DNA of 37,680 bases from Candidatus Eisenbacteria bacterium (GTDB lineage: Bacteria; Eisenbacteria; RBG-16-71-46). The notes beneath the pieces were generated by a model. The model saw nothing but the letters and a program-made list of their open reading frames with translations, was not told where the DNA came from and searched no databases. Shown in pieces: positions 1 through 37,680 of the stretch; position 1 is the first letter of the stretch; each line of letters opens with the position of its first letter. The stretch spans positions 1 to 37,680 of the forward strand of contig JABFRW010000025.1 in assembly GCA_013140805.1 (NCBI GenBank). Reading direction: 5' to 3'. Both the position numbers and the translations under genes were made by a program.

Positions 1-2100
1 GAGGGAACCATCGTCGGCACGTTCCTCTACATGGCACCGGAACAACTCGAAGGCCGCGAGACCGACGTGCGCAGCGACCTGTGGGCGTTCGGCTGCGTGC
101 TCTACGAGATGCTGACCGGCCGTCGAGCGTTCGAAGGCAAGTCCCAGGCGAGCCTGATCGGATCGATCATGAACTCCGAGCCGGCGCACATCCTCACCTT
201 CGCTCCGCTCACGCCGCCGCAGCTCCAGGCTCTCGTGGGCGCGTGTCTCACCAAGGATCCCGACGAACGCATTCAGACCGCACACGACGTAAAGCTGCAG
301 CTCGGGTGGATCTCGCAGGCGGGATCTCAGGTCAGCGGAGTGGCTCCGTCGCTGCCCGCGCGGCGGGGCGTCAAGCGGGAGACTTTCGCGTGGGCGATCG
401 CCGGCCTCGCGCTCGCGAGTGCCATGCTCTGCTTCTTTCTCTGGCGTCCGTCCAGCGATCGCGGACCTGCCGGGCAACCGCTGCGGTTCATCGTTCCGGT
501 GCCACCCGGCGTCGTGACGCTCGGCATGCCGCGCGTCTCCGCCGACGGCCGCGCGATCGCGTTCTCGGCCCTCGACACGCTCAACCGCACCATGATCTGG
601 GTTCGACCGCTCAGTGCACTGACGGCCAATCCACTCCCGGGCACCGAGGGTGCCAGGTCGCCGTTCTGGTCGCCCGACGGTAAGTTCCTGGGCTTCATTG
701 CCAACGGCAAGCTCAAGAAGATCGCGGTCAATGGCGGGCCGGCCACCGTGATCTGCGATGCGCCGAGCGGAGCGGACGGCACGTGGGGAAAGAACGGGGA
801 CATTCTGTTCGACGGCGGTGGCCTTGATCCGATTCTGCGGGTCAGAGCGTCGGGCGGCATCGCGGCCGCCGCCATCCGAGGAGACAGCACGCAACAGGTA
901 GGGTGGCCGGCGTTCCTGCCCGACGGCCGGCACTTCTTCTACACCAACATTCGATTCAACTCTCAGCCCGAGCTGATGCTCGGCACACTGGGCGATTCGA
1001 CGGGTGAGGCGCTCGGCATTACGGCGTCGCGCGTCGAGTATTCGCCGGACGGCTACCTGGTGTTTGCGCGCGATCGCACGCTGCTGGCACAGCGATTCAA
1101 CGCCGGCCGCCGCAAGCTCGAAGGCGAGCCGTTCCCGGTCGCCGAGGACCTGCCGGTGGGCGGCAACGCCAGCGCCAACTTCACGGTGTCGCGCAATGGC
1201 GTCCTGGTCTATCGGGCGACCGGCGACTCGCGGGGTCGGCTGGTGTGGTTCGACCGCACCGGGCGGGAACTGGCCGAGATCGCTCCGGCCGCGGACTACC
1301 GCTCGCCCGCGCTCTCCCCCGACGGGCGGCGGATTGCGATCCGCCGCACCGACGCAGGGAACCTGGACTTGTGGATGATCGAGCCCGGGCGCGGGACCTC
1401 GACTCGCTTTACGTTCGATCCGGGACAGGACGGGAATCCCGTCTGGTCGCCTGACGGTTCGCGCATCGCGTGGACCGCGGGTTCCGGCGACGCGAGCGTG
1501 ATCCATATCAAGTCCGCGAGCGGGCTCGGCGAAATTCAGAAGCTATCCGCCGGAGGGTCGGTCGGGGCGATCCTCGACTGGTTCAAGGACGATGACCGAC
1601 TGCTCTACCAGGTCGTCAACACCGCCACCAGCTTCGACATGTACACGATCGCCATTCGCGATGGCGCCACGCCCGAGCCGCTCATTCAGACTCCGTTCAT
1701 CGAGGGGCGCGGCCGCCTTTCGCCCGACGGCCGCTGGCTCGCCTATGAGTCGTGGGAATCGGGACGCGCCGAAGTGTTCGTGATGTCGCTCAAGGGTGCG
1801 GCCGGAAAGTGGCAAGTCTCCGTGCGCGGAGGTTCCGAGCCGTGCTGGAGTCGCGACGGTCGCGAACTGTTCTTTCTATCCGGCGATCAGCAGCTCATGG
1901 CCATGCCGGTCGGCGCGGGCGACAGCTTCCAACCGGCCACTCCGCAGGCGCTGTTCCGAGTGGTCACCGAGCCCGGCACTCGCCGCAACGTGTACGACGT
2001 GTCGGCCGACGGCCGGTTCGTGTTCGTGATCCCGGCCAACGAGCAGTCCACGCCGATGACCGTGGTGGTGAACTGGCGCGGCCGCGAGGATCAGCGCTGA
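1..2100 (+). CDS. Ser/Thr protein kinase with TolB/PD40 propeller tail (5' truncated by window edge)
   Basis: The reading frame is open from base 1, so the N-terminus and most of the kinase domain lie outside the window; 699 residues remain. The visible kinase part is the activation segment and C-lobe: MAPEQLEG (APE motif), then RSDLWAFGCVLYEMLTG and the C-lobe Arg region CLTKDPDERIQ. A single hydrophobic segment (WAIAGLALASAMLCFFLW, about residues 130-147 of the visible part) should cross the membrane. Beyond it are repeated PD40/TolB-like blades with the signature WSPDG or SPDG (for example SPFWSPDGKFLGF, PVWSPDGSRIAW, LSPDGRRIAI). The family is known as PknB-type kinases with extracytoplasmic propeller sensors, common in Acidobacteria, Gemmatimonadota and relatives. 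Substrate and ligand cannot be told. Nothing in the visible part looks damaged. Confidence 0.9.
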   Translation, partial: EGTIVGTFLYMAPEQLEGRETDVRSDLWAFGCVLYEMLTGRRAFEGKSQASLIGSIMNSEPAHILTFAPLTPPQLQALVGACLTKDPDERIQTAHDVKLQLGWISQAGSQVSGVAPSLPARRGVKRETFAWAIAGLALASAMLCFFLWRPSSDRGPAGQPLRFIVPVPPGVVTLGMPRVSADGRAIAFSALDTLNRTMIWVRPLSALTANPLPGTEGARSPFWSPDGKFLGFIANGKLKKIAVNGGPATVICDAPSGADGTWGKNGDILFDGGGLDPILRVRASGGIAAAAIRGDSTQQVGWPAFLPDGRHFFYTNIRFNSQPELMLGTLGDSTGEALGITASRVEYSPDGYLVFARDRTLLAQRFNAGRRKLEGEPFPVAEDLPVGGNASANFTVSRNGVLVYRATGDSRGRLVWFDRTGRELAEIAPAADYRSPALSPDGRRIAIRRTDAGNLDLWMIEPGRGTSTRFTFDPGQDGNPVWSPDGSRIAWTAGSGDASVIHIKSASGLGEIQKLSAGGSVGAILDWFKDDDRLLYQVVNTATSFDMYTIAIRDGATPEPLIQTPFIEGRGRLSPDGRWLAYESWESGRAEVFVMSLKGAAGKWQVSVRGGSEPCWSRDGRELFFLSGDQQLMAMPVGAGDSFQPATPQALFRVVTEPGTRRNVYDVSADGRFVFVIPANEQSTPMTVVVNWRGREDQR

Positions 2101-2219
2101 GGCCGGGAGCTCTTGCGCTTCCCTTCGATCGCGGCTTTGGCCTTGGGTTCGCGTGACCGCTCGAGGGTGACGTAGTCGCTCTCCCAAGCGTGCGGCGAGA
2201 ACGCGACGGTTTCGGTCAT
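2091..2219 (-). CDS. Small hypothetical protein, 42 aa, overlapping upstream GNAT remnant by ATGA
   Basis: ATG at 2219 opens a 42-codon frame beginning MTETVAFSPHAWESDYV and ending in a basic stretch (EGKRKSSRPQR). The ATG overlaps the TGA of the preceding GNAT-like ORF as ATGA, the usual sign of translational coupling. Its own stop lies inside the last codons of the convergent kinase gene. I do not recognise it. It may be a genuine microprotein or simply the tail left by decay of the gene upstream. It has no signal peptide, no Cys and no membrane segment. Confidence 0.35.
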   Translation of the reverse strand: MTETVAFSPHAWESDYVTLERSREPKAKAAIEGKRKSSRPQR

Positions 2220-2419
2220 GCTTGTCTTTCTCCCTGAATGTCCTGATCAAGCGTCATCCCGACCCAGTTGGTCGGCTCGACGTCGGCGAAGACTTGCCCG
2301 ACGACCGCGCCCGAGTGCTCGGCGACCCTCACCACGCTGTTGGGATTCGAGATCTGAGAGACGAGGAAGCGCCCGAGGTGTTCCTCGTCGGATGGGGTTG
2401 CAGGTCGGATCGTGATCAT
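2216..2419 (-). pseudogene. GNAT N-acetyltransferase remnant, internally shortened and lacking the acetyl-CoA motif
   Basis: The 67-residue frame starts with a typical GNAT N-terminus (MITIRPATPSDEEHLGRF) and later has the beta-strand pair VRVAEHSGAVVGQVFADVEP. A full GNAT domain is about 140-170 residues. Here the helix region expected between LGRF and LVSQ is missing, and the protein stops before the R/Q-x-x-G-x-G/A pyrophosphate-binding loop, so it cannot bind acetyl-CoA in the normal way. The missing parts are judged from family memory, not an alignment. Its stop overlaps the start of the 42-aa ORF at 2219, and it sits 50 bases downstream of the frameshifted barrel gene on the same strand. 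A short functional protein is possible but less likely. Confidence 0.6.
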
Positions 2420-2469
2420 GGCGAGAGGCTCGACCCTTTCGCTCATAACGCCATACCGACTGCCAGCGA

Positions 2470-3368
2470 TCACCCGTCCACTTCGGCACGTCCGATTCCC
2501 GCCGACGCGAATCCGCTGGTCGTCAGGGTGCCGATCGTGCCGGCGAATCCCGCTCCGCCGGTCGGCGGGCCCGCGATCTCCCACTTCATCTTCTCGTACG
2601 CCAGGCGAGCAAAGCTCCGGAACCGCGCGCTGGGTGCACCGAAGTCGGCCACACTGCCGACGGATCGGCCGAATGAGTCGGTCATTCCATCGAGCTTCGA
2701 GTAGCGCCGGCCCACGAACACGCTCACCGGAACCTGTGGTACGCGATACGAGAGCGTGTAGCCCTCGATGTTTCCCGAGCCCTCGAACGCGGAGCCGTTC
2801 GAGAACTGGAGCTGAACGAAATTGCCGGTGGTGAACACACCGAAGCTCTCGATCTCGCCATCGCTCCGAAAGCGCGCGGTGCGCTTGCCGACCGTGCCTT
2901 CGAGGGAGACGCCCCAGCGCGAGTAGGCGAGCGCGAACTCTCCGCTGTACAGCTCGAGCGTGTTCGACTCGCTGTCGGTCGCGAAGTTCGTCTGCTCCAC
3001 AGTTCCGGGAACCTGCTTGGCCGGGCCGGTCTCGAGGTCTTTGAGGTCGAAGAAACGCGCCTGGACCCCTCCGCTCAAGCCGCTCTTGTCGTTCCAACGC
3101 CAGCCGAAAGACGCGCGGGGGACGTGCGCCTCGTGGTCGACGCCATCGGCGCCGCGAAGCGACGAGTCGACGGGAATCGTGCCGGAGTCGTCGAGCGTCA
3201 GGGTGACCCGCCGGTCCTGGACAGCGTCTGCAGGAACATGGGCTCCAGGGCGCCGAACCAGTGGCTGCCCGGCCTCGACGGTTCGACCCTCGGCTCGGCG
3301 GCCGCGGAAAGGCTCAGCGCGAACATCAAGGAGACGACGAGTGCGAGCAGCGACGCGCAAGTTCTCAT
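2470..3368 (-). pseudogene. Outer-membrane beta-barrel-like protein with one frameshift near residue 50
   Basis: ATG at 3368 gives a clear signal peptide (MRTCASLLALVVSLMFALSLSAAA) and about 30 mature residues including WFGALEPMFLQTLS, then this frame stops at 3198. The -1 related frame carries the rest, from RRVTLTLDDSG to the stop at 2470: alternating amphipathic strands such as SFGWRWNDKSGLSGGVQARFF, GYTLSYRVPQVPVSVFVGRRY and ARFRSFARLAYEKMKWEI, typical of a barrel. The switch must occur near 3203-3220, where one missing base would restore the frame. It may be a sequencing deletion or a true pseudogene. The barrel frame is otherwise intact over about 250 codons, which argues that any mutation is recent. 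Function unknown. Confidence 0.65.
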
Positions 3369-3507
3369 GGGATTCCGTTCACGGTGAGGACCTGGGGGAG
3401 CAGCACCCGGGCAACCTAACGCAAGCCAGCGCGAGTGCCGAACAGCGCGACCCACGTTCGGGCGGAAGCCGGCGGGCCGCCGCTGGACTCCCCCATGACC
3501 ACGATTC

Positions 3508-5121
3508 ATGATCCGCGCCGTGACCGACTCCCGAGACCTCCCCACGGCCGGCGTGACTCCCGAACCTCTGACCTCGAACGCCCAGAGCGATAGCGAAACC
3601 CGTCTCGCCGGCATCATCGGCTCGGCGATGGACGCGATCATCACGATCGACGACGACCAGCGTGTCGTAGTCTTCAACGCCGCGGCCGAGCGGACCTTCG
3701 GCATTCCGGTCGCCGAAGCGCTCGGACAGTCGCTCGAGCGCTTCATTCCCGAACGGTTCCGCACCGCTCATCGAGGTCACGTCCAGGAGTTCGATCGCAC
3801 CAACGTCACCAAGCGGGCGATGGGGCGTCTCAGCTCGCTGTTCGGCCTGCGCTCGAACGGCGAGGAGTTTCCGATCGAAGCCTCGATCTCGCAGGTCGAG
3901 ATCCGCGGCAAGAAGCTGCTGACCGTGATCCTGCGCGACATCACCGAGAAGCGGCGCGCCGAGATGCAGCTCCTGCGCGCACAGCGGCTCGAGAGCGTCG
4001 GCACCCTGGCTGGAGGACTGGCGCACGATCTCAACAATATTCTCGCCCCCATCATGATGTCCGTGCGTCTGCTCGAGCGGAAACTCGCCGGAGACCCCGA
4101 GGGGCTCGAGTACGTGGTCATGCTGGGTCAGCTCGCCGATCGGGGCGCGAGCATCGTTCGACAGGTGCTGTCATTCGCGCGCGGTGTCGAGGGCGATCGA
4201 GTGCCGACGCAGCTCGGACACATCATCCGCGAGGTCGCCGATGTCCTGCGCGAGACGCTCCCCCGCAGCATCGCGGTGCGTAGCGAGCTGGCGAACGACT
4301 TGTGGATCGCGCGCGCGGACTCCACGCATATTCACCAGGTGCTCATGAACCTGGCGGTCAACGGACGCGACTCCATGCCGTCGGGCGGCACGCTCACGTT
4401 CGTGGCCCAGAACGTCACACTGGATGCCCACTTCGCGCAGATGCACCCGGATGCCACGCCGGGCAAGTATGTGTCGATTGCGGTGACCGACACCGGATCC
4501 GGCATCGCGCCGGAACACCTGGATCGGATCTTCGACCCGTTCTTCACCACCAAGTCCCATGGCGAGGGCACCGGCCTCGGTCTCTCGACGACGCTTGGCA
4601 TCATTCGGACGCACGAAGGGTTCATCAACGTCTACAGCGAGATCGGCCAGGGCACGCGCTTCACCATCTACCTTCCCGCCTACCCGCTGGAACCTGGTGC
4701 CGACGTGCCCGCGGACAAGTCCGAACTCATGGCGCGACTCCCCGCCGGACACGGTGAGCTGATCATGGTGGTCGACGACGAGGCGAGCATCCGGGAGATG
4801 ACCGGACGAACGCTGACGGAGTTCGGCTACAAGGTCCTGTCCGCGAGCGACGGCACCGAAGCGGTCTCGCTGCTCGCCCAGCATCAGGGACAGATCGCCG
4901 CGGTGGTGCTCGACATGATGATGCCCTTCATGGACGGCATCGCGACGGCCCGGGCCCTGAGACACATGGCTCCCAATCTGCGATTGATCGGCAGCAGCGG
5001 CCTCGCCGAGAAACGCCGACTCGCCGAGGCCGAAGATGCCGGGCTGGTGGGATTCCTTCCCAAGCCCTACACCGCCGACGACTTGCTGCAGGCATTGGCG
5101 GAGGCACTGAAGGAGCGGTGA
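3508..5121 (+). CDS. PAS-domain hybrid sensor histidine kinase with C-terminal receiver
   Basis: A 537-residue soluble hybrid kinase: PAS domain (about 35-145), HisKA with the phospho-accepting His at 173 (GGLAHDLNNILAPI), then the HATPase with N box NLAVNGRDSMP (281-291), G1 DTGSGI (328-333), F box FDPFFTTK and G2 GEGTGLGLS. A C-terminal receiver (about 417-535) has acidic residues VVDDE, phospho-acceptor Asp469 (VVLDMMMP) and Lys519 (LPKPY). All catalytic residues are present. There is no transmembrane segment, so the signal is probably cytoplasmic and read by the PAS domain. It converges on the porin gene (7 bases between stops) and is the only kinase candidate here for the NtrC-type regulator at 8575-9957; that pairing is inferred. 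ATG 3508 is used; GTG 3520 is an alternative. Confidence 0.93.
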   Translation: MIRAVTDSRDLPTAGVTPEPLTSNAQSDSETRLAGIIGSAMDAIITIDDDQRVVVFNAAAERTFGIPVAEALGQSLERFIPERFRTAHRGHVQEFDRTNVTKRAMGRLSSLFGLRSNGEEFPIEASISQVEIRGKKLLTVILRDITEKRRAEMQLLRAQRLESVGTLAGGLAHDLNNILAPIMMSVRLLERKLAGDPEGLEYVVMLGQLADRGASIVRQVLSFARGVEGDRVPTQLGHIIREVADVLRETLPRSIAVRSELANDLWIARADSTHIHQVLMNLAVNGRDSMPSGGTLTFVAQNVTLDAHFAQMHPDATPGKYVSIAVTDTGSGIAPEHLDRIFDPFFTTKSHGEGTGLGLSTTLGIIRTHEGFINVYSEIGQGTRFTIYLPAYPLEPGADVPADKSELMARLPAGHGELIMVVDDEASIREMTGRTLTEFGYKVLSASDGTEAVSLLAQHQGQIAAVVLDMMMPFMDGIATARALRHMAPNLRLIGSSGLAEKRRLAEAEDAGLVGFLPKPYTADDLLQALAEALKER

Positions 5122-5128
5122 TCGATCG

Positions 5129-6526
5129 TCAGAAGGAGACGACGGCTTCGATCACGGCTCCTTCGAACTTCGCCCTGCTGCGGATGTCGGTGAGCGGGAA
5201 GTCCTCGAACTTCTGCTGAACGTACTCGGCCTTGGCGAGGAGGTTCTGCGTTAGGAACCAGCCGGCGCCCACCTGCGTGCGGGTGACGGTCACTTCTGGC
5301 GTGATCCCCTGGAATTTGCCGGTGGCCACGTTGTAGCGGCCGGCAACATAGATCTGGTTATTGAGAAAGCGGTACACCGCTTCGCCGGCGTAGTGATCCC
5401 AGGTGCGTTCCGCGGTTTCGGTCGCCGAGCGGCCCTTGGCCTGCTCGAGATTGCCGAACAGCTCGAGCCCGCGGTACTTGATGAACGGGTTCACGACGAA
5501 CGCCTGTACTTTCTTTCCGAACCCCGGGCGCACGTCACCGGACCACGCTTGCGCGGCCTCGGTGGCATTCGGGTTCTCGACCACGTAGTAGTAGCGAGAT
5601 CCCGCGCGACTGCCGGTATAGAGCGTGTTGCTGATCGACTCGGAGGTGTTGTACATCGAGCCGGTCAGACGTACGCGGAGATCCGGAGTGACCTGGTTGT
5701 CGTAGCCGAGTTTGGCGATCAGGCTCGGTGAGCGCTGCTCGGGCTTGATGACCTGGCCGCGCACCTCGCCGCCCGTCACCGCCGCCATCGCGAGGAAGCC
5801 GTTCGCGCGCGCGTAGACCTCACCGCCGATTTCGGTGGTGAAGGCGTCCATGAGCAGGTTGCCGACGAACGGGTTGAACAGCGCCTGGCCGTTGTCGGTG
5901 CGACGGAAGTGCTGGTCGCCGTAGTTGATCTCGAAGTGCCCGAGTCGCAGCGTCACGTACTTCATCAGATTGTCGAGCTTTTCGTTCTCCCACGGCGAGC
6001 CGTCGATCAGCAGGTAGCCGTCCTTGACCCAGGTTTCTGAATGATGGCGAGACGACAGATAGCTCGTGAGCGCGACCCGGATTCCGCGGGCGAGCTGCGC
6101 ATCCATGAAGAGATTCGCGTCCGCGTTGTTGAATCCCTTGCCGATCCCGATCAAGGAGTTGAGATCGACACCGCTCACGATGTTCGGAGTCGCCTCGTTC
6201 TCGTGCTCGAGCGATTGGAACTGCTGCGTGAAGGCGGCACCCCACTGCAGAGCGAAGCCGTCGTAGCGGACGCCCTCCTGTTTCGGCGCCTCGAAGTGAT
6301 TGAGGCTCCGCGCATCGTGCGGATTGAAGAAGCCGACCCGGACCGGGACTGACTGGGCGCGCTCGGTCGCAGGCGGAGCGCTCGGGTTCTGCGCCGCGCC
6401 GACCGCATCGCTGGAATCGGAATCCTGAGCGCTCGCGCGCAACGGCGAGGAGACGAGCAGCGCGGCCAGCAGGATGAACATGGCCTGAGTGCCTAAGCGC
6501 CGGTGGATTTCAGCGTGCGAATGCAT
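5129..6526 (-). CDS. Outer-membrane porin-like beta-barrel protein
   Basis: 465 residues from ATG 6526, chosen over the longer frame because it follows GGAAGGGA at good spacing and begins a signal peptide (MFILLAALLVSSPLRASAQ). A low-complexity linker leads into amphipathic strands with many aromatic girdle residues (for example GDQHFRRTDNGQALFNPF, SRYYYVVENP, AGWFLTQNLLAKAEYV), and the last residue is Phe (IEAVVSF), the usual signal for barrel insertion by BamA. Size and style resemble phosphate-selective (OprO/P-like) or DcaP-like porins, but I cannot name a substrate. It is the last gene of the YceI-SRPBCC-porin operon, 29 bases after the SRPBCC gene, and probably shares the sigma54 promoter at 7890-7903. 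Confidence 0.85.
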   Translation of the reverse strand: MHSHAEIHRRLGTQAMFILLAALLVSSPLRASAQDSDSSDAVGAAQNPSAPPATERAQSVPVRVGFFNPHDARSLNHFEAPKQEGVRYDGFALQWGAAFTQQFQSLEHENEATPNIVSGVDLNSLIGIGKGFNNADANLFMDAQLARGIRVALTSYLSSRHHSETWVKDGYLLIDGSPWENEKLDNLMKYVTLRLGHFEINYGDQHFRRTDNGQALFNPFVGNLLMDAFTTEIGGEVYARANGFLAMAAVTGGEVRGQVIKPEQRSPSLIAKLGYDNQVTPDLRVRLTGSMYNTSESISNTLYTGSRAGSRYYYVVENPNATEAAQAWSGDVRPGFGKKVQAFVVNPFIKYRGLELFGNLEQAKGRSATETAERTWDHYAGEAVYRFLNNQIYVAGRYNVATGKFQGITPEVTVTRTQVGAGWFLTQNLLAKAEYVQQKFEDFPLTDIRSRAKFEGAVIEAVVSF

Positions 6527-6555
6527 GGTGGGTCCCTTCCAAGGTTGAGACATGC

Positions 6556-7158
6556 CTAGGGTTGCCGCGCGGCCAGTGCCGCACGGCTTGCGACCTCTCT
6601 TGCGACTTCGGACAGCAGCTGACGAACGGTGCGCTGGAACATGCCGTGGGCGATGAACTCCGGAATCGAGCGGTTTGGACGTGCCTGCACGAGGTAAATG
6701 ATTTCGACCTCGGCGCCGTGATCGTCGATCCGCCACTCGCCCCGGTAGTGCTCGAAGTCCTTGCGCAGCACGTCCTCGAACACGATGCGCGCAGGCGGCT
6801 CCTCATGGACCTTGAGCGTGGTCCGCATGAGTCGCTTGAAGAGCAGCAGGCGCCCCTCCGCAAGCTGCTCGACCAGGACATCGCCGTCGCGCCATCCCAC
6901 GATCCGGCTCTCGCGCATCGACGAGACGAAGCGATCGATGCTGTCGTAGTCGGTCAGCACGGCCCACGCGATGGCCTGCGAGGCGGTCACGCGGACCCGG
7001 CCCTGGACTTCGAGCCCGTTCGGACCGCGGTGGACGCTCGCCGTCGCACGCTCGACCGTGGCGAGGTCATCCGCGCCGGCGGTCGGAGTCGCGAGCGCCA
7101 CGATCGCCGCGAGCGAGATCATTGCTGGAAGCATGAGGTCGAGCGTCGTGCGGATCAT
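6556..7158 (-). CDS. Secreted SRPBCC/START-like domain protein
   Basis: 200 residues. The first 28 form a signal peptide (MISLAAIVALATPTAGADD), placing the protein in the periplasm. The rest matches the SRPBCC (polyketide cyclase/CoQ-binding, START-like) fold by pattern: VTASQAIAWAVLTDYDSIDRFVSSM, a typical 'helix-grip' opening with the conserved TDYDSI-x-RF, followed by strands RIVFEDVLRKDFEHYRGEW and a long C-terminal helix (RQLLSEVAREVASRAALAA). The fold binds hydrophobic ligands such as lipids or quinones. It lies 7 bases after the YceI gene and 29 before the porin gene, so a lipid- or quinone-related envelope role alongside YceI is plausible but inferred. Confidence 0.85.
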   Translation of the reverse strand: MIRTTLDLMLPAMISLAAIVALATPTAGADDLATVERATASVHRGPNGLEVQGRVRVTASQAIAWAVLTDYDSIDRFVSSMRESRIVGWRDGDVLVEQLAEGRLLLFKRLMRTTLKVHEEPPARIVFEDVLRKDFEHYRGEWRIDDHGAEVEIIYLVQARPNRSIPEFIAHGMFQRTVRQLLSEVAREVASRAALAARQP

Positions 7159-7165
7159 CGCGGTC

Positions 7166-7828
7166 TCACTTGACGCCGGCCGCGCCGATCACCGCGTCCT
7201 TCGATTCGAGCTGGAGATCGAAGGAGACGACGACGAGGTCCGCGGTACGAAGCGTGCCCATCATCATGGTCGGCGGCTTGATGCCGAACGTCGACATGAG
7301 CAGTGAAGCGCTGCCACGCAGGTGCACGGTGTCGGACTCGCGAACGAACGTGACCGGCATTTTGAGCTCGCGTTCGACGCCGGCAACGCGGAGCGTGCCC
7401 GTGGCGTCGATCGCCAGCTCGCCGGGCCTGGCACCCTCGGCAATCTCGTAGCTCACCATGCGAAAGCGAATCTCGGGGTGCTTCTCGGCAAGCAGCGCCT
7501 TGTACATGTTCTTGTCGAGACCGGCCTTGCCCGAGTGCAGTCCGGTGACGGCCACGACGACATCCATCGAAGTGATGCCCTTGGCGCGCAGGAAGCGCTC
7601 GATCGCCTCGGCACCGGTCGCGTCGGTCGGCCACTTGGTCTGGTCCTGCTCGAACGAGACCTTCAGCGATGCGGCGGTGCTCTTGTATTCGTGGACGGTC
7701 GACTTGCCATCGAGCCACAGCTTGCTGCCGGCCTGGAGCTCGATGCGGCCGGCCCACGCCGTTGAAAAGGACAAGGCGGCGGCAACCGTGATCACGGCGA
7801 GCATCGCGAGTCGATTGGAACGCTGCAT
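7166..7828 (-). CDS. YceI family periplasmic protein
   Basis: 220 residues with a signal peptide cleaved near STAWA. The mature part has the YceI pattern: KLWLDGKSTVHEYKSTA, central KHPEIRFRMVSYEI, and the final strands ADLVVVSFDLQLESK. YceI proteins are lipocalin-like barrels that bind polyisoprenoid or other amphiphilic chains in the periplasm. It is somewhat long for the family because of inserted strands around 85-110. It is the first gene of the operon with SRPBCC and porin. The -24/-12 element at 7890-7903 places its predicted transcription start about 50 bases before the ATG. Confidence 0.9.
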   Translation of the reverse strand: MQRSNRLAMLAVITVAAALSFSTAWAGRIELQAGSKLWLDGKSTVHEYKSTAASLKVSFEQDQTKWPTDATGAEAIERFLRAKGITSMDVVVAVTGLHSGKAGLDKNMYKALLAEKHPEIRFRMVSYEIAEGARPGELAIDATGTLRVAGVERELKMPVTFVRESDTVHLRGSASLLMSTFGIKPPTMMMGTLRTADLVVVSFDLQLESKDAVIGAAGVK

Positions 7829-7889
7829 GACGGACCTCCGAACTTCGGGTCGGACGGAATGTCCGTAACCCTTCGCAGGTCCATAAGCG

Positions 7890-7903
7890 CAATGGGCGTG
7901 CCT
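7890..7903 (-). promoter_or_regulatory. Sigma54 (-24/-12) promoter of the YceI-SRPBCC-porin operon
   Basis: On the minus strand the sequence reads GGCACGCCCATTGC, with the required GG-N10-GC spacing, against the consensus TGGCACG-N4-TTGCA. Only the first T and the last A/T differ. It lies 62 bases from the YceI ATG, a normal position. A sigma54 activator gene is 0.7 kb upstream on the same strand. Confidence 0.75.
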
Positions 7904-7965
7904 GCGCGAATACGGGCTAAGCCCTTGCGGCGCCGTGATCGAATGCGGCTCTGGTTCCGTGGATC

Positions 7966-8001
7966 CAGACAGAATGACCGCGTGGCCTGCAGTTCTGTCA
8001 G
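7966..8001. promoter_or_regulatory. Candidate activator-binding sites (UAS) for the YceI operon
   Basis: GTTCTGTCAG at 7992-8001 and the inverted copy CAGACAGAAT at 7966-7975 lie 88 and 62 bases upstream of the -24 element. The core GACAGAA-N18-TTCTGTC is an inverted pair, as expected for a dimeric enhancer-binding protein. The same TTCTGTCAG core recurs in front of the pseudo-receiver gene at nearly the same distance from its sigma54 promoter. Confidence 0.55.
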
Positions 8002-8038
8002 GCGATCGCTCGCCGATTCGGAGGCGTGCCTCGGCGAG

Positions 8039-8407
8039 TCATCGACGCCCGGAGCCGCGTTGAAGCGCGCCTCGGACGGCATCCCGGAGCTCGGAGGGTT
8101 CGAGCGGAAGGACCCCGTAGTAGGTGGGCCTGAGCTCCTGAATGCTGCGGCGAGACTCCAGATCCGTCGGACCGCCGATCATGATGATCGGCAGCGTCGG
8201 GGCAACCGCGCGCAGCGACGACAGCAGGACCAGGTCGTCGAGGAGACTCTGGACTACGTAGACGAGCACATCCGGCCGCTGGGCGGAGAGCGCCTTCAGC
8301 AGGGCATGTCGATCCCGACAGCGCACGACTTCCTGCGCCTTGTCCGTCAGGAGCGAAAGACGGTTGGTGTCGTGCTCGTTCGGGTCGAAGATCAGGATGC
8401 GTGACAT
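8039..8407 (-). CDS. Pseudo-receiver (response-regulator-like) protein lacking the phospho-acceptor Asp
   Basis: 122 residues from ATG 8407, chosen because GAGGGG precedes it and the receiver fold starts at MSRILIFDPNEHD. The pattern of alternating strands and helices fits CheY-like receivers (MSRILIFD, DVLVYVV, LPIIMIGG, YYGVLPLEPSELRDAV). The residues that carry phosphotransfer are gone: the acceptor Asp position is Tyr/Val (VLVYVVQS), the Ser/Thr switch is Gly (IMIGG), and the Lys before the last loop is Leu (VLPLEP). So it is an unphosphorylated, stand-alone pseudo-receiver. It sits between the NtrC-type regulator and the YceI operon and has its own sigma54-like promoter. A role as partner or damper of the regulator is inferred. 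Confidence 0.8.
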   Translation of the reverse strand: MSRILIFDPNEHDTNRLSLLTDKAQEVVRCRDRHALLKALSAQRPDVLVYVVQSLLDDLVLLSSLRAVAPTLPIIMIGGPTDLESRRSIQELRPTYYGVLPLEPSELRDAVRGALQRGSGRR

Positions 8408-8444
8408 GCGTAGCCCCTCGCGGATGGGTCCCGAGAGGACTTCT

Positions 8445-8458
8445 GCAACCCGCATGCC
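8445..8458 (-). promoter_or_regulatory. Sigma54 (-24/-12) promoter of the pseudo-receiver gene
   Basis: On the minus strand GGCATGCGGGTTGC followed by A: GG-N10-GC with TTGCA exact at -12 and GGCATG for GGCACG at -24. It is 38 bases from the chosen ATG at 8407, which supports that start over the longer frame from 8455, whose first codons overlap this element. Confidence 0.65.
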
Positions 8459-8530
8459 CCGATGGGGACTGCGTCATTTCATGCGAATGAGGCCGCGCGG
8501 GTGAGCGGCGCAATGGGTGCTCGCTGCCCG

Positions 8531-8558
8531 ATTGTCAGGCGCGAACCGATTCTGTCAG
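8531..8558. promoter_or_regulatory. Candidate activator-binding sites (UAS) for the pseudo-receiver gene
   Basis: ATTCTGTCAG at 8549-8558 shares nine bases (TTCTGTCAG) with the site at 7993-8001 and lies 90 bases upstream of the -24 element; the YceI operon copy is 88 bases from its own. A weaker direct copy, ATTGTCAGG, is at 8531-8539. The site is also flanked by a 5-bp inverted repeat (CGAAC/GTTCG). Confidence 0.5.
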
Positions 8559-8574
8559 TTCGTCCGGAGGCGGT

Positions 8575-9957
8575 TCAGGGCTGGCTCGAGTCGTCCTTCG
8601 TCTTGACGCCTTCGAACTCCTTCAGTTTCCGGTAGAGATTGCGCTCGCTGATGCCCAGGATGCTCGCTGCCTTTTGGCGGTGACCCTTGCACTCCTCGAC
8701 CACCCGCAGAACGTGACGCCGCTCGACCTCCTCGAGCGTGACGAGTCGGCGATCCTCCTCGGTCGAGCGGAACGAGGGCTCGAGGCGAACTCCGAGCGGC
8801 AGGTGCGCGGACTCGATCACGCCGGCGTCGCACAGGATCAAGGCACGCTCGATCACGTTTTCGAGTTCGCGCACGTTGCCGGGCCAAGGGTAGCGGCGCA
8901 GCACTTCCATGGCCTCGTCCGAAACCCGCACATGGCGCTTGGGAGTGACGCTCGAGTTGCGAATGAAGTGCTCCACCAGAGGCGGCACGTCATCGCCGCG
9001 CTCGCGAAGCGGCGGGATCTGCAGCGAGAACACATTGAGCCGATAGTAGAGATCCTCGCGGAACTCGCCCGCCTTCATCATGGCCTCGAGAGCGCGATTG
9101 GTGGCGGCGATGAGCCGGACGTCGACGCGAATGTCCGCGGTGCCTCCGACCCGCCGGAACACGCCGGTCTCGAGCACGCGCAGGAGCTTCACTTGAAGCT
9201 GCGGTGTGAGTTCCCCGATCTCATCGAGGAACAGCGTGCCCCGATCCGCCACCTCGAACAGGCCGTGCTTGAGGCGCACCGCGCCGGTGTAGGCGCCCTT
9301 CTCATGACCGAAGAGTTCGCTCTGGAGCAGATTCTCATGCAGAGAAGCGCAGTCCACGACCACGAACGGCTGGCGCGACCGCTGGCTGCGACGGTGAACG
9401 GCCCGCGCGATGAGCTCCTTCCCCACGCCGCTCTCGCCGCGGACCAGCACCGTCGAGTCGGTCTCAGCGACTCGCGAAACGAGGTCGAGCAGCTCGCGCA
9501 CGCCGGCGCTCCGGCCGATGAAGCCGTCGCTCGGGTGGATGCGCGAGACTTCTCGCTCGAGCGCCGTGTGGCTGCGCTGCAGCGCCTGCTTCTGCACGGC
9601 CTTGTCGAGCACCGCTTCGAGCTGCTCGATCTTGAACGGCTTGGTCAGGAAGTCGAGGGCACCGTTCTTCATCGCGCGGATCGCCTCTTCGACCGTGGCG
9701 TGGCCGGTGAGCATCACGATCTCGGTCGCCGGGGCGTTCTCTTTGACCTCGGCCAGCAGGTCGAGGCCGCTGCCATCCGGCAACCGCACGTCGAGGAGGA
9801 TCAGGTCGAAAGTACGCTGGCGAAGGGTCTCGCGTGCCTCGCGCAGGTTGGCCGCGGTCGCGACGCGATAGCCGGCGTGGGCGAGTTCGTGGCCGACCAG
9901 CTTTCGAAAGGCTTCTTCGTCGTCGACCAGCAGCAGGGACGTCTCGGACATGGTCAC
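8575..9957 (-). CDS. NtrC-family sigma54-dependent response regulator
   Basis: 460 residues with the full three-domain layout. Receiver 5-120: acidic pocket VDDEE, phospho-acceptor Asp56 (LILLDVRLPDGSG), Thr84/Lys106 (MLTGHA, LTKPF). AAA+ domain about 143-375: Walker A GESGVGKE (174-181), the sigma54-contacting loop GAYTGA (221-226; Tyr for the commoner Phe is frequent), Walker B TLFLDEIGE and arginine finger region FREDLYYRLNV. C-terminal Fis-type HTH: KAASILGISERNLYRKL. GTG 9957 or ATG 9951 may be the start. It lies 51 bases after the oxidoreductase gene and upstream of two sigma54-type promoters on the same strand, which it probably activates after phosphorylation, perhaps by the kinase at 3508-5121. 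Confidence 0.95.
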   Translation of the reverse strand: MTMSETSLLLVDDEEAFRKLVGHELAHAGYRVATAANLREARETLRQRTFDLILLDVRLPDGSGLDLLAEVKENAPATEIVMLTGHATVEEAIRAMKNGALDFLTKPFKIEQLEAVLDKAVQKQALQRSHTALEREVSRIHPSDGFIGRSAGVRELLDLVSRVAETDSTVLVRGESGVGKELIARAVHRRSQRSRQPFVVVDCASLHENLLQSELFGHEKGAYTGAVRLKHGLFEVADRGTLFLDEIGELTPQLQVKLLRVLETGVFRRVGGTADIRVDVRLIAATNRALEAMMKAGEFREDLYYRLNVFSLQIPPLRERGDDVPPLVEHFIRNSSVTPKRHVRVSDEAMEVLRRYPWPGNVRELENVIERALILCDAGVIESAHLPLGVRLEPSFRSTEEDRRLVTLEEVERRHVLRVVEECKGHRQKAASILGISERNLYRKLKEFEGVKTKDDSSQP

Positions 9958-10008
9958 CGTCGCGCTAAGCGAGTGGCTTCGTGAAGCGATCGAACCGCGC
10001 GACCGACT

Positions 10009-11160
10009 TCACGCCTTCGAACTCCAATCCCGCCCGAACCAGCGCCGAATGCGACTCGAACCGAAGTGAAGTTTCTCGGTGACCAGCGCTTCGGAGGGTT
10101 GGTAGTAGGTGCCGGTCGGCTTGGGGCCACTGAGGAAGGTCACGTCGACGCGTCCCACCCGGTTGCCGCCGAACTCGACGTAGCACGATCCCGCGCCGAC
10201 GTAGGCTCCCGGGGACTCGCCGCCGCCGAGCTGCGCGATGATCGCGGCCGCGACGGTCTTGGCCGAACCCTCAGCGAACACGCCCGCCTTCGGAGTCCCG
10301 ACGCCATTCACATCCCCGATCGCATACACACCCGGGAAGCGCGTTTCAAGCGTCTGCTTGTTCACCGTGATCCAGGTGTCCTCGACGAGACCGGATTCCG
10401 CAACCACTTTGGGCACACGGTGAAACGGAACTCCCAGGAACAGCGCGTACGGCATCTCGCTCCCGTCGTCGAGCACCGCGACCTTGCGGGCGGGGTCGAG
10501 CGACGTGACGAGGCGCTCGCCAATGAACCGGATCCCACGCTCGGCGAACGCGGCGAGGATCGCGTCCGAGGTTTCGGGCGAGGGCGGTATCGGTCGGCCG
10601 AACGGCATGACCAGCGCGATCTCGGTGTCGGCGCGACGGCCGCGCGCGACGAGGTAATCGTGCAGCAACAGCGCAGTCTCGCTCGGGGCGGGCGGACACT
10701 TGAAAGTCTTCGAAGTCACGCCGACGATCGCCGGGCCGCGCTCGAAATGCGGCAGCACCTCGCGCAGTCGCTCGGCGCCCTCGACGGTGTAGAACTCGTT
10801 ACCGCCCTCGACAAGTCCAGGAGTCGCTGCCGGATCCAGATCGGCGCCGAGCGCCACGATCAGGATGTCGGCTTCGAACTCTCCCGCGGAAGTCACGACA
10901 CGCTTCGCAACCGGGTCGATCGAACGCACCTCGGTCTGAAGGAACCGCACCCCCGGCTTCACGAAGTCTCGGTAGGGGTGGTGCGCGTCGGCGGGAAGCT
11001 GGCGTCCGAACATTACGTCGAGCTTCGAGAAGCCGAAAACGAACGAATCGGACTTGTCGACCAGAACGATGTCGACGGTGTCGCCGAATGCCTCCGATAG
11101 AATCGTCGTCAGCTCGAGACCGCCGAAGCCCGCTCCCAGCACCACGACGCGTTTGCGCAT
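10009..11160 (-). CDS. FAD/NAD(P)-binding oxidoreductase, sulfide:quinone reductase/flavocytochrome c-like
   Basis: 383 residues from ATG 11160, where the protein starts directly with the Rossmann motif VVVLGAGFGGLE (GxGxxG at 9-14). A second conserved block, FPGVYAIGDVNGVGTPKAG, binds the FAD isoalloxazine side. Cys155 sits in KCPPAPSE, the place of the redox Cys of sulfide:quinone reductases and flavocytochrome c sulfide dehydrogenases. A late Cys occurs in GSCYVEF. The protein belongs to the SQR/FCSD/NDH-2 two-dinucleotide-binding group. Sulfide or polysulfide oxidation is possible, but the active-site Cys pair is not fully verified. There is no signal peptide. The longer frame upstream is rejected because its first 58 residues are not domain-like. 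It may be co-transcribed with the regulator. Confidence 0.88.
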   Translation of the reverse strand: MRKRVVVLGAGFGGLELTTILSEAFGDTVDIVLVDKSDSFVFGFSKLDVMFGRQLPADAHHPYRDFVKPGVRFLQTEVRSIDPVAKRVVTSAGEFEADILIVALGADLDPAATPGLVEGGNEFYTVEGAERLREVLPHFERGPAIVGVTSKTFKCPPAPSETALLLHDYLVARGRRADTEIALVMPFGRPIPPSPETSDAILAAFAERGIRFIGERLVTSLDPARKVAVLDDGSEMPYALFLGVPFHRVPKVVAESGLVEDTWITVNKQTLETRFPGVYAIGDVNGVGTPKAGVFAEGSAKTVAAAIIAQLGGGESPGAYVGAGSCYVEFGGNRVGRVDVTFLSGPKPTGTYYQPSEALVTEKLHFGSSRIRRWFGRDWSSKA

Positions 11161-11230
11161 CGCGGGACAATAGCCGGGATCCCGCGTGGAAGGTAGCGCG
11201 TCGCGTCTAGACTCGCGGACTCTCTCGAGT

Positions 11231-12141
11231 TCAGTTGAGCAGCACGACCCGGCAGGTTCCGTGCATCGCTCCCGCCGCCACGCGCAAGAAGTAGATACCG
11301 GCGGGTGCACGGGTACCGGCGCTCGTACGACCATCCCAGGTCACGATGCCGGTGCTGGCCTCCACGCGATCCGCGAGTGTCCGAATGCGAGCGCGCGAGA
11401 CGTCGTAGATCGCGATCGGGCCCCGCTCAGCATGTGGAGCGACGAGGCGAAACGCGGTCTGCGATGTGAAGGGGCTGGGCCCCGCGAGTTCGATCGACAG
11501 CGATCGTGGGCGCGCGAGTTCAAGCTCGACGCCGGTGGCCGTGCCGATGTCCAGCCGTACGGGCCGGCTGGGTTCGACGATCGGGCCGCTGCCCACCAGC
11601 GCGTCGTAAGAGCCCGTGTTGGGGTCGCACGCGTCTTGGATGGTCAGCAGCGGCGAAGTGGCACCGCTGATTTGACCGCCATTGCCGAGCGGCACGCGGA
11701 GCACGAAAAGACGTACGAGTAGGCGGCGCACTGAAGGGTCTCGATTCCAGTCGTGAAGGAGGAACGCCCTTCAATGGCGTAATCCCCGGGTGCGAGCCGA
11801 CCGGTCACGTGAATCTCCCCGGCGTCGAGCTGATGATAGGTGACGCCGTAGGGCGCCGACTCCAGCAGGACTTCTCCGGTGCCGGCGATGTCTCGGGGCT
11901 CCACCCAAGAATGAAGCTGCTAATCGACGCAGGTCGCAAGTCGGAACCTGAAGCGCGCGAGCGCGCTGTTGAAGTACGCAAAAGGTGCGGTCGGAAACTC
12001 CGACTGCGAATCCGTCACGCCGAGGAAGGTCGCGAACGCGTGGTTCTCACGTCCGTCCTCGAGCGGGGTCATCTGACCGTGCGCTCGTGCGGAGCAGATC
12101 ATCACTCCAACCACGGCGAGCAGCGCTCGAAGCATCCTCAT
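11231..12141 (-). pseudogene. Secreted protein with FlgD-Ig-like C-terminal domain, broken by an in-frame TAG and a frameshift
   Basis: ATG 12141 starts a signal peptide (MRMLRALLAVVGVMICSARAHGQ) and runs to an in-frame TAG at 11920-11922. The same frame then continues (PRDIAGTGEVLLESAPYGV ... ETLQCAAYSYVF) to about 11706, where a four-A run on the plus strand marks a frame change; one more T on the coding strand would join YVF to VLRVPLGNGG. The last part holds a FlgD-Ig-like sorting domain: FRLVAPHAERGPIAIYDVS, TWDGRTSAGTRAPAGIYFLRV, CRVVLLN. So at least two lesions separate the parts. The indel lies in a homopolymer and could be a sequencing error; the TAG is harder to dismiss. The middle part is not a fold I recognise. 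Confidence 0.65.
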
Positions 12142-12315
12142 GCGGGCCTCCCGGTAAGTGAGGACGGGAGCCGAAGGGACCCTCCCCGATCGGCAGCTCC
12201 AGCCCCCGCACCTGCTTGTGCCAGTCATGGCGCAAATCGCGGGTGGATCGGACCATCGAGCGTCCGCCAAGGTGCAGAACAACCGGGCCGCGCGGTACTT
12301 TGCTCTGCCACCCTC

Positions 12316-12320
12316 GGAGG
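12316..12320 (+). promoter_or_regulatory. Shine-Dalgarno GGAGG fixing the GTG start of the sigma factor gene
   Basis: GGAGG lies four bases before GTG 12325. It decides this start against the much longer frame from 11809, whose upstream part overlaps the opposite-strand gene and shows no domain. Confidence 0.7.
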
Positions 12321-12324
12321 AACC

Positions 12325-12885
12325 GTGGACGCCGACGAATTCGCCGCTGCCCTGAAACACGCCGCCCAAGGTGACGCGCTCGCCGCAGACCGCCTCTTTC
12401 CACTGGTCTATGAGGCGCTGCGCCAGCAGGCAGCGCGCTATCTGCGCGCGGAACGGGTCGCGCACACGCTGCAGCCGACCGCGCTGGCGCACGAGGCCTA
12501 CCTGCGCCTGGCCGGACAGCCCGATTCGGCGTGGCAGGACCGCGCGCACTTCCTGGCGGTCGCCGCGCGGGCGATGCGCCGCATCCTGGTGGATCACGCA
12601 CGCCGAAAGCGCGCCGGCAAGCGCGGAAGTGGTGAGACTCCGGTGGAACTGGACACGGGCGTGGAGCTGGCGGCGAGAGCTGGGCCGGTCGAGTTCGACG
12701 ATCTCGACCGGGCGCTGGTCGACCTCGCGCGGCTGAGCGAACGACAGGCGCGAGTGGTCGAGCTGCGTTACTTCGGTGGCTTGAGCATCGAGGAGACCGG
12801 CGAGGTGCTTGGAGTCTCGCCGATGACCGTGAAGCGCGACTGGGCCACCGCGCGGGCGTGGCTCTACCGGGAGCTCTCCAGCTAG
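12325..12885 (+). CDS. ECF-type RNA polymerase sigma factor (Planctomycete/Acidobacterium ECF group)
   Basis: 186 residues from GTG 12325. Region 2 is seen as DRLFPLVYEALRQQAARYLRAER, followed by HTLQPTALAHEAYLRL, the phrase typical of the TIGR02999/Sigma70_ECF (PF07638) group, and AHFLAVAARAMRRILVDHARRKRAGKRG. Region 4 is LSERQARVVELRYFGGLSIEETGEVLGVSPMTVKRDWATARAWLY, with the HTH that reads the -35 box. These factors often work with Ser/Thr kinases; none is adjacent here, and no anti-sigma gene follows. It runs divergently from the broken FlgD-tailed gene and 55 bases before ribA, with which it could be co-transcribed. Confidence 0.93.
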   Translation: MDADEFAAALKHAAQGDALAADRLFPLVYEALRQQAARYLRAERVAHTLQPTALAHEAYLRLAGQPDSAWQDRAHFLAVAARAMRRILVDHARRKRAGKRGSGETPVELDTGVELAARAGPVEFDDLDRALVDLARLSERQARVVELRYFGGLSIEETGEVLGVSPMTVKRDWATARAWLYRELSS

Positions 12886-12940
12886 CGCGCCTGTCGCAGC
12901 GCGGCGAAGCGGATTCGCGAGCCCATGCTATCGTGGGCGC

Positions 12941-13690
12941 ATGGACCAGCCACCCTGCTCCGGAATCCCACGCGTCGACTCACTCGATGCGCTGGTCGAA
13001 CGCGATCGCGACCACGACTGCGCCGGCTTCGGCCCTCACCACATCTGCGTGCGCGTCGAGGCGGTAGCGGCGCTGCCGAGCCGCTTCGGGCGGTTTCAGA
13101 TCGTGGCGTTCTGGAACAACCGCGACGGCAAGGAACACGTCGCACTCGTGCACGGCGACGTGATGGGTTCGCACGACCTCCCGGTGCGACTGCACTCCGA
13201 ATGCCTCACCGGTGATGTCGCGGGTTCGCTCCGCTGCGACTGCCGGGACCAGCTCGAGGCGTCGCTGCGAGCGATTGCATCGATGGAGCGCGGAATCGTG
13301 CTTTACATGCGACAGGAAGGCCGCGGCATCGGGCTCATCAACAAGGTCAAGGCCTACGCGCTGCAAGACCGCGGGCTCGACACCGTTGACGCCAACCTGG
13401 CGCTCGGTTTTCGCGACGACGAGCGCGACTACGCGGTGGCGGCGCACATGCTGGCGAGCCTCAATGTCGCTTCGATCCGCCTGATCACGAACAACCCGAG
13501 GAAGATCCGCGAGCTCGAGTCGCTGGGCGTCAAGGTGAGCAGCCGCCTCCCGCTCGTGATGGTTCCGAACGAGTTCAATCGAGACTATCTCCAGACGAAG
13601 GCTGCGCGTTCGGGGCACCAGATCGCGTTCGATGGCAAGCCCCACCTGCCGGAGCAGGACGACCCGATCGTGCTCGACGACGCGCGTTAG
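12941..13690 (+). CDS. ribA: GTP cyclohydrolase II
   Basis: 249 residues. Converts GTP to 2,5-diamino-6-ribosylamino-4(3H)-pyrimidinone 5'-phosphate, formate and pyrophosphate, the first step of riboflavin synthesis, in the cytoplasm. The Zn ligands Cys88, Cys99 and Cys101 lie in HSECLTGDVAGSLRCDC with the spacing of the E. coli enzyme. The GTP-binding loop and catalytic region are RQEGRGIGLINKVKAYALQ (124-142), and TNNPRKIRELESLG (183-196) is the conserved C-terminal block. About 40 extra residues precede the core. There is no RibB (DHBP synthase) domain, so this is the monofunctional form. No other riboflavin genes are nearby and no FMN riboswitch is seen upstream. The gene is intact. Confidence 0.96.
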   Translation: MDQPPCSGIPRVDSLDALVERDRDHDCAGFGPHHICVRVEAVAALPSRFGRFQIVAFWNNRDGKEHVALVHGDVMGSHDLPVRLHSECLTGDVAGSLRCDCRDQLEASLRAIASMERGIVLYMRQEGRGIGLINKVKAYALQDRGLDTVDANLALGFRDDERDYAVAAHMLASLNVASIRLITNNPRKIRELESLGVKVSSRLPLVMVPNEFNRDYLQTKAARSGHQIAFDGKPHLPEQDDPIVLDDAR

Positions 13691-13704
13691 GCGCCGCCCT
13701 CCGT

Positions 13705-14850
13705 TCAGTCGAGCAGCGTGACTCGCCGCACGAGGCTCTTCTCGGGGGTCGTGAGGCGGAGGAAGTAGATGCCCGCCTCCACGCGCCCGCCCGGCGTCCA
13801 GGTCGCCATGCCGGGTGACGCCGCCTGCTCGACCAGCCGCGTCACGCGAGCGCCGCGAATGTCGAACACGTCGACCGTGAACGGCCCGCTGCCATCGAAT
13901 CGAACGTTGAGGGCGCTTCGAAACGGCATCGGCCATGCGTCGAGCCGGGCGATCGTGAGTGCTGACGGACCGACACCTACCGAAGAACCGGGCACCGCCG
14001 GCTCTCCCGCGTTACGCCATGCGGTGTAGACGAACGAAGCGGTCGCGAGTGTCGCGGCGTTGACCCTCTCGCGCGTCATGACCTGCGTGCTGGCCCAGAG
14101 CGAGTTGTAGTAGGTGCTATTGAACAAGCCACCTGAAGCCGTCTTTGCAGTGTTGTCCGCGGAGAGGAGCGGAGAGACTCCGGTCCAGGAGATCCCCACG
14201 AAGTCGAACATCGCATCCACCACGTTGGGGTAGAACACGGTCGTCGCCGCCGGGGTGTTCAGCTCCGCGATGTGCGGGTTGATCATCGAGGTCTCGTAGC
14301 GCGAGTGAATGCCCGTGTTGCCGGTGAGCTGGCCGTTGTAATTCTGAGTGCAGTGCAACGGCTGGGAACTGTCGCCAACGTAGTGACACAGGTCGGCGAT
14401 GGTGGTCGCAGCGCCACTCCAGTTCTGCGCCGCGAACTGCTGGCTCAGCGTGGTCACGACCTCGCCAACCGCCCACGGCACGATGCCGGTGTCGAGCACG
14501 AACGCGGCGCCATAGATCGCTTCGAGGGTTGCGCGATCATGAGGCAGCGTGCCGAGGAAGAACTCGGGGTAGACGTCGATGTCGATGAAGTGGCGCGGCC
14601 CCTCGCCCGGAGTGCTCGAACGACGGATGTCGGGGTCATTCACGTGCGCTTCGACGAACGCGTCGTAGGTTCGCAAGCCGTCGATCACCGGCGGCAGGTG
14701 CTTGGAATAGTTGCGCGCGATGTACTGGTGCGTCTGGCTGCCCCACGACCACGCGAGGCTCGGAGTCAGGAGCGTGAGCGCCGCGAGCGCGATTGCGGGA
14801 AGGATCGCTCCAAGCGAAGCAGGTGTCGGGCACGGGGGGCTCTTTCGCAC
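13705..14850 (-). CDS. Secreted S1/P1 nuclease / zinc-dependent phospholipase C-like protein with FlgD-Ig-like tail
   Basis: 381 residues. Signal peptide to about residue 33 (ALTLLTPSLA), so the mature protein begins W-S-W-G, as in this family the N-terminal Trp helps ligand Zn. Further metal-site motifs are SQTHQYIA (His41), RHFIDID (87-91), DLCHYVGDSSQPLHC (His156, Asp160, His166) and GIHSRYE (His182). These fit the three-zinc S1/P1 nuclease and phospholipase C superfamily, which cleaves phosphodiesters. The last 85 residues are an FlgD-Ig-like sorting domain (VDVFDIRGARVTRLV, AGIYFLRL, VRRVTLLD). Whether the substrate is nucleic acid or phospholipid is not decidable here. It converges on ribA with 14 bases between. 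Confidence 0.85.
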   Translation of the reverse strand: MRKSPPCPTPASLGAILPAIALAALTLLTPSLAWSWGSQTHQYIARNYSKHLPPVIDGLRTYDAFVEAHVNDPDIRRSSTPGEGPRHFIDIDVYPEFFLGTLPHDRATLEAIYGAAFVLDTGIVPWAVGEVVTTLSQQFAAQNWSGAATTIADLCHYVGDSSQPLHCTQNYNGQLTGNTGIHSRYETSMINPHIAELNTPAATTVFYPNVVDAMFDFVGISWTGVSPLLSADNTAKTASGGLFNSTYYNSLWASTQVMTRERVNAATLATASFVYTAWRNAGEPAVPGSSVGVGPSALTIARLDAWPMPFRSALNVRFDGSGPFTVDVFDIRGARVTRLVEQAASPGMATWTPGGRVEAGIYFLRLTTPEKSLVRRVTLLD

Positions 14851-14869
14851 GGTCTCTCCTGGATGTGGG

Positions 14870-15325
14870 CTATTGCGACTTGCGCTGCTTTCGGCGCTTG
14901 GGCAGCACTTTCACAAGCGGTCCCCGACGCGCGACGCTAAGCTTTGAGGAGCACGTACGGAGCCAGTCGGCGAACTCGACCTCACTCAGCTCGCGCATGG
15001 ACAATGCACGCGTCGCCTGCGCCGCGTCCTGCTCCGTTGCCTCGAGTCGGAATCCGTTCAGCTCCATGAACACACCTGCTACCGTGAGCGCGACGCGCTT
15101 GTTGCCGTCCGCAAACGGGTGATTCTGGGTAAGAGAGTACGCGTATGCGGCCGCCAGCCGAAGAGTGTCCGCACGTTCATACGCGAAGTGGTTCTTCGGA
15201 CTGGCCAAGGCCGCATCCAGTAAGCCTTCGTCGAGAACTCCGGAAGCGCCACCGTGCACTGACAGGAGCTGCTCGTGAAAGGCAAGGACGGCCTGCTTCG
15301 AAATCCATTTGGGTTCCCGCTTCAC
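14870..15325 (-). CDS. doc: Doc/Fic-family toxin (death-on-curing) of a type II toxin-antitoxin pair
   Basis: 151 residues from GTG 15325. The Fic-type active site HPFADGNKR (69-77) is complete. In phage P1 Doc the equivalent motif phosphorylates elongation factor EF-Tu and stops translation. The rest fits Doc: an N-terminal helix pair with SVHGG-x-x-GVLDEGLLDAALASP, then helices around the motif. A basic tail (RRGPLVKVLPKRRKQRK) extends beyond the usual 125-130 residues. The GTG start overlaps the antitoxin stop as GTGA, the tight coupling expected for a toxin-antitoxin operon. The active site is intact, so the system is probably live. Confidence 0.93.
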   Translation of the reverse strand: MKREPKWISKQAVLAFHEQLLSVHGGASGVLDEGLLDAALASPKNHFAYERADTLRLAAAYAYSLTQNHPFADGNKRVALTVAGVFMELNGFRLEATEQDAAQATRALSMRELSEVEFADWLRTCSSKLSVARRGPLVKVLPKRRKQRKSQ

Positions 15326-15546
15326 CGAGCGAGATCACGGAGCGCGTTCTTGTAACGACTCATGAAGCGCTCGGCCACCTCCATGGTCTTCCCGAATTCC
15401 GGGTCATAGGGAGTCAGCCGAAAGCCTCCGGGAGCCTCGGTGAGATAAAGCTGGTCGCCCTCCTTGACGTGGAGTGCCTGCGCCGCCTGAGCCGGCAGGG
15501 TGACGCCGAGCGAGTTTCCGACCTTGCGAACCGTGAGCTTGACCAT
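15322..15546 (-). CDS. AbrB/MazE-type antitoxin
   Basis: 74 residues from ATG 15546 with GGAGGC before it. The N-terminal half is a swapped-hairpin AbrB/SpoVT DNA-binding domain (VRKVGNSLGVTLPAQAAQALHVKEGDQLYL). The C-terminal part (FGKTMEVAERFMSRYKNALRDLA) is the likely toxin-binding helix. It should neutralise the Doc toxin encoded immediately downstream and repress its own promoter. Doc partners are more often Phd/YefM-type, but AbrB-Doc pairs are also known. The much longer frame that includes this gene from 16476 is antisense to the lipoprotein and not real. Confidence 0.92.
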   Translation of the reverse strand: MVKLTVRKVGNSLGVTLPAQAAQALHVKEGDQLYLTEAPGGFRLTPYDPEFGKTMEVAERFMSRYKNALRDLAR

Positions 15547-15563
15547 GACTGCCTCCGATGTGG

Positions 15564-15599
15564 ATACGTATGTTATAACGCATCGGCAGGCGCCTGCAA
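15564..15599 (-). promoter_or_regulatory. Promoter and palindromic operator of the AbrB-Doc operon
   Basis: Minus-strand TTGCAG (15594-15599), 16-base spacer, TATAAC (15572-15577) form a sigma70-like promoter. The -10 box is part of the 8-bp palindrome GTTATAAC (15572-15579), which directly abuts a second 8-bp palindrome, ATACGTAT (15564-15571). The AT-rich patch stands out in GC-rich surroundings and fits an autoregulatory AbrB site. Confidence 0.6.
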
Positions 15600-15690
15600 G
15601 CGCTTGAGCGCGGGCGCGCCAGGCCCGCATACGCTGCCTTTCCGCGGCGGCGTGAAGCCGGCGAACGAACGACTCGAGAGGGCCTGGGTC

Positions 15691-16656
15691 ATGCGCAAGC
15701 ATTGGCACTACGAATGGTTCGCGTGGGTGGCGATGGTTGTCGCGGGTTGCGGTGGTGCGCCGAGCAAGGGCGCAAGCGAAACTGCGATCGGCACGCCCCC
15801 ATCCAGTGAGACTCAAGGGGCCACGGAGACTCGCATGCCGGCCGACGAATCTGCAGAACGTCACTTCGTTTCGGTGGAGGACCCCTCGATCACCCTGATT
15901 CTGAAGTCGTCTGCCGGTGGCGAACTCGGCGGCACGCTTTCCGACGGCGGCGAGTCGATGCCACTGATCGCGCGCCGTTCGGGTGGCGGATTCGAAGGGA
16001 CGATCGGGCCGGGCGGATCGACCACGCGTTTCACCGCGACCGAACGTGCCGACGGTCTGGTGCTCGAAGTTGACGTTGGTGGTAGGGCGCAGCGGCTCAC
16101 TTTCAGGCCCGCGAACCGTGGAGGTACCGCTTCCGCTCCGTCCGCGGAGAGCACTCCCGTCCAGCGACGCGTCGTGATCAATGAACGCCGGCTCAGCGAC
16201 GAGGAGATCATGCGCGCCGAGCAGACCTATCGAATCCGCATCCCCGACGCGGACTACTGGTACGACAGGACGCTCGGCGCCTGGGGTGGCAAAGGCGGGC
16301 CCACCGCCGGATTCATCGCGCCCGGCCTCTCGCTGGGCGGAACCCTGCGGGCGAACGCCTCGGCGGGTGCCACGCAGGTGTTCGTCAACGGCCGCGAACT
16401 GCCCAGCTCCGATCTGTTGGCACTGCAGCGAATCACGGGGCCGATCGTTCCGGGACGCTACTTCATCAACGCTCAAGGCCTCGCGGGTTTCGAAGGCGGC
16501 CCACCCCAGTGGAACCTCGCCGCGATGGCCGCGCCGTCCGGTGGCGGCGGCTCGAACAGCTGGCAGTCCGGCCTGACCGGCGCGAGCGGATTCTCGGACG
16601 GCACCACCGGCGCGGTCTTCCTGCCCAACGGAGGAATCGTCAGCACCGGCAATTAG
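15691..16656 (+). CDS. Lipoprotein with conserved YWYD/GGPTAG domain, function unknown
   Basis: 321 residues from ATG 15691. The lipobox VAGC (Cys20) predicts a lipid-anchored protein. After a Thr/Ser/Pro linker, residues 58-140 form a beta-rich repeat (SVEDPSITLILKSSAGGELG). Residues 167-277 are a distinctive domain: SDEEIMRAEQTYRIRIPDADYWYD, GAWGGKGGPTAGFIAPGL, VFVNGRELPSSD and PGRYFINAQGLAGFEGGPP. I remember similar YWYD-GAWG-GGPTAG proteins in other soil bacteria but know no function. The tail is Gly/Ser-rich. The longer frame from 15145 is rejected because it overlaps the toxin-antitoxin genes and buries the signal peptide. It is transcribed divergently from the AbrB-Doc pair. Confidence 0.8.
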   Translation: MRKHWHYEWFAWVAMVVAGCGGAPSKGASETAIGTPPSSETQGATETRMPADESAERHFVSVEDPSITLILKSSAGGELGGTLSDGGESMPLIARRSGGGFEGTIGPGGSTTRFTATERADGLVLEVDVGGRAQRLTFRPANRGGTASAPSAESTPVQRRVVINERRLSDEEIMRAEQTYRIRIPDADYWYDRTLGAWGGKGGPTAGFIAPGLSLGGTLRANASAGATQVFVNGRELPSSDLLALQRITGPIVPGRYFINAQGLAGFEGGPPQWNLAAMAAPSGGGGSNSWQSGLTGASGFSDGTTGAVFLPNGGIVSTGN

Positions 16657-16684
16657 ATGCCGGCTGCGACGACTCCCGGCTGAG

Positions 16685-17614
16685 CTAGCGATAGAGCCGC
16701 TTGATCCGTCCCCAGCTGCTGACGACTGCAGGGGTTGGGACGTCTTCGGGGCGGAACGCGATGTCCACCACCTTGTCGCCAGGGGCCGGGCTCAACACGT
16801 TCGCGTTCAAAAGCGCGAAAGTGATCGGGTCGAACTCGAACGCCTGTGCCGTTACGCCATCGACGACGTAGATGTGTCCGTTGTGCGGACTCACTTCGAG
16901 GCCGTGGGCGTTGCCCCAGCTCGCATCGCCAAAGCTACCGAGCAGATTGTGCGCCGGGGTCGAATCGTAGCGATAGACTACGTTATTGCCCATCGCGGTG
17001 ACGAGAATCTCGCCGTTCAGGAACTCGACATCGTTTGCCCGGGAGTTGGGCGGCAGCGACCACAGGCTGATGACGTTTCCGCTGGTGGGATCCAGCTCCC
17101 ACACCATGCCGCCGGTGTAGGTGCAGACATACAGGTTGCCGTTCGGCCCGTAACGCATGTCGGACGGTGCGCCGGGTACCGGCGCGAACAGCTGAACGAA
17201 TGCGCCGGTGGTGCTGTCGTATTCGAGGATCTGATCGGTCGCCGACGACGCGACCAGCACGTTGCCGTTCGGAGCGTAGATCCCCGACCACGCCCACAGT
17301 GGCGGTCCGTAAGTCTTGATCCACGCGCCGGTCGACGAATCAAATTCCATCACGCCGCCGACGAAGCCGCCGACCAGTACGCGACCGTTGACGGCGCCGA
17401 AGTCGATGCTGAGCGGGCTGTTGGTGATGGTGCCGAACAGTCCGATGAACGAGCCCGACACACCGCCGTACGAGCGCACCGTATTGGAGACGTCTCCCGT
17501 GACGAACATGTCACCGGGTCCGCCGAACACCGCATGAGCGGGGCGTGCGGCAGTGGTGGAGAGCACAAGGGCAAGAACGAGCGAGACACGCGATGCGAGA
17601 GAGCGGCCGTGCAT
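16685..17614 (-). CDS. Secreted NHL/SMP-30-like beta-propeller protein ending SSWGRIKRLYR
   Basis: 309 residues from ATG 17614, preceded by GGAGG; the frame extends 14 codons further without support. Signal peptide to AHA (SLVLALVLSTTAARPAHA). The mature part has repeated propeller blades with FDSSTGAWIKTYG, YDSTTGAFVQLFAP, YGPNGNLYVCTYTGG and SPHNGHIYVVDG, as in NHL or SMP-30/PQQ-like secreted propellers. Unlike its secreted neighbours it has no FlgD-Ig-like tail and ends in the short basic-aromatic sequence SSWGRIKRLYR, which may be another C-terminal signal. Ligand unknown. It has its own unit, with a kinase gene behind it on the same strand, 111 bases away. Confidence 0.82.
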   Translation of the reverse strand: MHGRSLASRVSLVLALVLSTTAARPAHAVFGGPGDMFVTGDVSNTVRSYGGVSGSFIGLFGTITNSPLSIDFGAVNGRVLVGGFVGGVMEFDSSTGAWIKTYGPPLWAWSGIYAPNGNVLVASSATDQILEYDSTTGAFVQLFAPVPGAPSDMRYGPNGNLYVCTYTGGMVWELDPTSGNVISLWSLPPNSRANDVEFLNGEILVTAMGNNVVYRYDSTPAHNLLGSFGDASWGNAHGLEVSPHNGHIYVVDGVTAQAFEFDPITFALLNANVLSPAPGDKVVDIAFRPEDVPTPAVVSSWGRIKRLYR

Positions 17615-17725
17615 GATGGCCTCCGGGGGATGTGGGCTGCGTCGAGCGCGTGACAACCGCGGGCGAGTTTCTCACGGCTTTACCCCCGGCGCACCCGTAA
17701 TTTCGCCAACCCGGGAGCGTGTCCC

Positions 17726-20551
17726 CTAGGGCGCCACCGGTCCCAGGTAGCGATCGAGCCACGCGAGGGTCTGCTTGATCATCTCGACGCGCGGCACCGA
17801 GTGCCCGCCGGGATAGGAGATTCGCCGCTTGTGCCCGGGAGGTGTTCCGAGCAGCTCGAACATCGGCTTCTGTGAGGTCTCGGCCGGAAAGAAAAAGTCC
17901 AATTCACCGTTGAGCATCAGCGTCGGCTGGGTGACGCGGGTGATGAAGTTGATGGGGTCGACTTCGGGCAGCGCACGCTGGAAGGTCAGCCCCGCGACGT
18001 AGAGCACGTTCGCGCGAATGCGCCGCTCGATCGCCGGCATGGTCGCGCCCATGTAGCCGCCCCAGCTGAGTCCGTAGTAGGCGAGCCGAGAGGCATCGAT
18101 GTCGTCGCGGGTTTCGAGGTAGTCGATCGCGCGACCGAGGTCGCGTGCCCACATGATCATGTAGTCGCGGTACTGCGTGCTCTCGGACGGGTAGTCCGAG
18201 TGCAGGTCGCCGCCTCGATGATAAGTCCCTTTGTAGACGGGAAGGATCACGGCGCGGCCGCCGCGGACGAGAAAGTCGGCACGGCGAATGTCCTGCGGAT
18301 TGAAGACGCGGGTGTGAATCGCGTTCGAGCCCGGGAACATGACCACCGCCTGATGCGGCGCATGGCCCGGCTCGGGAAGGAACACGTAGAGCGTGAGTCG
18401 TTCGCCGCCGTACGCGGCGGCGAGGCTCACGGTCTGCATCCGCCCCAGAATCGTGGGCTCGTCCGATTCGAGCTTCGAGGCCAGCGGCGAAGGGTCGTAG
18501 CGGAACTGGCGAAGGAAGAATTCGAACACCGAGTCGGGTACCGGGGTTTCCGCCAGGAAGTCGCGAAACGGCAGGTCGATCGCGCGCGTCAGTTTGGACA
18601 TGTTCGTTTCGGGCTCGACGTGTCGGATGCAGCGAAATCCGTTGGTCGGCGAGCGGTCGAGCGCGGCCTGGGCCCACGCATCGTTGAACGAGTACTCGGG
18701 GTCGTTCCAACCGCCGCCGAGAAGGAAACGATTGCCCTCGCGTTCGGTGGCATTGGACGCCCATTCGCGAACGTTGCCGGCCAGATCGCGGACGCCGAAT
18801 CGATTCATGCTGTGCGTCGTGCCGACTCGGACGAGACCGCGCCCGCCGAAATTCGCCTGCGCGATGATCTGTGCGCTCGCGCAGGTGAACGCCACGCGAT
18901 TCCAGTGAAAGATCGTTGGAAGCGTCTTGTTCGCCCACGCGGCATACGCGGCCGCTTCGTACCAGCTCACGCCGGTCACCGGCAGATCCTCGTCTCCATG
19001 CGCGAAGGTGCCGCCCTCCCACCCGGCGGGTCCCGGTTGTCCCGTTGCGTCGACGAAGCGAGCCGACGCTTCGAGCCCCGTCAGCGCGCGGCCTTCGACG
19101 GTCACTGTTTCGCGCCACAGCTCCGAGTTCCGATAGCCGCCGGCCTCGATGAAGCGTTTGTAGTCGCGGTTCGTGACCGGATCGCGATCCATCAGGAAGC
19201 CCGCCATCGGCTCGGCTTCGAGGTGATCGAGGCCCGGCATGAACAACTCGAACCGGCCAGCCGGAACCCACTCCATGTCGTCGGGCCACTGCCCGGGCGG
19301 GGACATCGGATAGAGGAAGTCCGTGCCGATGAACTCCATGTTCCAGATCAAGTCCTGGACGACCCGATGGCCTTCGCGCTCGAGTCGGATACGCGTGAAG
19401 CCTTTGGGCCACGGCACACGGTCGAGCGGCGTCACGCCCATCGCGGTCCATTCGGACTCCGGTGCCCCGTAGTATTGGACCGACACCCTCGCCCCGGGCG
19501 GCTCGGACGCGACTCCGATCGCGCGCGCGAAGTAGGTCTGCAGTCGTTCGAGCTGTGGATCGTCAGGCGCGAGCTTCGCGATTTCGCGGCCGAGCTGGAA
19601 TGCCTGCCATGCCTCGGGCCCTTCCTCGAGTCCCTGGATGCGGTCGACGATGCGCGCCAGCTCGGCAGAGGCCTCGCCACGCGCCCAGTCGCGCAGGCGA
19701 ACCAGTTCGAGGTGCAGCTCGGCCGCGGTGTCGTAGCGGTGCTCCGGATCCTTCTCGAGACAGCGGTGGATGATCGCGGATAGCCGCGCGGGAACCACGG
19801 GGTTCAGCCGATCACAGGCCGGCGGGGTGTCGCGCAGAATCGAGGCCAGGATCGAGACCTGATCGGAGCCCGCGAACGGCCGATGGCCCGAGGCCAGTTC
19901 GTACATCACGATGCCGAGCGAGAACACATCCGAGCGAGCGTCGGCCGGCCGGCCTTGCGCCTGCTCGGGCGACATGTACACCACCGTGCCGACGATCGAG
20001 CCGGGCTGCGTCAAGTCGTCGGCCAGGGCCAGCGTCGGCGCGAGCGAGCCCTTTGCAAGCGGTGAGGGAACGACACCCGACGTCGCGAGACCAAAGTCCA
20101 GCACCCGCAGTCGCCCGTCGTCTCCGAGCATGATGTTGTCGGGCTTGACGTCGCGATGGACGATGCCGCGTCCGTGCGCGGCCGCGAGCGCGTGCGCGAT
20201 CGTGATCGCGAGTTCCAGCGCGCGAGCAGGCGCGAGCGCACCCGCCGACATCTCGTGGGAAAGCGTCCGTCCCTGAACCAGCTCCATGGCGAGGAACGGG
20301 CCGTCGCCCGACTCCTCCACGGCATGAATCGTCACGATGTTCGGGTGGTTGAGAGAGGCCAGAGTGCGCGCCTCGCGGCGGAAACGCTCAAGCCAAAGCG
20401 GATCACTGGCGAGTGCAACGGGCAGCTGTTTGAGCGCCACCGAGCGACCGAGCCGTGTGTCCTCGGCGCGCCATACCTCGCCCATTCCACCTGCGCCGAG
20501 CTTGTCGATGACGCGGTAACGCTCCAGCATCAAGCCCGGCTCGAATCGCAT
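17726..20551 (-). CDS. Ser/Thr protein kinase fused to PEGA, SUMF1-like and alpha/beta-hydrolase domains
   Basis: 941 residues. Kinase 10-285: Gly loop GAGGMGEVW (19-27), Lys41, HRDVKPDN (132-139), DFG (152-154), SPEQ. There is no transmembrane helix, so the protein is cytoplasmic. A PEGA-like strand region follows (about 350-400), then a SUMF1/FGE-type C-lectin fold (427-645: MDRDPVTNRDYKRFIEAGG, VTGVSWYEAAAYAAWANK, GVRDLAGNVREWASNA, GFRCIR). The paired Cys of true formylglycine-generating enzymes is absent in the corresponding GGGWNDPEYSFND block, so FGE activity is unlikely. The C-terminal hydrolase (about 700-935) keeps a full triad: Ser829 in GLSWGG, Asp885 in NGELDFF and His917 in GGHSVP. 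Kinase-SUMF1 fusions are known; the active-looking hydrolase on the end is unusual. The gene is intact. Confidence 0.93.
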   Translation of the reverse strand: MRFEPGLMLERYRVIDKLGAGGMGEVWRAEDTRLGRSVALKQLPVALASDPLWLERFRREARTLASLNHPNIVTIHAVEESGDGPFLAMELVQGRTLSHEMSAGALAPARALELAITIAHALAAAHGRGIVHRDVKPDNIMLGDDGRLRVLDFGLATSGVVPSPLAKGSLAPTLALADDLTQPGSIVGTVVYMSPEQAQGRPADARSDVFSLGIVMYELASGHRPFAGSDQVSILASILRDTPPACDRLNPVVPARLSAIIHRCLEKDPEHRYDTAAELHLELVRLRDWARGEASAELARIVDRIQGLEEGPEAWQAFQLGREIAKLAPDDPQLERLQTYFARAIGVASEPPGARVSVQYYGAPESEWTAMGVTPLDRVPWPKGFTRIRLEREGHRVVQDLIWNMEFIGTDFLYPMSPPGQWPDDMEWVPAGRFELFMPGLDHLEAEPMAGFLMDRDPVTNRDYKRFIEAGGYRNSELWRETVTVEGRALTGLEASARFVDATGQPGPAGWEGGTFAHGDEDLPVTGVSWYEAAAYAAWANKTLPTIFHWNRVAFTCASAQIIAQANFGGRGLVRVGTTHSMNRFGVRDLAGNVREWASNATEREGNRFLLGGGWNDPEYSFNDAWAQAALDRSPTNGFRCIRHVEPETNMSKLTRAIDLPFRDFLAETPVPDSVFEFFLRQFRYDPSPLASKLESDEPTILGRMQTVSLAAAYGGERLTLYVFLPEPGHAPHQAVVMFPGSNAIHTRVFNPQDIRRADFLVRGGRAVILPVYKGTYHRGGDLHSDYPSESTQYRDYMIMWARDLGRAIDYLETRDDIDASRLAYYGLSWGGYMGATMPAIERRIRANVLYVAGLTFQRALPEVDPINFITRVTQPTLMLNGELDFFFPAETSQKPMFELLGTPPGHKRRISYPGGHSVPRVEMIKQTLAWLDRYLGPVAP

Positions 20552-20639
20552 GGACGCCTCGGGAGTCAGTGGGATCGCAGGGCGGGCGATTCTAGCAGAG
20601 CGGCCGCGCGCTCCTCACGGTCGCGAAGGCCCGGCGGTC

Positions 20640-22148
20640 CTACCTTTGCAAGAGCACCTTGCGCGTGACGACGCTACGTCCGGCCTGCAGCCGCACGAGG
20701 TAGATGCCGCTCGACTGGCGCCTCGCATCCCAGTCGAAGCCGTGACGGCCCACGGCATGATGTCCCGACGCCAGGCATGCGATCCAGCGCCCCGTTACGT
20801 CGAACACGTCGAGGCGAATCTCGCCCGAAGCCGGCAGGTCAAGCAGAACCGTTGCAGAGTTGACCATCGGGTTCGGGCGGATCTGAACGGCCTGATCGGG
20901 TGTCGGAATCGACTCAGGCTCGATCGCGGTCACCTGCAGTGAAGCAAGGATTGCACGGGCCTCCGCAGGTTGTCCTGAGAGGATGAACGCAGCCGCCTGG
21001 TTCAACTGAGCCATCACGGCCGCATTCCCACGATTCTGCTTTCGTAGTGCGTGGAGGGCGCGCGGGAGCCTCAAGTCTTGCGCCGAGTAGGGCAGCTCCC
21101 GGAACTCACGCGCCACCTCTTGCACATGTTCGAGATACCGATAGCCGTACTCGAGCGTCGGTTCGATATTGGTTCCCTCGCCGAAATCGTTCCAGGTCAC
21201 GATCTGAATGATTGGCGAGCGCGCGATCAGGGCTCGATTCAGCGTTTCCGAGAAGGTCAGCCCGTCGCGGGCGTCGAGGTAGCCGTACGAAGGCTGAACG
21301 CCTGCCTGTTCATAGATGTCGTGGAAGCCTGGAAACGCACCGCCCACATGGCCCGGCCACGTCTCGCCGTTCGCATGGAATTCGTCGAGGTATTCGTCGA
21401 GACGCTCGGGCGCCAGCACGCCTTCGACGGACGCCCACATCGGCGGCCATGAGAACGCGCCAGCGGCGAGCGTGCTGAGGCGGAAGTTGAGCGGAAAGAA
21501 TTGCGGCGTGTCGCTGAAGACGCTGAAAATCGCCTTCCACTCCGCCGGGGTCTGGAAGTATTGAGGGCCGAAGTTCAACACGACCGGTGCTTCGTCGAGC
21601 GTGAGATAGGCCGGCTTGTTCGCCCACCGGTCGCGGACGTACACCATGTCCGCCTGAGCTTGCCCGATGGCTTGAGCGGAACTGATCCGCCCGTTGAGAA
21701 TCAGCTGCGTGATGGACTGATCTTCGTAACAGATTGCGAACGAGAGCTGGGCCACCGCGAGCGCGTCGAAGAGTCTGCGCGTCGCGGAGTTGCCCAGCGG
21801 ATAGTCGTAGAGGCTCGAGGATCCATTCCAATCCACGATCGCGCCCTGGAGTCCGGCCACTTTCATCAGCAGCACGTGGTACTCGACCAGGTCGGGGTCC
21901 CGCGAGTCGTACGGCCCGATCAGCGGATAGTAGTGCGAAGCGATCTGGCGACGACCCTGGGCATCGACCAAGTTCGGGTTGAAGTGGTTCATCGTCCAAT
22001 GCCATCCCCACGGTCCGGCCGTCGGCCCGGCTTCGAACCACGGCATGTAGTGCACCATCAGGATCGGCGCGGGTCGCGACTGAATCTCGTGGACGCCCGG
22101 AAGGGGAACCGCCGTCAGCAGAGTCACTGCAAGCAGGAGCGAGTGCAT
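20640..22148 (-). CDS. Secreted GH99/GH71-like glycoside hydrolase with FlgD-Ig-like tail
   Basis: 502 residues. Short signal peptide (LLLAVTLLTAVPLPG). The catalytic-type barrel has motifs typical of GH99-like proteins: VHYMPWFE near the N-terminus, GWHWTMNHFNP, IASHYYPLIGPYDSRDPDLVEYH, GLQGAIVDWNGSS and the late TWNDFGEGTNIEP, whose acidic residues would be the catalytic group in endo-alpha-mannosidase relatives. A helical linker leads to an FlgD-Ig-like sorting domain (IRLDVFDVTGRWIACL, SGIYLVRLQAGRSVVTRKVLLQR). The substrate, probably an alpha-mannan-like or other polysaccharide, is inferred. It lies 115 bases after the decayed end of the second kinase gene, on the same strand. Confidence 0.82.
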   Translation of the reverse strand: MHSLLLAVTLLTAVPLPGVHEIQSRPAPILMVHYMPWFEAGPTAGPWGWHWTMNHFNPNLVDAQGRRQIASHYYPLIGPYDSRDPDLVEYHVLLMKVAGLQGAIVDWNGSSSLYDYPLGNSATRRLFDALAVAQLSFAICYEDQSITQLILNGRISSAQAIGQAQADMVYVRDRWANKPAYLTLDEAPVVLNFGPQYFQTPAEWKAIFSVFSDTPQFFPLNFRLSTLAAGAFSWPPMWASVEGVLAPERLDEYLDEFHANGETWPGHVGGAFPGFHDIYEQAGVQPSYGYLDARDGLTFSETLNRALIARSPIIQIVTWNDFGEGTNIEPTLEYGYRYLEHVQEVAREFRELPYSAQDLRLPRALHALRKQNRGNAAVMAQLNQAAAFILSGQPAEARAILASLQVTAIEPESIPTPDQAVQIRPNPMVNSATVLLDLPASGEIRLDVFDVTGRWIACLASGHHAVGRHGFDWDARRQSSGIYLVRLQAGRSVVTRKVLLQR

Positions 22149-22263
22149 GGCGGAGTGAATCTACTCCTCCTTCGCCGGCCACGACATCTCTATCTGAAGA
22201 TCCAGTGGGCGACCATCCGCATGGGAAGCTTTTGCGCCGCGAGCGGGTCATCGGGTTGCGGGG

Positions 22264-22506
22264 TCAGGCCGAGTCCAATCCCATCCGCTTCAGAAACGCA
22301 GCCCATCGCGGATCGATATGCAACGAACGGAAGCGGCGCGACGGTTTCATGACGGAAAGCCCCGAGTCGCGATTGGCATAGGCGAGCTCCAACCACTCGA
22401 AGGCCGCGTCGGACTCGCCACGCTCCGCATACACCTGGGCGATCTGATAGTCCGAATGCCCCGCGCCGTAGCGAATCAACTCCTTCAGTGCCTCATCCGA
22501 CTCCTC
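22264..22506 (-). pseudogene. Detached C-terminal TPR tail of the upstream kinase gene
   Basis: This frame carries EALKELIRYGAGHSDYQIA, then YAERGESDAAFEWLELAYANRDSG and a final WAAFLKRMGLDSA, which is the usual C-terminal end of kinase-TolB-TPR proteins like the one encoded just upstream. It is out of frame with that gene, whose stop is at 22485, and has no good start of its own (TTG 22477 is the first candidate, with no Shine-Dalgarno sequence). It is therefore best read as the severed tail of 22485-24236. Confidence 0.65.
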
Positions 22507-24236
22507 CGCTCGATTGCGCGCTCGAACAGCCGGGTGGATTCATCGAGCCGACCTCGATCGAACGCGAGCAGGCCCGCGAGGCGAAGCGAGTCGGCGTTCC
22601 CGGGCGCGAGCGCGAGCGCTCGGGCCACGGAAGCTTCGGCGCCGCTCCATTCCCAGTCGTGCCAGAGCTGGATGGAGGCCAGCGCAGGATGGGCTTCGGC
22701 GAGTTCGGGCTCGAGTGCGCACGCGCGCATTGCGGCCTCTCGCGCCCGGGCATTCCCTTCGGACACGGGCGCAAACCCCTGAGCGGCCTGGAAGACGAGT
22801 GCCTGCGCGAGCGCGCTCCAGGCCATCGCATGACCGGGATCCCCAGCGAGCGCCTGGCGAAAACACTCGACTCCGCGAGCGAGATCCTGGCCGGTGTTTC
22901 GCGCGACGAAGACGCTGCCCTGCAGGAACAATCGGTGCGCCTCGGAATCGGTGCCGCGGCCTCGTGCTGCCGCTGTGACGTCGGCTCTCGCAACGCCGCT
23001 CGCATCGGAGCCGGGCGCTTCCCCGAGCAACGTGGTGCGCAGTTTCTTGACGACCGACTGCGCGATGTCGTCCTGAACCGCAAAGAGGTCGTCGAGCGTG
23101 CGATCGTAGGTCTCGGACCACAGGTGATAACCGTCCACCACCTTCACCAGCTGGACCGAGATCCGGACGCGATTGCCGGCTTCTCGTACGCTGCCTTCGA
23201 GCAGCGCCGCCACGCGCAGGCCGCGAATCTTGGCCAGCACGTTGAGCAGCTCGTCCGCGAGACCGTCCGAGAAGTACTCGTCCTCGGCGTCGGCACTCCG
23301 ATTCACGAATGGCAACACGGCGATCGACGAGGTGGCTTCGACCGGCACCGACTGGGAGCGGCGATCTCCGTTCACGAGCGAATCTCGCACCCCGCGGAGT
23401 GCGTTGCAGACCTCATGTGCGCTTTGGAATCGTGAGCGTGGGTCCTTCTCCAGACAGCGCAAGACGATTCGATCGAGATCAACCGGAACTTCGGCGCGAA
23501 TGTGCGTCAGAGGTCCCGGCGCGTCACGAAGGATCGAGGAGCTGACGTCCGCCGTGCTCTCTCCCGTGAACGGCCGGCGTCCGACCAGAAGTTCGTAGAG
23601 CAGGATGCCGAGCGCGAAAAGATCGCTCCTCGCGTCGACGGCACCGCCGCGAATCTGCTCGGGCGCCATGTAGGGCACGGTCCCGACCAGCTGTCCGTCG
23701 AGTGAGATGGGTGCAGGCAGCGTTGCGGCATTGGACGTTTCCAGCGGTGCCGCCGAGTCGGCGTATTTGGCGAGCCCGAAGTCCAGGACCTTGATCCGAC
23801 CCTTCCGCGAGACCATGACGTTCGCGGGCTTGAGATCGCGGTGCACGACACCCTTGGTATGCGCGGCGGTGAGCGCGTCCGCTATCGCCAGGCCAAGCTC
23901 GACCACTCTCGCGATCGGCAGCCCGCCTGGCTCGACGTGCTGATCAAGGCTCGAACCCTCGACCAGCTCCATGGTCAGGAATCGGACGCCGCGGTCCTCT
24001 TCGACGCTGAAGAGGGTGACGATGTTCGGATGGTTGAGCGCGGCCACCGAGCGAGCCTCGCGCTCGAAGCGAGCCAGCCGATCGGGCCGGGCCGACATGT
24101 CGGCAGGAAGCACCTTCACTGCCACTTCGCGACCCAGGCGCGTATCGCGAGCGCGATAGACCTCACCCATTCCTCCGGCCCCAAGCGGCGCGAGGATCTC
24201 GTAAGCACCGAGGCGGGTCGCGGGAGTCAGAGACAT
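22485..24236 (-). CDS. Ser/Thr protein kinase with TolB-N-like and TPR domains, C-terminally truncated
   Basis: 583 residues from ATG 24236 (MSLTPATRLGAYEIL, the common start of this family; ATG 24251 is less likely). Kinase about 10-285: GAGGMGEVY, VAVK (Lys41), HRDLKPAN with Asp134, DFGLA, APEQ. Then SIAVLPFVNRSADAEDEYFSDGLADEL opens the TolB-N/adenylate-cyclase-associated domain, and TPR repeats follow (AMAWSALAQALVFQA, LAEAHPALASIQLW). Two things are odd. In the TolB-N domain the step GLRVA-ALLEGSVR lacks some 25-30 residues I expect between these phrases. And the TPR region breaks off in ERRSRMRH where several repeats should follow, the family's C-terminus reappearing out of frame. The kinase domain is intact. 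Confidence 0.85.
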   Translation of the reverse strand: MSLTPATRLGAYEILAPLGAGGMGEVYRARDTRLGREVAVKVLPADMSARPDRLARFEREARSVAALNHPNIVTLFSVEEDRGVRFLTMELVEGSSLDQHVEPGGLPIARVVELGLAIADALTAAHTKGVVHRDLKPANVMVSRKGRIKVLDFGLAKYADSAAPLETSNAATLPAPISLDGQLVGTVPYMAPEQIRGGAVDARSDLFALGILLYELLVGRRPFTGESTADVSSSILRDAPGPLTHIRAEVPVDLDRIVLRCLEKDPRSRFQSAHEVCNALRGVRDSLVNGDRRSQSVPVEATSSIAVLPFVNRSADAEDEYFSDGLADELLNVLAKIRGLRVAALLEGSVREAGNRVRISVQLVKVVDGYHLWSETYDRTLDDLFAVQDDIAQSVVKKLRTTLLGEAPGSDASGVARADVTAAARGRGTDSEAHRLFLQGSVFVARNTGQDLARGVECFRQALAGDPGHAMAWSALAQALVFQAAQGFAPVSEGNARAREAAMRACALEPELAEAHPALASIQLWHDWEWSGAEASVARALALAPGNADSLRLAGLLAFDRGRLDESTRLFERAIERRSRMRH

Positions 24237-24400
24237 CGCGGGGATGTACACCGGTTCGCGCGGCGCCGCGTCAGGGAATCAGCGAGCTGTAAGTCCAGAG
24301 TAAGAGTCCTCGTCGAATCTCGTTTCCAGTCACTCGGACGCGCCCGTGACAGCAGCCTCGCGGTCGTGTCGAACTCGGAACCAGGCAAGAGGAGGCGGTC

Positions 24401-25462
24401 ATGACCACGCTACTCCCACGCTCGAAGAGCTGGCGCACCGGACTCATCGCCCTCGCGCTCGTCGCGATCTCGACACAGGCTCACGCCGGGACCGGCGTGA
24501 TCTGCGGGAAGCCCACGCGAACCGGGAACGTGACCATGCATGTCGTCGTGAAGCGCGGGATCGAGACCCGTGTCGTTTCGGTGACCCTCGCGGTCGACTC
24601 GTCGTGGACTGCCGAGTACAAAGCCAACCTGTTCTGGGCTGCGTTCGCGGTAACCAAGGCGGATACGGTGCTCCCATCGCAGAGCATCGCGAAGGTGGGA
24701 ATGGTCGGCCAGAACGGTTGGACCGTGACCGGGGCGGGTATCGACAACGATGAGTCGGATGAGCCCGACGGTTTCTATTCCGCCGCTCCCGCGGTGGACC
24801 AGTTTGCGCTGTGCTCACTCTCGGGGACGGCCAGCGGATACGCGGCGGACGGATCGCCGGGTTCCTTTCGCGTCTCGATCTCCGGCCGCACCGTGACGCT
24901 GCCGACATTCCCGGGAATGCCCGCTTCGATCCTGGAGCAGCAGTTGATGGGGCAGCTGAATTCGATGGGCGTGCAGACCCGGCTCGCCACCCAGGCAGAT
25001 TTCGCGAATGGCCTCGAGGTTCTGCCTCACGACGCGAGTGTGGTGTGGATGCAGCCCCAGGACACGACCGGATTCGAACAGGAAGTGCGCGACACGGGGC
25101 TCGCCCTTCAACTGGCGACGCTGCTGGATACCCGTCCGGTCGGCGCGACCGACGTCGCAAGGCGGACGGCCCGAGGCGGCGTCGAATTGTCCGCACTCCC
25201 GAGCATCCTGACCGGCGGATCCGTGAAGCTTCGCTATGCCCTGGGCGGCCTGAGCCAGCGAGGGGAGCTTGCGATCTTCGACGCTGTCGGGCGTCGCCTG
25301 CGCAGGCTCGCGGTCGGCGGTGGCACCCCTGCGACGGCCAGCGGTGTATTCCTCTGGGATGGTCGCGATGACCACGGCATGAACGTTCCGAACGGTGTGT
25401 ACTTCGTTCGACTGAGCTCGGGACCGACCGTTGCGATGACGAGGGTGGTCGCGGTGAGGTAG
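24401..25462 (+). CDS. Secreted protein of unknown function with FlgD-Ig-like C-terminal domain
   Basis: 353 residues; GAGGAGG precedes ATG 24401 at good spacing. Signal peptide (LIALALVAISTQAHA). The mature region (about 30-250) is beta-rich and I do not recognise it: VSVTLAVDSSWTAEYKANLF, VTGAGIDNDESDEPDGF and LEQQLMGQLNSMGVQTRLA are its most distinctive parts. The last 85 residues are the FlgD-Ig-like sorting type (LAIFDAVGRRLRRLAVGG, WDGRDDHGMNVPNGVYFVRL, MTRVVAVR). It runs divergently from the kinase gene with 149 bases between. Export by a C-terminal-signal system is inferred. Confidence 0.78.
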   Translation: MTTLLPRSKSWRTGLIALALVAISTQAHAGTGVICGKPTRTGNVTMHVVVKRGIETRVVSVTLAVDSSWTAEYKANLFWAAFAVTKADTVLPSQSIAKVGMVGQNGWTVTGAGIDNDESDEPDGFYSAAPAVDQFALCSLSGTASGYAADGSPGSFRVSISGRTVTLPTFPGMPASILEQQLMGQLNSMGVQTRLATQADFANGLEVLPHDASVVWMQPQDTTGFEQEVRDTGLALQLATLLDTRPVGATDVARRTARGGVELSALPSILTGGSVKLRYALGGLSQRGELAIFDAVGRRLRRLAVGGGTPATASGVFLWDGRDDHGMNVPNGVYFVRLSSGPTVAMTRVVAVR

Positions 25463-25515
25463 GGTGCAACTCGGTCGCGAGCTGCTCCCATTACCCAAAC
25501 CTCAGGCGGTGGTCC

Positions 25516-25647
25516 ATGGGCGACAAGTCTCCGAAGTCGAAAGAGCGACAGAAGAAGCAGGCCACAACGGAGAAAGACCAGAAAAAGGCGAAGGCGTTTA
25601 CCAAGGCGCATCCGGCTCCGAGCGTGCCAGGCAAAAAGGGGAAGTAG
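25516..25647 (+). CDS. Lys-rich conserved microprotein, 43 aa
   Basis: ATG 25516 to TAG 25647, starting MGDKSPKSKERQKKQ and ending PSVPGKKGK. About a third of the residues are Lys and there is no hydrophobic segment, so it should be soluble and possibly nucleic-acid or ribosome binding. I recall small proteins with the same MGDKSPKSK opening in many unrelated bacteria, always uncharacterised, which is why I call it real despite its length. It is 53 bases after the secreted-protein gene. Only a weak GGCGGTGG precedes the start. Confidence 0.65.
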   Translation: MGDKSPKSKERQKKQATTEKDQKKAKAFTKAHPAPSVPGKKGK

Positions 25648-25803
25648 TCCGCAACCCTCTCGCGTCGGGTCGAGCCAGAGTCCTCACGAGTCATGCGGTC
25701 AGACTGGCGTCGGGCGCATCGAGGCGGTCGAAGCGCTCGACGCCGATGGGTGCCGGCGGGCCGTTTGCGCGGCATGTCGGCTCTCAGCACCTGCACGAGC
25801 GAC

Positions 25804-26483
25804 TCAGGCCCTCGGCAGGCGCGCGTTGATCCAGCCCGTGATGTCCGCCATCACGTTCTCCTTGCCCACATCGTTGAGCGGGTCGTGATAGTGGCCTTCG
25901 TAGAGCTTGAGCGTCTTGTCGGTCGAGCTCGCGGTGTCGTAGAAGAGTTGACTGCCGCTCGGCCGGGTGGCCTTGTCGAGCGTGCCGTGCAGGATCAGCA
26001 CCGGCCGCTTGAAGAGCGGAAACTCTCGCTTGAGACGTTCGTCGGCGCGCACCATCTCGGCCACCTCAGCGTGGGCTGAACTTCGTTCGCGATGAGCGGG
26101 TCCTCGTTCATGAACTTGACCACGCTCGGATCACGCGAGAAATCCTCGTTGTGTAGCTTCAACACGTAAACGTGCGGCGCGACGTGGCTGAGTCCCTTGA
26201 GCGCCGCGACGTCGCTGGTTTAGTGCGCGAACTTCTCGATGAAAATTCGCTCGCCGTCCGACTTGCCCCTCCCGCGTAAATCCAGCGCATACACGGCGAG
26301 TCCCTCGGCCGTGAGTTGTTCAGCGACCCACGCGTAGTAGCCACTGTGGGAGTTGAAGCCGTGGCAGATCAACACGACTGCGCGAGGCTGCGCAATCGGA
26401 CGCCACGAGCGAACAAAGATCTTGAGGCCACCAACTCCCTCGACGGTGTCTTCGCGCGGTGCATTGACGAGACTCTGCGTCAT
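25804..26483 (-). pseudogene. Alpha/beta hydrolase (monoacylglycerol lipase-like) pseudogene
   Basis: ATG 26483 follows GGAGG and the first 87 codons are a normal lipase N-terminus (FVRSWRPIAQPRAVVLICHGFNSHSGYY, ALDLRGRGKSDGERIF). Then TAA (26220-26222) replaces the expected Tyr codon in FAHYTSDV. The same frame goes on TSDVAALKGLSHVAPH ... NEDFSRDP ... PLIANEVQPT, but some 55-60 residues that normally hold the nucleophile elbow GHSAGG are missing between DVAAL and KGLSH (around 26200). Near 26066-26072 the frame changes by one base, after which MVRADERLKREFPLF and the Asp and His of the triad (HGTLDKA, YEGHYHD) are read to 25804. Three independent lesions, one removing the catalytic Ser, make function very unlikely. 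Confidence 0.85.
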
Positions 26484-26546
26484 GACTGCCTCCTCAGGGG
26501 CGGATGGGGCAACGAGTCGTTCTCATGTGCCTGAGGTCGCGTAAGA

Positions 26547-27221
26547 CTAGTCGGCCGCGAGCAACTCCAACAGTGCGGATTCGAGCGCGGCCACATCCGC
26601 CGGGACTCCCGTCCACTGGGCCACGATCTGCCCGCTGCGATCGAGCAGGTACGCCGCCGGAACCGCCTTCACTCGAAACGCATCCCAGGCGGGGCTCCGT
26701 GAGGTGTCCATTGCGATCGGATAGGTGAGCTTCTTCGCGGAAACGTACTTCTTCACCTTGCTCGGCCCGCCCTCGTCAATCGACACCCCGATGACCGTGA
26801 ACCCTCGCTTCGAGTACTTGTCGTGAAGCGCCTGCAACTCGGGCATCGACTTGCGGCACGGGATGCACCAGGTGGCCCAGAAGTCGAGCAATACGACCTG
26901 CCCCTTCAGGGACTCGGGCGAGAGCGTACGACCGGCGAGATCGGTCAACGCGAATGCCGGCGTCGGCCGCGGGAAGCTCGGCCGAATGTAGGCGGCGGGG
27001 TCCGCTTCGAATGCTTCGGCGCACCTCTCGGAGCAGAAGCCGTACTCCCTGCCTTCGTGCTTGCGCACTGCCTTGACCGGCTCCTCTTCCGATTCCCCGC
27101 TCGTCACTTTGCAGACGAGGCAAATGCCCTTGGAAGGGGCCGCACTTGCGGGAGCGACGTGCAACGCAGGTCCGATCGAGAGCGCGAGGCTCATGAGGAT
27201 GATTGCCAGATACTTGTTCAT
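26547..27221 (-). CDS. Periplasmic TRASH/YHS-type metal-binding domain fused to TlpA-like thioredoxin
   Basis: 224 residues from ATG 27221, chosen because a signal peptide follows (YLAIILMSLALSIGPALHVAPASA). Residues 32-80 are a TRASH/YHS-like metal-binding module: Cys34 and Cys37 (GICLVCK), then Cys63 and Cys67 (FCSERCAEAFEADPAAYI). Residues 86-222 are a TlpA/ResA-type thioredoxin fold with the redox pair Cys119/Cys122 (FWATWCIPCRK), DEGGPSKVKKYV and cis-Pro VPAAYLLD. Thioredoxins of this kind reduce disulfides or haem-binding Cys in the periplasm. The fusion suggests redox handling tied to a soft metal such as copper or zinc, which is inferred. It follows the damaged barrel gene by 11 bases. 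Confidence 0.88.
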   Translation of the reverse strand: MNKYLAIILMSLALSIGPALHVAPASAAPSKGICLVCKVTSGESEEEPVKAVRKHEGREYGFCSERCAEAFEADPAAYIRPSFPRPTPAFALTDLAGRTLSPESLKGQVVLLDFWATWCIPCRKSMPELQALHDKYSKRGFTVIGVSIDEGGPSKVKKYVSAKKLTYPIAMDTSRSPAWDAFRVKAVPAAYLLDRSGQIVAQWTGVPADVAALESALLELLAAD

Positions 27222-27232
27222 CACGGGTCCTT

Positions 27233-27907
27233 TCAGAATCCGAACGACATGGCGACACCGGCGCGCTCGAGCCACGCCCAGATCAGCGTGAAGCTCAACC
27301 GGTTCGTGGCGTACGTCGCGAGCAGATGCGTTCGGTGGCCGTCGTACATCGGCTGCACCGAAACGCCTCCGCCGAGCTCCACGTTCGCTCCGATCGGCAC
27401 GTTCCAGCCGTTGTCCCATTCCGAGTAGTTCAGGCTCACGTAGGGTGAGGTGTGGACGAGCGGCAGGTACTTGGCGGCGGTCAAGTAGTACGACTGAGTT
27501 CCTTTCGGTGAGCCGATCCGATCTGAACTGGTGCCGAGAAACAGGGCGGGCCGACGCTCGGTTTCGGTCAACACGAACCAGGTCGCCAGCGCACCGACTT
27601 CACCGGCCACAGGGTTGTACTCGAGGCCGAGCTGCAGCGTCGGGATCACGCGATAGTTGGCAGTCGTACGCCAGCGAGGTCGCTCCAGCTCGGTGTCAAC
27701 GTACCGCAGCGCGAGCACCCAATTCGATTGCAAGCCACTCCCCCGGAGCGGCGCCCCTTCGCCGGGTCAGCCACTTCAAGTAGGTGTCGAAGCACTCGGT
27801 CGCGGTCGACGTGCAAGCGTGCCGACTCCGCTCGTGTCGGAATCAGTGGCAAACGCGGAAGCAGCGAACCCCGTGAAAGTCACAGCCAGTATCAGGAACC
27901 GAAGCAT
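27233..27907 (-). pseudogene. Outer-membrane beta-barrel protein, 5' region frameshifted
   Basis: ATG 27907 opens a signal peptide (MLRFLILAVTFTGFAASAFA) that stops at 27776. The barrel itself is in another frame, recognisable from SNWVLALRYVDTELERPRWR to the stop at 27233: TANYRVIPTLQLGLEYNP, ALFLGTSSDRIGSPKGTQ, SPYVSLNYSEWDNGWNVP, PMYDGHRTHLLATYATNR, and C-terminal Phe (GVAMSFGF), the barrel-insertion signal. The DTYLKWLTRR part in the third frame suggests more than one lesion between 27735 and 27800. Either the region is misread or the gene is dead. It lies between the Cys-rich gene and the TRASH-TlpA gene on one strand, so it probably belonged to the same operon. Confidence 0.65.
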
Positions 27908-27965
27908 GAAGGCTCCATTCGGAATGCAGCACGACGTGACGAAGCGACCAGTCGTGGTCGAGGCG

Positions 27966-28298
27966 TCAGTTCCGAAGAGCCTGGAAGCGCAGGAATCGAG
28001 GGGGCCCGTGCGCCGGTGCGAGACTCGCTTGCAGGAGGCCGGTTGCGGTCGCCTGGTTCACCTGGACGATGCCAGGAGAACTCAGGGCGGGCGGGCACAG
28101 ATTGCCGGGCTCGACCGCGACCGCCGAGGGATTCGCAGCCGCGGCCACGATGCACTCTCCGCTCGGAAGCGTCGGGCACTGCGGGAGTTCCTCGGCGCAG
28201 CACGTACGGTCCGACTCGCAACACACGGGCTCCGCCCACGAAGTCGTCGTGGGGCTGAGAACGGTGAGGAGCGCGAGACACAACCATCTGGACCACAT
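27966..28298 (-). CDS. Small secreted Cys-rich protein
   Basis: 110 residues from ATG 28298 (ATG 28316 adds six residues). Signal peptide WLCLALLTVLSPTTTSWA, then seven Cys in a short span (26, 27, 33, 34, 41, 49, 68) including two CC pairs, EPVCCESDRTCCAEELPQC. No known fold is evident. Such a density of Cys outside the membrane suggests disulfides or binding of a soft metal. Downstream on the same strand are a damaged barrel gene (58 bases on) and the TRASH-TlpA gene, so it may have been the first gene of a metal- or thiol-related envelope operon. The last 40 residues (NQATATGLLQASLAPAHG) look unstructured. Confidence 0.65.
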   Translation of the reverse strand: MWSRWLCLALLTVLSPTTTSWAEPVCCESDRTCCAEELPQCPTLPSGECIVAAAANPSAVAVEPGNLCPPALSSPGIVQVNQATATGLLQASLAPAHGPPRFLRFQALRN

Positions 28299-28459
28299 GA
28301 GCCGACAGCCTAGCATGTTCCTCGCGGCGCCCGGCGGTCAGGATCCAGTCCGGGCTGGGCCCGTCGCGGAGCGACCGACCGCGTGACGGTTTCTCCGGAC
28401 GATTGCCGCAATGCGTTGGGAGAGCACTTCGAGTCAAACCCTCCCCCAGGACTGCCCCC

Positions 28460-30745
28460 ATGCGCAATCGCAACCTCGTCGCTCCCTTCGGACTCTGGCG
28501 AGCTTCGATCGTCACGGCGGTCGCCCTCCCGCTCGGCTTGCTTCTCGCGATCCCCCTCACGCCTTCGCCGGCTGCCGCGCTCGTCACCACCACCTTCAAT
28601 TCCAGCTTGGAGGGATGGCTCGTGACCGGCGACAACGCTTCGGTATGGAGCTCGACGGGTGGAAACCCGGGCGGCTGTTTCGACGTGAACGACCTCGCCA
28701 CGGGCGCCAACAATCTGGCGGTCGCCCCTCCGGCGTATCTGGGCAACTGGAGCGCAATGACAAGCGCCGACTCGATCAGGCTCGATCTCTTCCTGCATCG
28801 GATCAACGGCACTCAGGTCGGCGAACCCTATCAGTTTCGAATCTCCGGACCCGGCGGAGCCGCCCACACGCTAGGGGGATACATGCCGCCGCAGGACGTC
28901 TGGGCGACGGTCGGTGCGCCGCTCGACTCCACGACCTGGGTGATCGAATCCGGCAGTTGGTCGGCGATCCTGGCGCACGTGAACACGGTGCTCATCCAGG
29001 TCGAGTTCATCTCCGGAGCCGAGGAGGTGCGCTTCGACAACGTCCGACTCACCGGCACCGTCATGCCCTTCTTCGATTCATGCGTCCTCGAGACATTCAA
29101 CACCGCCGGACTCGGCGACTGGTCGTTCACAAGCACCGGCGGAGTGTCGAATCCCGGAAGCCAGGGCAACGGCGGCGGCTACTGTCGAGTCGCGGACGGC
29201 ACGGGTGTCTCCTACGCCCTCGTGCCCGCGCGATTCCTCGGCAACTGGTCTCCGCTCGATGGCAGCGGCCGGGTCACGATCGACACCCGACTCGTCAGCT
29301 CTGCGGGGTCCGTGCTGAACGTGCCGGAGTTCATTCGCATCTCGGGACCCGGCGGTGTCGCGCACGTCTCGCTCGCGATCGCCGACGTCTCGACTTCACT
29401 GCTCAAATGGACGCGATACGAATTCCCGATTCAAGCAAGCGCGTGGACCTTGGACTCGGGAACGTGGCCCGCGCTCCTTGCGGATGTCACCGAGTGCCGC
29501 ATCCAGGCGGAGCTCATGGATGGCACCGAAGTGCTGGGGATCGACAACTTCGGACGGCTGGCGGCGGCCTGTTCGGATCCTGATCAGACCGTGGTGCTCC
29601 AGTCGCCTGACTTCGCGAAGTGCAGCGAGGAGAGCTTCGTCACCATCGGCGGAATCGGATTCAACCCGGTCGACAACGAGCTGTACGGCCTCGTGGACGC
29701 GGCCTCCGCTTCGGGCGGCGGCCTGTATCGCGTGACCGGATTGGGCGCGGGCGTGCGGCTGCAAGCCTACGCCACCCCGACGCAGGTGATCTTCGACGCC
29801 ACGGGGAGTGCGTTCATCGCGGAGGATACCGGCGGAAGTGTGTTCCGCTGGTCGGGCGGTTTGTCCTCGGTGTGGGTGTCGGGTTTCCACGCCGGCGACG
29901 ACGATCCGAGCGGCATGTGCTTCGCGCCACCGGGCTTCGACGGCCCCAATGTGGACCCCGGCGACATTCTGGTGATGGATCCCGGCTACAGCGGGCCCGA
30001 CGAGTTGTGGGCTTTCAAGACTTCAGTGGCCGAGAGCGAGCTGCAGGTCATCGCCGATCTCCCCGGCAGTCCGGACTTCCGCGACGTCACGGCCGGACCG
30101 TCGGGCGTCGTGTACACCGCATCGATGAACGACGCGAACAACATCTACTCGATCTCGGCCTCCGGAGTGCTCACCCCGATCGCCCTCTCGACGCCGCTCT
30201 CGGGCATGATCAGCCTCGCCTACGATCTGGCGGCGGCGCGCTTGTACGTGGTCGAGACCGGCGGAAACACTCTGCGGCGCATCAACCCCGCGACCGGCGC
30301 GGTCGAATTGCTCGCATCTGGATTCGACTCGTTCAACGACGGCGCGCTCGAGTTCGACCCGGAGACGCAGTCGGTGTACGTGGCCGACGCTGGAATGCAT
30401 CGCGTCTACCGCTTCTGCAAGACCTCGTCGACCGCGGTGCCCTCAGCCGCGCGCCCGCGCGCTCCGGGGGAGATCACCGCCCTGTCGGTTGCGCCGAATC
30501 CGGCGCGCGGTTCCACGCGGATCGCCTGGTCGCTCAGTCGCGCGGCCGATTCTCGAGTCGTGGTGTTCGACGTGGCGGGCCGGGCAGTCCGCCGAATCGC
30601 GGCTGGTGCACAGGCTGCCGGAGAGGCGTCGCGAACCTGGGACGGCCGTGACGATTCGGGGAATCCGGTCCGGTCCGGCGTCTACCTGGTGCGAATCGAG
30701 ACCGCTCGCGACAAGCGCGCGGCGTGGGTGACGCTGCTGCGGTAG
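28460..30745 (+). CDS. Secreted laminin-B-like/beta-propeller protein with FlgD-Ig-like tail
   Basis: 761 residues from ATG 28460, where a signal peptide begins (VTAVALPLGLLLAIPLTPSPAAA). Two tandem beta-sandwich modules of laminin-B (domain IV)-like pattern follow: FNSSLEGWLVTGDN ... AYLGNWSAM ... RISGPGG (about 44-200) and FNTAGLGDWSFTSTGG ... RFLGNWSPLDGSG ... RISGPGG (about 212-375). Then a propeller of NHL/SMP-30 type (about 390-660: GGIGFNPVDNELYGLV, GGSVFRWSGG, DPETQSVYVADAGMHRVYRF). The last 85 residues are an FlgD-Ig-like sorting domain (VVVFDVAGRAVRRIAAG, TWDGRDDSGNPVRSGVYLVRI). Likely cell-surface or released adhesion or carbohydrate-binding protein; the ligand is unknown. The gene is intact. 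Confidence 0.85.
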   Translation: MRNRNLVAPFGLWRASIVTAVALPLGLLLAIPLTPSPAAALVTTTFNSSLEGWLVTGDNASVWSSTGGNPGGCFDVNDLATGANNLAVAPPAYLGNWSAMTSADSIRLDLFLHRINGTQVGEPYQFRISGPGGAAHTLGGYMPPQDVWATVGAPLDSTTWVIESGSWSAILAHVNTVLIQVEFISGAEEVRFDNVRLTGTVMPFFDSCVLETFNTAGLGDWSFTSTGGVSNPGSQGNGGGYCRVADGTGVSYALVPARFLGNWSPLDGSGRVTIDTRLVSSAGSVLNVPEFIRISGPGGVAHVSLAIADVSTSLLKWTRYEFPIQASAWTLDSGTWPALLADVTECRIQAELMDGTEVLGIDNFGRLAAACSDPDQTVVLQSPDFAKCSEESFVTIGGIGFNPVDNELYGLVDAASASGGGLYRVTGLGAGVRLQAYATPTQVIFDATGSAFIAEDTGGSVFRWSGGLSSVWVSGFHAGDDDPSGMCFAPPGFDGPNVDPGDILVMDPGYSGPDELWAFKTSVAESELQVIADLPGSPDFRDVTAGPSGVVYTASMNDANNIYSISASGVLTPIALSTPLSGMISLAYDLAAARLYVVETGGNTLRRINPATGAVELLASGFDSFNDGALEFDPETQSVYVADAGMHRVYRFCKTSSTAVPSAARPRAPGEITALSVAPNPARGSTRIAWSLSRAADSRVVVFDVAGRAVRRIAAGAQAAGEASRTWDGRDDSGNPVRSGVYLVRIETARDKRAAWVTLLR

Positions 30746-30826
30746 GCTGGCAGATTCGGCTTGTCGTCGTCGGTGCGATAACGGATCGTTCGGGCGATCG
30801 TAGAGTCTCCGCCCGAGGAGTCGACC

Positions 30827-30898
30827 ATGCCGACCACGCAGGCCAGGTGCGCGAAGTGCGGTCACGAGAGGACCGCGACTGACGTGGACGCTCGGTGA
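30827..30898 (+). CDS. Putative zinc-ribbon-like microprotein, 23 aa, overlapping the decarboxylase gene
   Basis: ATG 30827 has an excellent Shine-Dalgarno GAGGAG (30815-30820) six bases away. The 23 codons include RCAKCGHE, one Cys-x2-Cys knuckle plus a His. The TGA overlaps the GTG start of the next gene as GTGA (30895-30898), the geometry used for translational coupling. It may be a leader peptide for the decarboxylase, a truncated zinc ribbon, or chance. Only the ribosome site and overlap support it. Confidence 0.4.
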   Translation: MPTTQARCAKCGHERTATDVDAR

Positions 30899-32421
30899 GG
30901 ACACCGCGCCCGACTCGTGACTCGGAATCGCGCGACGTGCCGCTCGCCATGGACGCCGCCGAGTTTCGCGCCGCGGGACATGCGCTCGTCGATCAGCTCG
31001 CGGGAGTGCTCGAGTCGATCGCTTCCCGTCCGGTGACGCCTGCGCGGACCCCTGCGGAAGTGCGAGCGGCGTTCCGGCTCGACGCTCCGCTTCCTGAGCA
31101 CGGAGCGGCTGCCGGGCCGCTGCTCGAGGAGACCGCTCGACTCCTGTTCGAGCACTCGCTGTTCAACGCGCACCCGCGCTTCTTCGACTACATCACCTCC
31201 TCGCCCGCTCCGATCGGCGTGCTCGCCGATCTGCTTGCCGCCGCCGTGAACTCCAATGTCGGAAGCTTCGTGCTGTCGCCGACCGCAACTGAGATCGAGG
31301 CGCAGACGGTGCGCTGGGTCGCAGAACTGATCGGCTACCCGACCGACTGCGGCGGTGTGCTGGTGAGCGGCGGCAACATGGCGAACATGATCGGTTTCTG
31401 GGCCGCGCGCGCTTCGAAGGCGGACTGGAATGTGCGCACCGCGGGGGTCGCCGCCGGCCGGTCGCTGCGCACCTACGCCTCGGCCGAGACCCACACGTGG
31501 CTCCAGAAGGCCGCCGACCTTGCGGGGCTCGGCACCGACTCCGTCTGCTTCATCCCGACTCGTGACGATCTGCGCATGGACGTTGAGCGGCTCGAACGGC
31601 AGATCGTGGCAGATCGCGCTTCCGGGCACCTGCCCTTTCTGGTCGTCGGCACGGCTGGCTCCGTCAGTACCGGCGCAGTCGATCCCCTTCGGGAGATCGG
31701 CTTCGTATGCAGGCGTGAGGGCCTGTGGTTTCACGTCGACGGCGCGTACGGCGGTTTCGCGGCCGCGGTCGACTTGGCCCCCGCGGATCTGCTCGCGATC
31801 AGCGGCGCGGACTCCGTCGCGGTCGACCCTCACAAGTGGCTCTACGCTCCGCTCGAGGCCGGGTGTGCGCTGGTGCGCGATGTCGATGCTCTGCGCAAGG
31901 CGTTCTCCTACCGGCCGTCCTACTACAACTTCGGCGAGAACGTGCTCAACTACGTGGACCTCGGACCCCAGAACTCACGCGGGTTCCGGGCCCTCAAGGT
32001 GTGGCTCGGATTGCGCCACGCTGGTGCCTCGGGGTATCGGCGCATGATCGCCGACGACATGGCGCTGGCCGCGGCGCTCGCCGAAGCCGTGAAGGCGCAT
32101 CCGGAGCTGGAGTTCTGCACGCATGAGCTGAGCATCACCACCTACCGGTTCGTGCCGGCCGATCTACGCGGTCGTATTGGAGAGCCAGCGGTCGATGCGT
32201 ATCTCGACGCACTCAACCGTGAAGTGCTCGAGCGTGTGCAGTCCGGCGGGGAGGCGTTCGTGTCCAACGCCGTCATCCGTGGTCGCTACATGCTGAGGGC
32301 GTGCGTGGTGAATTTCAACACCCGCACCGCCGACATGGCCGCACTCGTTGTCCTGTCGGCGCGAGTGGGTCGCGATGTCGACACGGACCTGCGTCCCTCG
32401 GCTTTGACCGCAAGCCGATGA
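30895..32421 (+). CDS. PLP-dependent group II decarboxylase (aromatic-L-amino-acid decarboxylase-like)
   Basis: 508 residues from GTG 30895; ATG 30949 (MDAAEFRAAGHALVD) is where the conserved domain begins and may be the true start. Fold type I PLP enzyme: NAHPRFFDYITSSPAPIG near the substrate pocket, His200 (SAETHTW) that stacks on PLP, Asp282 (HVDGAYGG) that pairs with the pyridine N, and Lys314 in DPHKW forming the Schiff base. The C-terminal domain includes RYMLRACVVNFNTR. The family removes CO2 from Trp, Tyr, Glu or related amino acids; the substrate cannot be read from this sequence. The upstream microprotein overlaps its GTG codon. It converges on the thioredoxin-like gene. Confidence 0.92.
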   Translation: MRTPRPTRDSESRDVPLAMDAAEFRAAGHALVDQLAGVLESIASRPVTPARTPAEVRAAFRLDAPLPEHGAAAGPLLEETARLLFEHSLFNAHPRFFDYITSSPAPIGVLADLLAAAVNSNVGSFVLSPTATEIEAQTVRWVAELIGYPTDCGGVLVSGGNMANMIGFWAARASKADWNVRTAGVAAGRSLRTYASAETHTWLQKAADLAGLGTDSVCFIPTRDDLRMDVERLERQIVADRASGHLPFLVVGTAGSVSTGAVDPLREIGFVCRREGLWFHVDGAYGGFAAAVDLAPADLLAISGADSVAVDPHKWLYAPLEAGCALVRDVDALRKAFSYRPSYYNFGENVLNYVDLGPQNSRGFRALKVWLGLRHAGASGYRRMIADDMALAAALAEAVKAHPELEFCTHELSITTYRFVPADLRGRIGEPAVDAYLDALNREVLERVQSGGEAFVSNAVIRGRYMLRACVVNFNTRTADMAALVVLSARVGRDVDTDLRPSALTASR

Positions 32422-32430
32422 TGCGTCGGT

Positions 32431-33000
32431 TCATGACGCGTCCGGCACCGTCCACTTGATGTTGCACCCGACGCTCGGCTGCTGATCCCGAGTCGGATCG
32501 TGACCTGCGACGATCGCATCGAGGGCGGCGCGGAGCTCGATGCCGGTCAGTGGCGTCGTGGAGCCAGGCCGGCTCTCGTCGAGCCGACCGCGATAAGCGA
32601 GTCGTCGCTGCGAATCGAACGCGAAGAAGTCAGGTGTGCACGCGGCGCCGAACGCCCGCGCAACGCTCTGGTCCTGATCGAACAGGAAAGGAAACTTCCA
32701 GCCCCGCGCCTCGGCCAGCTCTCGCATGGGGCCGGGCCCGTCCTGCGGATACGCCACGAGATCATTGGCATTGATCGCGACGATGCCGATGCCCTGCGCG
32801 AGATAGTCCACTGCGATGCGGTCGAGCTCGGGCATGACATGCTTCACGAACGGACAGTGGTTGCAGATGAACATGACCAGCGTGCCCTTCGCTCCTGCGC
32901 TCGTGCGATCCGTGAAGGCCTCGCTGCTCACTGCATCGGTGAGCGCGTAGGTCGGCATCGTGGTTCCGAGCGGCAGTATCGTCGAAAGTGTCTCAGCCAT
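32431..33000 (-). CDS. Thioredoxin-like redoxin with C-terminal GCNIKW motif
   Basis: 189 residues from ATG 33000, preceded by GGAGG; the longer frame from 33042 lacks support. AhpC/TSA-thioredoxin fold: LVMFICNHCPFVKH with the redox pair Cys46/Cys49, VAINANDLVAYPQDGP, FPFLFDQDQSVARAFGAACTPDFFAFD. It ends in a third conserved Cys (SVGCNIKW, Cys179), a known mark of a cytoplasmic 'CNHCPF...GCNIKW' redoxin group. There is no signal peptide, so it should act in the cytoplasm. The electron donor and target are unknown. Monocistronic; 138 bases separate it from the DUF4403 gene. Confidence 0.9.
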   Translation of the reverse strand: MAETLSTILPLGTTMPTYALTDAVSSEAFTDRTSAGAKGTLVMFICNHCPFVKHVMPELDRIAVDYLAQGIGIVAINANDLVAYPQDGPGPMRELAEARGWKFPFLFDQDQSVARAFGAACTPDFFAFDSQRRLAYRGRLDESRPGSTTPLTGIELRAALDAIVAGHDPTRDQQPSVGCNIKWTVPDAS

Positions 33001-33138
33001 GGAGCCTCCTTCGCGGTGTGGTCGACCCTCCGCCGATCGCACCTGGTTGGCGTCCGAATGCAGGATCCTGTGGCACGCTAGCGGCTCGCGAAGCTGGCGG
33101 CAACCGGTGCGACCATCGAGCGCGATTCGAAGCGGTGC

Positions 33139-34656
33139 TCAGTTCGCAAGTTCGCCCGCTTCGTTCTGAGCCGCGTCCTTCCCATCGGGTTGCCGGGGCT
33201 GGGGAATCGATGGCGCGCGGTCGATCGCGAGCTTCAACTCCGCATTCGCGAGCGCTCGGATACGAAGATCTGCGACCAGCGCGCGCACTTCGATCACTTC
33301 CGCGTGGTCGATGCGGCCGCTCAGACGCGTGCCGCGTGCCGGCAGGTCGCGGTTCACTCCCTTCTCGGCATGCTGCGAGAGCTGCTGTACCACTACCGAA
33401 TCGGGAAGGCGGGCTCGTTCGCGCAGAAAGTCGCGAAGTCGCACGTCGGCGAGCCACTCGTAGCTCTTGACCAGGATCTGCGCGGTTCCGATGTCGTAGT
33501 CGAGGTCCGGAACCGTGATGTCGCGAGTCACTGGATCGAAACTCGGGGTGCCCGAAAAATACAGCCGGCCGCGAACCGCTCCCGAGAGGGCGACGCCCAG
33601 CGCCACCTTGCCCCCGCCGATCCCGGAAATGCGGACGTCTCGGATGCGAATCCGGTGGCCGGCTTGCTCGATGCTGCGCCCGACCAGCGCCCGCTTCAGG
33701 TGCTGGGTCGCGAACGGGTAGGTGAACGCCCCGTCGATCAGCACCTGCGCACGACGGCCGACGTCATCGGCGCGTTCGAGCGGTGGAAGCGAGACGATTG
33801 CCGGTGTGGGTCTGGGTCCCGAAGTCACGCGAGGGGTCGCGACCAGACGCAAATTCGCAAAGACAGTCTTGCCATCGGCGCCAACCTCGCCGAGCTGCGC
33901 GGCGGTCGGATTGATCGTCATGTAGAGGCTGTCGGTCAGGCGCAGCGGCTTCTGCAGATCGCGCCAGATCTTCTCGAAGCGCCGGCGCACTGGCCATCGC
34001 GCTACCGCCTCGTCGAAAGCGCCGAGCCTCTCGCTGATCAACCGCTCCGTGATCTCGAGGACGCGGGGCGTCATGTCGAGCCGCAGAAACGTGAGCCGAC
34101 ACCGGTCGCGAGCGCTATCGCTGGCCGCTTCGAGCCGGGCGATGCGCGATTGGGTGCGAATGCCCCACTCGCGCGTGAGTTCGGCGGTGGACTCGAGTGT
34201 GAGCGTTGCACGTCTCGGCGGGTCGCCGCCGGTGCCGCACGACACTTCGATCTCGGGACCGAGCGGTGGCTTGTACCAGACTCGTCCCGAGTACTCGACG
34301 TCGGCAGAGATGAAAACCGTGTGACCCTCGACGGTCACGCGAAACGGAGAACGGTGGAGCAGGAACGCAAAACTCACGCGCCTGTTGTTCGATGTTTCGA
34401 AGCGCCGCTCGAGGTCTCCATAGGTCTTCGGAACGGCGGCTTCGAGGGAATCGATCGCGGTGTCGAGGTCGTAGGTCACCGGCGCCTCGACGACGGATTT
34501 CGGCACCGGGGGGAGCGTGTCCGCGAGCTCTCGGATGAACTGCGGCGGAGGCGCGTCGAGTATCAGTGTCGATCGGTCGACGATGAACCACACCCCGGCC
34601 ATCGTGCCGATCAGCACCAGCCCGATGAGTGCGAGCTTGCGGCGTGACCGCGTCAT
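33139..34656 (-). CDS. DUF4403 family protein
   Basis: 505 residues with an N-terminal membrane anchor or uncleaved signal (KLALIGLVLIGTMAGVWFIV). The rest matches DUF4403 by pattern: repeated long amphipathic blocks such as VTYDLDTAIDSLEAAVP, ITERLISERLGAFDEAVA, RRRFEKIWRDLQKPLRLTDS, WLTINP-type MTINPTAAQLG, and VPDLDYDIGTAQILVKS. Proteins of this type look like tubular lipid-binding (SMP/BPI-like) modules, but function is not established to my knowledge. It starts 12 bases after the CsgG-like gene, so the two are in one operon. Confidence 0.88.
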   Translation of the reverse strand: MTRSRRKLALIGLVLIGTMAGVWFIVDRSTLILDAPPPQFIRELADTLPPVPKSVVEAPVTYDLDTAIDSLEAAVPKTYGDLERRFETSNNRRVSFAFLLHRSPFRVTVEGHTVFISADVEYSGRVWYKPPLGPEIEVSCGTGGDPPRRATLTLESTAELTREWGIRTQSRIARLEAASDSARDRCRLTFLRLDMTPRVLEITERLISERLGAFDEAVARWPVRRRFEKIWRDLQKPLRLTDSLYMTINPTAAQLGEVGADGKTVFANLRLVATPRVTSGPRPTPAIVSLPPLERADDVGRRAQVLIDGAFTYPFATQHLKRALVGRSIEQAGHRIRIRDVRISGIGGGKVALGVALSGAVRGRLYFSGTPSFDPVTRDITVPDLDYDIGTAQILVKSYEWLADVRLRDFLRERARLPDSVVVQQLSQHAEKGVNRDLPARGTRLSGRIDHAEVIEVRALVADLRIRALANAELKLAIDRAPSIPQPRQPDGKDAAQNEAGELAN

Positions 34657-34668
34657 CGGCGCACATCG

Positions 34669-35604
34669 CTACTTCGCGAGTCCGAACAGCGTCGAAGGAA
34701 CCCAGCCCTCATTGCCCAGTTCGTCGGAGACCTTCCACCAGATGCCCTCTTTCTCGCCGGTCGGGTACAGCATCATTCCAATGTCGAGGTCTCGCACCAC
34801 CGTCGACTTGGTGTCGGCCTTGGCGTACATGCGACCGGGCTTCGCCATGGTGACGGACTGCGAAACATTGTCCGCCTTGGCGTCGGGCGAGATCTTCTGC
34901 ACCTCTTCGACCAGTTTCGTGAGGGCATCGAGGTACGCCATCGCAACGACCTGGCCGATTTCGGTATTGGCGTAGCTGCTCGCTCCGGCCGCCGCGAAGC
35001 CGCCCCAGAAGGCACCGCCGCCCGCGCCCCAGCCGAGATCGGTCTTCTTCGCGTGGCCCTGAACGACCGCGATCTGCTCGGTCGATCGCACGTCGGTGAG
35101 TGTCAGCACCACGTCGGCGGTCTTGCTCTTCAAGCTCACACCACCGAGCACCGCGCCCGCGGCGCCACCCACCAGACCACCCAGCATGCCGCCGATCTTC
35201 TTGCCACCCGAGTTCGCATTCTTGTTCGCGATGTCCGGCACCAGTACGTAGTCGGCGGCTTTCATCTGGCCTTTGCCGATGTTCGAGCCGCCGCGCATCT
35301 CCCCACCCGACGCGAGTGCGCGCTCCTTCTGTGCGGCGGCCAGTCCCTTGCCGCGATCGACCAGCGTGAAGCACTTGCTCTGCGCGACGAACACTTTGAT
35401 GAGTGCTTCGGGCGATTCCAGGTTGTACTGGGTCCACCACTTGTTCTCGGGCTCGACCACCGACAGCGTGCCGATCTTCTTGTCGCAGACCGGGATCGTG
35501 GGCTCCTTCTGTTCCTTCGCGAGCGCGATGGAGCTGGTCGCGGCCATGACGGCAGCGAGCGCGAGGGGTGCGCAGCACTTGAGCATCGAGCGAAACCCGA
35601 CCAT
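34669..35604 (-). CDS. Secreted CsgG-like protein with glycine zipper and SH3-type tail
   Basis: 311 residues from ATG 35604, chosen because GGGAGG precedes it and a signal peptide follows (CCAPLALAAVMAATSSIALA). Residues 60-180 resemble the CsgG/curli-assembly group (PEALIKVFVAQSKCFTLVDRG, MKAADYVLVPDI, ADVVLTLTDVRSTEQIAVVQG) interrupted by a glycine zipper, KKIGGMLGGLVGGAAGAVLGG, which could insert in a membrane. Residues 257-311 fit a bacterial SH3 domain (RMYAKADTKSTVVRDLD, IWWKVSDELGNEGWVPSTLFG) that binds peptidoglycan or peptide. A role in envelope assembly or surface secretion is inferred. Co-operonic with DUF4403 downstream. Confidence 0.8.
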   Translation of the reverse strand: MVGFRSMLKCCAPLALAAVMAATSSIALAKEQKEPTIPVCDKKIGTLSVVEPENKWWTQYNLESPEALIKVFVAQSKCFTLVDRGKGLAAAQKERALASGGEMRGGSNIGKGQMKAADYVLVPDIANKNANSGGKKIGGMLGGLVGGAAGAVLGGVSLKSKTADVVLTLTDVRSTEQIAVVQGHAKKTDLGWGAGGGAFWGGFAAAGASSYANTEIGQVVAMAYLDALTKLVEEVQKISPDAKADNVSQSVTMAKPGRMYAKADTKSTVVRDLDIGMMLYPTGEKEGIWWKVSDELGNEGWVPSTLFGLAK

Positions 35605-35772
35605 GACATGGTCCTCCCGTGTGGAACTCTCAGGCAATGATTGCCCCCGCAAATTCGAGCCTCCATCGCTCATTGCGTGAAGCCGGAGGATAAACCGTCA
35701 CGGCCGAAAATTGGAGCGCGAGGCGGCGGCGCATCCGGCGCCGAGGAGCCAGACCCGGTAGGATCGCGCATC

Positions 35773-36795
35773 ATGCGAAAGTGGCGGACGTTCGTCGTGG
35801 TGATGCTGGCGTGGCTCTGTGGTTGTGGATCCGACACCGGGCGTCCTCCCATTCCCGCGCGGGTGGGAGTCGATTGGCGTTCGATCGCCGGCAATCCCAT
35901 CTTGCTTCCGGGACCGTGCCCGAGTTGGAACTGCCTCGGTGCGGGCGACCCCGCACTCGCGAGTGCTCCGACCGGGTCGCTCCTCCTGTGGGCGACGACC
36001 GGTGGTGATCAGGGCGGCCCGGTGATCGCGAGGGCCAGTGCCGATCCGGGCCTCTCGTTCGACTGGTCGCCCGCCGCTCCTGTCATTGGCATCGCGATGG
36101 CGGGTGCGTGGGATCGGTTCATCGAGACGCCGTCGCTGAGTTGGGACACCTCAGCGACGCGCTGGCGCATGTTCTATCTGGGCTACCGCGACAGCGGCTT
36201 CGTCGAGCCCGCGATCGGAATGATGTTCTCGGGCGACTCCGCCGGCATTCAGTGGACGCGGCCTGCGTTGCCGATCTATCGACCGACGCCCGGAGCCTGG
36301 GACGGGGTGTTCGTGACCGGGCCATGCGGAGTGCGCGGTCCGGATGGGGTGTGGCGGGTCTACTACACCGGCGCGGGAACCACGGTGGGCATCGGATTGC
36401 TCACTTCGCTAGACGGGCTCACCTGGGCCCCCCACCCGCAGAACCCGGTGTTCGAGCGCCGGCTGGGAGCGTGGGACGAGAGCGTGCTCGAGCCGTGCGT
36501 CCGCCATGTCGACGGACGCTGGCATCTCTGGTACTCGGGCTTCGTCGAACCACTCGCGCCTGACACGCGCATCGCGATCGGGCACGCGATCTCGAATGAC
36601 GGGGTCACCTGGGTTCGTGATCCCGACGGTCCCGTGCTCTCGCCCGGCTTTCCGGGCAGCTGGAACGATCTGCGCGTACTCTCGCCCGATGTGTTGCAGC
36701 GCGCCGACGGCTCGCTCCTGTTGGCGGCCTACGGTTTTTCGAACGCAGCGATCGGCACGACCGTCGGCTGGATCGGACTCTGGGAATCACCCTGA
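35773..36795 (+). CDS. Lipoprotein with five-bladed beta-propeller (GH43/GH32-like) fold
   Basis: 340 residues from ATG 35773, where a signal peptide with lipobox LCGC begins (WRTFVVVMLAWLCGC). The rest repeats the glycosidase-type propeller motif: GNPILLPGPCPSWNCLGAGDPAL, WDRFIETPSLSWDTSATRWRMFYLGY, GAWDGVFVTGPCGVRGPDGVWRVYYTG, GAWDESVLEPCVRHVDGRWHLWYSG and GSWNDLRVLSPDVLQRADGSLLLA. These 'D-x-SV/PS...W-MWY-G' blades are shared by GH43, GH32, GH62 and related families. Whether it is catalytic or only binds sugars is unclear. Two Cys pairs may form disulfides. It runs divergently from the CsgG-like gene. Confidence 0.85.
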   Translation: MRKWRTFVVVMLAWLCGCGSDTGRPPIPARVGVDWRSIAGNPILLPGPCPSWNCLGAGDPALASAPTGSLLLWATTGGDQGGPVIARASADPGLSFDWSPAAPVIGIAMAGAWDRFIETPSLSWDTSATRWRMFYLGYRDSGFVEPAIGMMFSGDSAGIQWTRPALPIYRPTPGAWDGVFVTGPCGVRGPDGVWRVYYTGAGTTVGIGLLTSLDGLTWAPHPQNPVFERRLGAWDESVLEPCVRHVDGRWHLWYSGFVEPLAPDTRIAIGHAISNDGVTWVRDPDGPVLSPGFPGSWNDLRVLSPDVLQRADGSLLLAAYGFSNAAIGTTVGWIGLWESP

Positions 36796-36823
36796 CGCGT
36801 CGATTCGGCCCCGCGCAGAGACC

Positions 36824-37552
36824 TCACCGATCCGAGCGCTTCCCCGCGCCTGCCGGCTTGCTCATCTCTCGCATCGCCGTTCTTCCGATCCACTTCGCGG
36901 CCGGTTCCGACGACTCCGCGAGTTCACGCGAGAGCTTGACGGCTGCCGCCTTCAGCTTCGAGTTCCGTGTGCCGACGCCTCGCAGCGCCCACAGCACTCC
37001 CTTCTTCACGAAATTGCGCTCGTCCGCAGCGGCGCGCTGGATCAGGCGGAGGCTGGCCAGGAAGGGCGCGTCGGGCGACCGCTTGTCGTGCAACGCGAGG
37101 CTCGCGAGCAGTGCGAAGGCGGCTCGTTTGACGAACTCCTCGCGACGAGTGCTCCACGACTTCACGCGCGACCACGCGTGCGGGGACTGATCGAACAACT
37201 TGAAACACAGCGTGTCGCAGATGCCCCAGTTGTCGAAGTCCTCGCACCACCGATCCATCTGTGCCGCGGTCACACGTTCGGGTTCGTCGACGAATGCGGT
37301 CAGCATGCGCGCTTCGTAGACGTTGGTCTTCCACAGCCGGTTCGCCAGCTCGTGGTCACGCCCGACTTGCCGGGCGACCGCCTGAATGTTCGCCATCGAT
37401 ACCCCGAGCGGACGGGTGGCCGCGATGCCGAAGCGCTTCAGATTGTCGAGATCGCGGCGTGTGCTGCGCTGCTCGAGCAGCGCGACCACCTCTGCGGCGG
37501 TCCAGCTGCGAGCAGCGATTCGAGCCGCTGGCTTCTTCGCCTTCGGGGGCAT
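36824..37552 (-). CDS. AlkD-like DNA alkylation repair protein
   Basis: 242 residues of HEAT-like (ALK) repeats: WTAAEVVALLEQRSTRRDLDNLKRFG, VARQVGRDHELANRLWKTN, YEARMLTAFVDEPERVT, MDRWCEDFDNWGICDTLC and EEFVKRAAFALLASLALHDK. This is the pattern of AlkD/AlkC-type DNA glycosylases, which remove N3- and N7-alkylated bases by non-base-flipping capture. The Asp and aromatic residues in MDRWCEDFDNWGICD are in the place of the active-site cluster. The N-terminus is basic (PPKAKKPAARIAA) and the C-terminus also Lys/Arg-rich, as for DNA binders. The function as glycosylase is inferred from the family. Confidence 0.88.
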   Translation of the reverse strand: MPPKAKKPAARIAARSWTAAEVVALLEQRSTRRDLDNLKRFGIAATRPLGVSMANIQAVARQVGRDHELANRLWKTNVYEARMLTAFVDEPERVTAAQMDRWCEDFDNWGICDTLCFKLFDQSPHAWSRVKSWSTRREEFVKRAAFALLASLALHDKRSPDAPFLASLRLIQRAAADERNFVKKGVLWALRGVGTRNSKLKAAAVKLSRELAESSEPAAKWIGRTAMREMSKPAGAGKRSDR

Positions 37553-37603
37553 GGGATCGTGTCCCTCCTCTTCTGGGCCGATGCGTCGCGCACTGCCTTC
37601 GAA

Positions 37604-37680
37604 GCCTAGCGCACGGAGGGCGTCGAGCCGGAACGGGCGGCATCCGCCCGTTCCGGCTCGACGCCCTCCGTGCGCTAGGC
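37604..37680. repeat. 77-nt perfect foldback palindrome at the window end
   Basis: 37 bases (37604-37640), a 3-base loop CAT (37641-37643) and 37 complementary bases (37644-37680) without a mismatch. The right arm ends exactly at the last base of the window, so its true length is unknown. There is no T tract, so it is not a classical terminator. It lies 52 bases before the AlkD start codon. An end-of-contig artefact (foldback) is as likely as a biological hairpin. Confidence 0.8.

Follow-up and report, generated by a model that had tools for sequence, protein, structure and literature searches.

Do two minus-strand promoters that resemble sigma54 -24/-12 elements, with a nine-base word repeated upstream of both, form a small regulon of the NtrC-family activator encoded next to them? 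Such a regulon, with its own enhancer motif, was the original prediction for the locus considered here, which lies in a 37 680 nt stretch of Eisenbacteria DNA (the whole stretch that was analysed, hereafter the window). The prediction turned out to be largely right: pairs of upstream site and promoter co-occur with the NtrC orthologue across the class. The features of the locus are listed in Table 1.

Promoters and genes of the locus

Both predicted sigma54 boxes are present; the one upstream of the pseudo-receiver gene was placed exactly, while the one upstream of the YceI-SRPBCC-barrel operon lies at 7889-7902 and not at 7890-7903. Both elements are near perfect, with a GG-N10-GC spacing close to TGGCACG-N4-TTGC, and both belong to the seven best -24/-12 matches in the 2.9 million strand positions sampled (∼38% of the genome). 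The genome also encodes RpoN (PF04552, 216 bits). The promoters do front a pseudo-receiver gene and an envelope operon, as had been proposed, and the activator gene is indeed adjacent. Its product combines a receiver that has the phospho-acceptor Asp, an AAA+ domain with GAYTGA (a variant of GAFTGA) and a Fis-type HTH, which is the NtrC-type architecture; the HTH helix ISERNLYRKLK is nearly invariant among orthologues.

An AlphaFold model of the pseudo-receiver has the receiver fold (pLDDT 87.8), and the phospho-acceptor Asp is missing in 12 homologues as well. For the porin-like protein no match was found in Pfam, NCBIfam or, in a sequence search, PDB; with regard to barrel identity, the predicted model was poor (pLDDT 43). 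The gene upstream of the NtrC gene (10009-11160, minus strand), where most relatives have a kinase, encodes a flavoprotein similar to sulfide:quinone reductases of type III, with a score of 183 bits, below the cut-off of 525.

Table 1. Features of the locus, with positions in the window
Feature	Position	Strand	Basis or remark
PAS histidine kinase with C-terminal receiver (hybrid), candidate partner of the regulator	3508..5121	+	70% identical homologue beside pseudo-receiver in G003
Porin-like envelope protein (barrel)	5129..6526	-	conserved beside YceI in three phyla
SRPBCC/START-like (Polyketide_cyc) protein	6556..7158	-	PF03364
YceI-like lipid-binding domain protein, heads second target operon	7166..7828	-	PF04264
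Sigma54 -24/-12 element GGCACGCCCATTGC, YceI-SRPBCC-barrel operon	7889..7902	-	best-scoring of the 2.9 million strand positions sampled
Weak second operator half (CTGTCTG) upstream of YceI	7966..7975	-	imperfect, low confidence
Candidate operator dyad CTGACAGAACTGCAG upstream of YceI	7987..8001	-	8/10 dyad positions
Stand-alone pseudo-receiver, 122 aa, first target	8039..8407	-	no phospho-acceptor Asp
Sigma54 -24/-12 element GGCATGCGGGTTGC, pseudo-receiver gene	8445..8458	-	sequence match
Candidate operator 2, pseudo-receiver promoter, CTGACAATCGGGCAG	8524..8538	-	9/10 dyad positions; 20 bp from operator 1
Candidate operator 1, pseudo-receiver promoter, CTGACAGAATCGGTT	8544..8558	-	one good half
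NtrC-family response regulator, proposed activator	8575..9957	-	NtrC-type domain architecture (see text)

Rarity of the nine-base word

The word TTCTGTCAG (plus strand; the promoter strand reads CTGACAGAA) occurs at 7993-8001 and 8550-8558. It is common to both promoters, as had been noticed; the gaps to the -24 GG, given earlier as 88 and 90 bases, are 90 bp for the YceI promoter and 91 bp for the pseudo-receiver promoter. Two copies in the window compare with 0.16 expected from shuffles, none of which reached two. We found five copies in the whole 3.8 Mb genome against three of a control word (controls in genome scans were reversed patterns and preserve base composition only); the remaining three copies are inside long ORFs. 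A genome scan for the core together with its spacing to the promoter box (CTGACAGAA-N75-105-GGCAYG-N4-TTGC) gave two occurrences, both at this locus, with none for the control; thus, the enhancer and promoter pair is found solely here. Looser searches for a large regulon in this genome, which is a draft (96% complete), added only one intragenic match to these two.

That the repeated word is a chance match could be argued from its having just two copies, spotted by eye, and from the lack of conservation of two of its nine bases. However, different genera and families keep the sites in the orthologous intergenic regions (see below), which rules out chance in one genome, and we regard a coincidence as barely conceivable. 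The rarity in the genome also favours the original prediction.

The predicted operator

In a pooled set of 41 sites we observed CAG at offset 12 in 16 sites; every other offset, up to 23, had CAG in two sites at most. The operator was therefore defined as a 15-bp dyad, CTGAC-N5-GnCAG. By sequence, this dyad is the predicted operator and the nine-base core is half of it. The conserved part of the core is CTGACAG; the TT/GAA bases show no conservation. The core as such was rejected as the operator, since its GAA end is unconserved and the dyad accounts for the sites. Copies of the dyad often form tandems with a spacing of 20-21 or 28 bp. At the pseudo-receiver promoter, operator 2 is better than operator 1 and was absent from the half-sites listed earlier. 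At the YceI promoter one copy is clear (7987-8001), and the third of the half-sites listed earlier (7966-7975) proved weak.

The pooled sites lie ∼80-135 bp upstream of -24. This position and the tandem spacing are typical of sigma54 activators, which speaks against the dyad being an operator of another kind of regulator (e.g. a repressor), with the sigma54 boxes using an unseen enhancer. Dyads of such size are, it is well established, common to many regulator families; still, three relatives that lack the NtrC gene have the envelope operon beside a LuxR-type regulator and without the sites. We consider an operator of this other kind very unlikely.

Conservation and co-occurrence with the regulator

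Of the other genomes searched, 12 encode a full orthologue of the regulator (66-79% identity), and genome G019 a partial one. Twelve intergenic regions between ntrC and the pseudo-receiver gene were picked by gene order only and then searched for words. CCTGAC was present in 11 of the 12 and CTGACA in nine, with 1.2 expected; the regions contained 16 sites, while the shuffle maximum was six. Relatives that share this gene order keep the -24/-12 box together with the upstream element, as the original prediction demanded. In two genomes (G010 and G033) the regulator is present and the adjacent target or site is absent.

Across 59 genomes, CTGACAG combined with a strict sigma54 box was matched five times (control 0), in every case beside the regulator. 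Class-wide, in 47 genomes, a match was seen in 7 of the 14 genomes with the regulator versus 1 of the 33 without it. With a looser pattern, picked after the first matches were seen, there were 17 matches (control 0) in 14 orthologue-bearing genomes and four (control 2) in 20 genomes without an orthologue (Fisher p 0.0014); the opposite orientation, with a looser pattern likewise picked after the first matches, gave 11 matches (control 1).

These counts bear on a further alternative, that a different NtrC-family protein binds CTGACAG, the sigma54 promoters being real and the neighbouring regulator acting elsewhere. Many NtrC-family proteins are encoded in the genome (at least 11 scored matches; 85 first-look candidates), and the operator geometry is common to the family. 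Nevertheless, the site and promoter pairs track this particular orthologue across the class and adjoin its gene, and in G005 one such pair precedes the operon to which the gene itself belongs; a different NtrC-family protein is, in our estimate, unlikely.

Kinases and predicted targets in relatives

In G005 the pair of site and promoter precedes the kinase-NtrC operon, the pseudo-receiver gene and the barrel operon, as well as a cluster of hemerythrin and NosZ (N2O reductase). Elsewhere it precedes genes of multihaem cytochromes (G013 and G002), a Crp/Fnr gene (G035), the gene of pyruvate-ferredoxin oxidoreductase gamma (G013), the gene of a NuoEF-like protein (G003), Hsp20 genes (G015 and G030) and the gene of an OsmC-like protein that is below the Pfam cut-off (G015). 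Another target in G003 is, judging by sequence, AsnA/GDH. The pair also precedes genes outside the theme of respiration and stress (beta-lactamase fold, cupin, lipoprotein and unknowns), which may be off-theme or false. The small regulon proposed originally is local in the genome of the window but in relatives would extend to genes of respiration and stress.

The kinase encoded directly upstream of the NtrC gene has a PAS domain with four conserved cysteines in nine of the ten f1 and f5 relatives read, with a spacing of about C-x5-C-x10-12-C-x2-C (e.g. L037:2849-4084 and L039:2746-4011). These NreB-type cysteines occur in the kinases of the relatives and not in the hybrid kinase of the window. 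No four-cysteine kinase was seen in the 37% of the window's genome that was sampled, where the upstream neighbour of the regulator is the flavoprotein; the hybrid kinase may be the partner of the regulator in this genome.

Proposed circuit

We propose that the regulator would bind tandem CTGAC-N5-GnCAG dyads ∼80-100 bp upstream of the two -24/-12 promoters and, when phosphorylated, would activate sigma54-RNA polymerase at both. One promoter would drive the stand-alone pseudo-receiver and the other the YceI-SRPBCC-barrel envelope operon. This circuit of promoters, operator and activator we hold to be highly probable, with binding and activation predicted from sequence. Against the reading as a whole count the flavoprotein in the usual place of the kinase, the off-theme genes among the targets of relatives, and the genomes G010, G033 and G015, which have the regulator but lack an expected target or site. 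In relatives the same regulator would also control its own kinase-regulator operon and scattered genes of anaerobic respiration and stress, and in most of them the signal would be sensed by the adjacent kinase with the four-cysteine PAS domain. Because the targets in relatives are genes of anaerobic respiration and stress, we take low oxygen or the redox state of the cell to be the most likely signal, a suggestion to which we give about an even chance. One could speculate that the pseudo-receiver provides feedback on the relay.

The best reading would then be an NtrC-type, sigma54-dependent redox or low-oxygen regulon, reduced in the genome of the window to the pseudo-receiver and the YceI-SRPBCC-barrel operon; it looks like an undescribed circuit of stress and low-oxygen control. 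A broader possibility, put forward tentatively and with less confidence than the nature of the signal, is a sigma54 anaerobiosis regulon of an uncultivated phylum, in which a PAS kinase with four cysteines (perhaps an Fe-S protein) and a regulator of NtrC type, using the CTGAC-N5-GnCAG operator, might govern the reduction of N2O as well as multihaem cytochromes, pyruvate-ferredoxin oxidoreductase and stress proteins, while the co-regulated pseudo-receiver might feed back on the relay.

For this lineage, on which no regulatory study was found in the literature searched, the analysis supplies a proposed activator, an operator and a list of targets, and in relatives it links a sigma54 circuit with multihaem cytochromes and N2O reductase. 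It also singles out a conserved pseudo-receiver, adjacent to the regulator, as a protein with a testable role in a phosphorelay, and gives a regulatory context to the YceI-barrel operon, which is widespread in Gemmatimonadota and Bacteroidota and has no known function.

Comparison with known systems

The closest system in operation is NmpRSTU of Myxococcus xanthus, where an NtrC-like regulator acts with sigma54 through a dyad GCGCA-N5-TGCGC, usually with two sites per promoter; its regulon serves oxygen utilization under oxygen limitation and includes a universal stress protein and a high-affinity oxidase (PMC11841059). The NtrC-type regulator with sigma54, the 5-N5-5 dyad geometry and the paired sites are alike. 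The operator here is different, CTGAC-N5-GnCAG, therefore membership in the NmpR group is not claimed. The phylum differs too, as do the targets, which here include the pseudo-receiver and, in relatives, N2O reductase and multihaem cytochromes; NmpU is a kinase of protoglobin type; among the kinases read near the regulator here, which are of PAS type, no protoglobin kinase was seen.

GlrR/QseF is also an NtrC-type response regulator working with sigma54, and its operator, TGTC-N10-GACA (PMC8745638), is made of similar GACA/TGTC letters. Identity with GlrR/QseF was rejected: the regulator reached 357 bits, well short of the 763 set as the curated cut-off for GlrR, and the order and spacing of half-sites differ.

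NreB-type kinases are cytoplasmic and sense oxygen by an Fe-S PAS domain with a 4Fe-4S cluster (reviewed in PMC4601167). The kinases of the relatives share with NreB the four cysteines within the PAS domain of a cytoplasmic kinase, and may bind a comparable cluster. The partner of NreB is of NarL type, while the partner here is of NtrC type; the cysteine spacing given above also sets these kinases apart, and near the regulator of the window such a kinase was not found.

In Desulfovibrio vulgaris the regulons of enhancer-binding proteins are small, mostly of one to four operons; they frequently neighbour the gene of their activator, and each has its own operator (PMC4641369). The regulon proposed here is similarly small, adjacent to its activator and equipped with a specific operator; it differs in phylum and targets, and an operator of the CTGAC-N5-GnCAG type is not named in the main text of that paper. 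Our literature search found no paper tying this operator to sigma54 activators.

The barrel operon and its candidate regulators

The barrel protein was found in 10 of the 59 genomes, all in the family of the window. Four of these combine the barrel operon with an orthologue of the NtrC gene, with sigma54 box and operator upstream of the operon in three (the window, G005 and G008); in the fourth, G015, the operon has no sigma54 box plus operator. Among loci from the six genomes lacking the orthologue, some of them cut by contig ends, none had sigma54 box and operator at the barrel operon. A LuxR-type regulator adjoins the operon in three of these six (G001, G012 and G017), and UspA heads it in G001 and G012. 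In L084 (5178-6664), L086 and L087, from relatives without the NtrC gene, the neighbour of the UspA-YceI-barrel-SRPBCC operon is a divergently oriented response regulator gene of LuxR type, as if the regulator of the operon had been exchanged.

A first search of named genomes with the single porin protein gave no match. In Gemmatimonadota and Bacteroidota (among them Pedobacter and Algoriphagus; loci L135-L214) the porin-like protein keeps its place next to YceI, and in these loci no convincing pair of site and sigma54 promoter was seen.

Additional observations

The orthologue in G008 (L038:4357-5685) has GAYTDA in place of GAYTGA in the sigma54-contact loop, which is either a real change or a sequencing error. 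In the window, a Doc/Fic-like protein (14870-15325) is preceded by an AbrB-like small protein (ORF ending at 15322, minus strand); the two are likely to be a toxin-antitoxin pair, judging by their sequences. From outside the class, G078 has a regulator with 50% identity and a near-identical recognition helix; just behind this regulator gene, downstream of ntrC in L048, we observed CTGACAAATCGACAG, which matches the dyad.
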